Shown piece by piece: positions 1 through 64,000 of a stretch of 64,000 bases of DNA. The stretch lies in assembly GCA_035499655.1 (NCBI GenBank), contig DATJYL010000095.1, positions 1 through 64,000 on the forward strand, in the 5' to 3' direction. This DNA is from Pirellulales bacterium (lineage in GTDB: Bacteria; Planctomycetota; Planctomycetia; Pirellulales; JADZDJ01). A program made the position numbers and the translations under genes. Numbering within the stretch: position 1 is the first letter of the stretch; each line of letters starts with the position of its first letter. Below the pieces are notes generated by a model. The model saw only the letters and a list, made by a program, of their open reading frames with translations. It did no database searches and was not told the origin of the DNA.

Positions 1-171
1 TCATCAAGCAGTGGAAACACGGAGGTTTGATCCAGCGGGCCGCGGACGGAACATCCGACCGAAAACGGCGTGGCTGGATGTTGCGAGGTTTTACGTTACG
101 CAACAAATGTACACTGTACCGATTTGGAAAGAAAATACAAGCGAATTTTGGGCCACGCGTAGAAAGATCGT

Positions 172-1269
172 TCACTGGCTGAGTGCGGGCTGGACGGGGA
201 TTTCCAGGAGGCGAGTGCCGCGCAGGATCGACAGGATGATGGGCTGGTCGGCCGGCAGGCGCGAGAGGAGTTGGTGCAGATCGTCCACGCTGCTGACTAG
301 GCGGTCGTTGACCGAGACAATGAAATCGCCGGGTTGGATGCCGGCGCGCTGGGCAGGGCCACCGGGTTCCAGTGCGGCCACTTCGACGGCGCGATCGGAA
401 AGTAAATCCAATTCGCGCACCAGGCGGCGCTCGATGGGGGCCACGGAGGCGGAGATTCCCAGGAATGGGCGGCGCACTTTGCCGTGGGTGATCAGCTCGC
501 CGATGACCCACCGGGCAGTGTTGGCCGGGACGGCGAAACCCAAGCCTTGGGCCATGAACACCACGGCGGTGTTCACGCCGACCACGCGGCCGCGGCTGTC
601 GACCAGCGGACCGCCGCTGTTGCCGGGATTGAGCGGAGCGGTGTGCTGAATGACGCTTTCGATGAGGCGGCCATGCTGCGAGCGCATGCTGCGGCCCAGC
701 GCGCTGACAACGCCGGTGGAGACAGTGGATTCGAAGCCGAGCGGGTTGCCGATGGCGATGACAAGCTGGCCGACGCGGAGGGCGTCGGAATCGCCGAGCG
801 TGCAGAGGGGGAGATCGCGGGCGGCCAGGCGGATGAGGGCCAAATCGGTGGCGGGGTCGTCGCCGATGACTTCGCAATCGAGCCGATCGCCTTCGTGGGT
901 CGTGGCGGTGAGCTTGCTGCGGGCGCCGACTACGTGGCTGTTGGTCAGGGCGTATCCGTCGGGGGTAATGACAAAGCCGGAGCCTTGGCCGCCCTGTTTA
1001 GCATCTCGGGGGGGCATGACGCCGATGGTGGCGCGGCCTACCGTTTCGACCACGCGGACCACGGCCTGGGAATAGGCGTCGAGCAGGTTGGCGTCGTCGA
1101 CGACCGAGTTTGCGCGCGAAGTAGCCGCACCTTGCGATGCGCCTGCTAAACCGCCAGCGTTGGGCAGAGCGTCATGGGCTGAGCCTTGGCCGCAGGATGG
1201 TGTGTTATCGCCGGCGTCGGCCTGAATGAGTCGCAGTAGTTGTTCGGCATTGGGATCGCGGGCACGCAT
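172..1269 (-). CDS. HtrA/DegP-like trypsin-type serine protease with one PDZ domain
   Basis: A 365-residue S1C (HtrA/Deg) protease, expected to degrade or refold damaged proteins. The catalytic triad is visible: H112 in TNSHVV, D142 in TDLALI and S218 in NPGNSGGPL. The protease domain spans about residues 65-260 and one PDZ domain about 265-355 (GISASV, GGPAQRAGIQPGD). The first 60 residues are polar with no signal peptide or membrane helix, unlike most periplasmic HtrA proteins, so it may be cytoplasmic or the exported start may lie elsewhere. The ATG at 1269 has a GGAG about 9 bases upstream. It is a single gene on this strand; the next gene, also leftward, ends elsewhere at 1414. The family call is firm; the location is inferred. 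Confidence 0.93.
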   Translation of the reverse strand: MRARDPNAEQLLRLIQADAGDNTPSCGQGSAHDALPNAGGLAGASQGAATSRANSVVDDANLLDAYSQAVVRVVETVGRATIGVMPPRDAKQGGQGSGFVITPDGYALTNSHVVGARSKLTATTHEGDRLDCEVIGDDPATDLALIRLAARDLPLCTLGDSDALRVGQLVIAIGNPLGFESTVSTGVVSALGRSMRSQHGRLIESVIQHTAPLNPGNSGGPLVDSRGRVVGVNTAVVFMAQGLGFAVPANTARWVIGELITHGKVRRPFLGISASVAPIERRLVRELDLLSDRAVEVAALEPGGPAQRAGIQPGDFIVSVNDRLVSSVDDLHQLLSRLPADQPIILSILRGTRLLEIPVQPALSQ

Positions 1270-1413
1270 GAGAGCATTCTCCGTAGGACTTCGTAAATCG
1301 AAATCTGGTTACGAAGGAATGCTATGCAGCGCGTCAAGCGAGGGCCAGTTTGGCCGGGGATGTTGCGGAATGTCGAGGGGGGACAAGCCGCCGGACGATG
1401 ACTGAGCGATTCG

Positions 1414-3066
1414 TTACGGGCCGACTTGGGAGGTGGCGGGACGATCGAACGGGGCGTCGGTGGGTAAGGCGGGCTGGCGAGGCGCCGCTTGGGGCGATAC
1501 GGGTGACGGGGCAGGGGTTGGGTGAGCGGCGGTTAGCGAAGTTCCGGCCGGCGGGGCGAGTGCGCTAATGATGTCGCGCATGGCTAATCGCAACGTGGAG
1601 AGATGGGCTGCCATCGAGGGGACGGCATCGGTGCAGCCGTCGGATTGATCGGCGAGTTCCTTGGAGGTGAGTTCTTTTGGCGCGGATGGTTTGTCAGCGG
1701 GAGGCAGCAGCATGGGTTGTTGGGCGGTGCGCTGTAACTGAGGCAGCGTCCGGTTAGCGTCGTCATGCTTGTCGATGGTCGGAGGCGGTTGGATGGGGAG
1801 GAGCGACGGGGCCGGGGCGTTGGCGCTGGCATTGGTTGGCGCCGCGGCGGTGAGGGGCAACGGCGGCAGCGCAGGCTGGTTGTACATTCGCTCGTGATAC
1901 ACCATGAGGGTGTGCAAGGCGTGCCCCAACGGCCCGATGCTCCACGATTTTTCGGAATTGTCTTCCAGTATGTCGGAAAGAAAATTGAGGGCCCTGAGCA
2001 CGCGCGGATCGCGCAGATCATCGGTGGGCAACGACCAGACGATGAATTCCAGCATGTGGCCGGTGGTTTGCAGCTTGCGGTCGATGTCGCCGGGACGATC
2101 GGCGGGATAATTGAACCATTCGGTGCTGAAGCTACCGTCGGGGTTTTGCAGGGTGCCGAGGGTATAGCGTTGGTAATCGGCGATGTATTTGGCGGCGCGG
2201 GCCCATTGGCCGTCGATGGGCTGGCCTTGCTTGGCACGTTCTTTCACGGCGTTGGCGATGCCCAGCAGGCGATGCGAACCGCCGCAGGTGGCGCCGTGGA
2301 TGGGGGCTTCGATTTCGGCTTTGATTAGTTTGGGAATATCCCAGTGCTCTCCGTAGCGGCTGGTCCACTGGGCGTCGCTGGGGAGGTAATGAGCCAGGGC
2401 GATGAGCTTGAAAGTCAGCTCGGTGCCGCTTTGGCAAGTGGCTTTTTCTTCCTCTATGAGATCGGCGACGGTGAAATCTTGGCCGCCGATGTGCATGGGA
2501 CTTTCGGGACGAACGCGCCACTGGGCGAGCATGGCCAGGAACTGGCCGTCGTGCCCTTCCAGGCCAACGCCGTACAAACCGTGGGGATGGCCATCTTGCA
2601 AGACAATGAGCGGTTGGCCTTGGCAACGAGCGCCCCAGGAGAGCCAGCCGATGGCGTTGACGGTGGCGCCGCCGGGGCCATCGCGGTAAATTTCGGTGCG
2701 GGGGCCGAAGGCGATGAGGCCGTGCATTACTTCCCAGCAGCTGTTATCTCGGGCGTTGAGATGCTTGGCTTCGTAGGTTGCCAGGACGCGGCGGATTTTT
2801 TCTCCGAGGGCGGCGATTTCCGGGGTCATGGGTTTGCCGTCGTGCCCCATGCTGAGATCGCCGGTGGCCGACGAATTGGTCGGGGCCGCAGCGGAAGATT
2901 CGGAGTTGCCGGGCGGCGCCATCGCGGAGGTAGAGGGGAGAGAAGAATCTGTGGTGGGCGAGTACGTCACCGAGTCAGCAGCGCGAACCGACGCCGCGGG
3001 CACCAGCGCCAGCATAATCGACAAACTCAACGCCGACCGAATTCCCGGGGACGCAAACGAAAGCAT
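1414..3066 (-). CDS. Secreted protein of unknown function, planctomycete type
   Basis: A 550-residue protein with an N-terminal signal peptide (hydrophobic stretch about residues 10-28 ending AASVRAAD). Residues about 80-400 form a well-conserved-looking region rich in His, Trp and Cys (NSCWEVMHG, GATCGGSHRLLG, NPDGSFSTEWF, GHMLEFIVWSLP). This pattern of helical segments resembles alpha/alpha-toroid proteins, but that is only an impression. The last 150 residues are Pro/Ala/Thr-rich and look disordered. I do not recognise a named catalytic family. The start ATG at 3066 has GGAG about 11 bases upstream. It is probably periplasmic or surface-exposed. Confidence 0.8.
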   Translation of the reverse strand: MLSFASPGIRSALSLSIMLALVPAASVRAADSVTYSPTTDSSLPSTSAMAPPGNSESSAAAPTNSSATGDLSMGHDGKPMTPEIAALGEKIRRVLATYEAKHLNARDNSCWEVMHGLIAFGPRTEIYRDGPGGATVNAIGWLSWGARCQGQPLIVLQDGHPHGLYGVGLEGHDGQFLAMLAQWRVRPESPMHIGGQDFTVADLIEEEKATCQSGTELTFKLIALAHYLPSDAQWTSRYGEHWDIPKLIKAEIEAPIHGATCGGSHRLLGIANAVKERAKQGQPIDGQWARAAKYIADYQRYTLGTLQNPDGSFSTEWFNYPADRPGDIDRKLQTTGHMLEFIVWSLPTDDLRDPRVLRALNFLSDILEDNSEKSWSIGPLGHALHTLMVYHERMYNQPALPPLPLTAAAPTNASANAPAPSLLPIQPPPTIDKHDDANRTLPQLQRTAQQPMLLPPADKPSAPKELTSKELADQSDGCTDAVPSMAAHLSTLRLAMRDIISALAPPAGTSLTAAHPTPAPSPVSPQAAPRQPALPTDAPFDRPATSQVGP

Positions 3067-3448
3067 GGTGGCGGAATCTCCGGAATAGGTAAAATTTGGT
3101 GGTGCGGCGCGGGTGGTGAGCGGGTTTGCCGCCGTGCGCCGAGGATTTAGCCGAGGATTTGCCGGGGCCGCCTACCCCGATCGTGCCGCCGCTAACAACA
3201 AGTCCGTGTAGAGTATCGGACTGGGAGAGAAAAGTTTTGACGGCGACAGCGTATGGTCGGCACGAATGGAATGAGCGTCACATGCGGTGCGATGCATGGA
3301 GTTCGCCGGGTCGCAGCGGCTTGGCCGCCGAAGGCATAATCGTCAACGTTTGCCAACGAGAAAGAGGGCGTAATCGGCAGAATTTGCCAGGCGGCAACCA
3401 CCGCGAGGAAAGGGGCCGTCATCAGGTGCCATTAGAAGACAGGGGCCA
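3067..3448. other. Intergenic region without recognised gene
   Basis: About 380 bases upstream of the secreted protein and downstream of the HEAT lipoprotein. Open frames here (for example 3126-3452 on the plus strand) have no recognisable domain or good ribosome site. I see no repeat, RNA gene or clear terminator. Confidence 0.5.
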
Positions 3449-4153
3449 TTAGAAGATTTGCTTCAAGCGGCTGGCGACGGAGGTGGCGTGGAGGGGTGGA
3501 TCGGGCTGTTGGGCCAATTGCCGCCAGGCGTTGACATCGTTGCCCAAGTCCTTGCCGGTCACTTTTTTCAGACTGTCTACGGCGCAGTGCTGCAGGGCGG
3601 GATCGGAATCGTCCAAGGCTCGACCCAGCGCGGCGACGGCTTCTTTATCGCCGGCGGTGGAAAGCGCTTTGGCGGCGGCGAGGCGGACATCCAAATCGGT
3701 ATCGCCGGACATGGTTTCGGCCAGCATGTGCGTGGCTTGTGGACTGGGGCGCTTGCCCCAGGCGTTGCAACAAGCGATGCGAATTTCGGATTCCGGATCT
3801 TTGACGCCGGCGTACAAGATGGCGTTGGCCGAAGGGGTGTTCATGTGGCCCATGATGCTGATGACGGCCATGCGGACGTTGAAATCGGTCTCGTTGGGCA
3901 TGAGGCGGGCCATTTCGGCGGCAAAGGCTTCTTGTTCTTCGGGCTTAGCCTTGGCGATTTTTTTTGCGCGCTCCTGGAGGGCGGTAATGCGTTGCACCGG
4001 GACGGGGCCGTATTTTTTGAGTTCCGCGGTTTGATCTTCGCCAAACGGCCAGGCGCCGCCGAATCGCTTGGCGCAGCCAGGCAAGCATAGCGCAGCGGCG
4101 AGCAACGCGCTAATTAGCGCAGACCGAGTGCGGCCGGAAAATGTGCGGCTCAT
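3449..4153 (-). CDS. HEAT-repeat lipoprotein
   Basis: A 234-residue lipoprotein: a signal sequence followed by a lipobox (LPGC, Cys about residue 27), so it should be lipid-anchored. From about residue 65 to the end it consists of helical HEAT/PBS-type repeats (for example SEIRIACCNAWGKRP, LDVRLAAAKALSTAGDKEA, PALQHCAVDSLKKVTGKD), a scaffold for protein-protein contacts. I chose the ATG at 4153 because the frame can only be extended to a GTG at 4192 and the signal peptide begins properly at 4153 (MSRTFSGR). The partner is unknown; neighbours give no hint. Confidence 0.88.
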   Translation of the reverse strand: MSRTFSGRTRSALISALLAAALCLPGCAKRFGGAWPFGEDQTAELKKYGPVPVQRITALQERAKKIAKAKPEEQEAFAAEMARLMPNETDFNVRMAVISIMGHMNTPSANAILYAGVKDPESEIRIACCNAWGKRPSPQATHMLAETMSGDTDLDVRLAAAKALSTAGDKEAVAALGRALDDSDPALQHCAVDSLKKVTGKDLGNDVNAWRQLAQQPDPPLHATSVASRLKQIF

Positions 4154-4489
4154 GAACGATCTATTGAGGTAAAACGAGTGCTCTGCCAACACGACTAGAC
4201 ATTGGCCCGGCGCAGACGAGGGGCCGATAAGCGGGGCGAACTATAGCGAAAGCGGGATGGCAGGCCAAGACGTTTCTGGGCGGGAGTTTGCACGGGGAGT
4301 GGGCGGGCTGGTATGATGTTGCAGCGCCGCAAGGGGGCGAAGCGACGCAACGCGGCGGGCGACACAAATCGGGCGGTATTGCTAGCAATTTTGGCGTTGC
4401 CCAGGTTTGGGGACCAAGAAGTGGCCGGCTGTAACGAATTGCGTGTGGGAGCAGTCTTTGCGTGAAAGCACAGATTTTAAGGTGTCGTC
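4154..4489. other. Divergent intergenic region
   Basis: About 335 bases between the leftward HEAT lipoprotein and the rightward coiled-coil/SPFH pair. It must hold promoters in both directions, but I cannot point to convincing -35/-10 hexamers. No repeat or RNA gene was recognised. Confidence 0.45.
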
Positions 4490-4999
4490 ATGCCTGAACC
4501 GCGCGAACATGCCCAAAGCCGGGGTTGGATCGAAAGCATTTTGCGGCGCATCCCCGGCTTCAAAGGGTATTTGGAAAAAGAATACCGCCGGGACAGCGAT
4601 GCCTTGCAGCGCAGTTGGCTGGCAGACCGGCTGCAGCGATCCAAGCCGGCGCTGGATGCCTACGGCCGGGCATTGGTCGACGCCAAAAAGCTGGATGGGC
4701 TGGCGCCGTTGGATCATTTTAAGTCGCGGCTGGATAAGACCATCAGCCGGTTGCGCGGCGCGATGCAAGGCTACAGCGGATTTTTCGATTTGGTGCAAGT
4801 GAACGAGGCGCTTCTGGACCGGGTGTATCAGCAAGATGTAAAAACGATGGATGCGGTGGAGACGCTGGCGGCGGCAATCGACAAGCTGGCTACCGCCACG
4901 GCCGACACCCCCGCGCCGCTTCCGGCTTTGAACGATCAATTGGGGCAGGTGGAGCAGGCGATTGATCAGCGGCAAGATGTGCTCCGGGGATTAGAATGA
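4490..4999 (+). CDS. Coiled-coil protein paired with an SPFH protein
   Basis: A soluble, mainly helical 169-residue protein with heptad-like patterns over about residues 25-165 (LQRSKPALDAYGRAL, LDHFKSRLDKTISRLRG, LNDQLGQVEQAIDQRQ). No signal peptide or membrane segment. I do not recognise a family. It sits 85 bases upstream of the SPFH-domain gene on the same strand, so the two are likely co-expressed. In Bacillus the YdjI-type SPFH protein works with PspA-like coiled-coil proteins at the membrane, and this gene could play an analogous part; that is inference. An AAGGTG precedes the ATG at about 5 bases. Confidence 0.8.
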   Translation: MPEPREHAQSRGWIESILRRIPGFKGYLEKEYRRDSDALQRSWLADRLQRSKPALDAYGRALVDAKKLDGLAPLDHFKSRLDKTISRLRGAMQGYSGFFDLVQVNEALLDRVYQQDVKTMDAVETLAAAIDKLATATADTPAPLPALNDQLGQVEQAIDQRQDVLRGLE

Positions 5000-5002
5000 T
5001 TT

Positions 5003-5018
5003 GCTAAACCGCAAGCGG
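5003..5018. repeat. Dispersed repeat unit GCTAAACCGCAAGCGG
   Basis: The 16-base unit GCTAAACCGCAAGCGG lies just after the stop codon of the coiled-coil gene. The same unit, with small changes, occurs at 40541-40556 (GCTAAGCCGCAAGCGG), at 50106-50120 and 50155-50169 within the 49-bp tandem array, and at 52744-52759. It resembles an arm of a REP-type palindrome. Confidence 0.7.
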
Positions 5019-5084
5019 ATGGATGATCATTGGAATTAGTTCGCCGATTAGGATTCACCTTCACCTCTCACCCCCGCATCCACC

Positions 5085-6503
5085 ATGTCTCTTCGCCTGG
5101 AAGTTATTCAGTTTTTTGACGACAGCGGCGCGTCGCTGGTGCAGCGCGTGCCGGAAGAAGGCTCGGCCGACATTAAATACGGCGCGCAGCTGATCGTGCA
5201 GCAAAATCAGGAAGCCGTTTTTTTCCGCGACGGCAAAGCGCTGGATTGCTTTAGCCCGGGCCGGCACACACTGACCACGCAAAACGTGCCGCTGATTACG
5301 CGGATTTTGACCATACCGTGGGAAAAATCACCGTTTCAGGCGTCGGTGTACTTTTTCGGCAAGCAGACTTTTTTGGATCAGAAATGGGGGACGCCGCAAC
5401 CGATTCCGCTGCGCGATGCGGAATTTGGCGGCATGGTGCAATTGCGGGCCAACGGAAAATACTCGTTCCGGATTGTCGATTCGCCATTGCTGTTGAATAC
5501 CTTGGTGGGCACGCAAGGCAAATACACCAGCGAGCAAGTAGCGTCGTTTTTGAAGGACGTGATTGTTTCGCGGTTGCGCGATTTGCTGGGTTCGCTGGGG
5601 TTGGGCGTGTTCGATCTGCAGGCCAAGGGGAATGAAATCGAAGCCGGCACTAAGGCGAAAGTGGCGGACGATTTCGGCAAATATGGGCTGGAGTTGGTCG
5701 ACTTCATCATCAACGCCATTACACCGCCGGACGATGTGCAAGAGGCGATCAACGCGCGCAGCCGCATCGGGGCGCTGGGTGGATTGCAAGCGTTTACGAT
5801 GTATCAAGCGGCCAACAGCATGGCGGAACTGGCCAAGCAGGGGGGCGGCAACATCGGCGCCGGGGCGATGGGCATGGGCATGGGGGCCGGATTCGGCATG
5901 ATGTTCCCCGGCATGCTGCAGCAAGCGATGCAGGGGATGCAGCAGAATCCGCAGGGAGTGCCGGGAGTGGGAAATCCGATGATGCAGGGACAACCTTATC
6001 CTCCTCAGCCGGGTACGCCTGCCGGCGCGGCGGGCATGGGAGCGGGCGCATCGAGAATGGCAGCGGCTGCCGCGGGGCCTGCTGCGCAATCGATGGTGGC
6101 TGATCCCAAGCAATTGGTGCGCAGCGTGGCGCAATCGTCCGGCTGGCAGGTCACCGAAGGGGACGGCCAATGGCAAATTGTGGTGCCGATTGGCCCGCTG
6201 CGAAAGCAAAAAGTGAACGTACAGTTCGACGCGAAGGACTCCGAAGGGAACTCGATGCTGGCGTTCAGCTCGGTGTGCGGTCCAGCGACCAGCCAGAATG
6301 CGATGGAACTGCTCAAATTCAACACGCAAATGGTGCACGGCGCCTTTGCGGTGGAGCCTTCGCCGGCGGGCGACGTGATTGTGATGCGGGCCAATCAACT
6401 CACGGCCACGGCGGAACCGCTGGCGGTGACGAAGGTGATATCGGCCATCGCCTGGCAGGCGGACAAAGTGGAAGAAAGGCTTTCCGGCGGCGACGCGAAT
6501 TAG
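5085..6503 (+). CDS. SPFH-domain (YdjI-type) protein with Met/Gly-rich linker and C-terminal chaperone-like domain
   Basis: A 472-residue protein. Residues about 20-245 match the SPFH/virion-core-like family of which B. subtilis YdjI is an example ([17 protein letters not shown], GQFxVRI-like [28 protein letters not shown]). Residues about 255-345 are a Met/Gly/Pro/Gln-rich flexible linker. Residues about 355-470 form a compact alpha/beta domain ([33 protein letters not shown]) resembling the YbjN/type III chaperone-like fold; this last assignment is tentative. No signal peptide; expected to act at the inner face of the membrane as an oligomeric scaffold. It is co-directional with the coiled-coil gene 85 bases upstream. 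The ATG at 5085 has only a weak ribosome site. Confidence 0.88.
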
Positions 6504-6643
6504 AAAGGCCAATTCAAGCCGTTCGCAAAGCGCCGCTAGGCAAGCCCAGCGGCTAATTGAGCAGTTGCTCGCTGGGCAAGTCGGAAGGAAATGCATGAGC
6601 AGTTCGGATTCCGGGGTGCGCGCCGCTGGATTATCATAGAGAT

Positions 6644-7828
6644 ATGACGTCGCGGCGAATTTCTTTGTGCCGGATTTTTTGTTCTTGCGCTGTGCTGGGC
6701 GGCGGGTGGCTGTTGTCGTGCGATGTGGTGGCCTGGTCTTTGGACCAAATTACCATGCGGCGTGACGGCGAAACCACGCATCTTTCCGGCAAGGCGGTGG
6801 TGACGGCGCAAGACGGCGGCGTGATGCTGCAAACAGCCGATGGCAAACTGTGGAACATTTTGCCGGCGGAGATTGTCGATCACGAGCGCGACGACAAGCC
6901 GTTTGTGCCGCTTTCGGCCGAGCAGTTGAAAAAGCAAATGCTGGCCGACTTGCCGCCGGGGTTCGACACGGTGAAGACGGCCCATTATTTGATTTTTTTC
7001 AACACGTCGCGCGGATACGCGCTGTGGTGTAGCGCGTTGTTCGAGCGATTGTATTCGTCGTTTACCAGCTTTTGGACGCATCGTGGCTTCAAACTGCATG
7101 AGCCGGAAATGCCGCTGGTGGTGCTGATTTATGCCGATCGGCAAACCTATGCCCGGCAATCGGCCGACGAATTGCAGGGCAACGCCAACCGGGTAATCGG
7201 TTTTTACAGCCTGCAAACCAATCGGGTGAAAACGTACGATTTGACCGGCGCGGAATCGCTGCATCAGGCCGGCGACAATAAGCGATTGGATACGGCCGAG
7301 GTGAACGATTTACTGTCGCGGCCGGAAGCCACGATGATGGTGGCCACGGTGATTCACGAGGCCACGCATCAAATTGCATTCAACTGCGGGCTGCAGCAGC
7401 GGTTTGCCGATATTCCGCTGTGGGTGTGCGAAGGGCTGGCCATGTACTTTGAAACGCCCGATCTGGGTTACGGCAAGGGCTGGCGGACGATTGGGGAAAT
7501 GAACCCTCCGCGGCTGGAGCGGTTTCAATCGTATCTGTTGCGGCGGCCAGCCGATTCGCTCCAAACGCTGATCGCCGACGACAAGCGCTTTCGTAGCCGC
7601 GATGCCCAACAGGCACTGGATGCGTACGCCGAAGCCTGGGCGCTGAATTATTTTTTGCTGCGGCAGCATGCTACAGAGTACGAAGCTTATTTGCAGCGAT
7701 TGTGCGAGAAAGCGCCGCTGTGGTGGGACGGCCCGGATGTGCGGCTGAAGGAGTTTAAGGCGGCGTTCGGGCCCGATTTGGCGACGCTGGATGCTGAATT
7801 TGTGCGGTACATGTCGCGGGTGAAATGA
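6644..7828 (+). CDS. DUF1570 secreted protein, putative zinc metalloprotease
   Basis: A 394-residue protein with an N-terminal signal or anchor sequence (about residues 10-31). The C-terminal two thirds match the planctomycete-enriched DUF1570 family: TAHYLIFFNTS, the central HExxH at residues 238-242 (HEATHQ), and IPLWVCEGLAMYFE downstream, a glutamate position often used as a third zinc ligand in gluzincin proteases. The likely activity is peptidase in the cell envelope, inferred from HExxH; substrate unknown. It stands alone, with dnaA convergent 42 bases beyond its stop. Confidence 0.88.
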   Translation: MTSRRISLCRIFCSCAVLGGGWLLSCDVVAWSLDQITMRRDGETTHLSGKAVVTAQDGGVMLQTADGKLWNILPAEIVDHERDDKPFVPLSAEQLKKQMLADLPPGFDTVKTAHYLIFFNTSRGYALWCSALFERLYSSFTSFWTHRGFKLHEPEMPLVVLIYADRQTYARQSADELQGNANRVIGFYSLQTNRVKTYDLTGAESLHQAGDNKRLDTAEVNDLLSRPEATMMVATVIHEATHQIAFNCGLQQRFADIPLWVCEGLAMYFETPDLGYGKGWRTIGEMNPPRLERFQSYLLRRPADSLQTLIADDKRFRSRDAQQALDAYAEAWALNYFLLRQHATEYEAYLQRLCEKAPLWWDGPDVRLKEFKAAFGPDLATLDAEFVRYMSRVK

Positions 7829-7831
7829 CTG

Positions 7832-7857
7832 GATCGGCGAAGGGATTCGCCTCCTAC
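7832..7857. repeat. Dispersed repeat, one arm (CGGCGAAGGGATTCGCCTCC)
   Basis: The stretch GATCGGCGAAGGGATTCGCC then TCCTAC begins 3 bases after the DUF1570 stop. The same sequence is the right arm of a palindrome at 34697-34759 upstream of thiC. Here only this arm is seen; it contains its own small self-complementary core (GCGAAGGGATTCGC). It lies between two convergent genes and could serve as a terminator. Confidence 0.7.
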
Positions 7858-7870
7858 TACCATTGATTTT

Positions 7871-9442
7871 TTAACCTGTGCGGAGTTGTGCTTCGACGCG
7901 GCGGAGGGCTTCGTCCACTTTGCAGCGGGCGTGGGACAGTTCGATTTCCGATTGGCCGTCGATCCAATCGGTCACGCGTTTGCTTGCCGAGATGACGGTG
8001 CTATGGCTGCGACGGCCGAAGTATTGGCCGATTTCAGAAAGGCCGGCGCGGGTGTATTTTCGGGCCAGCCACATGGCCAGCATCCGGGCGGCGCTGACTT
8101 GTCTGGCGCGTCGCTGAGATTGCAAACTTTCCTTGGGCAAACTGAACACGTCGCAGACGGCCTGTTCGATATCGGCCAGACAGACCGGACGGCCGGCGTG
8201 GCGGAGGAGATCGGCCAAAGCATCTTCGGCGAAGGGGCGATCGATGGGGGACAGCAGCATGCGGCTTACGGCATGCAGCCGATTGACCGCACCGGAAAGT
8301 TCCCGAGCCCCGGCAGTGACTTGTGCGGCGACGAATTCGGCGACGTCGGCAGGCAGTTCGATTCCCAATCGACGGGCAAATTCGTGCACCAGCGAGAAGC
8401 GCATTTGCTGATCGGGCGGTTCGAGGGAACAGACCATGCCGCCGGCCAAGCGAGTGCTGAGTTCGGTTCCGAGGCCGGTTAATTCGGCCGGGGCTCGGTC
8501 GGCGGCAAACACCAATTGGCGGCCGTCTCGCAGGGCGGTATCGATGGTGTGCAGCAATTCCACCAAGGAGCCTTTTTTTCCGGCCAGGAATTGCAAATCG
8601 TCGATCAACAGCAGATCGACGCTGCGATATTTGCGGCGAAAGCTGGGCATGCCCCCTCCGCGGGCCGCGACCACGTAAAACGTGGTGAATTGCTCGGCCG
8701 AAAGATAAACACAATTCAGGCCGCGGGTTTGGGTACGGGCGGCCGTCCAAATGCCTTCCAGCAAATGCGTTTTGCCGGAGCCGTGCGGTCCGTACAAGAA
8801 CAGCGGATTGAGCGAACCGGGGCGGTCGGCAATCATTTGGGCCGAGGCGTGCGCCAGGCGGTTGGCCGTGCCCACGACAAAGGCGGAGAGCGTGGCAAAG
8901 CGGCGGCGGGGGAGGGGCTCGGTGTCCGGGAGGGGATGTTTGCCGTTGAGGGGCGGGGGCTGAGTACATCCCATTGGGGCGCGATGAATTGGGGCAGAAT
9001 GTTCCGCGGCTGGAGGGAGTAGGGGATTTATGGACTCGAGCTTTGCAGTTGGTGCGGGTTTGGGGCAGGAAGCGACGGAAGCATGGACTGCGGAATTTGT
9101 GCGGCGATGGGGCTGCGAAGTTGAATGTGCGGCGCCGCCGTTACAAGTTGCGGTATTGGCGGCCAAGGATTGATTCAGGCGAAACTCCACTCTAGCCAGA
9201 TCGCCGGGTCGGCTGTGATTTGCCGCGCCATCGCCAGCCAGGGCTTCGCGGCAAGCGGTTTCCAGCATACCGCGGTAATGCTGGCGCAGCCAATCTTGCA
9301 AAAACTGGGTGGAGGCTTCCACCAGCAACGTGTTGTCGTCGAACGTGAGGCGGGTGTTGGCGCTGAACCAGAGCTCGAAGCGTTCACGACCAATCTGTTC
9401 GACGAGCAAAGTCAACACCGTCGACAAAACATCCTTGCTCAT
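7871..9442 (-). CDS. dnaA: Chromosomal replication initiator DnaA
   Basis: A 523-residue DnaA. Domain I (about 1-80) is the helicase-loading domain; a poorly conserved, Pro/Ala-rich linker follows (about 90-180). The AAA+ ATPase runs about 182-400 with Walker A GPHGSGKTH (218-226) and Walker B LLLIDDLQF (277-285). Domain IV (about 430-515) holds the DNA-binding signature RRSHSTVISA near residue 477. It should bind DnaA boxes and open the origin. The gene stands alone: no dnaN, recF or gyrB beside it, unlike the classical origin cluster. The ATG at 9442 faces a 504-base intergenic stretch. The DnaA call is very firm. Confidence 0.97.
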   Translation of the reverse strand: MSKDVLSTVLTLLVEQIGRERFELWFSANTRLTFDDNTLLVEASTQFLQDWLRQHYRGMLETACREALAGDGAANHSRPGDLARVEFRLNQSLAANTATCNGGAAHSTSQPHRRTNSAVHASVASCPKPAPTAKLESINPLLPPAAEHSAPIHRAPMGCTQPPPLNGKHPLPDTEPLPRRRFATLSAFVVGTANRLAHASAQMIADRPGSLNPLFLYGPHGSGKTHLLEGIWTAARTQTRGLNCVYLSAEQFTTFYVVAARGGGMPSFRRKYRSVDLLLIDDLQFLAGKKGSLVELLHTIDTALRDGRQLVFAADRAPAELTGLGTELSTRLAGGMVCSLEPPDQQMRFSLVHEFARRLGIELPADVAEFVAAQVTAGARELSGAVNRLHAVSRMLLSPIDRPFAEDALADLLRHAGRPVCLADIEQAVCDVFSLPKESLQSQRRARQVSAARMLAMWLARKYTRAGLSEIGQYFGRRSHSTVISASKRVTDWIDGQSEIELSHARCKVDEALRRVEAQLRTG

Positions 9443-9946
9443 GGTCGATTCCTGAACCGAATTGTGCGCGCACGCCTACCGCAATCGCACCGTGAGGGCG
9501 GTGATGGTTGATCTGCCGGGAGCGAAGCGTGAGGCTCACAGCGGCGCGTGACGCCGAACCATTTTCGCTACCGGCTTGCCAAAAATCGCTGGTGCAAATT
9601 CCGGCCGTCATGTGCCGGGCCAAGTGATTCAGGCAAGCAAGTCAGTGGGGAAAAATGATCGACGAATCGCGGTTTTTTCGCCGTGTGAAGCGTGTTGTTG
9701 TGTCACCCAAAGTGGCCGATTGTACTTTCGCTAGCGATGCTGTCAAACCACCCGCTAACAATTGTGAACAATTTTTTTTGGAGCGTGCGGGGGAAGGGTG
9801 AATTCGCCGAGAAATTTGCCGCGCGGATTGTAAGCGGCGGTTAAAAAAAATTTTCGCGCGGCAGCGCGCGGCGTGGAAAAACTGTTTGAACGATTTTGCC
9901 AACGGAAAAAATGTTCGCATGATTTCGCGGCGGTGAGTTCGCGCGT
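9443..9946. other. Long intergenic region upstream of dnaA; possible but unproven origin
   Basis: About 500 bases between dnaA and the next leftward gene. It contains one near-consensus DnaA box on the reverse strand (TGTGAACAA at 9763-9771, one mismatch to TGTGNATAA) directly followed by a run of eight T, and an A/T block TTAAAAAAAATTTT near 9841. I do not see the cluster of several boxes expected of oriC, so this may be only the dnaA promoter with an autoregulatory box. No coding frame here looks real. Confidence 0.3.
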
Positions 9947-10933
9947 TCAGTTTTTCGCGGGAATTTCCCGCAAAAATACGCTGCGGCGGTCCCAGGTTTC
10001 GAAGTCGGCGGCGGCATACAGCGAAATTGCTGGAGAATTTGCGGCATCGACAGCCAACACCATGCGCTGCGTGGAGCTTTCGCCGGGGGTTCCTTCGCCG
10101 AAATTCGAATTTGCGGCCACCCACTGGGCATAACGCACGATTTCCAGTCCCCAGCCGTGACCTCGGGCTTCGGGAACAAGGCCCATGTACACCAATTCGC
10201 AGTGGCGATGTTGCGGATGATTGGCCAGTAACACGCAGCCGACATCGCGAAGTTGATGACGAACAAAAAACCACTGCGCCGGATTGAAAGTTCCCACGGA
10301 TCTGTAAGTTGCTAACACGTCGTCCACAGATCGCAGGCCGTGGATGGTGGGGCAATCTTGCGTGTTTACGTAGGTCCGCTGAACGATGGCAGCCAAGCGG
10401 GCCATTTGGGCGCCGGAGACGGTGGTTTCGGCAGTTTCACTAAGTGGTTCTAAGATCAATTCAGTGTGGGGCGGAACGTGTGGAAATTTTTCGCTCAAAC
10501 TCACCAAATACAACAAATCGGCCGTGTATTTGAAACCAGATTGACGCAGCCAGTCGGCTTGCGGCCCGGTATCGGTATCAGTTAGGGCCTGGATTAGCCG
10601 GATGTCGGCTTCAGCGGCTTTCGCTGTGGCAAAATCGATTAACGGGGTGGCTGTGGCAGCCGGCTCTCCTGGGGCTATTCCGGGCGGCCAGAGCGAAGCC
10701 ACACGTCCGGGCATCAAATGCATCCAAATGGCGGCCACCAGCGCAGGGCCGCGCCGAGCGACGAAAAGCGGTTGCGCTTCGCCGGTGGTGCGCTGGAGTT
10801 CTTCGATTGCCGCGGCGATTTGCAACGGGCGGGCTATTTCGTCCAATCGGTTGAACAGCAGTTGCAAGGCCACTGGCCATTCGGATGAAACGGCAAGACT
10901 GATGTTTAAGGGAGTGGCAGGTGGGTCGGACAT
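9947..10933 (-). CDS. GNAT-family N-acetyltransferase
   Basis: A 328-residue protein. The C-terminal half (about 170-325) has the GNAT acetyl-CoA fold: strand motif GCVLLANHP, the acetyl-CoA-binding motif YMGLVPEARGHGWG near residues 255-268, and the terminal NSPAISLYAAADFE. The N-terminal half (PLQIAAAIEELQRTTGEA) may be a degenerate second GNAT unit. The substrate cannot be told. I chose the ATG at 10933 (MSDPPATPLN); the open frame runs on to 11137, but that would overlap the divergent PDZ gene and adds low-quality sequence. Divergent from the PDZ protein that starts at 11136. Confidence 0.85.
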   Translation of the reverse strand: MSDPPATPLNISLAVSSEWPVALQLLFNRLDEIARPLQIAAAIEELQRTTGEAQPLFVARRGPALVAAIWMHLMPGRVASLWPPGIAPGEPAATATPLIDFATAKAAEADIRLIQALTDTDTGPQADWLRQSGFKYTADLLYLVSLSEKFPHVPPHTELILEPLSETAETTVSGAQMARLAAIVQRTYVNTQDCPTIHGLRSVDDVLATYRSVGTFNPAQWFFVRHQLRDVGCVLLANHPQHRHCELVYMGLVPEARGHGWGLEIVRYAQWVAANSNFGEGTPGESSTQRMVLAVDAANSPAISLYAAADFETWDRRSVFLREIPAKN

Positions 10934-11135
10934 GGCGGTTTGGTTGGGAATATGAAGGCAGAAAAACCGCAGAACGGGGAATACAATTCCAGGGTGGTTG
11001 TTGCGGCTCGGCTTTGAGGGGGAGAATGTATAATGACGGGGGATATTCGGCTTCGCAATGGAAATAGGGTTGGGTTGTAGTACGAGGTCGAAGATTGCGA
11101 CAGCGGGGGCTTCATTCAAGTTAAGGAGCGATACC

Positions 11136-12422
11136 ATGTTTTGTATTCGCTTTTTGAACCGTGTGTGCCTGTTTGTTGCCGCCGTGCTATTGATGGCGAT
11201 GGATACTCGGGCGCAGCCAATGCGGCCGCCGGAATTGCCAACGCCCAGTGCTCCACAGGCCGGCGCAGAGCCTGGCTATTTGGGCATGGTGGCGGATGAT
11301 CGGCAGGAACACGGCGGCGGAATTCGTGTGAAAGATGTGGATCCAGACAGCCCGGCTGCCAAAGGAGGCTTGCAGGCCGACGATTTAATTACCGCCATTA
11401 ACGGACAGGCCACGCATTCGCTGGACGATTTGAAAAGTATTCTCGGCACAATGCCGGCCGGCGCGCAAGTGAAGATCCAAGTGCAGCGACAGGGCGCGGC
11501 GCAGGAAGTGGAGGTCACGCTGGGACGTCGTCCGCCGCCGGATCAAAGGCGGTTCCAATTTGGTCGCATTCCCGATGAGCCGGCAGAACCCGGGAGCCAA
11601 TCCGCCAATGACCAAATGCCGGGGGGAGGAAATCCATCGGCGGGCAATGCGTATGCGCCGAGTTCGGCTTCGCCTTCGATGCCTGGCGGGATGGCCGCGC
11701 CGCGGATGGGGGCCGGTTTGTTCGCAGCGCCGGGGCGACCGCTATTGGGCGTTCGCACGCTGCCGGTGACGCCGCAGGACCAAATGCGTTTGGGTTTGTC
11801 GTCCACCGCCGGGGCGCACGTGATGGCTCGCACGCTGGGATCGCCGGCTGAAAAAGCGAATATTCCATTGGACAGCGTGATCACGGCGGTGAACGGCATG
11901 GCCGTGGGGACGCCAAACGATTTGTCCGCGCTGCTGGCGCGGGCAGGGGCGGGAAGCGAGGTGGAACTGACGTATATGTACAACGGCAAACCAATGAGTG
12001 CGAAAATCACGCTGGCATCGGCGGGCGCGGGATTTGGAATGAATTATGCGCAGACGATGCCGGCGCCAGTGCCGACACTGCCGCAAGCGCAAACGCAATT
12101 GCCGCTGCCGCCACCGCCCGTGCCGGGCCAACAAATGCTTGAGAATAAAGCGCAACGAGGGTATGGGAGCCTGCCCGGCGCGGTCGATATTGCGCACCCC
12201 GAGGATGTTTCTCCACGGCCTATCGATGCACAGCCGCGTCCATTAGATGCACCGCCCCGGCCATTGGATGCGCCACCGCATTCCTCCGACGCGCAAGCGG
12301 GGCAGACGGATGCCCAGCGGATTGAAGCGCTAGAGCGCCGGGTGCAAGAGCTGGAGCAGAAAGTGCAAGAGTTGCAAGGGCAACTGCAGCAACAACAAAA
12401 TGGCCCGCCGAAAGGGACGTAA
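11136..12422 (+). CDS. Secreted protein with two PDZ domains and C-terminal coiled coil
   Basis: A 428-residue protein with a signal peptide (hydrophobic about 8-22, ending DTRAQP). PDZ 1 lies about 45-120 (YLGMVADD, AAKGGLQADDLITAINGQ) and PDZ 2 about 195-270 (LLGVRTLP, AEKANIPLDSVITAVNG). A Pro-rich stretch with short repeats (RPLDAPP units, about 370-395) leads to a short coiled coil (RIEALERRVQELEQKVQELQ). No protease domain is present, so it is a binding or scaffolding protein of the periplasm rather than an HtrA enzyme. The ATG at 11136 has AAGGAG 8 bases upstream, which decides it over the upstream in-frame ATG at 11058. Confidence 0.88.
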   Translation: MFCIRFLNRVCLFVAAVLLMAMDTRAQPMRPPELPTPSAPQAGAEPGYLGMVADDRQEHGGGIRVKDVDPDSPAAKGGLQADDLITAINGQATHSLDDLKSILGTMPAGAQVKIQVQRQGAAQEVEVTLGRRPPPDQRRFQFGRIPDEPAEPGSQSANDQMPGGGNPSAGNAYAPSSASPSMPGGMAAPRMGAGLFAAPGRPLLGVRTLPVTPQDQMRLGLSSTAGAHVMARTLGSPAEKANIPLDSVITAVNGMAVGTPNDLSALLARAGAGSEVELTYMYNGKPMSAKITLASAGAGFGMNYAQTMPAPVPTLPQAQTQLPLPPPPVPGQQMLENKAQRGYGSLPGAVDIAHPEDVSPRPIDAQPRPLDAPPRPLDAPPHSSDAQAGQTDAQRIEALERRVQELEQKVQELQGQLQQQQNGPPKGT

Positions 12423-12494
12423 GGATGGCCAACACGATACTTTGAAATCGCTGCGGGGAAAACTTTGGGCCGCAGCTGGGATCGCCTGGCTGGG

Positions 12495-13826
12495 TCAGGC
12501 TGCTTTGTTGTAGGGGAAGTAGTTATCCCAGGCGTAATCCAGCTTTTCCAGAGCCTCGGTCAGCGGTAAGGCAACAAAGCGGCCGGGGACGACTTCGCGC
12601 ACTAAATTGAGGCGGAGCAGCTTGGCCAGGGCGTCGTCGACTTCGAAATCGATTGGGCGGCCCAGGCAATCGCTGAGGAATTGCTCGATGCGCTGATCGA
12701 GTTCTTCGGCGGTGAAGCCGCGGGCGGGAAAGTTTATTGATGCGGCGCGGTTTTTCCAGCCTAACTCGTCGGCGGTGGAACCGCGGACATCGAGATTTCG
12801 CCAGAGGAAATAATAGGCCAGCACGGCTTCGCGATTTTCCTGTTCTTCGGCTTCGTCCAACAGCCGGGACAACACGCCGGCATTATTGTCGAGGTTTTGG
12901 TAGTACAGACTTTCGGTCAGATTGAGTTGATATTTTTGCTTGGTTTGCAGGTAGCCGTGGAACGATTTCATGCCGTAGCCGCAGGTGACGCCCAACACTG
13001 CCAGAATGCCATACACTCCCGCCGCGGCGGCCAGTAAGGCCCCCTTGAGGGCTTTGTAAATTGAAACGGCCACGCCCGAGGCGGTTGGCGTGATGATTTT
13101 GATGCGGTCCTTGAGCGACATTTTCACCCGCGTGCCGGGCAGGAGCATTTCCAGATCGGGCTTGGGAATATCTTTGAATAGCTTGATGAACACGTCGTGG
13201 GTGTCGAAGTTACGGGTGCGGTGCTTTCCGGGGCGCAGATGAAAGATGAGGACGAGCCGCTGGAATGTGGGAACTTGCGCTTCTTCCCAGCGGTAAAGCC
13301 GTTTCCAATTGCGGTATTGCTGCGGCTGCAAAATTTCGCCGCGGCTGAACAATTCCAAGCGATCGAAGAAATCGAAATCGACTTCCAGGCTGAGCCCGTG
13401 ATGGCTGACGGAGTTCAAGGCCTGATCTAAATCGTGATGGGTTAGCTTCCGAAAGTTGGCCCGTTCCAGGAGCCACTGGAACCGTTCGAAGAGCAAATCC
13501 ATTTGGGTTTGGCGCTGCGCGTCGCTTAGTTCGGTCAAGTGAACGGTGTCGGCGTCGGGATCGAACGGAGCGTAGGCACTTTTCAGATTTTCGAAATGGG
13601 TCAGATATTCGAAATGCAGCGTGGCATCGAGCAGGGTGCAGAATTGCCGAAAGCCGGATTGCTCGGCGGGCAACAGCCCGGGCTCGGAACAGAGGCGGTC
13701 AATGACTTCCGCCTTACGCCAGGGGATAAAGTGTTCGCGGTCCGCCGGATCGGCAACCGCTTTGGCCGGGGCCATTTTATCGGTGAAGTAGTCCATACCA
13801 GTTGTTTCGACAGAAGGGGCGGGCAT
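12495..13826 (-). CDS. DUF3754/TMEM143-like membrane-associated protein
   Basis: A protein of about 443 residues resembling the DUF3754 (TMEM143) family: REHFIPWRKAEVIDRL near the N-terminus, an all-helical middle (FRKLTHHDLDQALN, FDFFDRLELFSRGEI) and a hydrophobic hairpin (about 255-300, ALLAAAAGVYGILAVLGVTCGYG) that should sit in the membrane. The C-terminal part looks soluble and winged-helix-like (EELDQRIEQFLSDCLGRPIDFEVDDALAKL). Biochemical role unknown. The start is uncertain: the frame opens at 13910 and includes a CxxC-containing leader (MNCPRCG from 13883); none of the starts has a good ribosome site, and I prefer 13826 because homologous sequence seems to start near there. Confidence 0.8.
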   Translation of the reverse strand: MPAPSVETTGMDYFTDKMAPAKAVADPADREHFIPWRKAEVIDRLCSEPGLLPAEQSGFRQFCTLLDATLHFEYLTHFENLKSAYAPFDPDADTVHLTELSDAQRQTQMDLLFERFQWLLERANFRKLTHHDLDQALNSVSHHGLSLEVDFDFFDRLELFSRGEILQPQQYRNWKRLYRWEEAQVPTFQRLVLIFHLRPGKHRTRNFDTHDVFIKLFKDIPKPDLEMLLPGTRVKMSLKDRIKIITPTASGVAVSIYKALKGALLAAAAGVYGILAVLGVTCGYGMKSFHGYLQTKQKYQLNLTESLYYQNLDNNAGVLSRLLDEAEEQENREAVLAYYFLWRNLDVRGSTADELGWKNRAASINFPARGFTAEELDQRIEQFLSDCLGRPIDFEVDDALAKLLRLNLVREVVPGRFVALPLTEALEKLDYAWDNYFPYNKAA

Positions 13827-13932
13827 TCTCAAGAAGCACCGGCCGGAGCTTAGAGTGCTAGCACCGCAACGGGGGCAATTCATGCCCGCCGGCATCGTAA
13901 CCGACGACAAGTCGTCGGCTTGGAGATGCCGC

Positions 13933-14598
13933 TTACTTCACGGCCGGGTCGGTGATGCTGATTTGCACGAGGTAGCGTTCCAGGGGAGAAGAAGTGCGGA
14001 CGATGGCCGCAGGGCGCACGGTTAGGGTGCTGGTGGGAGCGCCGTTCCAGCGGATTTGGTACTGCACCATGCCGGGATCGGTGCTGGTGAAGGGTTTGAA
14101 GCCGTAGCGATCGACCAGCAGGGCCGTTAGCCGCTGCGGATCGCCGGTGGTGCCGGAGAACGTAATTTTGGCGCACTTTTGAGAGGCGTTGAAGTAATAG
14201 GTGAGCGAGCCGGCCACGTCGTCCATGCGCAAGCCGCTGATGAGCGCCACGCGCAGGCCTTGCAGGTTGTCGCCGGGCAGGCCGGACGAAACTCGCGGCC
14301 AGCGCGACATGACCCATTGCGGCGTGACATCCCAGCGGAAGGCGTCGGGCAAATCGACCAGGGGCAGCTCATCGATTTGCGGATTAATTCCGGGCACCAG
14401 CGGAACGCCGGCAGGCGTGGCGCCGGGTAGTTGCGACGGGAAATCGTTGGCGGAAATGGGCTGCAACGTGCCGGTCGACGAATTTGCGCTCGTGTCGCCA
14501 AACACGCTGGCTTTGAGCTTTGACCAATTACTGGCCGCGTAAGGCACGCCGACGGCGGCGCCCAAAACGACCAATGTTAGAAAACCGCGACGGAACAT
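13933..14598 (-). CDS. Membrane-anchored hypothetical protein
   Basis: A 221-residue protein with one N-terminal membrane segment (MFRRGFLTLVVLGAAVGVPY), then a Ser/Thr/Pro linker and a soluble domain of about 150 residues (DAFRWDVTPQWVMSRWPRV, LRVALISGLRMDDVAGSLTY, GDPQRLTALLVDRYGFKPF). No enzyme motif seen. The ATG at 14598 is chosen because the hydrophobic anchor starts there; the open frame extends to 14718 with no anchor-like sequence. It ends 106 bases before the DUF3754-like gene on the same strand and could share a transcript with it. Confidence 0.75.
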   Translation of the reverse strand: MFRRGFLTLVVLGAAVGVPYAASNWSKLKASVFGDTSANSSTGTLQPISANDFPSQLPGATPAGVPLVPGINPQIDELPLVDLPDAFRWDVTPQWVMSRWPRVSSGLPGDNLQGLRVALISGLRMDDVAGSLTYYFNASQKCAKITFSGTTGDPQRLTALLVDRYGFKPFTSTDPGMVQYQIRWNGAPTSTLTVRPAAIVRTSSPLERYLVQISITDPAVK

Positions 14599-14783
14599 GG
14601 GCGCCTCGATACAGGAGATCAGGCTGCAGCCTGACTGAGTTGACCCGTATCGTGGCATCGACCGGCGGGACGGCTGGACGTAAATGGAGCACCGCAGCCA
14701 TGTCGCCGCTGGCGCCACATGTCAAGTTTGCGCCGTGATCGCGATTGTTACGGCCGGCTGAATTCAGCAGTTTTTTAACGCGA

Positions 14784-15653
14784 TCAGCCGGGGTTTTTTT
14801 CGCCGCCGGCCCCAGCGCCGCTGCCGAGCGAGCCGTTGATAACACTGGTATTGCCTGTGTGGGCGTCCATAACCAGCAGCTTGAAGCCGCCGTGTGCGGA
14901 ATCGAGAATTGAGTCGAGGGCTTCTTCATCGGGGGTGGCTTTGCCGTCGAAATTCAAAATGACATCGCCGGGAGCCAAGCCGGCTTTTTCGGCGGCGCTT
15001 TCGGGCGTGACATTGACGACCACCAATCCGCGGGTGTTGTTGTACTCGCCGGAGTAGGTGCTGATACCCAATTCCGGCCAGACATCGACCGGGTATTTTT
15101 GCGAGGAATCGGCAACCTGATTGGAATTGTTTCCGCTGGCGATGTTGTTATCGATCCCGTTGGCGTTATCGGAAGCGGGCGTGGAGTTATCGTTTGTTGC
15201 GACGGGTGTGCCGTTGTCGATGTAGGTGTTCCCGCCCCAGCCGCCCAGGTAATTTGCGCCGACGTAACCGACGCCGACGCCACCCCAAAAACCCGGGTTC
15301 CAACCCCAGCCGGCATACTGCCAATCGTGGTGGTGATGGTTCCAAGGATGATCGTCGTGATGATTCAAATCGTGATTGGCTAGGTGTTGCGGGGTGGGCT
15401 GGAACGGATGGTGCTCGGCATTGTGATTTTCGTTGGGGTGGTGTTCGGCTTCGCGGCGCTGGGCGTCTTCGGGGTTGGCGTCGCGATGTTCTTCGTGGTG
15501 TTCGGCTTCGTGATGCTCGGCCTCGTGATGTTCGCCTTCATGGCCGCCGTGTCCGCCTCGGGCATAGCTGGTTCGTGGATTCGCGAAGTAAGTCGTCGCT
15601 GCGACGATAGTGGCCCAGGCGATGGTCGATTTGAAGTAATGAGCGATGTTCAT
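14784..15653 (-). CDS. Secreted His-rich protein with C-terminal PDZ domain
   Basis: A 289-residue protein with a signal peptide (about 1-32, ending TSYARGG). Residues about 33-110 are extremely rich in His and Glu (units such as HHEAEHHEAEHHEEH and HHDDHPWNHHHHDW), then a Trp/Gly/Asn-rich stretch, and a PDZ domain at about 195-275 (LGISTYSGEYNNTRGLVV, AAEKAGLAPGDVILNFDG). The His clusters suggest metal (zinc, nickel or copper) binding at the cell surface; that is inference. The ATG at 15653 is chosen because the signal peptide begins there, although the frame opens at 15812. Confidence 0.85.
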   Translation of the reverse strand: MNIAHYFKSTIAWATIVAATTYFANPRTSYARGGHGGHEGEHHEAEHHEAEHHEEHRDANPEDAQRREAEHHPNENHNAEHHPFQPTPQHLANHDLNHHDDHPWNHHHHDWQYAGWGWNPGFWGGVGVGYVGANYLGGWGGNTYIDNGTPVATNDNSTPASDNANGIDNNIASGNNSNQVADSSQKYPVDVWPELGISTYSGEYNNTRGLVVVNVTPESAAEKAGLAPGDVILNFDGKATPDEEALDSILDSAHGGFKLLVMDAHTGNTSVINGSLGSGAGAGGEKNPG

Positions 15654-15888
15654 GAGGCGGCTTTCTGAAAATGCATTAGGTATGAATGGGTTGGTATCTA
15701 GCCCAAACATAGCTTGCGGCGCGTGCCTATCGGCCATGTTGCGGGAACGCAACAGGGCGAAGCCGATCGTGCAGATTGTGTGGGCTGAGAGGGAACCGCG
15801 CCGGGACGACAAAGTAGGATCGATGGGTTTCTGGCGCTGCGCCTACGGTCAGCAGAAGACACGCCCACTAAGCAAGTAGAGATTATGC

Positions 15889-17628
15889 TCAGGCCGAGCT
15901 GTATTGGCTCATGTCGATTTTGGAGCCGTCGGGGGTTTCGTCGCGGTCGAGATCGAACCATTCGTGCTGGTACTCGATGCGTGATTTTTCGGCAGGGCTG
16001 CGGAGGGCGACGTTGGTGGTGAGCGCGATTGCGGCATCGCCCAGCGCCACCTTGGGACCGCACTTGGGCTGGTTCATGGGATCGGGATGGCGGATGCACC
16101 AGGCCCAGTGCTCGATTTCCTCGGTGTAACCGCGGCTGGGGGGGCCTTCGCCCAGGGCCAATTTGCCGACGGCCGCTGCGGCGCCGCCGCTGGCGGTGGT
16201 GTCGAGCGCGGGAGCGCCGTCTTTGGCTTTTACGACGCCGACACTGGTTTTGGTGTCGCTGTTTTTGTAGAGCATGACTTCCTGTTCGCGGTCCAAAATG
16301 AGGGTGCCTTTGGTGCCCAGCACGACTTCGCCATAATCGCCGAAGCCGTTACCGTTGATCGAGGAGTAGGTGACCACGATTTTGCGGTTGGGATCTTTGA
16401 CTTCGGTTTTGCTGCCTTCCTGGTAATAGCCGGGCGCGGGGAATTCGTACATGCAGTAGACGTGGTCTTCGCATTCCCGGTCCATGGGGAAGAGCGAACG
16501 GCCGCCGACGGCTTGCACCGTGAGGGGGAGCGCTTTGCCCCCTTCCGGTCCCATGGCACTGATAAAGATGCCGGAGGCATCGAGTTGATGGCTGCCCAAT
16601 TCGGCCATGAGTCCGCCGCCGGTGCGCTCCCACAATCGCCAGCGGATGAGTTCTTCCAAGGCGCTGCGGTTATAACCGTTGGGGAGCGTTTTGGCCTGGT
16701 AGCCGTGGCTAAGGGCTTGGGCGTCGGAGATATCAGCAATTTGGGCCGCGGTTTGGTCGAGGCGCTTGCCCAACTGCTCCAAATCTTTTCCGGAAAGCGT
16801 TGTGCCGTCTTTGGACTTGCCGGTCTTCAGTTGGTTTTGCAAATCTTTCAGATCGCTGGCCAAGTGCGGATCGCCCGGCAGCGGCGGTTGCCAACTATCG
16901 TGACCGGGCAAGTTGCCGCGGTGCCATTGGGCGCGGATGGAGTGGACTTCGCCAATGAGTCCGCGGCGGATGGTATCGACGGCGTTGTCGTACAAGATGC
17001 TGTAGTGCCGTTGATGTCCGGTGGCCAAAATTTTATTGGTTTGCTGCGAGACGCGGCCCATTTCCTTGCAGTTGGCGATGCTGTGCCCCATCAGTTTTTC
17101 GGTGAGCACGTGCAGGCCGGAGTTCATGGCCAAGATGGCCGCCGGCGCGTGCAAGTGCAGCGGCAAGGCGATGATGACGGCCTCGATGCCGAGTTTATCT
17201 TTATCGGCGATGAGGTCTTTGTAATCGCCGTATACTTTGACGTTTTGCTTGGCCACGTCTTCGGAGCTCCAGCCGTATTTGGAGATGAGGCCGGTGCGAA
17301 CCTTTTGCGCGTTGGGGCTGGAGCAATCGCCGTGAAAAGCGCGATGCACGTTGTAGGGTCGAATATCGGCGATGGCGGCAACTTCGATGTAATCAGGCGT
17401 GAGCGAACCCAGCAGGACGCCCCCTTCGTCGCCAGTGCCCAAAAATCCGATGCGCAGCGGCTTGTCGACCTTGGTGTATTTGAAGTACATGGCGCCCAAG
17501 CCCGCGCCGGAAACCACGCCGGCGGCGACGGTGCCCAGCAGAAATTCGCGGCGGGTCAGCTCGCTGCCGATAGCGGCTTGGAAGTTTTCTTTGCCCAGGG
17601 CACGTTCTTCAGGAGTCAGGCTGTTCAT
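15889..17628 (-). CDS. Tat-exported Gfo/Idh/MocA-family oxidoreductase
   Basis: A 579-residue NAD(P)-dependent sugar or inositol-type dehydrogenase of the Gfo/Idh/MocA superfamily. A twin-arginine signal (TRREFLLGTVAAG, about 27-50) marks export in folded form. The Rossmann fold follows (LRIGFLGTGDEGGVLL) and the family signature LTEKLMG stands for the usual EKP loop. A 50-residue insertion about 240-290 (LKDLQNQLKTGKSKDGTT) is unlike short family members. Such large exported versions are very abundant in planctomycetes and are linked to polysaccharide breakdown. The ATG at 17628 has GGAGG directly upstream, so the open frame to 17817 is not used. Forms a pair with the DoxX gene 46 bases upstream. 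Confidence 0.92.
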   Translation of the reverse strand: MNSLTPEERALGKENFQAAIGSELTRREFLLGTVAAGVVSGAGLGAMYFKYTKVDKPLRIGFLGTGDEGGVLLGSLTPDYIEVAAIADIRPYNVHRAFHGDCSSPNAQKVRTGLISKYGWSSEDVAKQNVKVYGDYKDLIADKDKLGIEAVIIALPLHLHAPAAILAMNSGLHVLTEKLMGHSIANCKEMGRVSQQTNKILATGHQRHYSILYDNAVDTIRRGLIGEVHSIRAQWHRGNLPGHDSWQPPLPGDPHLASDLKDLQNQLKTGKSKDGTTLSGKDLEQLGKRLDQTAAQIADISDAQALSHGYQAKTLPNGYNRSALEELIRWRLWERTGGGLMAELGSHQLDASGIFISAMGPEGGKALPLTVQAVGGRSLFPMDRECEDHVYCMYEFPAPGYYQEGSKTEVKDPNRKIVVTYSSINGNGFGDYGEVVLGTKGTLILDREQEVMLYKNSDTKTSVGVVKAKDGAPALDTTASGGAAAAVGKLALGEGPPSRGYTEEIEHWAWCIRHPDPMNQPKCGPKVALGDAAIALTTNVALRSPAEKSRIEYQHEWFDLDRDETPDGSKIDMSQYSSA

Positions 17629-17674
17629 GGGAGGAAGGGGAGTGTGGTGGTCTGGTGGTCTGGTGTCAGAGCGG

Positions 17675-18706
17675 TTATTTAGAGCGGAATGGTCGCAGGA
17701 GGAGATGATGGATAAAAAAGTCCAAGCCGGCCCAGCGGCCGACGGGTGAGGAAGCCAACGCCAACAGGGCCACGAATTCGACCGATTGATAATTGAACAC
17801 GGTGGTGATGGCTCCATTCACCCACGGCGGCTGCGTGGCGATGACCGACAACAAAAACAGCGCCAGGGCCAGCGCCGACAACCGCGTGAATAGGCCGATC
17901 ATCAATAGGCCGCCGCCGATGATGAGCAGCCAGGTGACCGCGGAGTCGATTTGCTTCAGTTCGGTTTTTGCCTGCGGGGCGGGGCCGAGTTTTAGTTGAT
18001 CGTCTGACCGCAGCGACAGCAGATCGCGCTGAAAGGCGGCTTCCAACGCTTGGGCATCGCTGAGCCAATCGGCCGGGCTGCTGTTGACGGCATCGGATAC
18101 GCCGGGCTCGCCGACGGGGTTTTGCTCGCGCTTGGCCAGCCGGGCGATTTGATTGGGAATTTCGTCGGCGCCGGGTTTGGCGGCCATGTTTTGGTTGCGA
18201 TAAAGTTCGTGGCGATAGGAGGCGATATCGGGTTGATTGCCGGCTAGTAAATCGGCAAGTTGGCCTTCGTAGTGCTTTTGCAAGGATTGGCTGCCAGCCT
18301 TCTGTTCGTCGCTGAAATGATAAAAGTTCGCAAAATCGGCGCGATACTGTTCCCAATCGTGGATGACTGCACGGTACCAATCGCCATAAATGGGTGAGGC
18401 TTCGGGAGTTGGCTTATCGGCCGCGGGTTGAGCAGCGCCGGCGGAATTTCCTTCATCGGGCAAAGTCGCCGGCTCCGGCGCCAGGGGGACGGCTAGCAGG
18501 CGGTCCCAATTGTGGAAGCCGGGGGCGCGGGATTTGAACAGTTCGGCCAGCGGCCCTTTGGCCTGCCGCAAAAAGCCTTCGCTGGACCAGTGCGGATCGT
18601 TCTTGTGCGCAAGCCCTTCCTGGAAAAAGTGCCATCCGATGACCACGCGCAGCGCCACCATCAACACGACGGTAAGGAAGCCAATGGTATAAGGTCGTGG
18701 GTTCAA
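17675..18706 (-). CDS. DoxX-family-like membrane protein
   Basis: A 343-residue membrane protein. An N-terminal helix (about 8-30, IGFLTVVLMVALRVVIGWHFF) ends in the DoxX-like GxxFxxxG pattern, a long soluble loop (about 35-230) follows, and three C-terminal helices (about 245-335, WLLIIGGGLLMIGLF, ALALALFLLSVIATQ, VEFVALLALAS) complete the domain. The role may be to deliver electrons or quinone to the exported oxidoreductase whose gene starts 46 bases downstream; this is inferred from the pairing. The start codon is TTG at 18706, supported by GGAGG 4 bases upstream; no ATG fits. Confidence 0.85.
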   Translation of the reverse strand: MNPRPYTIGFLTVVLMVALRVVIGWHFFQEGLAHKNDPHWSSEGFLRQAKGPLAELFKSRAPGFHNWDRLLAVPLAPEPATLPDEGNSAGAAQPAADKPTPEASPIYGDWYRAVIHDWEQYRADFANFYHFSDEQKAGSQSLQKHYEGQLADLLAGNQPDIASYRHELYRNQNMAAKPGADEIPNQIARLAKREQNPVGEPGVSDAVNSSPADWLSDAQALEAAFQRDLLSLRSDDQLKLGPAPQAKTELKQIDSAVTWLLIIGGGLLMIGLFTRLSALALALFLLSVIATQPPWVNGAITTVFNYQSVEFVALLALASSPVGRWAGLDFFIHHLLLRPFRSK

Positions 18707-18959
18707 AGTGCCTCCAGAACAATCCCGCGGAAATTCATCCGGGGCTGAGAAAGCTTGGGCGAGCGAATGCGGGAAGTCAGAACCATTCCCCAGAGGATAT
18801 TCTAACTGAGCGAGCCTTAATCCACCAGCACTGGGAGAGTGGCAGGCCAGCAGATACTATGGTGGCATGGTTGGTTGCATCGCACGTTGGTCAGAGGGTG
18901 AAATTCGGCGTGTTCGCCGGGTCTAAAGTCAATCGTTCTACGATCCTTGTTTATTCTCC

Positions 18960-19928
18960 ATGCGTATTGTGCTTTGCTATCCCGTCGAGCCTCGGCACGT
19001 GGCCCAAATTCAGTCGGCGGCCCCGCAAGCGGAAATATGCGATGCCGGACAAGAAGGCGTGGCCCGGGAATTATTCGCCTGCGACATATTCTGCGGCCAT
19101 CCGAAAGTGCCTGTCGATTGGGACGGCGTGGTGCGCGGCGGACGACTCAAGTGGATACAATCGTCGGCGGCGGGGCTAGATCATCTGCTGGCGCCCAGCG
19201 TGGTGGAATCGCCGATCATTATCAGCAGTGCATCGGGCGTGCTGTCCGATCAAGTGGCCGAGCACACGGTGGCCTTGGTGACGGGTTTGTTGCGTGGGTT
19301 GCCGACATTTTTTCGGGCGCAACAGAACAGGGAATACATCCGGCGGCCGACGCGCGATTTGCATCACTGCACGGTGGGCATTGTCGGGCTGGGGGGCGTC
19401 GGGCGGCGCGTGGCGGAACTGTTCGCACCGTTCAAAACGCGAATTTTGGCGACCGATTTATATCCGGTCGATAAGCCGCCGCACGTGGCGGAGTTATGGC
19501 CGGCTGATCGGCTGGGCGATTTGCTGGCCGCGGTCGACGTGCTGGTGTTGTGCGTGCCGCTGACGGATCAAACACGCTGGATGATCAATGACCGGGCGCT
19601 GGCCAAACTGAAACCGGGCGCGGTGCTGGCGAACATGGCCCGGGGAAAATTAGTGGTGGAGAACGATTTGGTGGCGGCGTTGGAGTCGGGCCGTTTATTT
19701 GGCGCCGTGCTCGATGTGGCCGCCGAGGAGCCGCTGCCGCCGGAAAGCAAATTGTGGGAATTGCCCAATGTGATCATCACGCCGCACGTGGCCGGTCAAA
19801 GTCGGTGGCGGATCGACAACATGACCGATTTCTTCTGCGAAAATCTGCGGCGCTATTTGGCCGGGAAGCCGCTCGTGAATTTAGTAGACAAGCGGCTGGG
19901 TTTTCCGGTACGCAAGGCAGAGCGGTAA
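18960..19928 (+). CDS. D-isomer-specific 2-hydroxyacid dehydrogenase
   Basis: A 322-residue NAD(P)-dependent dehydrogenase reducing 2-oxoacids to D-2-hydroxyacids or the reverse. The nucleotide-binding loop is VGIVGLGGVGRRVAELF (about 138-154). The catalytic Arg (NMARGKLV), Glu (DVAAEEPLP) and His (ITPHVAGQS) are all present. The substrate is not clear from sequence; it resembles the glyoxylate/hydroxypyruvate group. It stands alone. Its last 76 bases overlap, tail to tail, the 3' end of the PEP-CTERM protein gene on the other strand. The ATG at 18960 is the only sensible start. Confidence 0.92.
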   Translation: MRIVLCYPVEPRHVAQIQSAAPQAEICDAGQEGVARELFACDIFCGHPKVPVDWDGVVRGGRLKWIQSSAAGLDHLLAPSVVESPIIISSASGVLSDQVAEHTVALVTGLLRGLPTFFRAQQNREYIRRPTRDLHHCTVGIVGLGGVGRRVAELFAPFKTRILATDLYPVDKPPHVAELWPADRLGDLLAAVDVLVLCVPLTDQTRWMINDRALAKLKPGAVLANMARGKLVVENDLVAALESGRLFGAVLDVAAEEPLPPESKLWELPNVIITPHVAGQSRWRIDNMTDFFCENLRRYLAGKPLVNLVDKRLGFPVRKAER

Positions 19929-22525
19929 ACTGCGCCAATTGAAATCAAGGCAAAAGCAGCCAGGACGAATCCGGAGGGTTCGGGAACCGGGGCCGTGTTG
20001 CCGCCGCCGGGATGGCTTAGTCGGACGAGCAAATCTTGCAAATCGGCATTGGTGACTTTGCCGTCGTTGTTGAGATCGCCATTGGCCAACAAATCGACAT
20101 CGGTATAGTTTTGGCCGGCTTGATAAGCCGACAAATTGGCCAGGGCGTTGATCATCGGCAAAATATCGGCGGCCGAGACCGAACCGTCGTGATTAAAATC
20201 TCCCAGCACAGGAACCGGGGCGGGGGTGCCGGGGACGATTTCGCCTGTTGATAATTGCACAGCGTGCGGCGAGGCGGTGCCTGAAAATACGATGGAGTTC
20301 AATTGCGCCAGGCTCAGTCCACCGGAACCGGATCCGAAGAAAAGGCGATCTGTACCGCCACCGGAAGTGGAACCGCTCCAGTTGGCGACGGTCAGGGTGC
20401 CAGTCCAGGGCAGCTCGTGGCTGTCGGTGAAATCCAAAATGCTGGCGCCAGTGCCCAAATCGATGGTGGAACTGGCCGACAATTTTAAGGTGGACAACGT
20501 ATCGCTGAACCCGCCGGTGGCAAAAGTGCCGCCGGAGAGAACCAAGTTGGAAGTGTCGGCAATGCGGTTAGAGGCGCCCAGCGTGAGGGTGCCTTGTTTC
20601 ACGGTGGTGGCGCCCGAGTACAGATTGGATGCGGTAAGGGTGATGGTTCCCAGGCCGGTTTTCGTGATGCCGCCGGCGCCGGAAATGACGCCGGAAAGCG
20701 TGCCGTTAAAGCCGTTGCTATTAATCGTGCCGCCGGCGCCGGAAACTGTCATCGGCACGTTCACGTTCAGTTGTGCAGCTGCTTGCAGCGTTCCAGCGCT
20801 CCAGTTGATCGAGCCGCCTGAGGTCCAATTGCTGGGCGTGCCCGCGCCCAGTACGATTTGCGAAACGGCCAGCGTGCCGCCCATCAGCGAAAGGGTGCCG
20901 GTGTAGTTGGTCGCCGTGGGATTATAGACCGTGTTGCCAAGAATAATATTGTAGGCCTGCACGGCACCGCTGGTTATTTGTAGCGTACCGTTGCCCTGGT
21001 CGCCGACGGTGATGGTGTCGTACACATTCAGGGTTCCTCCGGAGACGAACACTTTTTCACCTGTTGACGTACCGTTGCCGCCGATCGACAGCGTCATGGC
21101 CGAAGCGGTGCCCGTAGAAACAGTTACCATGCCATCGACCGAACCGTTGCCGCGGATGAGGGCATGGTCAAAAACTCCCGGCACAGCCGAGGACCACGTG
21201 CCACTGGACCACGTGCCGCTGGCATTGGACCACGTTTGGCTGGCATATTCATCGCCCAGTTCGTTGGCGTATTGCTCGATCATGGTGTAGCCCAGCGGAT
21301 TGAGCTTCAGCGCGCCCGAGGGATCGGTCGTGCTCAAACCGTGTGCGGCTGCCCAGGTGTCGGGAATACCGTCGTTGGCGCTGCTCGTGGGAGGCGTTCC
21401 TCCGGTAATGGTGCCGAAGCCGCTGTTTGACAAGCCCGTGTCTTTTTCCGTGTTGTAAATGGAACCTTGCGTTCCCAGCGATTGCACCTGAGTGATGACT
21501 TGCGTATCGACGGTGTCGCGCTGCAGCGAATCGCCGGCGTGGGCCACGTCGAAAGTGTAGGCGGCGGCCGTGCTTAACAGCGGTAAACTGGCTGTGGTCG
21601 ATGACCAGGGAGAAGACAGCGTAACCACGCCGCCGGGCGATGTGGCCGAGCCATCTAATGCGTCGTTTTTGTTCGAGTCGAGCAAATTGCCCGAGGAGTA
21701 TGCGCTTTGATTGGAGTCCAACTGGTACCAGGCATCGCTCGGACTGTTGGTGTTCGGTCCAGCGATGAAGTAATTGTTCAGGATGTCGTAGCTATAAACG
21801 CCCGCAGAGTTACCCGTGGTAAAGGCATACTGGTAGTTATACACCACGTTGTTAATGTACTGGCTATTTGACTTTGCGAGCGGATTGCGGCCGTGGGAAT
21901 TCACCCACAGGTTGTTCACGTAGGTAACGTTGTTGCCTTCGGTGTGCATATTCAACTGCTGCGCCTTAATGGGATCGGCCAACAACGAGTTCTGCAGCGT
22001 GACGTTGTTGACCCCATTGGTGCCGACGGCGTCGATGTTGTCGTACTGCGAGTATTCGGCATCGACGTGATTCAGAATCATGTTGCTGGTGTCGCCCAAG
22101 TTGATGCTGGCTTTGGCGGAACTATCGGCGCTGCCTTCTCGGGCGCGAATGAATTCGACAATATCGTTGCTGGAAGCTGAAAACGAGAGTTCGTGCCCCA
22201 TCAAGCCGATGCCTTGGCCCGGCGCGGTCTGTCCAAGAATGGTCAAATTGCTTTTCGCGCTAATGGCCGACGCCAGGTTAATATAGCCGCCGACGGCAAA
22301 AACAATGATGCGGTTGGACTGGCTGACCGCGTCGCGAAATGAACCGGCGCCGGAATCGTTGAGATTGGTGACGATGTATAGGCTGCCGGCACGGCCACCG
22401 GTGGTTAGGGCGCCGAAACCTTCTGCATCGCCGAAGGCCCGCAATTGCGCATGCGCGCTCGATGCGCTGAGCCAGCAGATCGCAGCGATGCAGAAAGCGG
22501 CTGCGCGCAACACATGCTTTTCCAT
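19853..22525 (-). CDS. Secreted pectate-lyase-like protein with dockerin-type repeat and PEP-CTERM anchor
   Basis: An 890-residue secreted protein. After a signal peptide (about 1-27) come: a right-handed beta-helix domain of PL1 pectate-lyase type (about 30-330; SNLTILGQTAPGQGIGL, NMILNHVDAEYSQYDNID, QYINNVVYNYQYAF), Gly/Thr-rich beta repeats of the autotransporter-passenger kind (about 420-740; SGATTVKQGTLTLGASN), a dockerin-like pair of calcium loops (about 780-840; GDFNHDGSVSAADI, GDLNNDGKVTNADL), and a PEP-CTERM sorting signal (VPEPSGFVLAAF plus helix and Arg). It likely binds or cuts pectin-like polysaccharide at the cell surface. After the sorting signal an unusual tail of about 20 residues overlaps the dehydrogenase gene. 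The ATG at 22525 has GGGAGAGGGG upstream. Confidence 0.9.
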   Translation of the reverse strand: MEKHVLRAAAFCIAAICWLSASSAHAQLRAFGDAEGFGALTTGGRAGSLYIVTNLNDSGAGSFRDAVSQSNRIIVFAVGGYINLASAISAKSNLTILGQTAPGQGIGLMGHELSFSASSNDIVEFIRAREGSADSSAKASINLGDTSNMILNHVDAEYSQYDNIDAVGTNGVNNVTLQNSLLADPIKAQQLNMHTEGNNVTYVNNLWVNSHGRNPLAKSNSQYINNVVYNYQYAFTTGNSAGVYSYDILNNYFIAGPNTNSPSDAWYQLDSNQSAYSSGNLLDSNKNDALDGSATSPGGVVTLSSPWSSTTASLPLLSTAAAYTFDVAHAGDSLQRDTVDTQVITQVQSLGTQGSIYNTEKDTGLSNSGFGTITGGTPPTSSANDGIPDTWAAAHGLSTTDPSGALKLNPLGYTMIEQYANELGDEYASQTWSNASGTWSSGTWSSAVPGVFDHALIRGNGSVDGMVTVSTGTASAMTLSIGGNGTSTGEKVFVSGGTLNVYDTITVGDQGNGTLQITSGAVQAYNIILGNTVYNPTATNYTGTLSLMGGTLAVSQIVLGAGTPSNWTSGGSINWSAGTLQAAAQLNVNVPMTVSGAGGTINSNGFNGTLSGVISGAGGITKTGLGTITLTASNLYSGATTVKQGTLTLGASNRIADTSNLVLSGGTFATGGFSDTLSTLKLSASSTIDLGTGASILDFTDSHELPWTGTLTVANWSGSTSGGGTDRLFFGSGSGGLSLAQLNSIVFSGTASPHAVQLSTGEIVPGTPAPVPVLGDFNHDGSVSAADILPMINALANLSAYQAGQNYTDVDLLANGDLNNDGKVTNADLQDLLVRLSHPGGGNTAPVPEPSGFVLAAFALISIGAVYRSALRTGKPSRLSTKFTSGFPAK

Positions 22526-22845
22526 TTTCCCCTCTCCCCCGTAACGATCAATTCCGCGCACATTGTTCAGCTTGTAGTCTGTGCCGGATTATTGTAGCCG
22601 ATGCTCGCTGGCGTTGCATCATAAATTTTATTGCAGGCAAGTTTTCCAACATGGATGAGCGAATTACTGGGCAAAAGCAGCCGCAACTAAAGGCTTTGCG
22701 CGGAGTTTGCGCGAATGAGAATGGCCGATTTTTCCACCGATTGCCGGCAAACTATGTCTTTACCTCGCTTCTCATTGCGGCCTAATATAGAGTCTGATCA
22801 ATCAGCGAAGTAGAATGTAAGTTCAACGTGGAGTGACGACCTTCG
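22526..22845. other. Divergent intergenic region
   Basis: About 320 bases between the leftward PEP-CTERM gene and the rightward kinase gene. It must contain both promoters; a CTAATATAG near 22783 could be a -10 for the kinase, but no matching -35 convinces me. No repeat or RNA gene seen. Confidence 0.4.
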
Positions 22846-23949
22846 ATGACGACGACCATTTTTTATGAAAACCGTCTGACTGTGACCCAAGGCGGGCATG
22901 AGCCTCGCCGCTGCCCCGACGAGCTTCTGAACCGATACGTGACGCTGGTTGATTCGCAGCGGATGAGCTGGACCGAGCATTTGCGCCTGCTGCGCCTGTT
23001 GGGTTCCGGTGGTCAGGGCGTGGTGTACCTAAGCCAGCGGCGCGGGGCCGACGGCTTTACCCTGCCTGTCGCGATCAAGATTTTTTCGCCGGAACGGTAC
23101 GAAGACGACCGCAGCTACGACGAAGCCATGACACGCATGGCCGACGTGGCTGCCCGAGTGGCGCTGATTCAGCAAGATAATTTGCTGGACGTGCACAATT
23201 TTGTGGATCGCAACCGCATTCGGCTGATGGAAATGGAATGGGTCGACGGTTTCGACCTGAGCCAATTGGTGACGCACAAAATGCTGGAACACGTTCGCAA
23301 GCGGGTCAGCGAAAAGCGTTGGGCCTATCTGAACAATGTGATTATCACCAGCGGACCGATGCAGCCGCGCCTGAAGGCGGGCGTGGCCGTGAACATTGTG
23401 CGAGAGTGTCTGGCGGCGCTGGCGGCGTTGCACCGCAACGGCATTGTGCACGGCGACATTAAGCCGTCGAACATTATGCTGAAGCGCACCGGCAATGCGA
23501 AAATAGTGGACATTGGGTCAGCCTTCGCGCTGGATGCTTTGCCGCCGCGGCGGACTTGCACGCCCACTTATGCGGCGCCGGAAGTGCTGGAAGGGAGCGA
23601 ATGCTCGCCCCGTGCCGACTTGGCGAGTTTGGGTTACGTGCTGGTGGAGATGCTTTCGGGCCGGCCGCCGTTTGCGGGCCTTTCGACCTACAAAGATTTG
23701 CTGGAGGCGAAGCGGTTTTTAGCCCAGCGCTTGCCGCAAATTTTGCCGGCCGAGGTCACGTGCAACGAGCTACTGATGAACTTCTGTCGCGGGCTGATTG
23801 CGCCCGACCCCAATCGCCGCTTCCCCAGCGCCGAAGCCGCCGACTTGGTGAAAGAAGGGGCTGCCAGCTTCCACCGGCAGCTCATTGTCGGCGGCCTGGC
23901 CAGCGAATACGAGAACGAAATTCGGGTGTGGCTGGAAGATATTGAGTGA
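22846..23949 (+). CDS. Serine/threonine protein kinase (Hanks type), soluble
   Basis: A 367-residue eukaryotic-like kinase. The Gly-rich loop is LGSGGQGVVYL (52-62), the ATP-anchoring Lys is K78 in VAIKIF, the catalytic loop is HGDIKPSN (D204) instead of the usual HRD, and the metal-binding motif is DIG (D222) instead of DFG; all essential residues are kept, so it should be active. APEVLEG follows at about 244. An inserted helix-rich piece lies between about 140 and 175. There is no membrane segment or sensor domain after the kinase, unlike many planctomycete kinases. The substrate is unknown. Its neighbours do not point to a pathway. Confidence 0.93.
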   Translation: MTTTIFYENRLTVTQGGHEPRRCPDELLNRYVTLVDSQRMSWTEHLRLLRLLGSGGQGVVYLSQRRGADGFTLPVAIKIFSPERYEDDRSYDEAMTRMADVAARVALIQQDNLLDVHNFVDRNRIRLMEMEWVDGFDLSQLVTHKMLEHVRKRVSEKRWAYLNNVIITSGPMQPRLKAGVAVNIVRECLAALAALHRNGIVHGDIKPSNIMLKRTGNAKIVDIGSAFALDALPPRRTCTPTYAAPEVLEGSECSPRADLASLGYVLVEMLSGRPPFAGLSTYKDLLEAKRFLAQRLPQILPAEVTCNELLMNFCRGLIAPDPNRRFPSAEAADLVKEGAASFHRQLIVGGLASEYENEIRVWLEDIE

Positions 23950-24007
23950 AATCGGTTTCGCAATTCCCTCAGACGCTGCGCGCTTACCGAATCAAGCGTT
24001 CCTCGCT

Positions 24008-25042
24008 TTACTGAATCGGGTATCCCTTCCATAGCCATAGGAGCGCCTCGGGCAAGGTTTGCCCGACCACTTTGCCGTCGACGTGACCGGCGCCGTTGGC
24101 GAACACGTACTGATAGGGGTAACCCTTGTCTTTTAGCGCGGCGGCCATGCGGTTGTTGGCCATGACCCAGTTGTGATACGTGGATTCGTCGCGCTGGTAG
24201 CCGTTGTCGTGTTCGCCCACTTCCATCCAAATGCGGATCGGCTTGCGGTCCGTCTGCGGGATGAAATGCTCGTGATATTCCCACGCGCCGTGCGGCGAAT
24301 CGGGATTATCGGGTGATTGCTGCGCCACAAACGTGCCGGAATAACTGAGCACTTTGCGGTACAGCTCGGGCCGGAACCAGGCCATGGTGAAGGCGCAGGC
24401 GGCGCCGGAACTGCCGCCCATCGTGGCGCGGCCTGCGGGATCTTTCGTCAGCGTCACGTTGCATTGTTGTTCGACGAGCGGCAGCACTTCGTTTTCGATG
24501 AACTGGGTGTATTTGTCGGAGACGGTGTCGTATTCCAGGCCGCGTTCGCTCCCTTTGCCGTCGCCGCCGCCGGAATCAATCATCACCGCCACCATGGCCG
24601 GCAACTTTTTCTCATGGATCAAATGATCCAGCACAGGCGTCAACCGCTTGACGTAGCTGTGCCCGTCTTGAACCACCATGAACGGCGCCGCCGTGCCGGG
24701 CTGGTAGTCTGCGGGAACGTAGACCCACAGCTTGCGTGAATACGGTCCTTTTAGTCCGGGATAAATTTTGCTGTCTTCCGATTTCATCGCCAGCTCATGC
24801 ATGGTTCCCTTGGGCACGTCGTCGGCGAGGGTCAGCTCCGGCGCGTTTTGGTACGGCGGCGAGATGACGAAATCGCCGTCGGCATCCGGTGTGGGTTGAG
24901 CGGTCGATGCAGATTGCGGCGCGGTGCTGGACGGTGTTGCTGCGGGTGGCGGCGTGGGGTCGTCGGCCCAGGCGCAACAACACGCAACGGCCAGCGGCAA
25001 AATTAGCAGCAAAAAGCTTGAGAGCGGCTGCAGGCATTTCAT
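24008..25042 (-). CDS. Secreted esterase of the enterochelin-esterase-like family
   Basis: A 344-residue alpha/beta-hydrolase-fold protein (esterase D/Fes type). A signal peptide (about 1-26, ACCCAWADD) precedes a Pro/Thr-rich linker and the catalytic domain (about 75-340): KLWVYVPADYQPG, PFMVVQDGHSYV, the nucleophile elbow GGSSGA (Ser), and a C-terminal His in GAGHVDGKVVG. Likely releases acyl or feruloyl-type esters from polysaccharides or siderophores outside the cell; the exact substrate is unknown. The ATG at 25042 is chosen because the signal peptide begins there. It converges on the kinase gene with a 58-base gap. Confidence 0.9.
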   Translation of the reverse strand: MKCLQPLSSFLLLILPLAVACCCAWADDPTPPPAATPSSTAPQSASTAQPTPDADGDFVISPPYQNAPELTLADDVPKGTMHELAMKSEDSKIYPGLKGPYSRKLWVYVPADYQPGTAAPFMVVQDGHSYVKRLTPVLDHLIHEKKLPAMVAVMIDSGGGDGKGSERGLEYDTVSDKYTQFIENEVLPLVEQQCNVTLTKDPAGRATMGGSSGAACAFTMAWFRPELYRKVLSYSGTFVAQQSPDNPDSPHGAWEYHEHFIPQTDRKPIRIWMEVGEHDNGYQRDESTYHNWVMANNRMAAALKDKGYPYQYVFANGAGHVDGKVVGQTLPEALLWLWKGYPIQ

Positions 25043-25149
25043 AATTTGGGCTCCGCGAATCAATGGAGAGGTGTGCGCAATACGCCGCGGTCGATTATTG
25101 CTGGATGTTGTCGGGGAATGCAAGCGACTTGTCTCGCGCAGGGAACGCA

Positions 25150-25255
25150 GATTTCACCACGGAGTCACGGAGGGCACGGAGAAGGCAGATTGAACCGCGG
25201 AGACGCAGAGCCGGATGATTTTAACCGCAAAGGACGCGAAGGACGCGGAGGGGAT
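25150..25255. repeat. Cluster of degenerate CACGGAG/CGCAGAG short repeats
   Basis: Three related purine-rich units in a row: CACGGAGTCACGGAGGGCAC at about 25157, ACCGCGGAGACGCAGAG at about 25194, and ACCGCAAAGGACGCGAAGGA at about 25224. They share a 7-8 base period (CGGAGNC, CGCAGAG, CGCGAAG) and match the family of units flanking the GxxExxY gene (38689 and 39148) and the pair at 57611 and 57850. They lie upstream of the esterase and downstream (3') of nothing coding. Confidence 0.65.
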
Positions 25256-25320
25256 TTTATTATGCAGTCATGAAAAAATTTGATTTTGCAAGTCATGCAA
25301 AAAGTGTATGAATTCATCTT

Positions 25321-25551
25321 CTAGGCCGAGCGGCGTTTGGTGTCGCCGATGACTTCGCTGACGCTTTCGTGATCGAACAGCGTGGGAACGCCTTTGGAAT
25401 CGAAATAGACTGCGGTGCCGGCGCGCGATACCAAGGCTTCCGGATGTTCCACGTCGATATGCTCCCCGCTGACAAACCGCACCCGATAAGAACGAAACGG
25501 CTTGCGCTGTTGATAAGCCCGCAATGCTTTGTTGAAGTTTTCGGAGGTCAT
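25321..25551 (-). CDS. Small hypothetical protein
   Basis: A 76-residue protein of unknown function, all one compact domain (RKPFRSYRVRFVSGEHIDVEHPE, VYFDSKGVPTLFDHESVSEV). The pattern suggests a small beta-barrel of the kind often found next to toxin-antitoxin or phage genes, but nothing specific is recognisable. The ATG at 25551 is preceded by no strong ribosome site. It lies 84 bases downstream of the next gene on the same strand. Confidence 0.65.
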   Translation of the reverse strand: MTSENFNKALRAYQQRKPFRSYRVRFVSGEHIDVEHPEALVSRAGTAVYFDSKGVPTLFDHESVSEVIGDTKRRSA

Positions 25552-25635
25552 ATGGAAATTATATTAGAAAACCCGCTGTTGTCATACGGAGTGTGTGATT
25601 TAATTAGCCGAGCCGGCAATGGCATCCTAGTCGGG

Positions 25636-26361
25636 TTAAGGCGGTGGTGGCAATAAATTCAATACGTCCGAATGTTTCCATTTTGCGTAGCGTCTATGCA
25701 TTTCATCATAACGTTTAGAAAGTGGGGCAGCCCATGTATTATCACTTGCCCAGCCAACAACGTGGTCCCAAACGCGGCCAGTGTGCCCAAGCAAATCGGA
25801 TAGAAGAAGTTGGCTAATTGCTTCGTCATGGCGCAGCAAAATGTGGGCACCAGGGACTGGATGACCACCAAGCTCGCAATGGTATCCATAGTCTTCTCCG
25901 CGAAATTTCCCTTGCGAAGCCTTTCTTATCTTGGCAGGAGCGAAAAATGATTGGCGTTCTTCGGAAGTGCTGCGGATCCAGCGTTCCGCATCATTGTCGC
26001 GGGTTTCAAATGCCCATGCTAAGTATTCCACTTCAACCAATTGTCGTAATAACGCTGCCGCAGCGTAGTGACGGCCGTCATTAAACAAATCTGCGCTCGC
26101 TGATGTCAGTTGTCCACCAATCCTGAGCAATAGCGAAACGGCGACAACTTCGTCATTGCCATTACCGAACGGTGATTCACCATTTTTGCGGTCTGTACCG
26201 AAGATGTGCCCAATTGCGTGAAGTTCTTCTCCGGCTTGAGAAAATGTATCAGCAGTGAACTTGGCTAATTGAAACCTGAGTTCGGCGAGTTCATCATTGT
26301 CGGCGAATTTGCTTGTAACATCCAGGGAATCTTTATACGACAATTCGAAATTAGTGCTCAT
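25636..26361 (-). CDS. Hypothetical helical protein (DUF5677-like)
   Basis: A 241-residue, mainly helical soluble protein. The middle (LFNDGRHYAAAALLRQLVEVEYLAWAFE, about 90-120) looks like the helical core of the DUF5677/AbiV-like group, where similar RxLxExxxxxxY patterns occur. The C-terminus is Pro-rich. Such proteins are common in accessory regions and some are linked to phage defence, but no function can be claimed here. Base composition looks a little more AT-rich than the neighbours, consistent with acquisition by transfer. The ATG at 26361 is the natural start. Confidence 0.65.
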   Translation of the reverse strand: MSTNFELSYKDSLDVTSKFADNDELAELRFQLAKFTADTFSQAGEELHAIGHIFGTDRKNGESPFGNGNDEVVAVSLLLRIGGQLTSASADLFNDGRHYAAAALLRQLVEVEYLAWAFETRDNDAERWIRSTSEERQSFFAPAKIRKASQGKFRGEDYGYHCELGGHPVPGAHILLRHDEAISQLLLSDLLGHTGRVWDHVVGWASDNTWAAPLSKRYDEMHRRYAKWKHSDVLNLLPPPP

Positions 26362-26478
26362 ACGATCGATGCCTGTTTTTGCGAAACAAAAGATATGATT
26401 CTACGCCAATGAATAAACGCTGTGCATCGCATTGCGGGCCATTGGCACTCGAACCGACACGGATTCAATCGAGATGGT

Positions 26479-27498
26479 TCAAAACGACAGCGTAATGCGG
26501 CGGCCTTCTTCGTGGCTGCGGCGGGCGGCGAGGACGACGACGAGGGCGCGGTAGGCGTCTTCCAGGCCGGCGGGGTTGCGGACCAGGCTGGTCACGCTGC
26601 GGTGAAAGTACGAGAGCAGCATTTCGCCCACGGCTCGTTCGCTTTCCAGCGATTCCTGATGGCGGCCCGCCTTGTCGAACCACAACACCTGGGCGGGCAA
26701 GTCGATGAAGGCGATGCCGTTTTCGCAGGCCACTTGGAGCGCCGGCGGCGGACGGAACGAAACCGCTTCTTCCCAGCCTTGCGGCATGTAGTAGCCGGAG
26801 CTGATTTGCGCGATGACGCCGGTGCCGGCATGCGTGCCGGGCGGAGAAAAGTCGAGGCTCATCATGCGGTAATCTTCATCGCGCGAGTCGGACGAGACGT
26901 TGTGCATGAGGCCGAGCACCGAGGTCGGTTCCGCGCCGACGACGTAGCGGCACCAATCGACGAGCTCGACCAAATCGCTGGTGCCGAAGCCGCGATCTTT
27001 GGGGCCGTCGGGCTTGTGCGGTTTTTCGCCGACGCCGATGCGGCGATGACAGAAAATGAGGCGCGGCTTTCCCAAGTGCGTGGCGATGAGTTCTTTCAGT
27101 CGCAGCGTGGCGGGATTTTGGCGGCGAGCGAACTCGGCCATGAAGGCCACGCCCGCCGCATCGACCCGATCTTTTATTTGCTTCGCTTCTTCCAAACTCA
27201 ATTGCAGCGGCGCGGCGCAGTAAATGGCTTTCCCATATTCGCAGGCGGCCATGATCGGCAGCCAGCCGTACCATTGCTCGGCCAGCATGAGGATGGCATC
27301 GATATCTTCGCGGGCGGCCAGCGCGCGGAAGCCATCAACGGGGGTGGCGTTGAAATCGCGAGCGGCCTGTTCGGCGCGCAGGGCAACCTGATCGCAGACG
27401 GCGCGGACTTCGAAGCGATCGCCCAGGGCGCGCAGCGCGGGCCGGTGTCGGACCTCCCAAGCGCGACCGAGTCCGACAAGTCCGACGCGGAGCTTCAT
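26479..27498 (-). CDS. Gfo/Idh/MocA-family oxidoreductase, cytoplasmic
   Basis: A 339-residue NAD(P)-binding protein: Rossmann fold LRVGLVGLGRAWEVRHRPAL (about 3-22), then YCAAPLQLSLEEAKQI (about 93-108) where classical members have the EKP motif; here the Lys is missing and replaced by AAP, so the hydride-transfer machinery may be altered. The C-terminal part is the expected beta-sheet domain. No signal peptide, in contrast to the 579-residue exported member at 15889. The substrate is unknown. A run of short TGAGGGG repeats lies just upstream of the start at 27498. Confidence 0.85.
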   Translation of the reverse strand: MKLRVGLVGLGRAWEVRHRPALRALGDRFEVRAVCDQVALRAEQAARDFNATPVDGFRALAAREDIDAILMLAEQWYGWLPIMAACEYGKAIYCAAPLQLSLEEAKQIKDRVDAAGVAFMAEFARRQNPATLRLKELIATHLGKPRLIFCHRRIGVGEKPHKPDGPKDRGFGTSDLVELVDWCRYVVGAEPTSVLGLMHNVSSDSRDEDYRMMSLDFSPPGTHAGTGVIAQISSGYYMPQGWEEAVSFRPPPALQVACENGIAFIDLPAQVLWFDKAGRHQESLESERAVGEMLLSYFHRSVTSLVRNPAGLEDAYRALVVVLAARRSHEEGRRITLSF

Positions 27499-28246
27499 GG
27501 GGGAAGATTAGTAGGTGAGGGGTGAGTGGTGAGGGGTGAGTGGTGAGTGGGCGTCGATAGTCGGTTGGGGCCGTCGAGGTGTTACATAAGCCTGAATGCC
27601 AATGCTTGCACAAACTTAGGCGCGAAGGTATCCGAAGTCGTGCCGCACCGGCGATTATATCGGTTTGTTAGCGGCCGGCACAATCAGCGGGCGAGTGGAA
27701 GATTTTTTGCAGCTTAGGGTTGCGACGTGAAAGGCCGGGGCGGACGCGGATCAGGCTGGTCGGTCAAAAGTGATCAGAACACAGGCCGGGCGGTGATTGA
27801 AAGAGGCGCGATAATCCGGCGTTCAATGTTACCGCCAGCTCAGCGTTAAATTTTATTTATTCGGAAAATTTTTCCCAGTCATGGCTTGCAAGTTCATTTT
27901 ACCCATTTACACTACGAACTTTTCCCCTCGTCCGAAACGCACTTGGCTGAACGGAGACACAACGAAGGAGGCCGACCAAGACGGAAGGCATGACGACAAG
28001 CTTTGGCCGCCCGAGCCTAACCGCGGGATGGCCAACTTCTAGGCGGTTTGTCGTGGCCAATCGTGCATGGCAGCGCTCTTTATCTGTGCGGCGAGTGAAC
28101 GATGTCGGACTCTGCCCGTGCGCATGGGCCGGCCTGTGTAGGCTTGCCGATCGCCGGGTTGGCCTGGGCATGGAATTGGCCCGCGACGGTTGGGGAAGCC
28201 AGTTCCAGCATTTTGCCTTGGTCCTCGCCCCGAAGGAGATCTACCC
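27499..28246. other. Long intergenic region with short TGAGGGG/TGAGTGG repeats
   Basis: About 750 bases between divergent genes. At 27513-27550 lies a 7-base tandem repeat alternating GTGAGGG and GTGAGTG; the same type recurs at 52680-52706. Frames at 27990-28250 (plus) and 27899-28171 (minus) are Arg/Pro-rich and unconvincing. A GAAGGAGG at 27964 is 18 bases from an ATG, too far to support a start. Part of this could be a long leader of the thioredoxin-fold gene, but I see no known riboswitch. Confidence 0.5.
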
Positions 28247-28924
28247 GTGAGTAGCGTGGCTTTTTCCGCATTGATGCAGATGGCTTTGTTGGTTGCCGTG
28301 TCTGTCAATACCGCTTCGAATGGCACCCAGTCGATCGGCCCGTCAACGAATGGAGATGTTACGAATAATGTTGCCGCATCCAGCCCGGCGGGTGGCAATT
28401 CAGCGGTTGGCAATTCGGCCAATTCAGTGGTTAATCATAGTGCGGCCGGGACGTATGCGGCCGCTTATCAAGACACGCAAGACAGCGGCAAGCCGTTGGT
28501 GGTGTTGGTGGGGGCCACATGGTGCCCGGCCTGCCAGGGGATGAAAACTTCCACGATGCCGGAAGTGGCGGCAAAGGGGGAACTGCGGCACGTGGCGTTT
28601 GCCTATGTGAATACCGACGCCCAAAGCGATTTGGCGGGCAAGCTGATGGAAGGCAATTTAATACCGCAACTGGTGATGTACCAGAAAGCCGGCGATGGGT
28701 GGACGCTAAAGCGGCTGGTGGGCGCGCAAAGCGTAGAAGCGGTGGAAGAGTTCTTGGGGCCTGCGGCGAAGCAAGATGTGGCTGTGAAGGATAACGGCCC
28801 GAAGGATACTGCCGCAACCAAGGAATCAACCGTTAAGACACCAACGGCAACGAATCCGGCGACAAAAGCCCCTGCCTCTACGCAGCAATCGTCGGCCGGC
28901 AACCGTTCGACCCCGACGGGTTAA
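28247..28924 (+). CDS. Secreted thioredoxin-fold protein with CPAC motif
   Basis: A 225-residue protein: hydrophobic signal segment at the N-terminus (about 5-20), Asn/Ser/Gly-rich linker (about 22-68), thioredoxin-like domain (about 70-185) with the redox pair C93-x-x-C96 in VGATWCPACQGMK, then a Lys/Thr/Pro-rich tail. The cis-Pro is in NLIPQLVMY. It should act as an envelope thiol reductant or disulfide carrier. The start codon is GTG at 28247, supported by AAGGAG 8 bases upstream; the frame opens further upstream at 28190 without a signal. Confidence 0.85.
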   Translation: MSSVAFSALMQMALLVAVSVNTASNGTQSIGPSTNGDVTNNVAASSPAGGNSAVGNSANSVVNHSAAGTYAAAYQDTQDSGKPLVVLVGATWCPACQGMKTSTMPEVAAKGELRHVAFAYVNTDAQSDLAGKLMEGNLIPQLVMYQKAGDGWTLKRLVGAQSVEAVEEFLGPAAKQDVAVKDNGPKDTAATKESTVKTPTATNPATKAPASTQQSSAGNRSTPTG

Positions 28925-28946
28925 GTGAAGAACTGTGGAAAGTCGA

Positions 28947-29789
28947 TTATTGGAAGCCTACGGTTTCTCCGCCTGCGCGGGTGGCGAGCCACTGGAAAAC
29001 CCAATAATCGACTTCATACCGCAAAGTATGAATTGCGCCGTCAGCGGTTAAAAAGTTGACCGCATCGGGATGGTAGCTCCAAAAGTGAAATTTGTGCGGA
29101 TCGTCGTAAGCGTTGCCTTCCACGAGGCCATCACTGGTGCTGCATAGATTATCGCCGTTGCCGGTGCCGTCGCCATAGCCGCAGTAGGGCCACCCCCAAT
29201 AATCATTGGATATGCCGCGCTCGCCCATGATTAGAGTGTTAGAAAGTCCGTCAGTGATTTTGGGAATACTGATGGGAGGGCCATACAACAAAATGCCGTC
29301 GTTGGCTGTTGCCAGCGTTCCCATGACACCCAGGTAATCAGTGCAACCGTGATGTCCCGCATATTGCGTGGGGTCGTACCAAATGAAACCCGCAAGGGGA
29401 TCGTCAGGGCACATGTCAACGGGTTGAACTTGGTTACCAGGGTCTTGTCCCGCCGGCAGAGCGTTGCAGGCTCGAAAGCAATCCGGTAAGTAGGTGTAGT
29501 CTATGTATTGGAAAATGCTCTGGCACTCTAAATAAGGCAGTAGTCTCGATTGAAATCCCCACCACCTCTTCGGAACATTCCCAATGGGGAATGCATGATT
29601 CACATTATGAAACTGGTGTAGCGCTAAACCATACTGCTTGAGGTTATTTTGGCACTGCGTTTTACGGGCGGTTTCTCTGGACCATTGAATGGCCGGCATC
29701 AAGAGGCTGATTAGCAGTCCAATGATGGCGATGACAATTAACAACTCGACAAGAGTGAACCCGTATTTTTTTGACGGTGTTCGACGCAT
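28947..29789 (-). CDS. DUF1559 pilin-like secreted protein
   Basis: A 280-residue member of the DUF1559 family, which is vastly expanded in planctomycetes. A type IV pilin/type II secretion prepilin leader (KKYGFTLVELLIVIAIIGLL, cleavage after Gly) is followed by NNLKQYGLALHQFHNVN and FPIGNVPKRWWGFQSRLLPYLE, hallmarks of the family, and ends with the WxYHPDAVNFLxADG motif. It is thought to form or decorate surface filaments. It is in tandem with the lipoprotein gene 20 bases upstream, a pairing often seen for DUF1559 genes. Confidence 0.95.
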   Translation of the reverse strand: MRRTPSKKYGFTLVELLIVIAIIGLLISLLMPAIQWSRETARKTQCQNNLKQYGLALHQFHNVNHAFPIGNVPKRWWGFQSRLLPYLECQSIFQYIDYTYLPDCFRACNALPAGQDPGNQVQPVDMCPDDPLAGFIWYDPTQYAGHHGCTDYLGVMGTLATANDGILLYGPPISIPKITDGLSNTLIMGERGISNDYWGWPYCGYGDGTGNGDNLCSTSDGLVEGNAYDDPHKFHFWSYHPDAVNFLTADGAIHTLRYEVDYWVFQWLATRAGGETVGFQ

Positions 29790-29809
29790 GGCAGCAGACT
29801 TAAATGTGT

Positions 29810-30268
29810 TTAGGGTTCCAACGTGAAGTTATATTGATTTACGTTTGCGGTCAGATTGGCGGTCAATTTCCACTCTGTTTTGACTTCAGTTTTGCTCTCA
29901 GCGGAATTTTGCTTGGCGGTGTCAATTTTCGTGTCGTTGGTGTTGGGCGTCGGAATTCTATTTTTGGCAGCAGTCCGCCTGACGATTACCTTGTGGGGAC
30001 CAACTGCTGGTCCATTGTTTTCGTCGAATTGATATTTGCCGTCGGTCAGCGTGGCCATTGCGGCGGGGCCTGAACTGCCGTCGTCGGGGATGAAACTGAT
30101 TGAGCCATTCAACTTTTCACCGCTGATCGTTGTCACCGTTCCGTGGATGGGCAATCGTGGAAGATGATTCTCCGAATGACAACCAGCAAGTGGCATTCCA
30201 ACAACGAAATAAAATAACCAAACAATGATCCGTGGGCGGCTTTCGACCCACTCCGCTAGAACGGCCAT
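29810..30268 (-). CDS. Small lipoprotein with carboxypeptidase-regulatory-like beta domain
   Basis: A 152-residue lipoprotein; lipobox PLAGC at about residue 29. The mature part (IHGTVTTISGEKLNGSISFIPDDG, TDGKYQFDE, GPHKVIVRR) matches the beta-sandwich of carboxypeptidase regulatory-like domains seen in many planctomycete lipoproteins, a binding or structural module. It sits 20 bases upstream of the DUF1559 gene and is probably co-transcribed with it. I use the ATG at 30268; a TTG four codons upstream is the alternative. Confidence 0.85.
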   Translation of the reverse strand: MAVLAEWVESRPRIIVWLFYFVVGMPLAGCHSENHLPRLPIHGTVTTISGEKLNGSISFIPDDGSSGPAAMATLTDGKYQFDENNGPAVGPHKVIVRRTAAKNRIPTPNTNDTKIDTAKQNSAESKTEVKTEWKLTANLTANVNQYNFTLEP

Positions 30269-30406
30269 TGCTCTCGGCAAACCTTGGAAAATTCACGCCC
30301 CTTGAATCGCTGACCAAGCTTCATTTAAGCCGCCAATTTCAGGAAAGGCAAGGGTTTTGAAGCGGCTGCATTGAACGCCGGGTTCTACGCCAAGCTCAAT
30401 GGGATA

Positions 30407-32452
30407 TTAGGTAGGCCGGGCGGTGCGGCCGCGCTGGGGGAGGTTGGCGTCCAATTCGTAACGGTCGATTTTGCGGTCCAGCGTGGAGCGTTCGATTCCT
30501 AAAATGCGGGCGGTTTGGCTTTTGTTCCAATTGGTGGCGTTCAGCGTGGCGTGAATGTGACGCCGCTCCAGTTCTTCCAGCGACATGGGCTCGAACATGT
30601 CGGCGGGGTTGGGGACGACTTCGGCGGTATCGCCGGCGGTGGAAAGTTTGGAAAGGGTGAGGTCTTCCACTTCGATGAATTCGCCGCGGGTGAGCACGAC
30701 GGCGCGTTCGACCACGTTTTTCAATTCGCGGACGTTGCCGGGCCAGCGGTAGCGGAGCAATTGATCCATGGCTTCGGGGGAGAAGCCGCGAATTTTGCGG
30801 CCGGTTTCGGCGTTGAATTTGGCCAGAAAGTGCAAGCCGAGTTCGGCGATGTCTTCGGGCCGTTTGCGCAAGGCGGGGACAAAGATTTCGAGCACGTGCA
30901 GTCGGAAGAACAGATCGCGGCGGAAGAGTCCCTCGGCGACGGCCCGTTCCAAATCGCGATTGGTGGCGGCGATGACGCGGACGTCGCACTGGATGGGGTC
31001 GCTGCCGCCGACACGTTCGAAGGCATGCCCTTCCAAGACGCGAAGGAACTTGGCTTGAATGGTGGGGGTCATTTCGCCAATTTCGTCCAGCATGAGGGTG
31101 CCGCCGTCGGCGGCTTCGAACTTGCCGATTTTGCGTTCGGTAGCGCCGGTGAATGCGCCGCGTTCGTGGCCGAACAGTTCGCTTTCCAGCAGGCTTTCGG
31201 ACAAGGCGGCGCAGTTGAGGACGCAAAACGGACCTTTTTTTCGGGGACTGGAAAAGTGGATGGCGCGGGCGACCAATTCTTTGCCGACGCCGCTTTCGCC
31301 GCGGATCAGGACAGTGGCGCGGTTGGGCGCGGCGCGGCTGATGTCGCGCTGCACTTTGTTCATAACGAGGCTGGAGCCGATGATTTCGCTTTCGACGCCG
31401 AGGAGTTCGCGGAGTTGGAGGTTTTCGTCGCGGATTTGCGTTAAATCTTCGGCTAATTCCAGGCGTCGGCTGAGGTTTTCCATGGCGACGGCCAGGGTAT
31501 CGGCCACGGCCAGGGTGAATTCCAAATCTTCGGGGTCGGGAATGCGTTCGGGGCGGGTGGAATACAAGTGGATGAGCCCCAGCGGGCGTTCGTTTTTGCG
31601 GATGGGCGCGCACAAGATGCTGGTGGCGTGAAATTCTCCCTTGCTGTCACGGATGGAAAGGGCGCTGTCGCCCATGACGTTTCGAGCGAGGACGGCTTCG
31701 CCTTCGCGGAGCACGGTGGCGGCGACGAAGTTGGAGACGCGTTGATAATTCAAATCGGAATCGGTGCGGGAAGCGATGACTTCCAAATCGGCGGCGGTGG
31801 GATCGGCTTTCATGAAGCGCGGCAACAACAATACGGCGCCGGCATCGGCGTGAGTGGCTTCGAACAGTCCGGCCAGGGCGACGCGTGCCACGGAGGGCTG
31901 ATCGGGCGCTTTGGCCATTTCAAAAGCGATGCGACACAGTTGTGCGGCGGCGCGGCCGACTTTGGGAATGGCTTCGTCCTCGCCGGCTTCGGGAGCGAGG
32001 AAGCGAGTTTGTCCTCGGCGGTGAGTAATTTTGGTGGCCTCGGATTCTGGTTCTGACAGCACGTTGGATTCGTCCACACTGGCGGCCAAAATTGTGTCGT
32101 CGGGCCTGACGCCTTCTTTGGACGCCGTGCCGGAGGAATCGGGGAAAGCGGAGGCCAGGTCGTGGACGAAGGCCATTTGCGAATGGCCGATGCGAACGAT
32201 CTCGCCGGGCTGCAGCAGATAGTCGCCGTGAACGCGTTGGCTACCGACCAGTGTGCCGTTTCGGCTTTCCAAATCGCGCAGGACCCAGCGCTCCTGCGAG
32301 TAAAAAATTTCGGCATGGGCGCGGCTGCAGCGTTCGTCTTTCACGACAATTTGATTGGTAGGCGAGCGGCCGATTGTGACCGATTGTCCGGGCATCAGCC
32401 GGAAGACATCGGTCCACTTGGAACCTTCGCGAATTACGAGGTACGCTAACAT
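30407..32452 (-). CDS. FHA-GAF sigma-54-dependent transcription activator
   Basis: A 681-residue regulator. Domains: FHA (1-98; GRS at 28-30, RCSRAHAE 41-48, SRNGT 63-67), which reads phospho-threonine; GAF (about 170-325); AAA+ sigma-54 activator (about 355-595) with Walker A GESGVGKE (385-392), the sigma-54-contacting GAFTGA (432-437), Walker B MLDEIGE (454-460) and the Arg-finger region FRRDLFFRL (510-518); Fis-type helix-turn-helix (about 640-666). All activation motifs are intact. Phosphorylation by a Hanks kinase is the expected input, for which the kinase at 22846 is one candidate; that link is speculative. Divergent from the DUF1598 gene. Confidence 0.96.
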
Positions 32453-32937
32453 TTCAGATAAGACCCCTGCCGGAATTCAAGTGCCGATAGCACCAAGAGT
32501 TGGCAACGATTGATTATAACCAGTCGGAGGCAAAAGTGTTGCATTTTTCAACAGGTTGGGAGGGGGGCGATTACCGGTGGATGCAGCAATTTGAGGCAAA
32601 CGGTTGTTTCAGCCCTGAAAACAGAGGGTTCTTGGGCCGGGGATCGGCCACTGGGAGCGTGCAGCAGGGTGTTGCGGGGCCAGAGTTTAGCACCGCCGCA
32701 TATGGAGCAGGAAGTTTGCTACCCATCGGGGCAGAGATTAACATAACAAGTGGTTTGCTTGGGCCGAATTCAGCGCCCCCCTCTCAGGCGGTCGCCACGG
32801 AAGTACTAAGCGGTTCCAGCGATTGCTGATTGGGGTGAGCGCGAACAAAATCAACACTGGGGAGCGGAGTTGGTCCGCCGTTTTCGTCGGCTGCAATCCA
32901 AGTTTCCTGTGTTTTTTCGCAGAAGAGGAGCAATTAC
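32453..32937. other. Divergent intergenic region between sigma-54 activator and DUF1598 gene
   Basis: About 485 bases with no convincing gene; the frame 32500-32829 has no domain or ribosome site. It holds a candidate sigma-54 promoter at 32529-32542, listed separately. The last bases carry GAGGAG, the ribosome site of the downstream gene. Confidence 0.5.
32529..32542 (+). promoter_or_regulatory. Candidate sigma-54 (-24/-12) promoter
   Basis: The sequence AGGCAAAAGTGTTGCA carries GG and GC exactly ten bases apart, with the strong TTGCA of the -12 element; the -24 element is AGGCA instead of TGGCA. It points toward the DUF1598 gene, starting about 390 bases downstream, and lies beside a sigma-54 activator gene. 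One motif match in a region this size can occur by chance. Confidence 0.35.
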
Positions 32938-34407
32938 ATGAGCGTCGCGCGCACAAACCGTTGCACAAAACTTTCGAGCGTGGTTGCCGTGCTGCTTATC
33001 GCCGGCCTGGGAACGGCAACCCTCCGTGAAGCCGCGGCACAAACCACCGGCGGAACCACCATTAACATTAACAACACTACCAACACGGGCACCGGCACCG
33101 GCTCCACCACGTTTCCGTCGGTTTTAGTTCCGGGTGTGGTGGGTGGTGTTTCGGTGAATGTGGACGGTGTGCTCAAGCAACAAGATGCCACGCAGCGCGA
33201 GCAAGTGTTGGATGCACGTCGCAAGGCGCTGCAGCAAGTGCCAGGCGATTTGAATCAGCCCACCAAGTTGCGAATGATTTCGCTCCGTAAGCTGGACGAA
33301 GCGATTCAGCATTGTGCCCAGACGGGTCAACCGCTGCCGGACGACATACGTTACCTGGCCGGGTTGCAACGCGTTCAATATGTGTTTGTGTTTCCGGAGC
33401 AACACGATGTGGTGTTGGCCGGCCCGGCGGAAGGTTGGAAAGTGAATGAGCAGGGGGAAGTGGTGGGCAACGTTTCGGGGCGGCCGGTACTGCAACTGGA
33501 CGACCTGGTCGTGGCGCTGCGCAGCGCCGATGCGGCGCGCAACGGTGGCATTAGTGTGTCGATTGATCCCACGGCGGAAGGCATGCAGCGGTTAAACACG
33601 TTTTTGGCACAACAAACCGTGGTGAAAAACAACATCGAGAAGATCGCCGGCTCGATGGAAGAAGCGCTCGGTCCGCAAAACATAACGCTGCACGGCGTGC
33701 CGGACACCAGCCGGTTTGCCAATGTGTTGGTGATGGCCGATTATCGCATGAAGCGGTTGGGGATGAACATGGATCCGTCGCCGGTAAAGGGGATGCCCAG
33801 CTATTTGGAAATGGTAAGCCCGACGGTGCACAGCGTGCAAACGCCGCGGTGGTGGCTGGCGCCGAAGTACGATCCGCTCGCCACCGACGGCGAAGGACTG
33901 GCCTGGGAAATTCGCGGCCCCGGCGTGCAGTGCATGTCGGAAGAAGATTTTTTCACCGCCAGCGGCCAGCGTCAAGTCAACGCTGTAAAGAATCCGACGG
34001 CGCAGAAATGGGCCGATTCGATGACCAACCACTTCGAGGAGCTGGCGCAAAAGGATTCCGTGTTTGGCGATTTGCGTAATTGCATGGATTTGGCGGTGGC
34101 CGGGGCGCTGGTGATGAAGGAAAACTTGTTGGATAAAGTCAATTTTCATCCGCAGTTTTTGTTGAACGACAAGATGCTGGTGACGACCGGTTACAACCCG
34201 CCGAAGCAGGTCGACAGCAAGGTGAGCTTGCTGAAGAAGGGAACGAACTACGTGATCAGCGTTTCCGGCGGCGTATTACTGCTGCCGTGGGAGATTATTC
34301 AGAAGCAGGAAAAAACCGCTGAGCTGTCGCCGGCGCGCAGGGCCGCATCGGAGGCGCGGACCACGGCGGACCAGGATCACTCTGGCCGCTGGTGGTGGAA
34401 CGGTTGA
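32938..34407 (+). CDS. DUF1598 secreted protein
   Basis: A 489-residue protein with a signal peptide (about 12-35, ending EAAAQTT) and a Thr/Asn/Gly-rich stretch (about 36-62). The main body fits the planctomycete-specific DUF1598 family (LRMISLRKLDEAI, LAGLQRVQYVFVFPEQHDVVLAGPAEGW, MADYRMKRLGMNMDPSPV, WWLAPKYDPL). Function is unknown; a periplasmic or surface role is expected. The ATG at 32938 is preceded by GAGGAG. A strong terminator lies 56 bases after the stop. Possible target of the divergent sigma-54 activator. Confidence 0.9.
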   Translation: MSVARTNRCTKLSSVVAVLLIAGLGTATLREAAAQTTGGTTININNTTNTGTGTGSTTFPSVLVPGVVGGVSVNVDGVLKQQDATQREQVLDARRKALQQVPGDLNQPTKLRMISLRKLDEAIQHCAQTGQPLPDDIRYLAGLQRVQYVFVFPEQHDVVLAGPAEGWKVNEQGEVVGNVSGRPVLQLDDLVVALRSADAARNGGISVSIDPTAEGMQRLNTFLAQQTVVKNNIEKIAGSMEEALGPQNITLHGVPDTSRFANVLVMADYRMKRLGMNMDPSPVKGMPSYLEMVSPTVHSVQTPRWWLAPKYDPLATDGEGLAWEIRGPGVQCMSEEDFFTASGQRQVNAVKNPTAQKWADSMTNHFEELAQKDSVFGDLRNCMDLAVAGALVMKENLLDKVNFHPQFLLNDKMLVTTGYNPPKQVDSKVSLLKKGTNYVISVSGGVLLLPWEIIQKQEKTAELSPARRAASEARTTADQDHSGRWWWNG

Positions 34408-34440
34408 AGCGGCTAGCGACTAGCAATTAGCGATTAGCAA
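34408..34440. repeat. Dispersed repeat AGCGGCTAGCGACTAGCAAT
   Basis: Begins directly after the TGA of the DUF1598 gene: AGCGGCTAGCGACTAGCAAT followed by TAGCGATTAGCAA. The same 31 bases form the left arm of the inverted repeat at 51602-51675, where they contain the bioA stop codon. Internally it consists of two versions of the unit TAGCRAYTAGC. Confidence 0.8.
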
Positions 34441-34462
34441 TACAGCAGCGGATGTTGCTCAG

Positions 34463-34488
34463 CCCCGGTCGCCCGACCGGGGTTTTTT
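34463..34488 (+). terminator. Rho-independent terminator after DUF1598 gene
   Basis: Perfect GC-rich hairpin CCCCGGTC-GCCC-GACCGGGG followed by six T. It is well placed to end the DUF1598 transcript and separates it from thiC. Confidence 0.9.
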
Positions 34489-34633
34489 ATTGGCGTCGTC
34501 GCACGCGCGAGAAATCGTAAAGTAGCAGCAGATTTTGCGCGGTGTATTTTGCGACTTTTCTCAATCATCACTTCAAACGTTGTTGCCGCCGTACAACCGC
34601 TAGCGGCAATTCTTTTGGCAATGGGCCCGCTGA

Positions 34634-36124
<1,491 letters not shown>

Positions 36125-36155
36125 TTCGCAACATCTCGCAGATTGTCGGCATGAT

Positions 36156-36716
36156 ATGGTAAATCGATGTAGTATAAATTCTGAATTGCCGAAGCGTATG
36201 CATTTTGCTGCTATTGTTCGTGCATATACAGCCAGAAAAATCGCCAACGTGGAGCTTAGAAGCTTTGAAAATGAGAAATCATTTGCTGATGCCCTTAACC
36301 GAGCTGGGATGGCAATGCGCCCCGATGGAAAACGATATGATCATCAGCGGCGCATTCCTCATGCTGTACTCTGTGCAGCGACTTCGTCTCTTCGTCTGGC
36401 GGCACTCGAACGCGCCACTGATTTTGACTCTTTATTCGCAATTGTAAGCAATGCCATCGGGTCCATTCACGGCATTGGCGAGCTGACGATATATGACACT
36501 GCGCTTCGAATTGGGGCTAAACTAGGATTGTTGCCAACCCGAGTTTATCTTCACAGTGGTACAAGAAAGGGCGCGCGTGCCCTTAATCTTAATTGGCACG
36601 CGCCGTATTTAGAGGTCGGCGAGTTTCCGGCTGAATTGCAAAAACTTGCCGCTCACGAAATCGAGGATTGTTTGTGTATTTTCAAGGATCGGTTTAGGAA
36701 CGTCGAATCTCGGTAG
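36156..36716 (+). CDS. Hypothetical protein with helix-hairpin-helix-like segment
   Basis: A 186-residue soluble protein. The region HQRRIPHAVLCAATSSLR then SNAIGSIHGIGELTIYDTALRIG contains a GIG-type hairpin typical of helix-hairpin-helix DNA-binding units, followed by LLPTRVYLHSGTRKGARAL. Proteins with this layout occur in accessory and plasmid regions; function unknown. It lies tail-to-tail with hicA (7-base gap) and so next to a toxin-antitoxin pair. More AT-rich than thiC next door, consistent with acquisition. The first ATG is used; a second at 36198 is possible. Confidence 0.65.
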   Translation: MVNRCSINSELPKRMHFAAIVRAYTARKIANVELRSFENEKSFADALNRAGMAMRPDGKRYDHQRRIPHAVLCAATSSLRLAALERATDFDSLFAIVSNAIGSIHGIGELTIYDTALRIGAKLGLLPTRVYLHSGTRKGARALNLNWHAPYLEVGEFPAELQKLAAHEIEDCLCIFKDRFRNVESR

Positions 36717-36723
36717 TGCGAGA

Positions 36724-36936
36724 TTACAAATCTTCCGGTTTCAATCCAGTATGCCGGGAAATTCTGGCCAGCATGCGCGGGCCAATTTCTTCGCCATCGT
36801 GAAAAGCAAAAACATAATCGGGAAAGCCCGCGCGTTGCAAAGTGCGGTGCGAACCGGTTTGGCGTTTGATCGACCAACCAATTCGTTGAAGTGCGGCTAA
36901 GACTCGCCGCGCTTTAGTCGATGGCCACTGGCTCAC
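36724..36936 (-). CDS. hicA: HicA-family mRNA interferase toxin
   Basis: A 70-residue HicA toxin, a small dsRBD-fold ribonuclease. Shows the core GWSIKRQTGSHRTLQ, where GSH carries the catalytic His, and the C-terminal PRMLARISRHTGL. It starts with GTG and overlaps the end of hicB by four bases, so the order is antitoxin first, then toxin, in one transcript. This order is the reverse of the classical E. coli hicAB arrangement but common elsewhere. Confidence 0.92.
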   Translation of the reverse strand: MSQWPSTKARRVLAALQRIGWSIKRQTGSHRTLQRAGFPDYVFAFHDGEEIGPRMLARISRHTGLKPEDL

Positions 36937-37136
36937 GACTGCACCGCGAAGACTTCGCTCATTTCCGGCACGCTTTCACCGTGTTCTAAGCGGTCGGCCA
37001 ATACGCGCAACGAAAGTGCTTTAGCCCGTTCAATGGCTTCTTGGCGCGATTTCCCATAAGCTTGCACGCCGGGTAAGTCCGGCACTTCGGCAATCCAACG
37101 ACCATCTTCTTCACGTTCGACTTCAACGTTCAGCAT
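36933..37136 (-). CDS. hicB: HicB-family antitoxin
   Basis: A 67-residue HicB antitoxin: the degenerate RNase H-like fold with EREEDGRWIAEVPDLPGVQAYG and the helix EAIERAKALSLRVLADRL. It neutralises HicA. It lacks the extra C-terminal DNA-binding domain of longer HicB proteins, so autoregulation of the operon may be weak or need another factor. Upstream gene of the pair, ATG at 37136. Confidence 0.92.
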   Translation of the reverse strand: MLNVEVEREEDGRWIAEVPDLPGVQAYGKSRQEAIERAKALSLRVLADRLEHGESVPEMSEVFAVQS

Positions 37137-37273
37137 GGTGCAGTTCTTCTCCAGCTTCGTCGCTTTTGAATAACAATCCGGTTACAAGTTAAGCATATCG
37201 TCTAGAACAGTTTGCGGCAAATTAGTATTGAATAGAAGGGAATCTAATGGGTTATCAGCTCATTGGCTGCCCG

Positions 37274-38683
37274 CTAAATCGCTGATTGCTCGGAGGCAGA
37301 TACTTTTGCGGTATCGCTCGCCAAGTATTTAGCGCCCCACAGCCAAAACACGCCGCTTAAAAAGATGGCCAGCGAGACGGCGGCGAAACCGGCGTTCATG
37401 TTCGAACTGACAATTTCGTCGACTTTGCCAGCGGCATTCGATGCGGTCGCGGTGGAATCGCCAAAGAGCATGTTGATTTTGCCGATCAGCGGTGGGCTGA
37501 TGGCGTCGCCCAGCGCGTGGATGATAAAAATGTTTAGCGCAAAGCCCGCGGCACGAATCGAGGGCTGCGTTACATTCGCCAGAATGGTGTTCGTCGGTCC
37601 GGTATTAAAAAACAAGCCGCAACAGGTGATGAATATCATGATCCAGGCTGTGGGGAATGGCACCACCAGCGCGGCCAAAAAAAACGGCAGCGCGATGAGC
37701 ATTCCCCAGCCGGACACCAAAAAGTACGACCCGGGAAAACGTCCGCGCAGCTTATCACCGAGCCAGCCGCCGCTGAGCGTGGCGGCCAGACCCGTGATTA
37801 CGACAATCAGGCCAAACACCCAGTTAGCGTCTGTCAGCGCCGCTTTGCGAAGTTCGGCATCGGCTGGGTCAAGCAGACCGGCATGAACTTTTCGCCAGAC
37901 CAGGTATCGCGGAATCCAGAACGACAATCCACCGGTGGCAAACGTCATGGCGGTCATGCCCAGCGTGTTGTAAACGTACGAGGGAATGTGCCGCAATTGC
38001 TTGTAGTCCGATAATTTGGCGGCCGGCGAACGAGCGCTTTGACCTGGTTGCTTGCTTGCGCGTATTGTAGCGCCAGCGTGCCGCGGATCGCGCAGGAATA
38101 TGGCCCATGCGCCCAGCAGTAAACCCGGCGGCACGACAATAAAAAATGCGTAGTGCCAGGTGAAACCCAAGTGCAGCACCTGCCCACCGAGCAAGTAACC
38201 CAGCGCACTGCCAACGGGAATAGCGACATAAAACCAGGCAAGCACTTGTCCGCGGCGCTCGACGGGATACAAATCGGCAATAATGGTCGGCGCGGCGGGG
38301 CCGTAGGCTGCTTCGCCAATGCCGACAAACACTCGCGTGGCCAGCATGATTGCAATGCCGGTTGCTAAACCGGTTGCGCCGCTGGCGGCGCTCCAAATCA
38401 AGACGCCCACACCGACCAGCAGCCAGCGGGAGTAGCGATCGGCCAGCCAACCGAAGACCGGCGCGAAACACATGTAACTGATGAGAAACGCCGTGGCGAG
38501 CAAACCGGTTTGGGCTTCGGTGCTGCCGAAGTCGTGCTGAATTTGGTCTTCGACCGCGGCCAACACGTAGCGGTCGATGTAGTTGAGCAAATTGATTGCC
38601 AACAGCAGCGCCAAAGCCACGCGCGCGCCAGGCAAAGCTGAGTTCCGTTTGAACGCAGATGCTTGTGTGGTGGCTGATTTCAA
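37274..38683 (-). CDS. Major facilitator superfamily transporter (spinster-like)
   Basis: About 469 residues with about 12 membrane helices. TM1 contains LLAINLLNYIDRYVLAAV and the loop after TM2 has the MFS signature GWLADRYSRW; GIGEAAYGPAAPTIIADLYPVERRG after TM4-5 is typical of the spinster-like group (sphingolipid or organic-anion carriers). The substrate is unknown. No ATG precedes TM1: candidate starts are TTG at 38683 (chosen, 30 residues before TM1) and TTG at 38740, which would cross the inverted repeat of the neighbouring GxxExxY unit. The start is therefore unsure while the gene is certain. Confidence 0.88.
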   Translation of the reverse strand: MKSATTQASAFKRNSALPGARVALALLLAINLLNYIDRYVLAAVEDQIQHDFGSTEAQTGLLATAFLISYMCFAPVFGWLADRYSRWLLVGVGVLIWSAASGATGLATGIAIMLATRVFVGIGEAAYGPAAPTIIADLYPVERRGQVLAWFYVAIPVGSALGYLLGGQVLHLGFTWHYAFFIVVPPGLLLGAWAIFLRDPRHAGATIRASKQPGQSARSPAAKLSDYKQLRHIPSYVYNTLGMTAMTFATGGLSFWIPRYLVWRKVHAGLLDPADAELRKAALTDANWVFGLIVVITGLAATLSGGWLGDKLRGRFPGSYFLVSGWGMLIALPFFLAALVVPFPTAWIMIFITCCGLFFNTGPTNTILANVTQPSIRAAGFALNIFIIHALGDAISPPLIGKINMLFGDSTATASNAAGKVDEIVSSNMNAGFAAVSLAIFLSGVFWLWGAKYLASDTAKVSASEQSAI

Positions 38684-38688
38684 ATCAG

Positions 38689-39185
38689 AATAATCTCGCG
38701 CAGAGACGCAGAGGACGCAAAGTTGGCAGGAGATCGGCAATGCCTGTAATGCACGAGAATGATATTACTGGAATTGTGATTGATGCAGCAATCGCAGTAC
38801 ATAAAGCTTTGGGACCAGGATTGTTGGAATCGGTCTATGAAGTTGTGCTGGCACACGAATTAAAGAAACGTGGGCTGAAATGCGAGCGGCAAGCGCCGAT
38901 TCCGGTTGTTTATGACAACATTCGGTTCGACGAAGGTTTTTGCATCGATATTTTGGTTGAGGACAAAGTGATTGTAGAGCTAAAATCGGTCGAAAAGACG
39001 ATTCCCGTGCATAAGAAGCAAGTTTTGACGTATCTTCGTTTAACGAATAAGCGAGTCGGCTTGCTCATCAACTTCGGCGAAGAATATCTCAAAGACGGCA
39101 TTACCCGACTCGTCAATCAACTGCCCGAGTAGAAAATAATCCTTGGCCTTTCTTCGCGCCCTCTACGTCTCTGCGCGAGATCATT
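38689..39185. mobile_element. Putative mobile unit: GxxExxY gene bounded by inverted repeats
   Basis: Inverted repeats at 38689-38722 and 39148-39185 (25 of 28 core bases match, CTCGCGCAGAGACGCAGAGG at the left) enclose just one gene, coding for a GxxExxY protein. The same repeat family occurs without a gene at 25150-25255 and 57611-57908. The boundary touches the stop codon of the next gene at 39181. No transposase is present, so movement would have to be in trans or by another mechanism. Confidence 0.45.
38740..39132 (+). CDS. GxxExxY-family protein
   Basis: A 130-residue protein of the GxxExxY family (named from the motif, here GLLESVY at about 27-33). The rest fits a PD-(D/E)xK nuclease-like core: CIDILVEDKVIVELKSVEK supplies D and ExK in the right order, then QVLTYLRLTNKRVGLLINFG. 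Function in this family is not established; nuclease activity is inferred from the motif. The ATG at 38740 has AGGAG 8 bases upstream, so the longer frame from 38659 is not used. It is flanked on both sides by inverted repeats. Confidence 0.9.
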   Translation: MPVMHENDITGIVIDAAIAVHKALGPGLLESVYEVVLAHELKKRGLKCERQAPIPVVYDNIRFDEGFCIDILVEDKVIVELKSVEKTIPVHKKQVLTYLRLTNKRVGLLINFGEEYLKDGITRLVNQLPE

Positions 39186-39549
39186 GTGTGGAGCGCTCGT
39201 GGGCGGCACGCACTTCGGGCAGCGGATAGTCGATGATGGGCAGGTCGAGGCCGGCGATTTCTTTGAGCCGCCGCCAGCCGCGGGTGACGAGCGATTGGCG
39301 CTGGCGGACATAGTTGGGGTCGAGCTGCCGCTTGTCGAACGCACCATCGATGACGACCGGCGCGAAATCGTCGTCGACAATAAATTGCGCCAGCGTGGGA
39401 TTGCAGCGGATGTGGCGTTCGCGCAGCGTGTGGAGCGTTTCGGGATCGACTTCGCCGATGACGTAGCGCAGGTAGAGATCGCTATCGGTGATTTCGGCCA
39501 CATCACCGCTGCAAACGTCGCACAGGTATCCTTCTTCGCATTTAGCCAT
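39181..39549 (-). CDS. Cys-containing hypothetical protein
   Basis: A 122-residue soluble protein. The N-terminus has three cysteines (CEEGYLCDVC) that could bind metal; the rest is helical (DLYLRYVIGEVDPETLHTLRERHIRCNPTLAQFI) and ends in a basic stretch (QRQSLVTRGWRRLKEIAGL). No family recognised with certainty. The ATG at 39549 is the likely start. It lies downstream of dapB on the same strand, separated by a repeat-filled gap. Its stop codon sits at the edge of the inverted repeat bounding the GxxExxY unit. Confidence 0.75.
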   Translation of the reverse strand: MAKCEEGYLCDVCSGDVAEITDSDLYLRYVIGEVDPETLHTLRERHIRCNPTLAQFIVDDDFAPVVIDGAFDKRQLDPNYVRQRQSLVTRGWRRLKEIAGLDLPIIDYPLPEVRAAHERSTQ

Positions 39550-39559
39550 GATGAGCATA

Positions 39560-39690
39560 GGCAGAAAGCAGAAGGCAAAAGGCAGAAGATGGCATTTTGC
39601 TCATTGCGAACATTGCAATTCAGATTCTATGTCAAGAGGTTGAATTGTATCATTCTGCTTTCTGCTTTCTGCTTTCTGCCTTTTGCTTTT
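39560..39690. repeat. Inverted pair of heptameric GCAGAAA/GCAGAAG repeats
   Basis: Left arm 39560-39589 (GGCAGAAAGCAGAAGGCAAA onward) and right arm 39653-39690 (TTCTGCTTTCTGCTTTCTGC onward) are inverted copies built from 7-base units. The 60 bases between them show nothing coding. The right arm ends exactly at the dapB stop codon (39690). Confidence 0.8.
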
Positions 39691-40493
39691 TACAGTCCCA
39701 GCACGTCGTTCATGCCGTACAGGCCGGCGGGTTTGCCGGCGAGAAATTTGGCGGCGGCCAGCGCGCCGTGGGCGTAGCAATCGCGGTTGGTGGCTTGAAC
39801 CGTGATTTCCAGCGTTTCGCCCAACAGGCCGAAAATGATGGTGTGCTCGCCCGGGTTGTCGCCGCTGCGGACAGCGTGGTAACCGATTTCTTCGTGCGGG
39901 CGCTGGCCCGGTCGGCCTTCGCGGCCATGTTGATGCTTGGTGAGGCCCATGGCGTCGGCGATGATTTGACCGAACTTCAGCGCGGTGCCGCTGGGGGCAT
40001 CTTCCTTATAACGGTGGTGCCGCTCGATAATTTCCACGTCGGCGCCGCTGGGGTGCTCGGCCAGCGCGCGGCCGCAAATTTCGGCCAACCGCATGGCCAA
40101 ATTCACCGTCAGGCTCATGCTAGGCGACCAGAGGAGCGGAATTTTTTGGGCCGCGGCTTCGACGGTCTTCTGCTGCTGCTCATCGAGCCCGGTGGTTGCG
40201 ACGACCAGCGCGATGTTTTTCTCCAAGCACGTTTTCAAAATCGCCATGGTGGCGGCGGGAATGGAAAAATCGATCACCACATCCACGGGCACGTTCAACG
40301 TGGCGGCCAAAGGCACATTGATTTTCCGCAGCCGCGCGATAAGGCCGGCATCTTCACCGAGTTTGGAGTGCTTGGGGGAATCGAGCGCGGCGGCAATTTG
40401 CAATTCGTCATCGACGGAGCCGAGGGCAATCAGGCGTTGGCCCATGCGGCCGGCGGCTCCGTGAACGGCGATTTTGATGGGAGTGTCGAGCAT
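39690..40493 (-). CDS. dapB: 4-hydroxy-tetrahydrodipicolinate reductase DapB
   Basis: A 267-residue NAD(P)H-dependent reductase of the diaminopimelate/lysine pathway, needed for lysine and possibly for cell-wall cross-links. The nucleotide loop is HGAAGRMGQ (11-19). The signature ERHHRYKEDAPSGTAL (157-172) carries the catalytic H159/H160 and K163 and the substrate-binding SGT. Length and motif spacing are normal. It is co-directional with thrC 86 bases upstream; both belong to the aspartate family of amino acids, so a joint transcript is plausible. Confidence 0.97.
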   Translation of the reverse strand: MLDTPIKIAVHGAAGRMGQRLIALGSVDDELQIAAALDSPKHSKLGEDAGLIARLRKINVPLAATLNVPVDVVIDFSIPAATMAILKTCLEKNIALVVATTGLDEQQQKTVEAAAQKIPLLWSPSMSLTVNLAMRLAEICGRALAEHPSGADVEIIERHHRYKEDAPSGTALKFGQIIADAMGLTKHQHGREGRPGQRPHEEIGYHAVRSGDNPGEHTIIFGLLGETLEITVQATNRDCYAHGALAAAKFLAGKPAGLYGMNDVLGL

Positions 40494-40540
40494 GAGGAAG
40501 TGCTTCGTCGAAGAAGTGGAATTATGGATTGGAGGGACGT

Positions 40541-40556
40541 GCTAAGCCGCAAGCGG
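40541..40556. repeat. Dispersed repeat unit GCTAAGCCGCAAGCGG
   Basis: A variant (one base changed) of the unit at 5003-5018, 50106-50120, 50155-50169 and 52744-52759. Located between thrC and dapB, 24 bases after the thrC stop in the direction of transcription. Confidence 0.65.
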
Positions 40557-40579
40557 GTCGCTGAGCCGTTTGGATTGGA

Positions 40580-41986
40580 TTAACTGTATAACTGGATGGC
40601 GCGGATGATTTCGTCCAAATTGTTGTTCACCGTGACGGCGCGGTTGGCGAAGGCGGCCCGTTTGACGCCGCGGCTGCCTAATACTTTGTTGAACATTTCC
40701 TGATCGGTGGTGTGGTACGCCACGGTGGCGGTGGGGTCTTTCAATTGATGGCCAGTGAGAATACAGACGATTCGCTGGTCTTTGCCAATCACCCCTTCGG
40801 CGATCAATTTTTTTGCTCCGGCTACGCTGGCGGCGCTGGCGGGTTCGCAGCCCAAGCCGCCGGCGCCCACTTGGGCTTTGGCGTCTAACATCTCCTGCTC
40901 GGTGACTTCGCGGACCACGCCGTCGCACACTTCGAGCGCCCGCAAACACTTCGTGAGGCTGACGGGCCGGTTGATTTCGATGGCGCTGGCGATGGTGTCG
41001 GCGCGGCGGCCGGCGGCGGCCAGCTCGGCATAATAAGTATTGATAATATTTTCGTCGGGCTGGCCGCCGTTCCAGCGCAGACCGCGGCGCTGGTATAATT
41101 CGAACAGTGTGTTGGCACCGGCGGCGTTGATGACGGCCAAACGGGGCACGCGGTCGATGAGGCCGATCTCTTTCATCTCGGCGAAGGCTTTGCCAAACGC
41201 GCTGGAGTTGCCGAGGTTACCGCCGGGGACGACGATCCAATCGGGCGGTTCCCAGCGGAGGGCTTCCAGCACTCGGAGCATGATGGTTTTTTGCCCTTCC
41301 AGCCGAAATGGGTTGACGCTATTCATTAAGTAAATGCCCAGCTTGGCCGAAACTTCTTTCACACGCTGCATGGCGTCGTCGAAATCGCCGGCAATTTGCA
41401 CGGTGAGCGCGCCGTAATCAAGCGCCTGCGAAAGTTTCCCATATGAAATTTTGCCAGAACCGATGAAAATAATGCCTTTCATCAGCCGCGTGACAGCGCA
41501 ATAGAGCGCCATCGACGCACTCGTGTTGCCGGTCGAGGCACAGGCGGCTCGCTTGGCGTTGACCAGCCGGGCATGAGTGAAGGCGGCCGCCATGCCGTTG
41601 TCTTTGAAGCTGCCCGAGGGGTTCATTCCCTCGTATTGCAAATGGAGTTGGCCACGATCCAGGCCCACGTATTTTCCGACGGCCGGAGCCAGTTGTAGCA
41701 GCGTTTGGCCTTCGCCAATGGTGACGGCCATTTCCGGCGGAGCGAAGGGGAGCAACTCGCGGAATCGCCACACGCCGCTGAAGCAGAGCGGTTCGTGCCG
41801 GCGGCTCCATTTGTTTTCGAACCATTTCAGCGAGGTCGGCGGGCGGAGGCGGTTCCAATCGTAGGCCACGTCGACCAAGTGGCCGCAATCGCAGGCCACG
41901 CGCACTTCTTCGATACCGTAAGTTTGCCCGCAACTGGGGGAAACGCAGCGTTGGAAGGCGACATCGGTTTTGGTGGCGACGCTAAT
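40580..41986 (-). CDS. thrC: Threonine synthase ThrC, probable ATT start
   Basis: Pyridoxal-phosphate enzyme converting O-phosphohomoserine to threonine, 468 residues as drawn. PLP fold motifs are clear: [15 protein letters not shown] (Lys is the PLP lysine), [31 protein letters not shown]. The first standard start codon, GTG at 41905, would cut off half of a zinc-finger N-terminus that this enzyme type normally has: [15 protein letters not shown] is encoded just upstream, in frame, and joins to [15 protein letters not shown]. The frame is open up to a TGA near 42015 but contains no ATG, GTG or TTG; an ATT at 41986, with CAGGGTG 6 bases upstream, is the best candidate. A sequencing error is the alternative. 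Confidence 0.92.
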
Positions 41987-42108
41987 GGGAACACCCTGGC
42001 AGCTAGCATGGACGGATCAAGCCATTGTATGCCGAATCATTCAGTCTAGATTAGGCTCTTACATTCTGGAAGCACAGTCGTAAACAGTGGCCCATTTAGC
42101 TGTTCATC

Positions 42109-42188
42109 GGTAGTGGGTCAGTTTGAAATTCCGACAGCCGCTTTTCCCGACTGACACAGTCGGGCTATGTTCAAATTGACCCACCACC
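42109..42188. repeat. 80-bp palindromic element, copy 1
   Basis: Terminal inverted repeats of 19 bases (GGTAGTGGGTCAGTTTGAA and, inverted, GGTGGTGGGTCAATTTGAA) enclose a core with the perfect inner hairpin CCCGACTG-ACA-CAGTCGGG. An equally long copy lies at 57727-57806 with nearly identical core. This copy lies between thrC and the DksA-like gene. The surrounding 309-base gap (41987-42295) shows nothing else I can name. Confidence 0.9.
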
Positions 42189-42295
42189 TGTTCATCCGGC
42201 CCTTTGACACTTCACTGGGGCTGAGTTTATAATCGTGGTTTCGCCACAATCCAAAGGCTTCCAACCAGGGATTTTCACCGCGGGAGTACTTAATA

Positions 42296-42670
42296 ATGAA
42301 GAAGGCTGAAGCGAAGGAATATAAAGGTTTGTTGGTCGCTTTACGGGCTCGTTTGCGGGGGGATGTCAACCAGTTGGCCGATGCCGCATTGAAAAAGAAT
42401 CAATCGGAAGCCAACGGCAGCATTTCCAGCATGCCGATCCACATGGCGGACCTGGGGAGCGACAATTTCGAGCAGGAATTCAGCCTGAGCCTGATGGAAA
42501 ACGACGAAGTGACGTTGGGCGCCATCGAAGCCGCGTTGGAACGAATCGAATCGGGCACGTACGGAGATTGCGAAGAATGCGGCACCAAAATCCCCAAGAC
42601 CCGGCTGGAAGCCATTCCCTACACGGCGTTGTGCGTGAAGTGCGCCTCGAAAATGGAAACGCGGGGCTAA
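42296..42670 (+). CDS. DksA/TraR-type C4 zinc-finger protein
   Basis: A 124-residue protein of the TraR/DksA family, which bind the RNA polymerase secondary channel and tune transcription. The N-terminal coiled coil (KGLLVALRARLRGDVNQLADAALKK) is followed by the C4 zinc finger C-EE-C (YGDCEECGTKIPKTRLEAIPYTALCVKC). The acidic tip of DksA is not clearly conserved, so it may be a general DksA-like factor. The ATG at 42296 has GGGAG about 10 bases upstream. The lspA gene follows after 47 bases; the two are likely co-transcribed, a linkage seen in other bacteria. Confidence 0.93.
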   Translation: MKKAEAKEYKGLLVALRARLRGDVNQLADAALKKNQSEANGSISSMPIHMADLGSDNFEQEFSLSLMENDEVTLGAIEAALERIESGTYGDCEECGTKIPKTRLEAIPYTALCVKCASKMETRG

Positions 42671-42717
42671 GCCCATAGGGCAGGTTTCCTCCGGTCCTTT
42701 GTTGAGTAGGTCACAGG

Positions 42718-43317
42718 ATGGCCACGACTCCAGTCCCGGCATCGCGAATTGCGTTGTTTCTAGGGCTAATTATTGTCGGTTGTGCCGCCGACTTGGCAAC
42801 CAAACATTGGATTTTCGCCAAACTGGGCATGCCGTATGAAAGCCCGCCAATTGTGCTGGCGCCCGGGGTGTTCAGCCTGACCACGAGTTTGAACGAGGGG
42901 GCCTTGTTTGGTTTGGGGCAGGGCATGACGTGGGTGTTTGCGGGGCTGTCGGTGCTGGCGGCGATGGGCATTTTTTATTGGCTGTTTTTTGCCGGCGCCG
43001 GGCACGATTGGTGGCTAACGGTGGCGCTGGGCGTTTTGATGGCGGGCATTTTCGGCAATTTGTACGATCGGTTGGGATTGCCCGGCTTGGTGTGGGAACC
43101 GCCCAATCCACGGGCCGGACAGGTGGTGCATGCGGTGCGCGATTGGCTGCATTTGGAAATCCGGAAAATTCATTTCGATTGGCCGGTGTTCAACCTGGCG
43201 GACAGCCTGCTGGTTTTGGGGGCATGCATGCTGTTCTGGCATGTGGCGTGGCGCGAGCGCAATCGTCGTGCCGCGGACAACGCGCCGGTCGATTCGGCAC
43301 GGCCGAGCATTGGTTAA
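42718..43317 (+). CDS. lspA: Lipoprotein signal peptidase LspA (signal peptidase II)
   Basis: A 199-residue inner-membrane aspartyl protease that cuts lipoprotein signal peptides after diacylglyceryl transfer. Four membrane helices; the catalytic pair is D117 in GNLYDR and D162 in FNLADS, both intact. A slightly long loop (about 123-152) separates the two motifs. It serves the many lipoproteins in this window, such as those at 3449, 29810 and 58590. Downstream of the DksA-like gene on the same strand. Confidence 0.96.
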   Translation: MATTPVPASRIALFLGLIIVGCAADLATKHWIFAKLGMPYESPPIVLAPGVFSLTTSLNEGALFGLGQGMTWVFAGLSVLAAMGIFYWLFFAGAGHDWWLTVALGVLMAGIFGNLYDRLGLPGLVWEPPNPRAGQVVHAVRDWLHLEIRKIHFDWPVFNLADSLLVLGACMLFWHVAWRERNRRAADNAPVDSARPSIG

Positions 43318-43871
43318 TCGTGGGGGATGCTGCCGCGTTCTCCCCCCTCTCTTTAAGGACTTCCTTAAAATTCCCCCAAGAAACATTTGACACAGATGGC
43401 CAACCGCTCTAAAATCCCACGTTGTCCAGGGGGAATGTGGCTGAGTGGAGTTTCAAGTGGGATTGGAATCCTCTTGGCCAACTCATGAGATCATTCATCG
43501 ATTTTCGTAAAGACTCTTTGGCCCATGTGCTGAAAGGAGGTGCCTGCATGAGCGTCGCTCCTTCAAGCGCCGCCCCGAGAGCCGCCGCCGTTGCGAAGGT
43601 TGGGGAATAAGCTCGGCTGCTGTTCTCGTTCCTATCCGTGCCTCGTTGTTTTCGCTTGTTGTCAAACCACGGCAAGATTGTGGGCCATGATTGCTTGTCA
43701 GCATGACGCAATCGCAAGGACGACCAGCGGGAGCCCGACGAATTTGGGTAAAATGCTCCCCGCCGTACTTCGATTTGTCTGATGAGCAACAAATGCCGTT
43801 GTGAGTAGGGATCTCGCAAGCGATCTACGCACATAGTGCTGGCTCCCGATCGTAGACGCAAAGGCACTCCG
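43318..43871. other. Long intergenic region between lspA and the Rrf2-type regulator
   Basis: About 550 bases. Near 43350 is a small palindrome TTTAAGGACTTCCTTAAA, too AT-rich to act as a classic terminator. At 43538-43550 is a strong ribosome site and a short frame, listed separately. The antisense frame 43409-43942 has no domain. No other feature seen. Confidence 0.5.
43548..43610 (+). CDS. Possible 20-residue small protein with optimal ribosome site
   Basis: The sequence AAAGGAGGTGCCTGCATG gives a near-perfect anti-16S match with ideal spacing to an ATG at 43548. The frame encodes 20 residues, mostly Ala/Ser/Val (MSVAPSSAAPRAAAVAKVGE) and ends at TAA 43608. The frame is open upstream to an ATG at 43422 (62 residues). 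It could be a small protein or leader peptide. No homolog is known to me, so the only evidence is the translation signal. Confidence 0.4.
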   Translation: MSVAPSSAAPRAAAVAKVGE

Positions 43872-44309
43872 ATGAAACTTTCGCGCACCGTCGGGTACGC
43901 GCTGCAGGCCACCTTGCAATTGGCCGAAGCCGAACCCGGCACGCCGGTTCCCTGCAGTCAACTGGCCGCACAGGGCAAGATGCCAGAGCGGTTTTTGCTG
44001 CAGATTCTTCGCAATTTAGTCACGCATGGAATTTTGCACTCCACCCGCGGCGTGGACGGCGGGTATACCCTGGAGCGCAAGCCCGAGGATATTTCGCTCT
44101 TGGACCTGATCGAAGCGATCGACGGTCCGGTGCTAGCGCACGCACCGTTGGCCGAGGGGCTCCCGCCGGAATCGGTGGAGCAGCTTTCCTCGGCGCTGCA
44201 ACAGGTGACCGCGTTGGCCCGCAAGCAATTAGGCGGCATCAAAATTTCCTCGCTGGTGCCGCCGCAGCGGAAAGGAATTAATGGCAGCAAGGAGGAATGG
44301 CCGGGATGA
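43872..44309 (+). CDS. Rrf2-family transcription regulator
   Basis: A 145-residue winged-helix repressor of the Rrf2 family: MKLSRTVGYALQATLQLAEA, then the recognition helix region MPERFLLQILRNLVTHGIL and the wing STRGVDGGYTLERKPEDISLLDLIEAIDGP. The three cysteines that hold an iron-sulfur cluster in IscR/NsrR are absent, so it must sense something else or be cluster-free. The ATG at 43872 is used rather than the frame opening at 43836. The phosphatase gene follows about 130 bases downstream. Confidence 0.93.
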   Translation: MKLSRTVGYALQATLQLAEAEPGTPVPCSQLAAQGKMPERFLLQILRNLVTHGILHSTRGVDGGYTLERKPEDISLLDLIEAIDGPVLAHAPLAEGLPPESVEQLSSALQQVTALARKQLGGIKISSLVPPQRKGINGSKEEWPG

Positions 44310-44439
44310 GGTTCTGAGAGTCGAGGGAACGTTTCGCCGCGACGAGCAAACGGGCATGTCGCAGCGCAGTGCGGTAGCAGGATGCACCGGAGCGGTATCC
44401 GGCTTTCCTGTACGCTCGGCGGCGGTTAATCTGGACGGA

Positions 44440-45294
44440 ATGAGCGACGCGCTTTCCGACCGTTTGAAATTGGCTGTCGATGCCGCCCGTGAGGCCGGCG
44501 CGCTGACGCTGCGCTATTTTCGCCGCGGCGATTTACAGGTTGATTTGAAGCACGACGCCTCGCCGGTGACCGTGGCCGATCGGGAATCGGAGCAATTGCT
44601 TCGCCGGCGCATTGCCGCCGCCTTTCCCGAGGACGGCATTTTGGGGGAAGAATTCGGCGAGCAGTCGGGCACAAGCGGTTACCGCTGGATTTTGGACCCC
44701 ATCGACGGGACCAAATCGTTCATCCACGGCGTGCCGCTGTATGCAGTGTTGATCGGCGTCGAACAATCGTTTAATGATTCATCGAGCCGCGGTGCTGAGT
44801 TTAGCCGCGACGCGCAGTCTGCGGAGCGGAGCGCGAACTCCACCAGCGAAATCGGGGTCATCTACTTGCCCGCCACGGACGAAATGGTGTATGCCGCCGC
44901 AGGGCAGGGGGCCTGGTATGTGCGCGGCAAGGCAGCGCCGGCGCCGGCCAAAGTTTCCCAGAAAAAAACCTTAACAGAGGGTTTGTTCCTCACCAGCGGG
45001 TTAACGGGGTTTCATAAGCGCGGCGGCTGGCCGGCCTTCGAGCGGTTGACGAAGGCCGCCAAACTCACCCGCACCTGGGGCGATGCCTTCGGTTACATGC
45101 TGGTCGCAACCGGACGAGCCGAAGCGATGGTCGACCCGGTGATGAACGTCTGGGACGCCGCCGCCCTGTTGCCGATTTTGCAAGAAGCCGGCGGCACGTT
45201 CACCGATTGGCAAGGCCGCCCCACCATTCACAGCGGCGAAGGCATCGCCACAAACGGGTTGGTTCTCGACGAAGTGCTGCGGCTGGTGAAATGA
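44440..45294 (+). CDS. Inositol-monophosphatase-family phosphatase (histidinol-phosphatase-like)
   Basis: A 284-residue magnesium- and lithium-sensitive-type phosphatase. Metal-binding motifs are complete: GILGEEFGE, WILDPIDGTKSF and WDAAALLPIL. The close fit to histidinol-phosphatase-like members of the family is by overall motif style, so inositol-1-phosphate or histidinol-phosphate are both possible substrates. An odd stretch of about 25 residues (NDSSSRGAEFSRDAQSAERS and on) interrupts the usual link between VLIGVE and IGVIYLPATDEMVY; its DNA looks like an inserted repeat. The ATG at 44440 is preferred over the frame opening at 44281, which overlaps the Rrf2 gene. Confidence 0.9.
   Translation: MSDALSDRLKLAVDAAREAGALTLRYFRRGDLQVDLKHDASPVTVADRESEQLLRRRIAAAFPEDGILGEEFGEQSGTSGYRWILDPIDGTKSFIHGVPLYAVLIGVEQSFNDSSSRGAEFSRDAQSAERSANSTSEIGVIYLPATDEMVYAAAGQGAWYVRGKAAPAPAKVSQKKTLTEGLFLTSGLTGFHKRGGWPAFERLTKAAKLTRTWGDAFGYMLVATGRAEAMVDPVMNVWDAAALLPILQEAGGTFTDWQGRPTIHSGEGIATNGLVLDEVLRLVK
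44776..44840. repeat. Repeat-like insertion inside the phosphatase gene
   Basis: About 65 bases containing TTTAGCCGCGACGCGCAGTC and GCGGAGCGGAGCGCG, purine-periodic and GC-rich. TTTAGCCGCGA is the reverse complement of TCGCGGCTAAA found at 50181-50191 at the end of the 49-bp repeat array. It keeps the reading frame and adds about 21-25 residues to the protein. Confidence 0.5.
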
Positions 45295-45401
45295 GAGGCA
45301 ATTTACGCTTTCAGTTCGCCCTTGTTCGCCGTGGCTGAACCGATATACTGGTTAGTTCGTCATTTATCGACACAACAGACTTAGAACGCTCGAGGTTGCA
45401 G

Positions 45402-45698
45402 ATGGCTCGTCACTGTGCAGTTTGCGGCAAATCGGCCACGATGGGAAACCGCGTCACCACCCGCGGTAAGGCCAAGTATTTGGGCGGCGTGGGGACCAAA
45501 GTCACGGGCATTGCCCGGCGGCAGTTCAAGCCGAACTTGCAGCGGCTGCGCGTGACCGTGGGCAAATCGAACACCAGCATGCTGGTCTGCACCCGCTGCA
45601 TTCGCCGCGGCTCGGTGACCAAGCTGGTCCGCCGCGCTCCGTTCAAACTGACCATGCAAGGAGGCAAGGGAGCGAAAGCGGCGGCGGCGGCGAGTTGA
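45402..45698 (+). CDS. rpmB: 50S ribosomal protein bL28
   Basis: A 98-residue bL28 of the large ribosomal subunit. The N-terminal MARHCAVCGKSATMGNRV and the later MLVCTRCIRRGSV give two CxxC pairs, i.e. the zinc-binding (C+) form. It is longer than the usual 60-80 residues by a Lys/Ala-rich tail. I use the ATG at 45402 (two codons inside the frame opening) because the family starts MA. It stands upstream of the gatCAB genes. Confidence 0.97.
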   Translation: MARHCAVCGKSATMGNRVTTRGKAKYLGGVGTKVTGIARRQFKPNLQRLRVTVGKSNTSMLVCTRCIRRGSVTKLVRRAPFKLTMQGGKGAKAAAAAS

Positions 45699-45799
45699 GG
45701 GTTGTCGATTAGCGCTGCCAGCGCGACCAACGGTCGCGGCTTTATGGAATTTATTTCAAGTGCAAGCCCATGGGTTGCACGTTTACACGCAACACAAAC

Positions 45800-46102
45800 A
45801 TGGCACTCATCCGGCAAGATGTGGAAAAGGTTTCGCTCTTGGGCCGGCTGCTGCTGAACCCGGAAGAGTTGGACCGCCTGACCACGCAATTGGGCGGCAT
45901 TGTGGCGTACATCGAACAGTTGGCCGAACTGGACGAGGAGATCAAAGCCAAACAGGTGCAGCCCATGGCCCATGCCGTGGAAATGACCAACGTGTTTCGG
46001 GCCGACGAAGTGCAGCCATCGCTCGATCGAGCCCAGGCTTTGGCCAATGCTCCGCAGCATGACGAACAGTTCTATTTGGTCCCCGCCGTGCTAGGCGAAT
46101 AG
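45800..46102 (+). CDS. gatC: Glutamyl/aspartyl-tRNA amidotransferase subunit C
   Basis: A 100-residue GatC, which stabilises the GatA-GatB complex that turns Glu-tRNA(Gln) and Asp-tRNA(Asn) into the correct Gln and Asn forms. Typical features: MALIRQDVEKVSLLGRLLL, LGGIVAYIEQLAELD, and VFRADEVQPSLDRAQALANAP, ending in YLVPAVLGE. The ATG at 45800 is chosen by family fit over the frame opening at 45770. gatA follows after 91 bases that contain a repeat. Confidence 0.96.
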   Translation: MALIRQDVEKVSLLGRLLLNPEELDRLTTQLGGIVAYIEQLAELDEEIKAKQVQPMAHAVEMTNVFRADEVQPSLDRAQALANAPQHDEQFYLVPAVLGE

Positions 46103-46106
46103 GGAC

Positions 46107-46183
46107 GCAGGATGTAGGATTTTGGGCGCGAGCGCTTAATTTTGTCGCTGGTCAAATTCTACATCCTACTTCCTAAATCCTAC
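46107..46183. repeat. Inverted GTAGGAT heptameric repeats between gatC and gatA
   Basis: Left arm 46107-46122 (GCAGGATGTAGGATTT), right arm 46154-46183 (AAATTCTACATCCTACTTCC and on), inverted copies of 7-base units. The left arm begins 4 bases after the gatC stop; the right arm ends 10 bases before the gatA start, so this element fills most of the gap within a presumably single operon. Confidence 0.75.
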
Positions 46184-46193
46184 TTTCTTCTCC

Positions 46194-47732
46194 ATGTCGC
46201 TGACTGATCGCACCGCTGCTGAACTGCTGGCCGATTTGAACGCCCGGCGTGTCTCGTCGGCCGAAGTGACGCAGGCCTTCATCGAGCAAATCGAACAGCA
46301 CGATGGCCAGGTCAAAGCGTTTTTGCGCTACGATGCCGCTGCGGCACTGAAGCGCGCCAAAGAAATTGACCAGCGGCGCGCCAAGGGGCTGCCGATTGGC
46401 CTGCTCGGCGGCTTGCCGGTGGCGGTGAAGGATTTGATTTGCACCCAAGGCGAACTGACGACCTGCGCCTCGAAAATGTTGGCCGACTTCAAAGCGCCCT
46501 ACGATGCGGCCATTATCGAAAAACTGCATGCCGCCGACGCCGTGTTCCTGGGCCGCACCAACATGGACGAGTTCGCCATGGGGGGCTCTAACGAAAACTC
46601 GGCGTTTTTTCCGACGAGCAATCCGTGGAATTTGGAGTGCATTCCCGGCGGCTCCAGCGGGGGCGCGGCGGCCTGCGTGGCCGCACGGATGGCGTGTCTT
46701 TCGATCGGCACCGACACGGGCGGGTCGATTCGCCAACCGGCCGGTCTGTGCGGCGTGACCGGCATGAAACCGACGTATGGTCGAGTGAGCCGATACGGAC
46801 TGGTTGCGTTTGCCAGCAGCTTGGATCAAATCGGCCCGCTGGCGCGGACGGCAGAAGATGCGGCATTGTTGCTCGAAGCAATTGCCGGGCACGATGCGCG
46901 CGATTCAACTTCTGTCACCACGCCGGTACCGCCGTATTCGAAAACCGTGCGCGAGCCGCTGAAGGGATTGAAGCTAGGACTGGTGCGCGAACATTTCGGG
47001 CCGGGCCTCGACGGCGAAGTGGAGCAAGCCGTGCGCGAAGCGTTCAAAGTGTATCAATCGCTGGGCGCGCAGGTGAAAGAGCTTTCGATGCCGCACGCCA
47101 AATACGGCGTGGCCACGTATTACATTATCGCCCCGTGCGAAGCCTCCAGCAATTTGGCCCGTTACGACGGCGTGCATTACGGCTATCGCACCGACGTGGC
47201 GAAAATGAACGCTCGCCTGGCCGACGAAGCCAAGCAATTGCAAGCGGCCGGGAACAAAGCCGCACTGGCAGATTTGGACAACTCTCTGGTGCGCATGTAT
47301 CGGCAATCTCGGGCCGAAGGTTTTGGCCCGGAAGTGAAACGCCGCATCATGCTGGGCACATACGCGCTGAGCGCCGGATATTACGACGCCTATTATCTCA
47401 AAGCTCTGAAAGTGCGGCGGCTGATTCGCCAGGATTACGACGATGCGTTCAAAGAGGTCGATTTAATCGCCGGACCGGTGACCAGCACGCCGGCTTTCAA
47501 AATCGGCGAGAAAAGCGACGATCCGCTGGCGATGTACCTGGTCGATTTGTACACGGTGAGCCTGAATCTGGCGGGCCTGGGGGGCATCGCTTTCCCGTGC
47601 GGATTCAGCAGCGGCGGCCTGCCGATTGGCCTGCAACTGCAGGGCCCCGCGCTGGAAGAAGAAAGACTGCTGCGCGCGGCCCACATGTTTCAAACCGTCA
47701 CCGACTGGCACACGCGCAAACCGCCGCTGTGA
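46194..47732 (+). CDS. gatA: Glutamyl/aspartyl-tRNA amidotransferase subunit A
   Basis: A 512-residue amidase-signature glutaminase that delivers ammonia to GatB. The catalytic triad is K79 (VAVKDLIC), S154 (GGSSGGAAA) and S178 (DTGGSIR), the same numbering as in well-studied GatA proteins. Length is normal. It belongs to the order gatC-gatA-gatB, the latter starting 21 bases after its stop. Presence of the trimer suggests that Gln-tRNA and/or Asn-tRNA is made indirectly in this organism. Confidence 0.98.
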   Translation: MSLTDRTAAELLADLNARRVSSAEVTQAFIEQIEQHDGQVKAFLRYDAAAALKRAKEIDQRRAKGLPIGLLGGLPVAVKDLICTQGELTTCASKMLADFKAPYDAAIIEKLHAADAVFLGRTNMDEFAMGGSNENSAFFPTSNPWNLECIPGGSSGGAAACVAARMACLSIGTDTGGSIRQPAGLCGVTGMKPTYGRVSRYGLVAFASSLDQIGPLARTAEDAALLLEAIAGHDARDSTSVTTPVPPYSKTVREPLKGLKLGLVREHFGPGLDGEVEQAVREAFKVYQSLGAQVKELSMPHAKYGVATYYIIAPCEASSNLARYDGVHYGYRTDVAKMNARLADEAKQLQAAGNKAALADLDNSLVRMYRQSRAEGFGPEVKRRIMLGTYALSAGYYDAYYLKALKVRRLIRQDYDDAFKEVDLIAGPVTSTPAFKIGEKSDDPLAMYLVDLYTVSLNLAGLGGIAFPCGFSSGGLPIGLQLQGPALEEERLLRAAHMFQTVTDWHTRKPPL

Positions 47733-47753
47733 AATTATCAGCTTGGTTCCAAA

Positions 47754-49223
47754 ATGTCTGACCCTTATATCACCATTATCGGCCTGGAAGTGCACGTGCA
47801 GTTGCTCACGGCGAGCAAACTGTTTTGCCCGTGCAGCACGAAGTTTGGCGCCCCGCCGAACACGCAAACTTGCCCGGTATGCATTGGGATGCCCGGCACA
47901 CTGCCGGTGATGAATCGGCAAGCGTTCGAGCTGGGCCTGAAAACGGCGGTGGCGCTGAACTGCCAAATTGCGCCGTTCACGAAGTGGGACCGCAAAAATT
48001 ATTACTATCCCGACTTGCCCAAGGGGTACCAAATCAGCCAGTACGATTTGCCGTTTTCGCACGATGGGTATTTGGAAATCAGCGATCCCAAGGGGCGGTT
48101 TGAAAATAAAAGAGTCGGCATCATTCGGGCACACTTGGAAGAAGACGCGGGCAAGAGCATGCACGACGAGGCGCATGGAAAGGCCGACAGCCGGATTGAT
48201 TTGAACCGCACCGGCACGCCGCTGTTGGAAATTGTGAGCCAGCCCGACATGCGTTCGCCGCTGGAAGCGAAGGCGTATCTCACGGAGTTGAAATTGCTGC
48301 TCACGTATTTGGGAGTATCCGACTGCAACATGCAGGAAGGAAGTTTGCGGGTCGATGCCAATGTGAATCTGCACATTCCGCAGAGCGACGGTCGGCTGGC
48401 CAAAACGCCGATTGTGGAAATTAAAAACATGAACAGCTTCCGGGCCGTGGAGCGAGCGCTGGAGTACGAAGCACAGCGGCAATACGACGTGTGGCAGGAA
48501 GACCACGTGGAAATTGGCAAGCGGCCGAAGCAAACGCGCGGCTGGGACGACGCGGCGAACATGACTCGCGGGCAGCGAGAGAAAGAGGAATCGAGCGATT
48601 ACCGATATTTTCCCGAGCCGGATTTAGTGCCGGTGACCACGACACCTGCGCAAATCGAAAAAGTGCGGGCCAGTTTGGGGGAACTGCCAGCACAGTTGCG
48701 GGCCCGCTTGGAAGCGACGTACTGGATCACTGCGTACGACAGCGACGTGATTGTAAATCAGGGCCGGCCGTTCGTGGCGTACTTCGTCGAACTGGCCGAT
48801 GCCGTGAAAGACGGCAAAACGGCCGCGAACTGGGTGACTCAGGACGTGCTGCGAGTAATGAACGAGAAAAACGTGCCGATTGAGAATTTCCCAGTACGCG
48901 CCGCGGCGCTGTCCGATTTAATTGGCCGAGTACAGGCGGGCGATTTCAACACTAGCCGAGCCCGCGAAGTGTTTGTCGAAATGCTGGCGGGCAAATCGGT
49001 GGCGGAAGCCGTAGCGGCGCTGGGCATTGCCAAAGTCGACGAGATCGAATTGATCGCCATGGCGGGCGAGATTTTGGCTGCTAATCCGAAAATTGTGGCC
49101 GATCTGAAGGCCGGAAAGGCACAAGCGGCGGGCAATTTAATCGGCCAGGCGAAAAAGCGCAATCCCAACGTCAACCCGGGCCGCTTTCGGGAAATATGTC
49201 TGGAACTGGCGGGGAAGATGTAA
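47754..49223 (+). CDS. gatB: Glutamyl/aspartyl-tRNA amidotransferase subunit B
   Basis: A 489-residue GatB, the kinase/transamidase subunit that phosphorylates and amidates misacylated tRNA. Clear motifs: IGLEVHVQLLTASKLFC at the N-terminus, ANVNLHI-type RVDANVNLHIP, KNMNSFRAVERALEYE, and the C-terminal YqeY-like tRNA-binding domain (about 345-489; GNLIGQAKKRNPNVNPGR). Cysteines near 25-45 (CPCSTKF, CPVCIGMPG) fit the zinc site of the cradle domain. Last gene of the gatCAB set. Confidence 0.98.
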   Translation: MSDPYITIIGLEVHVQLLTASKLFCPCSTKFGAPPNTQTCPVCIGMPGTLPVMNRQAFELGLKTAVALNCQIAPFTKWDRKNYYYPDLPKGYQISQYDLPFSHDGYLEISDPKGRFENKRVGIIRAHLEEDAGKSMHDEAHGKADSRIDLNRTGTPLLEIVSQPDMRSPLEAKAYLTELKLLLTYLGVSDCNMQEGSLRVDANVNLHIPQSDGRLAKTPIVEIKNMNSFRAVERALEYEAQRQYDVWQEDHVEIGKRPKQTRGWDDAANMTRGQREKEESSDYRYFPEPDLVPVTTTPAQIEKVRASLGELPAQLRARLEATYWITAYDSDVIVNQGRPFVAYFVELADAVKDGKTAANWVTQDVLRVMNEKNVPIENFPVRAAALSDLIGRVQAGDFNTSRAREVFVEMLAGKSVAEAVAALGIAKVDEIELIAMAGEILAANPKIVADLKAGKAQAAGNLIGQAKKRNPNVNPGRFREICLELAGKM

Positions 49224-49266
49224 GTTTCTCGTCGCCGCAGCAGTGGCTGGTGCATTTTGAATTGTC

Positions 49267-50052
49267 ATGTCTGCAATCATCACTCTCACTACCGATTTTG
49301 GTTCCGGCAGTCCGTATGTGGCGGCGATGAAGGGGGTGATGTTGGGCATCCATCCGGCGGTGCGGCTGGTTGATATTTCGCACGAGGTGGGTCCGCAAGA
49401 CGTGCGGCACGGCGCGGTGGTGTTGGCCGAAGCGACGCCGTGGTTTCCGGCCGGGGCGATTCACGTGGGGGTGATCGATCCGGGTGTGGGAACTGCGCGA
49501 AAACTGATTTACGCGCGGATTGGCGATCAGCAGTATTTAGCGCCTGACAATGGATTGCTCAGCTTGTTGGCCCAGCGCCACAAGCCGGCGCGGATCGTGG
49601 AACTGGCGAATGCGGAAATTTGGCTGCCGGAAGTTTCGCGCACGTTTCATGGGCGCGACATTTTAGCGCCTGTCGCCGCACAGTTGAGCCTGGGATTGGA
49701 ATCGGAGCGATTGGGGCCTGCCCTGCACGAATTGTTGATGCTCGATTGGCCCGAGCCGCGCCGCAGCGGCAACCGCGTGGATGGAACCGTGCGGTGGATC
49801 GATCGGTTTGGAAATTTAATCACGAACATCGGCGCGGCACAGCTTGGCGACGCTGAGAAAATGCCAGCGGTCCGAATTCAATGTGCGGGGCGCGAAATTG
49901 CCGGTCTGGCGCAAGTTTATAGTGAGCGGAAGCCGGGCGAATTGACGGCGCTGATTGGTTCCAGTGGTTATCTGGAAATTGCGGTGGTCAATGGGAGTGC
50001 GGCAGGGATGCTAAAAGCCGGTGTGGGTGCGCCGATTGTGGTTGAGTGGTGA
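49267..50052 (+). CDS. SAM hydroxide adenosyltransferase (DUF62 family)
   Basis: A 261-residue protein of the SAM-dependent halogenase/hydroxide adenosyltransferase family, which cleaves S-adenosylmethionine with water to adenosine and methionine. Motifs: TLTTDFGSGSPYVAAMKGV, VIDPGVGT, LAPDNGLLS, TFHGRDILAPVAA and WIDRFGNLITNI. It lacks evidence for the chlorinase/fluorinase variant. Its 3' end lies inside the first unit of a 49-bp tandem repeat, so the C-terminal codons match repeated DNA. The ATG at 49267 is the family start. Confidence 0.93.
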   Translation: MSAIITLTTDFGSGSPYVAAMKGVMLGIHPAVRLVDISHEVGPQDVRHGAVVLAEATPWFPAGAIHVGVIDPGVGTARKLIYARIGDQQYLAPDNGLLSLLAQRHKPARIVELANAEIWLPEVSRTFHGRDILAPVAAQLSLGLESERLGPALHELLMLDWPEPRRSGNRVDGTVRWIDRFGNLITNIGAAQLGDAEKMPAVRIQCAGREIAGLAQVYSERKPGELTALIGSSGYLEIAVVNGSAAGMLKAGVGAPIVVEW

Positions 50053-50177
50053 ATCTGCAAAACCGCAAGCGCGGGGCAAGCGGGTTGTGGTTGAGTGGTG
50101 AATCTGCTAAACCGCAAGCGCGGGGTGGGCCGATTTTGGTCGAATGGGGGATTTGCTAAACCGCAAGCGCGGGGTGA
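50031..50177. repeat. 49-bp tandem repeat, three copies, covering the end of the DUF62 gene
   Basis: Units 50031-50079, 50080-50128 and 50129-50177 are each 49 bases and align without gaps (shared core CTAAACCGCAAGCGCGGGG; units begin G[CC]G[AT]TT[G/T]TGGT). The stop codon of the SAM hydroxide adenosyltransferase is in unit 1 at 50050-50052, and the copies repeat this coding end. The CCGCAAGCG core is the same as in the dispersed repeat at 5003, 40541 and 52744. Confidence 0.92.
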
Positions 50178-50267
50178 GCCCTCGCGGCTAAATATTTATT
50201 GGTCATTGCTGATCTCTTATATTCGCCTTGAGCAATCATCTTTCAACCCCTTGCCACTTACTCCGCC

Positions 50268-51617
50268 ATGCCCAGCCGTGACGAACTTTTGCGTTGGGAT
50301 CGCGAAATAGTATGGCACGCTTTCACGCAAATGGCGGAGTATAAGCCGCTGATTTTGGAGCGCGGCCAGGGCTGCACGGTGGTCGACATCGACGGGCGAG
50401 AATATCTGGACGCCACCAGCAGTCTGTGGTGCAATTTGCACGGGCATCGGCATCCGCGGCTGGATGCGGCGATTGTCGAGCAGTTGGAGCGCGTGGCCCA
50501 CGTCACGAACCTGGGCATGTCGAACCCCACGACCATCGAGCTAGCCAAGCGATTGGTCGATATTGCGCCGGCGGGTTTGAAGCATGTATTTTTTTCCGAC
50601 GACGGGGCGACGGCCGTGGAAGTCGCTTTGAAAATGGCGTTTCAGTATTGGCGGCAGCGGCCCGATCCGCGGCCGGAAAAAACGCTGTATGTGGCGCTGG
50701 GGGAAGCCTATCACGGCGATACGATGGGGAGCGTGAGCGTGGGCGGGGTCGATCGATTCACCGCCATGTTCGAACCGCTGATGTTTGAAGTGATTCGCGT
50801 GCCTATGCCCGACATGTATCGGCTTGCCAGTGGAGTGCGGGCCGAAACGGCGTTAACGCATTATTTGGGGGAATTGGAAACGGTGCTGAATGACCAGCAT
50901 CGGCGTATTGCGGCGGTGGTGATCGAGCCTCTCGTCCAATGTGCGGCGGGCATCATCACGCATCCGCCCGGGTATTTGCGCGGCGTGCGTGATTTATGCC
51001 GCCAACACGACGTGCTGCTCATCGCCGACGAAGTGGCGGTGGGCTTTGGCCGCACGGGCCGCATGTTTGCTTGCCAGCACGAGCAAGTGACGCCCGATTT
51101 TTTGTGCCTGGCCAAGGGAATCACCGGGGGATACATGCCGCTGGCGGCCACGTTGACGACGGACGAAGTTTGGCGAGCGTTTTTGGGGACGTATGGGGAG
51201 TCGAAAGCGTTTTTTCACGGACACACTTATGGCGGCAATCCGTTGGGGGCGGCGGTGGCGCTGGCGAATTTGCAAATCTTTGAGGAAGAACAAACGCTGG
51301 CGAAACTACAACCAAAGATGGCCCGCTTGGCGGAGCGTTTGGCGCGATTGGCGCGGCATCCGCACGTGGGGGACGTTCGGCAATGCGGATTAATCGCCGG
51401 CGTGGAGTTGGTGCGCGACAAAGCGACGAAAGAACCCTATCCGTGGCAAGAGCGCCGCGGATGGCGGGCTTGTGAAGCGGCCATGGCGGAAGGCGTGCTC
51501 GTTCGCCCGCTGGGCAATGTAATCGTCATCATGCCACCGCTGTCGATACGGTTGGACGAACTAGATCGGATTTGCGCTGCCGTGGAGCGGGGAATCGATA
51601 AAGCGGCTAGCGACTAG
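50268..51617 (+). CDS. bioA: Adenosylmethionine-8-amino-7-oxononanoate transaminase BioA
   Basis: A 449-residue PLP transaminase making 7,8-diaminopelargonate in biotin synthesis, with SAM as the usual amino donor. Features: WHAFTQMAEYKPLILERGQG at the N-terminus, SLWCNLHGHRHPRL, DEVAVGFGRTG, and the PLP lysine in CLAKGITGGYMPLA; HTYGGNPLGAAVALANL follows. The W and Y of the substrate pocket are in the expected places, supporting BioA over lysine or ornithine transaminases. Its last codons and stop (TAG at 51615) lie inside the left arm of an inverted repeat, so the C-terminal AASD comes from repeat DNA. Confidence 0.94.
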   Translation: MPSRDELLRWDREIVWHAFTQMAEYKPLILERGQGCTVVDIDGREYLDATSSLWCNLHGHRHPRLDAAIVEQLERVAHVTNLGMSNPTTIELAKRLVDIAPAGLKHVFFSDDGATAVEVALKMAFQYWRQRPDPRPEKTLYVALGEAYHGDTMGSVSVGGVDRFTAMFEPLMFEVIRVPMPDMYRLASGVRAETALTHYLGELETVLNDQHRRIAAVVIEPLVQCAAGIITHPPGYLRGVRDLCRQHDVLLIADEVAVGFGRTGRMFACQHEQVTPDFLCLAKGITGGYMPLAATLTTDEVWRAFLGTYGESKAFFHGHTYGGNPLGAAVALANLQIFEEEQTLAKLQPKMARLAERLARLARHPHVGDVRQCGLIAGVELVRDKATKEPYPWQERRGWRACEAAMAEGVLVRPLGNVIVIMPPLSIRLDELDRICAAVERGIDKAASD

Positions 51618-51675
51618 CAATTAGCGATTAGCCGGCAAGCCGATGGCCGTTGCTAATTGCTAATCGCTAGCCGCT
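51602..51675. repeat. Inverted repeat between bioA and the ExbD-like gene
   Basis: Left arm 51602-51632 (AGCGGCTAGCGACTAGCAAT, then TAGCGATTAGC) and right arm 51652-51675 (GCTAATTGCTAATCGCTAGC, then CGCT). The left arm equals the repeat at 34408-34440. Lying between two convergent genes it could form a strong hairpin ending both transcripts. Confidence 0.85.
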
Positions 51676-51685
51676 AATTGCTTCT

Positions 51686-52669
51686 TTATTGCGCCGAAGA
51701 TTTTGTCCCGTGATCGGAGCCGCCGATCAGCACTCCCATCGGGAGCGGGCGGCCGGCCGTGGCAAAATCGAGCCGATGCAGCTCCTCCTTGAGTTGGAGG
51801 TAAGTTTCAAAGCTATCGGGATAGGTCCAGAGCGTGACCGTGGTGTCGTGGGGGCTGTGCAGTGCCAACGCCTGGTGAAATGCCGAAGTCGGCCGCATGG
51901 CCTGCTCAAACGTTTCGCCCTCCTGCGTGCCGGTGGGCACCACCTGGAATTCTTTTGCCCGCAGTCCGACGATGCGGCCGTGGTCGGCGACAATATCCAT
52001 GGTGTAGCGGAATTCGAAACCGTTCCGTGGCCCGACCACGCCGACGCGGTCGGCGATGTTGTTCAAATCCATGCCCGAGGTGCGAATATCGGAGCGTACG
52101 TCTTCGATGAAATCGTCCACGGGCACATAGGCGATGCGTCCGCCGAGCAATTGAAAATGCACTTCGTGCCCCAGCACGGTGCGACTGATGGGGGTGGGAT
52201 AATGGCGGATTTCTACGGTCGGCGGCTTCTGTGCTTCCAGGCCTTGCAGTTCGGCTTCGCCGCGCTCCAAGTCAGCCTGGCTTTCTTCCAACTGGCGACG
52301 CAGGTCGAAATCTTCCTGCTTTGAGGAATCGAGCTGCTCCCGGCGATCGCCGATTTCTTTTTCCGCGGCCGCAATCATCGTGGCCAGCGATTCGCGGGCG
52401 GCACTTTTGGCGCCGCTGTCGGCGTCGACCGCTTGCGCTTCCTGCCCAATGCGGCGTACGTCGTATTCGATGGAAGCAGCCTGCTTGCTCAGCGATTCCA
52501 ATTCTTCCGCAGAGGGTACTGGCGTCGTGGATGCCTGCACGATGGGGTTTTGGGCCCGCATGCCAACCACCATCACGAGAATGATGAGAATGCCGACGAT
52601 GTTGGTGGTGATGTCGAGGAACGAATCCTGACCGGCGTGTTCGATGTTGGTGTTATCGTTGCGCTGCAT
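51686..52669 (-). CDS. ExbD/TolR/MotB-like single-pass membrane protein, B subunit 1 of a putative motor
   Basis: A 327-residue protein. A short cytoplasmic N-terminus leads into one membrane helix (about 21-40, IVGILIILVMVVGM) with an aspartate at residue 19 (SFLDITTN), the position where ExbD/MotB-type proteins carry the proton-binding Asp. A coiled coil follows (about 56-145), then a soluble domain (about 155-320: EVHFQLLGGRIAYVPVDDF, DIRTSGMDLNNIADRV, GVLIGGSD). No peptidoglycan-binding OmpA domain. It follows the 859-residue protein at 52791 by about 120 bases on the same strand, and a TolQ/MotA-like gene lies beyond queD at 56318. Function of the complex unknown. Confidence 0.8.
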   Translation of the reverse strand: MQRNDNTNIEHAGQDSFLDITTNIVGILIILVMVVGMRAQNPIVQASTTPVPSAEELESLSKQAASIEYDVRRIGQEAQAVDADSGAKSAARESLATMIAAAEKEIGDRREQLDSSKQEDFDLRRQLEESQADLERGEAELQGLEAQKPPTVEIRHYPTPISRTVLGHEVHFQLLGGRIAYVPVDDFIEDVRSDIRTSGMDLNNIADRVGVVGPRNGFEFRYTMDIVADHGRIVGLRAKEFQVVPTGTQEGETFEQAMRPTSAFHQALALHSPHDTTVTLWTYPDSFETYLQLKEELHRLDFATAGRPLPMGVLIGGSDHGTKSSAQ

Positions 52670-52743
52670 GGGAGGGTGACGGGTGAGGGGTGAGGAGGTG
52701 AGGGGTGAAGAGAAGTAGGGTTCAGGGTTCAGGGTCGGCGGCG

Positions 52744-52759
52744 GCTAAACCGCAAGCGG
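52744..52759. repeat. Dispersed repeat GCTAAACCGCAAGCGG and nearby TGAGGGG units
   Basis: Exact copy of the unit at 5003-5018. Just before it, at 52680-52706, lie further TGAGGGG/TGAGGAGG units of the kind seen at 27513-27550. Both sit in the gap between the two ExbD-like genes. Confidence 0.7.
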
Positions 52760-52790
52760 TTGTACTGTCGACAGTCGTTAGCTTCGTTGT

Positions 52791-55370
52791 TTATTTTCGT
52801 TTCACGTCCCAGCCGCTGTCGGCCAGAAGGGTTTGTAAATCGGCGGCGCGGGCGTCGGCGTTGGGGTTCACGTTCAACACTAACTGCGGTTTCCAATACA
52901 TGCTGCGGCCGGCGATGCCCCAACTTTTGGTGTAGCTGCGTATCGCGCTCACCAGGGGATCGACGGAGTCTTCCGTCCGCGCGCCCAGCGGAATGACTTG
53001 GGCCTGCTGATCCCGGGTGTCGGGCACCAGCACGAGCCGATCGGGCCAGCATTCCACGCGGATGGGGCGATCAACAGGAATCGACGCAGTGCGACTGTTG
53101 GGCAACGCCCAATTGTGGCCACGATTTTTCGCCAGGCTGCGCGATGATGACGAAGAGCTTGATGATTGCTGGGTAGATGGATCGTATGAGGCCGCGTTTT
53201 GTTGCTGTTGGGGCGTGAGATCGAACGACATGGAAGGCGCGCCGGCGGGCATGTTGGGATCGCTGGAGCCGCCGAACATACTGCTAGATTGGCCGCCTGA
53301 AGACGATCCGCCACTGGACGAATCGCCGCCTGATGAAGACGACATTCCACCGCTGCCGCTACTCCCCGTACCGCCAGACGATGCCGAACCGCCGTAAGTG
53401 CCGTAGGCGGAACTGCCGCCCAATGGTCCGGTGCTAACCGCGTAGGGACCGCCGGAAGAGCCGGCGCTGGAATTTGCCGCGCCTGCTGCGCCCGCCGCGC
53501 CATTGGTGCCCGGCGAACCGGAACCAGAACCCGACGATGCGATACCGAAAACTGATGGGCCCGACGCAGAATTGGGCAATAATACGCCACCGTATTCGCT
53601 GGGAGTGCCGCCGTTCATTCCACGTTCGCCATTGGCCACGGTCGATGCAGCGCCATTGGCGAGATTCTGATTGCCACTGTTTCCTGTGCCAACGCCTGCG
53701 GTGCCATTGCCAAAACCGTTGCCGCTATTGCGGGCGCCGGCATAACGGGGTCCGACATTGTCGAATTCAGGGCCGCCGCCATTTGCGGAGCCACTGCCAT
53801 TAGCGGAGCCACTGCCATTTCCTGAGCCATTGCCGCCGGGGCCGGCCGCCAAATATCCGCTGCCGCCAGTGCCGCCCGGTTGATCGCCTGGGAAGCCAGG
53901 GCCAGTGGATAGTCCGCCACTGGGTGTTGGACCGCTTAACACCGTACCACTATTTGGTCCGCCGCCAATTAATGCAGAATTATTCGTGCCGTCGCCCGCC
54001 TGTCCATTTCCTGCCAGACCATTTCCAGAAGGAGCATTTCCAGCAGGGCCATTTCCATTAGGAGCAACGCCGTTTCCGCCTCCGTACATGCCGCCGCTGT
54101 TTAATCCGCTGCCGGAACCATTCGGGCCCGAACCGCTCATGCCTGAGGCACTGCCGCCAAAGGCGCTATTGCCGCCCAGATTTCCAGCGGGCACATTTCC
54201 CCCGTATGCTAGTGTGCCGCCAGCGTTATTTCCGCCGTTGGCGTAGCGATCGCCGTTGGGGTTGCCGCCACCGTATTGGTTGTTGCCGCCCCCTGTGAAG
54301 TTGCCGCCGCCACCGCGAACACCAGTTCGGCCAAAGCCGCCCAATGGATCGTCGGCAAACGGATCTTCGCCCAGGGACGGTCCACCGTCGCGCACCACGC
54401 CGCCGCGGAAAGGGGAAACGTGGTACTCCACTTTGCTCGATTTTCGGGCGAATAATTCGGGGCTGATTTTCGCGAGCCACTGCAACTGTTGCCGGGCGTC
54501 GGCGACGGCGCGCTCTTCTTGTTCTTTCAATTGCGGTTCGGGCTGCATGGGGAAATCGAGTTTCCAATTTTCCCCGACTAACTCGTAACCGAACTCGGCA
54601 TCCCACGACGACATGGCGTCGCGCACCAAATAATAGGCAATGATGCCATCGGGGCGAACCAAGAGCAGCGGGTAGGGCTCATTCGGCAAGTCAGGCGCGG
54701 GGCGCGGAGCGTTGCGCCAATATTCCTGCGCGGCCCGCAAGGCCGAGGCCAGCGGATTGCTGGGTCCGCCAGGTCCCAGGAAATCTTCCGGTTGGAAGAC
54801 AATTCCCTCGGGCTGCAAGATAACGCAGTCGGCGCGGCATTCGATGTAAATGGGGCGGCGGTTGGTTTTGTACATGCCCTCGAAGGGAACCACGGCATAG
54901 GCCGGCTGACGATTGGCGGAATCCATGTGGGCGCGCTGCAGATCTTTTTCCAATTGAATGCGCTGGGCGTTTAGTAGCGCGAGTTGTGTGCGGAGCTGAT
55001 CGCGCTGCGGATCGTTGTCGTGGCTGGCTTTCAATTCTTTACCCGCAGCGACGAGGGCCTGCAGGTGATCTTCCATTTCTCTTGTGGAATCTTCCACGCC
55101 GGCCAGCTTTTGACGGCTGGTTTCCAAATCGGCCAGAGTTTTTTCGCGGGAGCCTGTCAATTCCTGGATCCGCAGTTGCAGGTCTTCCTTGGCATCGACA
55201 AGCTCTTGCTGCTGGGCAGCCTTGCCCGCCATGCGCTTGGCCGGATGCAGCCGGGCTTCGCGATTGATGACGCCCAAAATGACGATCAGCGTGCCCATGG
55301 TGCACAGGAGCACGTCTAAGAGCGGCATCAAATTAACGGTGTGTGTTCCGGCGGCGGTGGAGCGGCTCAT
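52791..55370 (-). CDS. ExbD/TolR-like protein with giant Gly/Asn/Ser-rich region between two repeated domains, B subunit 2
   Basis: An 859-residue protein. One membrane helix (about 18-35, LLDVLLCTMGTLIVILGV) with aspartate at residue 19, as in ExbD/TolR and as in the 327-residue partner. Then a coiled coil (about 45-150), domain A (about 170-270, RPIYIECRADCVILQPE), a short coil, a low-complexity region of about 400 residues (325-750; runs of Gly, Asn, Ser, Pro) and domain B (about 765-859, RPIRVECWPDRLVLVPD), which repeats domain A. No known family beyond the N-terminus. Probably a membrane-anchored outward-facing subunit of the motor formed with the TolQ/MotA-like protein at 56318. The ATG at 55370 is the only good start. 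Confidence 0.78.
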   Translation of the reverse strand: MSRSTAAGTHTVNLMPLLDVLLCTMGTLIVILGVINREARLHPAKRMAGKAAQQQELVDAKEDLQLRIQELTGSREKTLADLETSRQKLAGVEDSTREMEDHLQALVAAGKELKASHDNDPQRDQLRTQLALLNAQRIQLEKDLQRAHMDSANRQPAYAVVPFEGMYKTNRRPIYIECRADCVILQPEGIVFQPEDFLGPGGPSNPLASALRAAQEYWRNAPRPAPDLPNEPYPLLLVRPDGIIAYYLVRDAMSSWDAEFGYELVGENWKLDFPMQPEPQLKEQEERAVADARQQLQWLAKISPELFARKSSKVEYHVSPFRGGVVRDGGPSLGEDPFADDPLGGFGRTGVRGGGGNFTGGGNNQYGGGNPNGDRYANGGNNAGGTLAYGGNVPAGNLGGNSAFGGSASGMSGSGPNGSGSGLNSGGMYGGGNGVAPNGNGPAGNAPSGNGLAGNGQAGDGTNNSALIGGGPNSGTVLSGPTPSGGLSTGPGFPGDQPGGTGGSGYLAAGPGGNGSGNGSGSANGSGSANGGGPEFDNVGPRYAGARNSGNGFGNGTAGVGTGNSGNQNLANGAASTVANGERGMNGGTPSEYGGVLLPNSASGPSVFGIASSGSGSGSPGTNGAAGAAGAANSSAGSSGGPYAVSTGPLGGSSAYGTYGGSASSGGTGSSGSGGMSSSSGGDSSSGGSSSGGQSSSMFGGSSDPNMPAGAPSMSFDLTPQQQQNAASYDPSTQQSSSSSSSSRSLAKNRGHNWALPNSRTASIPVDRPIRVECWPDRLVLVPDTRDQQAQVIPLGARTEDSVDPLVSAIRSYTKSWGIAGRSMYWKPQLVLNVNPNADARAADLQTLLADSGWDVKRK

Positions 55371-55667
55371 GCGGAAGGCAACTCGAAAAGCAAAATCACA
55401 AAGTCCGAAATGCTAGCACGGTGCGCGCGGACCTACCCCGGCGCATCTCGATCCACCTAAAGATCGGCTTAATCGGCAAAGTCGATGAAGCGAATCGCCC
55501 GCAGTATTGCTTTGCGGCGAAGCGCGGCAAACTGGGCAAATCGGTGGAGGTCATTACTCTTTTCGCAATCGGCAAGAATTGCCAAAGCGTTCCCGACTGC
55601 CCGACCGATACATACTGTCGCACCGGGTGGACTAGGCATCTTCGATGCTGACATCCCAGGGGGGACG

Positions 55668-55709
55668 CAGTCCGGGTCAGGTCCAAAAGGCCGCCCGGAC
55701 TGTTTTTAT
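55668..55709 (+). terminator. Terminator-like hairpin without a known upstream gene
   Basis: Perfect 9-base stem CAGTCCGGG/CCCGGACTG, with a smaller inner stem (GGTCC-AAAA-GGCC), followed by TTTTTATTT. In the reverse direction no T-run follows the stem, so it is directional and should stop a rightward transcript from 55400-55660. Confidence 0.7.
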
Positions 55710-55725
55710 TTGACAAGCATGTAAG

Positions 55726-55773
55726 TTGTCAGTTGTCCGTTGCGACTGACGACGGACAATGGACGACTGACAA
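55726..55773. repeat. Inverted repeat ending at the queD stop codon
   Basis: Arms 55726-55742 (TTGTCAGTTGTCCGTTG) and 55757-55773 (CAATGGACGACTGACAA) match at 15 of 17 positions. The right arm ends at 55773; the queD stop codon starts at 55774. Built from TTGTC/GTCC units similar in style to the other heptameric repeats. Confidence 0.8.
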
Positions 55774-56178
55774 TTATGCACTGCGATAAGTTGCATAACA
55801 GCGTGGGGTTTCCCACAAATGGGTTTCGACGACTGGGAACCCGCGCTGGGCAGTGAATTCGAAAATGAGTTTGGCGATGTTTTCGGCCGTGGGATTGGCG
55901 TCGATGATGTGCAGCGGCTCGCCGAGTTTTTGGAGCAGCGGCACGGCCGGATCGTCGCGGCACAAAATCATGCGGTGATCAAGCGTTTCGTCAATCCAGT
56001 GGCTGACGACCTGTTTGATGTCGGAGAAATCTAACACCATGCCGCGGGAATCCAACGCCGCCGCTTCCAACACAATGACGGCCCGACCGTTGTGGCCGTG
56101 CAAGTGCCGGCATTTGCCGTCGTAATTGAGTAGCCGATGGCCGTAACAAAAATCGATTTCGCGAGTAACACGGAACAT
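55774..56178 (-). CDS. queD: 6-carboxy-5,6,7,8-tetrahydropterin synthase QueD
   Basis: A 134-residue zinc enzyme of the PTPS fold making 6-carboxytetrahydropterin from dihydroneopterin triphosphate for queuosine synthesis. Zinc ligands H14, H27 and H29 and the catalytic C23 (CRHLHGHN) are present; ENIAKLIFEF and the C-terminal WETP fit QueD rather than folate-type PTPS. Length is typical. Its partner queC lies at 57908 on the same strand, with the TolQ/MotA-like gene between them on the other strand. The next gene to the right diverges from it by 139 bases. Confidence 0.93.
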   Translation of the reverse strand: MFRVTREIDFCYGHRLLNYDGKCRHLHGHNGRAVIVLEAAALDSRGMVLDFSDIKQVVSHWIDETLDHRMILCRDDPAVPLLQKLGEPLHIIDANPTAENIAKLIFEFTAQRGFPVVETHLWETPRCYATYRSA

Positions 56179-56317
56179 AAGGCTCGATCAGTAAATCCAG
56201 GATCTGATAGTAAATTAAAGTGCGACAGCATTCGATTGTAGCACTGGCAGTATTGACATAGATAGTCGGCCGTTTTGAACTTCCCATGTTTGCCACGCAT
56301 GCAAAAGGTGGTGCGTT

Positions 56318-57601
56318 ATGACCAGCACACAAAACAAACAGAAAAAAGCATTGCCTGATTGGGTCGATTTGCCGATGGCGGTGGCCGCGCTGTTGACGGT
56401 GGCTTTTTACGTGATTGTGTACCGCGAATTCCCGAAGGGTTCGCTCATCCATCGCTATACGACAGAGCACGTGGTCGAGTACGTGGTGGTGGCGTTTTTC
56501 ATCTGGGGCATTGTGGATGTCGTCTTCAAGCTGTGCGGCTTTCCTTTGGAAGTGCTGGCGCTAAGGCAACCCGGCCTGCCGGAGCGAAACGGCAAAGAAC
56601 CGGTAGCGAATGCCCGGGCCTTATATGCCCAACTGCTCGGCCGGCCCAAGTGGTTTTTGGATTCCCGCTATGGGCAGCGGCTGGCCAAGGCGCTGGGTTA
56701 TTTGCAAGAAAAAGAATCGGCCGACGGATTCCACGATTACCTGCGCTATTTGGCCACGCAGGACGAAGAAAAAACGCACGGCAATTACGGATTGGTGCGA
56801 TTCATTTGCTGGGTGGCTCCGGTGCTAGGCATTTTGGGCACGGTCATTCACTTCGGCTCGGCCTTCGGCGGGCTGTCTGTCGACGAAATCGGCGATAACC
56901 TGGCGAAAGTGGTGGGCGAAATCGGTACGGCATTCAACACCACCACGGTCGCTTTGGCTGCCGCCATCACGATGATGTTCAGCCTGTTCATGTGCGAAAA
57001 GACGGAGCGCGGAATCATTCATTCGATCAGCCGGCGTGTCGATTTAGAGCTGCTCAACCGCTTCGAAGTGACCGACGAAAGCCTGACGCCCTTTTTGCAG
57101 GCCGTGCAAGTAGGAAACCAGGCCACGCTGACGGCGCTGGATTCCCGGTTGGAAAAACAGTTGCAAATTTGGGCCTCGGCCTTTACACGCTTGCAGCAGG
57201 AAAGCGACAAGCGGCTGCAAACACACGGACAAATGTGGGAACAATCGCTCAGCAAAATGCACGCGCAATTTGAGCACAGCGATACGCAGCGCGAGCAAAA
57301 ACTGCTCAAGCTGCTAAGCGAAATGCAATTGCAACGCACCGAGCAAAAATCGCAGGGCCAGGCGATGCTGAACCAAATGACCGGTCTGCAAACTCACTTT
57401 GCCCAGTTGGTGGAAGCGCTGGCCGGTTTGAACCGCGGCGAAAGCGAGCTGGCGAAATCGCAACAATTGCTGGCGCAAAATCTGCAAGGCATTCGCGAAA
57501 CGGGACATCTCGATCAGGCGTTGCACGGCCTGACGGCGGCCATTCACTTGCTGACCGCGCGACATGATTTGGATCCGAAAAAAGCCAGCCGGGCGGCGTG
57601 A
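56318..57601 (+). CDS. MotA/TolQ/ExbB-like proton channel subunit with long coiled-coil tail
   Basis: A 427-residue membrane protein. Four predicted helices: about 18-36, 52-72, 158-184 and 201-226. The last two carry the MotA/TolQ/ExbB signature (GLVRFICWVAPVLGILGTVIHFG; EIGTAFNTTTVALAAAITMMFSLFM), where the Thr-rich face lines the ion path. A cytoplasmic region of about 85 residues separates helices 2 and 3. Residues about 230-427 form a long coiled-coil tail (LQIWASAFTRLQQESDKRLQ, QREQKLLKLLSEMQLQ), like the tail of Zorya ZorA but without the other Zorya genes. Likely partners are the two ExbD-like proteins at 51686 and 52791. Divergent from queD. Confidence 0.88.
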   Translation: MTSTQNKQKKALPDWVDLPMAVAALLTVAFYVIVYREFPKGSLIHRYTTEHVVEYVVVAFFIWGIVDVVFKLCGFPLEVLALRQPGLPERNGKEPVANARALYAQLLGRPKWFLDSRYGQRLAKALGYLQEKESADGFHDYLRYLATQDEEKTHGNYGLVRFICWVAPVLGILGTVIHFGSAFGGLSVDEIGDNLAKVVGEIGTAFNTTTVALAAAITMMFSLFMCEKTERGIIHSISRRVDLELLNRFEVTDESLTPFLQAVQVGNQATLTALDSRLEKQLQIWASAFTRLQQESDKRLQTHGQMWEQSLSKMHAQFEHSDTQREQKLLKLLSEMQLQRTEQKSQGQAMLNQMTGLQTHFAQLVEALAGLNRGESELAKSQQLLAQNLQGIRETGHLDQALHGLTAAIHLLTARHDLDPKKASRAA

Positions 57602-57610
57602 TTTTTATTC

Positions 57611-57908
57611 ACCGCAGAGACACCGAGAAGAAAGCCACGGATGAACACAGATAAGCACAGATGAAAGCAATTGAAAAGCACAATAATCAGTCCATTGCTT
57701 GCTTTATACAATAACCGGCATAAGTAGGTGGTGGGACAATTTGAAATTCCGACAGCCGCTTTTCCCGACTGACACAGTCGGGCTATGTTCAAATTGGCCC
57801 ACTACCCATAAGTATTGCTTTTCTGATCGTGTCCAATCTGTTCTTTCCGCATCTGTTTTCATCCGTGTTTATCTGTGGCTTTCTCTGTGCCTGTGCGTCT
57901 CTGCGGTT
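57611..57908. repeat. Composite repeat island: inverted CGCAGAG-type repeats around an 80-bp element
   Basis: Left unit 57611-57663 (ACCGCAGAGACACCGAGAAG, then GCCACGGATGAACACAGATAAG) and right unit 57850-57908 are inverted copies of each other. Between them lies the 80-bp palindromic element (57727-57806) and a short unique stretch. The right unit ends at the queC stop codon (57908) and the left begins 10 bases after the stop of the TolQ-like gene. This fills the 306-base gap; no gene is seen. Confidence 0.85.
57727..57806. repeat. 80-bp palindromic element, copy 2
   Basis: Same length and nearly the same core as copy 1 at 42109-42188. Terminal inverted repeats GGTGGTGGGACAATTTGAA and, inverted, GGTAGTGGGCCAATTTGAA. 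Inner hairpin CCCGACTG-ACA-CAGTCGGG is identical. Confidence 0.9.
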
Positions 57909-58567
57909 CATTTCTTGTTTGCATAAACCGTCGGATCAGCGAGTTCGATCATTCGAAATGCCGCCTGGCGTTCGGCGCATTTGTTGCAGTGCCCGCAGTG
58001 CAGGCCTTTGACCGGTGCGATGCAGGAAAAGGTAAGCCCCAGCGGGTAGTTGCGTCCTAGCTGCATGACCTCTGGCTTGTGCAAGTGGGCAAAGGGCCGC
58101 ACGATTTCTAGCGGCGGCTGGCCCAGGCGCGACAGTACGTTTTCCAAAGCAGCGAAGAATTCGGCGGTGGCATCGTCGAATGGATTGCTTCCCAGCACGC
58201 CTAGCGCTAGCCGGCCGATGCCATGCATTTGACACCACAGGGCCGGCTTGATGATCAGCAGCAAATTGCGGCCTGGCAGATACACGGCTTCGTCCGGCGT
58301 GGCCGCATCGGGGGTTTGCTGGCCGGTCAAACTCCAGTGGCCGGTGTACAGATCGGCCAGCGGCAACTGCAGCGTGATTAGAGTTTCTAGCCGAGGCGTA
58401 GCAACCGCTCCCAGATAATTCCGCAAGCTCGCCAATTCCGCTGCTTGCCAATGCAGGCCGCACTCGATGTAGAACGGCTGGACGTGATCGCCTTGAGCGA
58501 GCAAATGTGAAACCAAAATGGCGCTATCTAACCCGCCGCTAACCAGCACGCCGATGGTATTACCCAT
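57908..58567 (-). CDS. queC: 7-cyano-7-deazaguanine synthase QueC
   Basis: A 219-residue ATP-dependent enzyme converting carboxydeazaguanine to preQ0 in queuosine synthesis. The ATP pyrophosphatase loop is SGGLDSA (10-16). Four zinc cysteines are present: C182, C191, C194 and C197 (CIAPVKGLHCGHCNKC). The lengths of the loops differ a little from E. coli QueC, and the family is diverse, so related preQ0-type enzymes are a small possibility. The stop codon sits at the edge of a repeat unit. queE is not seen in this window. Confidence 0.9.
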   Translation of the reverse strand: MGNTIGVLVSGGLDSAILVSHLLAQGDHVQPFYIECGLHWQAAELASLRNYLGAVATPRLETLITLQLPLADLYTGHWSLTGQQTPDAATPDEAVYLPGRNLLLIIKPALWCQMHGIGRLALGVLGSNPFDDATAEFFAALENVLSRLGQPPLEIVRPFAHLHKPEVMQLGRNYPLGLTFSCIAPVKGLHCGHCNKCAERQAAFRMIELADPTVYANKK

Positions 58568-58589
58568 GCGGCAAACTATACCACATTCG

Positions 58590-59522
58590 TTACGGCGCGG
58601 GCAGTTCCAGCGGTTGCGGAATTTCGTTGGATGGCGCCGATTGCAGCTCGCCGGGCGGAAATTGAGATGCTCTTGGCACCGGCTGCGGGGCGAGCACTCC
58701 CGGCGCTATGGTCGTTGGCGCACTGCTTGTCGGCGGCCCGGTTACCGTCGATCCGGCAAGCGAAGGGACGCCTCCCAGGCGGGCGGCTATTTTCGCAAGC
58801 ATGACTTGTTCCAGTGCATGATCGCGGCCATCGGGGCCCATGGGAATCCAACCGCCGGTGACGGCGCGCGGGCCGTTGGGACGGGCGGGATCGCCGGGAA
58901 GCCGATGCGGATCGGAATCGAATTCGGTATCGCGATTCAGCGAAGTATCGTAGCGGAACGTCGACGCACCGGCGGAGCCGCTGATGGGATGCGGCACATC
59001 TTCCAGCTCTTTCGTCACCGTGACTTCGACGAGGTAGCCGCTGCAGCCGTTTTGTTGTGGAATAACGCGCACATACGCGCGCCGGCGAATCGACTGCAGC
59101 GTGCTTTCCCAGCGCTGCTGGAGGTTGACGGAATCTCTGCGCCACGGCTCGAAAATCGTGGCGCCTGGAATCGGGAAGGTGTCAATGCTTCCTTCCGTTT
59201 GCATGTTGCCGACCAGCTTGACGCGATCTTCCTGCGAGACTTGGAAATAATCGTCTACGATGTCGACGACTTGGTCCCACAGGTAATCCGGATTCATCGC
59301 CGGCACCAATACCGTGTTGTTGGGCACCGGCGGTCCCAAAATCACCACCGGCGAACTCGATCCTGGCAAGGTTCCGACCGTGGCCGATGGCTGGGGCAGA
59401 ACCAGCGTAGCGGGCGCAGGCACTACGTTTTGCGCCGCCGGACTAAAGCGGGTGAAGGAACCGCAGCCAGCCAACGCGGCAGAAAATAGTAACAGCATGA
59501 AAATGGCGAACGATTGGCGCAT
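58590..59522 (-). CDS. Lipoprotein of unknown function
   Basis: A 310-residue lipoprotein: signal peptide with lipobox LAGC at about residue 20. Pro/Ser-rich stretch (about 25-75), then a domain about 75-200 (MNPDYLWDQVVDIVDDYFQV, FPIPGATIFEPWRRDSVNLQ, RAYVRVIPQQNGCSGYLVEV, VTKELEDVPHP) with the style of conserved planctomycete lipoproteins; Pro-rich C-terminus. No enzyme motif. It starts on ATG at 59522 and is 22 bases upstream of queC in the direction of transcription, so the two may be co-transcribed, though function is unrelated as far as I see. Confidence 0.85.
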   Translation of the reverse strand: MRQSFAIFMLLLFSAALAGCGSFTRFSPAAQNVVPAPATLVLPQPSATVGTLPGSSSPVVILGPPVPNNTVLVPAMNPDYLWDQVVDIVDDYFQVSQEDRVKLVGNMQTEGSIDTFPIPGATIFEPWRRDSVNLQQRWESTLQSIRRRAYVRVIPQQNGCSGYLVEVTVTKELEDVPHPISGSAGASTFRYDTSLNRDTEFDSDPHRLPGDPARPNGPRAVTGGWIPMGPDGRDHALEQVMLAKIAARLGGVPSLAGSTVTGPPTSSAPTTIAPGVLAPQPVPRASQFPPGELQSAPSNEIPQPLELPAP

Positions 59523-59774
59523 GAAATCGCTGTGGAGGCGATGTGGATTCGCTGAGTTCGGCCGAACGGCCGCTAGGGAAAAGATCGGCTAAATAGAGCG
59601 GGAGTGTCCCCAAAACACTGTTTGACCGCAAGATTGGCCTTGGCGAGGAATGCACCGGGGGCTCTCCCGATTGCCGAGATTCCCTAACCCAAACTGCCTT
59701 GTTACATCCCGTTGACATTACCTTTCCCAATTTCCAGGGTTAAATGGGTGTTCTAGGGGGTCGATCGGTGAGGC

Positions 59775-61247
59775 ATGAAAACAAACTTTTGGGATATGAG
59801 CGCCTTTCGGAGAGCAACGGCCTGCGCTGCGTTGCTTGTGCTGGCAAGCACGAGGGTTATTGCCGCGGACTACAACGACACACACTGGGGCGCGCCCGTT
59901 GATGGGCTAAAAGCAGGCGTCCGTTTGGACCCGATTGACCGAACGGAATATCACCCTGGCGAAGTGTTGAATCTGGTGATGGAGTTCGACGCCGAACTAA
60001 ACCATCCTTTCCGTGTGCCGATGGCTGCTTTGTGTGAATATGCGACGGTTCATGTCGTGGGTCCGGACGGGAGAGAATGCATTTGGGATCCGGGTGGAAC
60101 CGATCGTGAAGATGCTGGAATAAAAATCGAGGCCGACGAGTGGGAACCATACAATGATGCTGACGAAGAGCCCTACACAGCACCAATCCGGCTCGCTGCG
60201 GGGAAGCAAATTTGGATCGATGCCAAGACCGATCGTACGGTTCCGTTTTCACTAATCGTCCCCGGCACTTACCACGCCTGGATAGAATGCAAAATTGTGG
60301 CGGGAAAAAATCCGCCTAAACACGCTTGGCAGGGCACGGTCAAAAGTGGCGAAGTCGTGTGGACCATGGCCGAGTTGCCCGTGGAGCAGCGGCACAATGA
60401 GGTGACCGATGAGCAACAACACGAACTCGATGCCTGGCTGGCGCTGGCGAAGCTGAAAAATCAGGAGCTAGGCAAACCATTGACCGCCGCCCTAACCCAA
60501 GAAGTATTGCTTGCCGAAAACGAGGGGCTGGCACAAAAGCTCGTCGAAATTACGAAAAGCGGCCAGGCCGACGCCATGCCAATTTTGCTTGCCCGCGCCG
60601 GCGACATCAACGACGGTCACGCGGGCATTGACGGACCGTATTTGAAGCAGCTTGCCGAATACATTCTTGAAATCGGCGAAAAGTCTGATAATCAGAAGGC
60701 GGAAACCGACAAACCGCGATCATCAGCACGCTTCGATCCAGTCATGCTCTACTTGCGTTATCATCCGGATGATGCGGACATTCATCGGAGAGCCGTCGCT
60801 GTTCTGTCACACTTGGCGCGTTCGAGAAGTTCGCCTGCAGGATGGACATCGTTTTGGGCAGCGGTCCCTTATGCTTGGGCCGGGCTACAGGAATTGGGAG
60901 AATTGAAACCGGGAATGACGCGGCAACAGGCGGAAGATTTGCTCGGTCCGCCCGATGATTTATCAACGGGCTTTCGTTTTGGAAACGGGATAGGAGGTGG
61001 CGGTTTTGGCGGTGGTGGAAACAGCCCGGCAGCAGCGCAGGCGAAGGCATCCGCGGCAGCCAATTTGGCGAAAAATCCGGATGAACTTCAGTGGACTGCG
61101 GCCATGCTGCCAGGCCATGAAAATCCGACGCCGGCAGTTCTCAAGGCGGAATTGAAGGATGGCAAAACCAGGGCCTGGAAAATCCATTGGCCGGGCGAAT
61201 TTCGGGGCAAAAATCCGTACGACATGCCCGGTGGCGATCCGAACTGA
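59775..61247 (+). CDS. Secreted protein of unknown function
   Basis: A 490-residue protein with signal peptide (about 10-31, ending TRVIAADY). N-terminal half is beta-rich (GLKAGVRLDPIDRTEYHPGEVLNLVMEFDAEL, TVHVVGPDGRECIWDPGG), like an immunoglobulin-type domain; the middle is helical (QHELDAWLALAKLKNQEL); near the C-terminus a Gly-rich linker is followed by a SmpA/OmlA-like module (MTRQQAEDLLGPPDDLST precedes it). The last is a common small lipoprotein fold for outer-membrane assembly, here only a resemblance. It starts a rightward series of three secreted-protein genes. Confidence 0.8.
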   Translation: MKTNFWDMSAFRRATACAALLVLASTRVIAADYNDTHWGAPVDGLKAGVRLDPIDRTEYHPGEVLNLVMEFDAELNHPFRVPMAALCEYATVHVVGPDGRECIWDPGGTDREDAGIKIEADEWEPYNDADEEPYTAPIRLAAGKQIWIDAKTDRTVPFSLIVPGTYHAWIECKIVAGKNPPKHAWQGTVKSGEVVWTMAELPVEQRHNEVTDEQQHELDAWLALAKLKNQELGKPLTAALTQEVLLAENEGLAQKLVEITKSGQADAMPILLARAGDINDGHAGIDGPYLKQLAEYILEIGEKSDNQKAETDKPRSSARFDPVMLYLRYHPDDADIHRRAVAVLSHLARSRSSPAGWTSFWAAVPYAWAGLQELGELKPGMTRQQAEDLLGPPDDLSTGFRFGNGIGGGGFGGGGNSPAAAQAKASAAANLAKNPDELQWTAAMLPGHENPTPAVLKAELKDGKTRAWKIHWPGEFRGKNPYDMPGGDPN

Positions 61248-61401
61248 GAAAATCTAATTCCGGGAACTTCTGGGGTCATCATCGCGTCAAAATGGCAAAT
61301 AAACTGAAAGCATCTGTGACCCAATTCATGGGCTATTCCGTCGGAGCCAGGTCAGAAAGTGCAAAACGCTTAATAAACGGTTCAGTGTAGACGGAGGTTT
61401 T

Positions 61402-62034
61402 ATGCCAGCAAGCGTTTTGAAGGGGCGGAGACTTTGGTTGTCGATTTTGATATCCGGAGTGCTCTGCGGTACAGTTGTATTTGCACACCATGTCGCTTTG
61501 GCCAGGGATATGGACCACGCACCCGGCGATAAGCTCCCACAGGATGTTCCGGTCAATCAGGTGCCACGGCCGGTTGTGGCAGCGCTCCAGCGGCAGTTTG
61601 CTGATGCGAAAATCGTGAGCGCCGCCTTTTCCAGCACCGGCTTGGATGTGGATAGTTGGTGGCTGAGCGTCAAGGTGGGAAAGGAACAGTTGGAAGTGGG
61701 AGTCGACGGAATCTCGGGTAGTTATCGAGTCAACACCATCAAAAAGCCAATTGCCGTGGCCGATGTGCCCAAGGCGGTGAGGGAGGCCGTCGACAAGCGG
61801 TATTCTAAAGCCGAAATTCAAAACGCCTGGGAAGTTCAAAGCGGGCTGATTGCGCTGCCGCCGGGCAAGACGAGACCCCCCGGGTATGAAGTGACGATTC
61901 TCACCGCCGAGCATGAGAAATGCATAATTGATTTATTGCCGGGGTTTAGGCGAACTGCAAAAGGCGAGAACGAGCCTGACCCCAACAAAATGGAAATCGA
62001 CGGTGAGTCGATTCTGAAGGACGGGAACCAATAG
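61402..62034 (+). CDS. Secreted PepSY-like protein
   Basis: A 210-residue protein with a signal or anchor segment (about 12-34). Two beta-alpha-beta units resembling PepSY domains follow: VPRPVVAALQRQFADAKIVSA..., then VPKAVREAVDKRYSKAEIQNA with EVTILTAEHEKCIIDLLP. PepSY units often inhibit or bind peptidases in the envelope. GGAGG lies just before the ATG at 61402. It lies between the upstream secreted protein and the VIT-VWA gene, all on the plus strand. Confidence 0.8.
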   Translation: MPASVLKGRRLWLSILISGVLCGTVVFAHHVALARDMDHAPGDKLPQDVPVNQVPRPVVAALQRQFADAKIVSAAFSSTGLDVDSWWLSVKVGKEQLEVGVDGISGSYRVNTIKKPIAVADVPKAVREAVDKRYSKAEIQNAWEVQSGLIALPPGKTRPPGYEVTILTAEHEKCIIDLLPGFRRTAKGENEPDPNKMEIDGESILKDGNQ

Positions 62035-62105
62035 CGAGGCCGCAGCGTCCAACCTCCAAGAAAGTTACCCTGAGCATACCCTGGTTGTGGGAAACGGAGG
62101 ATTCC

Positions 62106-64000
62106 ATGAAATGCTGCCAGCCGATTCGATTTGCCGTTGCTATCACGCTCGTCTCCTTACTCGTTCCCGCGATTGCCGCGGCCCAAGGGGTGCTCATCAA
62201 TATCAACGAAGGCGACCACGTGATTCTGCCGCGGCCGCCGATCATTATCGAGCCAGGCCCTTGGCCGCACCCACGTCCGCAACCAGAACCGTCCAGCTAC
62301 AAAATCAAATCGTTGGAGGTGAATGTCAAACTCGACGGTCAAATTGCCCGCGTGCAAACCAGCCAATTGTTTGTGAACACAGGCAGCCGGCCGATGGAAG
62401 TTTGCTTTGTGTTTCCGCTGCCTTACGACGGGGCGGTCGATCAGCTCACCTTGCAGATCGACGGGCAGGAATATCCGGCGAAGCTGCTCGATGCCAAAGA
62501 TGCGCGGCGGATGTACGAGGACATTGTCCGAAAAAATAAAGACCCCGCGCTGCTGGAATGGATGGGCACGGGCTTGTTCAAAACGAGCGTGTTTCCGGTG
62601 CCTCCGGGGGGCGAGCGGAAAGTGACGCTGCGCTATTCGCAATTGTGCCGGCAATGGGACGGGCTGACCGATTTTATCTTCCCGCTTAGCACGGCCAAAT
62701 ACACTTCGCAGCCGGTGGATGAAATCAAATTCCAGGCGGCCATCGAAAGCGACGCCGACATCAAGAACGTCTACAGTCCCAGCCACGCCGTCGACATCAA
62801 GCGGCCCGACGCCAAGCACGCCCTCATCAGCTACACGGCCAAAAGCACGGTGCCGACGGACGACTTTCGCTTGTTTTACGACGTGGGAAAAGATTTGGTC
62901 GGCACGCGCATTCTCAGCTACCGGCCCGATGCGGGTGAAGACGGTTACTTTTTGCTGCTGACCAGTCCGCAAATCAAGGCCGGCGATGCGGCCGCGGCCA
63001 AAAAAACCGTAGTGCTGGCGATCGATCGTTCCGGCAGCATGAGCGGTGAAAAAATCGACCAGGCCAAAGCCGCCGCCAAGTTCGTCGTCGAGCATTTGCA
63101 CGAGGGGGATTTATTCAACCTGATTGCATACGACAGCGACGTGGAAAGTTGGAAGCCGGAGTTGCAAAAATTCGACGACGACAGCCGGAAAGCCGCCGTT
63201 GGCTTTATCGAAGGCATTTACGCCGGCGGCAGCACCAACATCAACGGCGCGCTGGGCACGGCACTGTCGCAATTGCATGATGCCGGGCGGCCGAACTTCG
63301 TCATCTTTCTGACCGACGGCATTCCCACCGTCGGCGAAACCAACGAAAGTAAAATTATCGCCAATGCCAAAGCCAATAATACGGTGCGGGCCCGCATTTT
63401 CGATTTTGGCGTTGGTTACGACGTGAACAGCCGCCTTTTGGATAAGCTGGCCCGCGAGAATTTCGGACTGACTGAATATGTGCGGCCCAACGAGAACATT
63501 GAAGGGGCGGTGGCGGCGCTTTACAGCCGCATTGGCTCGCCGGTGATGACGGGCGTGAAGCTGACGGTTGACGTCGATGGCCTCAAGCCGGAAGACGGGT
63601 CGGTGGTGAACCGGGTTTATCCCAAAGATGTGTTCGATTTGTTCGCCGGCGAGCAGTTGGTAATGGTAGGGCGCTACAAAAAATCAGGTGCTGCGAAAAT
63701 TACCATCACCGGCCATGTTGGCGACGGCGCTAGTGACAACGCCGAACAGAAATTCGACTTTCCCGCGAACTTGGTGGATCACAGCGCGGATGAATCGCAA
63801 GCCTTCATCGAAAAACTGTGGGCCGTACGGCGGGTGGGCGAAATTCTGGACGAGATCGATTTGAACGGCCGCAACGAAGAACTGGTGAAAGAATTAGTTT
63901 CACAGTCGCTGAAGCACGGCATCATCACGCCGTACACTTCGTTCCTGGCCGACGAAAACGGAGGGCGCGATTTAGCATCGGACGCCAAAGAGGCAGGCGT
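62106..64000 (+). CDS. VIT and von Willebrand factor A domain protein, C-terminus beyond the window
   Basis: An open frame of at least 631 residues, running off the right end. Signal peptide (about 1-26), Pro-rich linker, then a VIT domain (about 60-200; RVQTSQLFVNTGSRPMEVCF, YPAKLLDAKDARRMYEDIV, KTSVFPVPPGGERKVTLRYS), and a VWA domain (about 300-480) with an intact metal-ion site DRSGSMS and later VIFLTDG. This is the layout of inter-alpha-trypsin-inhibitor heavy-chain-like proteins, widespread in planctomycetes and thought to bind proteins or matrix at the surface. The ATG at 62106 has GGAGG 5 bases upstream. Confidence 0.95.
   Translation, partial: MKCCQPIRFAVAITLVSLLVPAIAAAQGVLININEGDHVILPRPPIIIEPGPWPHPRPQPEPSSYKIKSLEVNVKLDGQIARVQTSQLFVNTGSRPMEVCFVFPLPYDGAVDQLTLQIDGQEYPAKLLDAKDARRMYEDIVRKNKDPALLEWMGTGLFKTSVFPVPPGGERKVTLRYSQLCRQWDGLTDFIFPLSTAKYTSQPVDEIKFQAAIESDADIKNVYSPSHAVDIKRPDAKHALISYTAKSTVPTDDFRLFYDVGKDLVGTRILSYRPDAGEDGYFLLLTSPQIKAGDAAAAKKTVVLAIDRSGSMSGEKIDQAKAAAKFVVEHLHEGDLFNLIAYDSDVESWKPELQKFDDDSRKAAVGFIEGIYAGGSTNINGALGTALSQLHDAGRPNFVIFLTDGIPTVGETNESKIIANAKANNTVRARIFDFGVGYDVNSRLLDKLARENFGLTEYVRPNENIEGAVAALYSRIGSPVMTGVKLTVDVDGLKPEDGSVVNRVYPKDVFDLFAGEQLVMVGRYKKSGAAKITITGHVGDGASDNAEQKFDFPANLVDHSADESQAFIEKLWAVRRVGEILDEIDLNGRNEELVKELVSQSLKHGIITPYTSFLADENGGRDLASDAKEAG

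Follow-up and report, generated by a model that had tools for sequence, protein, structure and literature searches.

Probable ion-driven motor encoded by a three-gene PF01618 membrane system in one class of Planctomycetes

Introduction

Models of 5:2 ion-driven rotary motors place two equivalent helices in the axle, each with an acid, and the two are used in turn. The ring protein ZorA of the Zorya system carries a long cytoplasmic helical tail. In the AglRQS gliding motor of Myxococcus xanthus, the TolQ-like AglR is encoded in one cluster with two unlike ExbD/TolR-like proteins, AglQ and AglS (PMC3169522). Loci of the PVC group also combine one ring gene with two unlike axle genes (PMC12204202). 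In a survey of MotAB relatives, the B partners were inferred from gene proximity, sequence search having failed (PMC12505986); this failure fits the missing family models for the two B proteins described below.

Here we analyse a three-gene PF01618 membrane system found in one class of Planctomycetes, for which an A-ring/B-axle motor is the best reading. The window is the whole stretch of Pirellulales DNA that was analysed (64,000 nucleotides), and the features under study are as follows.

56318-57601, + strand: A subunit (type 2), MotA/TolQ/ExbB-like, 427 aa; assigned from a PF01618 match of 49.2 bits (cut-off 22.9), transmembrane (TM) helices, column comparison and 58/58 relatives
55774-56178, - strand: queD (6-pyruvoyl tetrahydropterin synthase, PF01242), a housekeeping gene that separates A from B2 in the window's family, outside the motor
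55565-55712, + strand: conserved unannotated intergenic element, divergent from the B2-B1 operon
52791-55370, - strand: B2 subunit, 859 aa; TM helix 17-35 with a derived Asp19, coiled coil, two globular domains and a linker
51686-52669, - strand: B1 subunit, 327 aa; TM helix 17-35 with an invariant Asp19, coiled coil 54-146 and a conserved periplasmic domain at about 165-320

Comparison with described systems

The locus resembles AglRQS in having one ring protein with two different B proteins. AglQ (162 aa) and AglS (194 aa) match PF02472, whereas B1 and B2 do not, and AglR has 245 aa compared with the 427 aa and long tail of A. The two systems also differ in their surroundings, as the recurring neighbours of A, B2 and B1 are housekeeping genes, and an acid-less B protein is not mentioned in the available part of the AglRQS account (PMC3169522). 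The PVC loci likewise belong to Planctomycetes and their relatives and have one A with two unlike B genes; they differ from the A/B2/B1 unit, which is without a recurring TPR or vWA neighbour. In many Pirellulales (L355-L366), two or three unlike canonical ExbD genes stand in tandem, with Asp in all copies read, and the pairs among them may correspond to the PVC loci. A second A-B-B operon family occurs both in Pirellulales and in a different family of the same phylum (L158, L159, L160, L386 and L387); it combines an Asp-bearing B (DSLLDT) with an acid-less B that has Ser (LFPFLSVLACVIG).

With TolQRA and ExbBD-TonB, the system shares a PF01618 ring with the GTV and second-helix Thr motifs and, in the window form, Asp in both B helices. 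It differs in the long tail and four TM helices of A; the Glu found in E. coli TolQ and ExbB three residues before Leu-Ile-Ala-Thr has no Glu counterpart in A in the alignment; and the B families of those systems are unrelated to B1 and B2 by profile search. Two features of 5:2 motors are present in the window: a PF01618 A with conserved pore motifs, and a single N-terminal TM helix with an acid in both B1 and B2.

Zorya ZorAB is similar in the long helical tail of its ring protein, and A matches the PADLOC ZorA2 model weakly (16.4 bits) over the pore and tail. The first-pass annotation had stated that Zorya genes are absent from the vicinity, and this agrees with a PADLOC scan of 10 neighbours, which found no zorC, zorD, zorE or other defence partner and returned only QueC-type housekeeping matches. 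Unlike a patchy defence system, A/B2/B1 occurs in every genome of the order. A defence role was rejected because no partner genes were found among these neighbours.

Gene linkage and neighbourhood

The expectation of the first-pass annotation that A, B1 and B2 would occur and lie together in other genomes held. Within the order Pirellulales, A and B2 were each found in 58/58 genomes and B1 in 56/58, and the two absent B1 genes would lie past contig ends. This co-occurrence is far beyond chance. In 45/58 genomes A and B2 share a strand of one contig and the gene order is A-B2-B1, contig breaks limiting statements of distance in several genomes, and in 31/58 the A and B2 reading frames have a 4-base overlap where A ends and B2 begins. 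B2 relatives are present in 173/199 genomes of the class. In six other families of the class B1 adjoins B2, and A lies beside both except in one family (f111), where no A was recognised. The matching records include Pirellulales, Planctomycetaceae, Thermoguttaceae and the like. The unit that is conserved comprises these three genes and no others. Several genomes with the type-2 form of A described below carry A on a separate contig, and in these the genes are linked by shared content only.

In the window, A is on the opposite strand and queD lies between A and B2; the three genes are therefore not one operon here, unlike in most relatives. queD also separates A from B2 in two other loci (L123 and L124). 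The recurring neighbours, as called by a first-pass gene caller that may miss small genes, are housekeeping genes only, namely queD, queC, a class-III aminotransferase, SAM-HAT and gatAB. A conserved cargo gene near A/B2/B1 was rejected for this reason, and the neighbourhood did not yield the third-party cargo envisaged at first pass. At the far end of the window, a VIT/von Willebrand A domain protein is encoded at 62085-63998 on the + strand and runs off the window end.

The A subunit

The 427-residue protein had been described at first pass as TolQ/MotA/ExbB-like with a tail of about 200 residues, which the PF01618 match and the make-up of the tail confirm. The four hydrophobic helices are at 16-34, 52-70, 159-177 and 208-226, and the fourth is followed by 188 helical, cytoplasmic residues, which are Leu/Gln-rich with only 2 Pro. 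In the alignment of A, P168, G171, G174, T175, F206 and T208 are invariant and T209 is conserved in at least 90%, and these pore motifs align with the GTV and second-helix Thr motifs of TolQ and ExbB. The best match to a solved structure is 8vvi (E 5.5e-5), covering the pore and the tail.

Two types of A can be told apart. The window's A is of type 2, which is marked by His178-Phe179-Gly180 after the GTV motif and by Asn207 in AFNTT. At the same columns, type-1 A has Gly-Ile-Thr and, in most cases, Asp207. Of the type-2 marks, His178 is the most constant. The window genome has two further PF01618 genes, each adjoining a canonical ExbD gene.

The B1 and B2 subunits

Each B protein has a single TM helix (17-35) with Asp19 at its start, and the two helices are homologous with the register kept at position 19 (profile match prob 93.4, E 2.4e-7). 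Neither protein reaches the cut-off of PF02472 or of another Pfam or NCBIfam family, so the label 'ExbD/TolR-like' given at first pass rests on architecture. The AlphaFold model of B1 is confident (mean pLDDT 85) and shows, in order, the TM helix, a long coiled coil, a periplasmic strand-strand-helix, a strand-rich insert and a strand-helix-strand. The B2 model begins with the TM helix and a coiled coil; two small domains follow, separated by about 400 residues that are modelled with very low confidence. In the sequence these are globular domain 1 (about 160-290), a disordered Gly/Ser/Asn linker of 406 residues (334-739; 31% Gly, 17% Ser and 10% Asn) and globular domain 2 (about 745-859). What had been taken for a giant low-complexity surface domain is thus predicted to be a disordered linker between two small globular domains. 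Domains 1 and 2 match in profile comparison (prob 89.7, E 1.8e-6), so B2 carries an internal duplication bridged by the linker.

The predicted order of the periplasmic elements agrees with the beta-beta-alpha-beta-alpha-beta order of ExbD/TolR, B1 having an insertion and B2 carrying the set twice, but Foldseek with the AlphaFold models of B1 and B2 gave no significant match (nothing at E <= 0.001). Profile comparison of the B1 and B2 periplasmic domains with ExbD/TolR was also not significant, and searches of solved structures with the B1 and B2 profiles returned coiled-coil matches only. The modelled linker and terminal domain suggest that B2 may also be a force arm.

At position 19, B1 has Asp in 132/132 readable relatives, where gene starts were set by rule and a few N-termini are cut. 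B2 usually reads LFPFLAVLLCTMG, which has Ala in place of the Asp of the window B2, and in other families of the class B2 has Ala, Ser or Thr where the helix is readable. The acid-less B2 is the class-wide state. As a control, Asp is kept in 25/25 canonical tandem-group ExbD copies from the same genomes. An aspartate in each B, proposed at first pass as the defining trait, therefore fails as such, the great majority of B2 relatives being acid-less and mostly with Ala. The window has Asp19 in both B1 and B2; in relatives, a B2 acid is found only with type-2 A.

Co-variation of ring type and the B2 acid

We compared the two traits in a widened sample from which duplicates had been removed (including L197 and L228, repeat records of type-2 genomes that carried a type-1 label). 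B2 has an acid in 16/17 type-2 rows (15 Asp and one Glu, the latter in G046), the exception being the Ser of G038. None of the 95 type-1 rows has one (94 Ala, one Ser). In quick maximum-likelihood trees, in which some rows are long-branched, type-2 A is a single clade with support 100, and on the B1+B2 tree with TM columns excluded it needs 7 changes, all forced by well-supported branches. Type-2 A is spread in this way over about seven separate B1/B2 lineages, the window's and at least six others. Independent pairs (n=7) were concordant in 6.5 cases on average and discordant in none (sign test p 0.016-0.031). Among the genomes sampled no type-2 A was found outside the order, where the best match (E 2.6e-40) is at the type-1 level.

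The association of A type and B2 acid could be due to common ancestry or to chance and lack any mechanistic basis. The independent events are few (7), the sign test reaches only p about 0.02-0.03 and G038 is an exception. However, the B tree forces the 7 changes on well-supported branches, no pair runs in the opposite direction and one lineage (G046) has Glu instead of Asp, and we regard this explanation as very improbable.

Remains of the older ring gene are found at several loci. In at least four type-2 genomes (G513, G572, G624 and G566), a decayed type-1 A that has lost the GT and AFDTT motifs adjoins B2, and in G513 and the three genomes of genus g358 that were read, type-2 A is present elsewhere or upstream. 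The decayed genes are at L310, L307 and L309 (g358) and at L304 (G513). Those of the three g358 genomes group in the A tree with the type-1 A of their own family and still end in a type-1-like helical tail; as the tail is kept where the pore motifs are lost, it may have a separate role. The simplest history would be the horizontal arrival of type-2 A, the gain of the B2 acid and the decay or loss of the old A, in an order of steps that we infer. Change counts alone do not separate gain from loss of the acid, but the class-wide acid-less B2 favours gain.

Asp207 of the ring was considered as direct compensation for the missing B2 acid and rejected as a general rule. Type-1 rings without Asp207 also occur with an Ala in B2 (L198, L215, L226, L238 and G044), and other A-B-B operons with a ring Asp (FDTT) have Asp in both B proteins (L156, L161 and L162). 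Because of these counter-examples, Asp207 is not a simple substitute for the B2 acid.

An acid at the B2 position equivalent to the B1 Asp matches the change of ring, which argues that the B2 helix lies in the ion path and hence for a mixed B1/B2 axle. Such a mixed pair is also what the joint evolutionary changes of A and B2 favour. The motor with a heterodimeric B pair proposed in the first-pass annotation is partly supported, by the co-location of one A with two unlike B proteins and by these joint changes; the aspartate in each B as a defining trait and the surface domain are not supported.

Two other arrangements have to be weighed against a mixed axle. B1 homodimers could form the axle of an ordinary A5B2 motor, with B2 as a TolA/TonB-like transducer whose TM helix docks outside the ring. 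The layout of B2 (one TM helix, a long linker and a C-terminal globular domain), its acid-less TM helix in most relatives and the invariant B1 Asp would all fit. This arrangement is rather unlikely in our view, since B1 and B2 have homologous TM helices that keep the same register, and B2 acids that fall exactly at the Asp19-equivalent and follow ring type are difficult to account for if the helix lies away from the ion path. Alternatively, two motors, A5(B1)2 and A5(B2)2, could draw on a common ring pool, the B2 form being a regulatory or silent stator where it lacks the acid and a second, active motor where the ring is of type 2. In these genomes B genes often occur in tandem, and the coiled coils in B1 and in B2 could each homodimerise. 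We judge it improbable, however, as A, B2 and B1 are conserved one-to-one with tight gene coupling, and a permanently acid-less homodimer retained across the class would be an odd motor.

An intergenic element upstream of B2

The conserved element consists of a GGCAA-N3-TTGCCAAAG box, a CCGATA box, a variable part, TCCCAGGGGGGA and a terminator-like CAGTCCGG..CCGGACTG-T run, whose hairpin shows some two-sided changes. It was found in 29/69 of the order region loci searched. In type-1 loci it lies 160-370 bp from the first gene of the motor operon, and examples upstream of the operon are L123 7032-6887, L229 5646-5452 and L306 5773-5940. It matches no Rfam family and is possibly a small RNA with its own promoter. 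A 106-aa ORF just upstream of B2 (55396-55716) has no resemblance to A and overlaps the element.

Proposed motor and its implications

On balance, we think it probable that the system, found across the class, is related to the 5:2 ion-driven rotary motors, with A, B1 and B2 in one mixed motor and B2 as its force arm. The ring would be formed by five A subunits and the axle by one B1 helix and one B2 helix (5:1:1). B1 would supply the ion-binding Asp in every member, and B2 the second axle helix, whose ancestral acid-less state would leave a single ion site in the axle. The periplasmic half of B2, with its two small globular domains and long disordered linker, probably spans the periplasm and passes force to the envelope, a job that would elsewhere be that of TolA or TonB. 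In the lineage of the window, an incoming type-2 ring may have displaced the operon's own ring while B2 gained Asp19, giving a two-acid axle as in ExbBD, TolQR and MotAB. The motor would be driven by ion flux and would rotate.

More tentatively, and with somewhat more doubt than assurance, we propose that most Planctomycetia have an obligately asymmetric A5-B1-B2 motor with a one-acid axle, which some lineages have repeatedly converted to two acids while exchanging the ring. The limited set of literature searched contained no description of an acid-less B partner that is conserved, or of the repeated conversion of one. If this proposal is true, the two-acid cycle put forward for 5:2 motors is not required, as a class-wide motor in which only one of the two axle proteins bears an acid would suggest that a single site is enough. 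The lineages that show the second acid together with a new ring would be a natural experiment on which ring residues pair with which axle. Finally, a probable function could be assigned to B1 and B2, two conserved families that lack a Pfam model, in bacteria with a poorly understood envelope biology.
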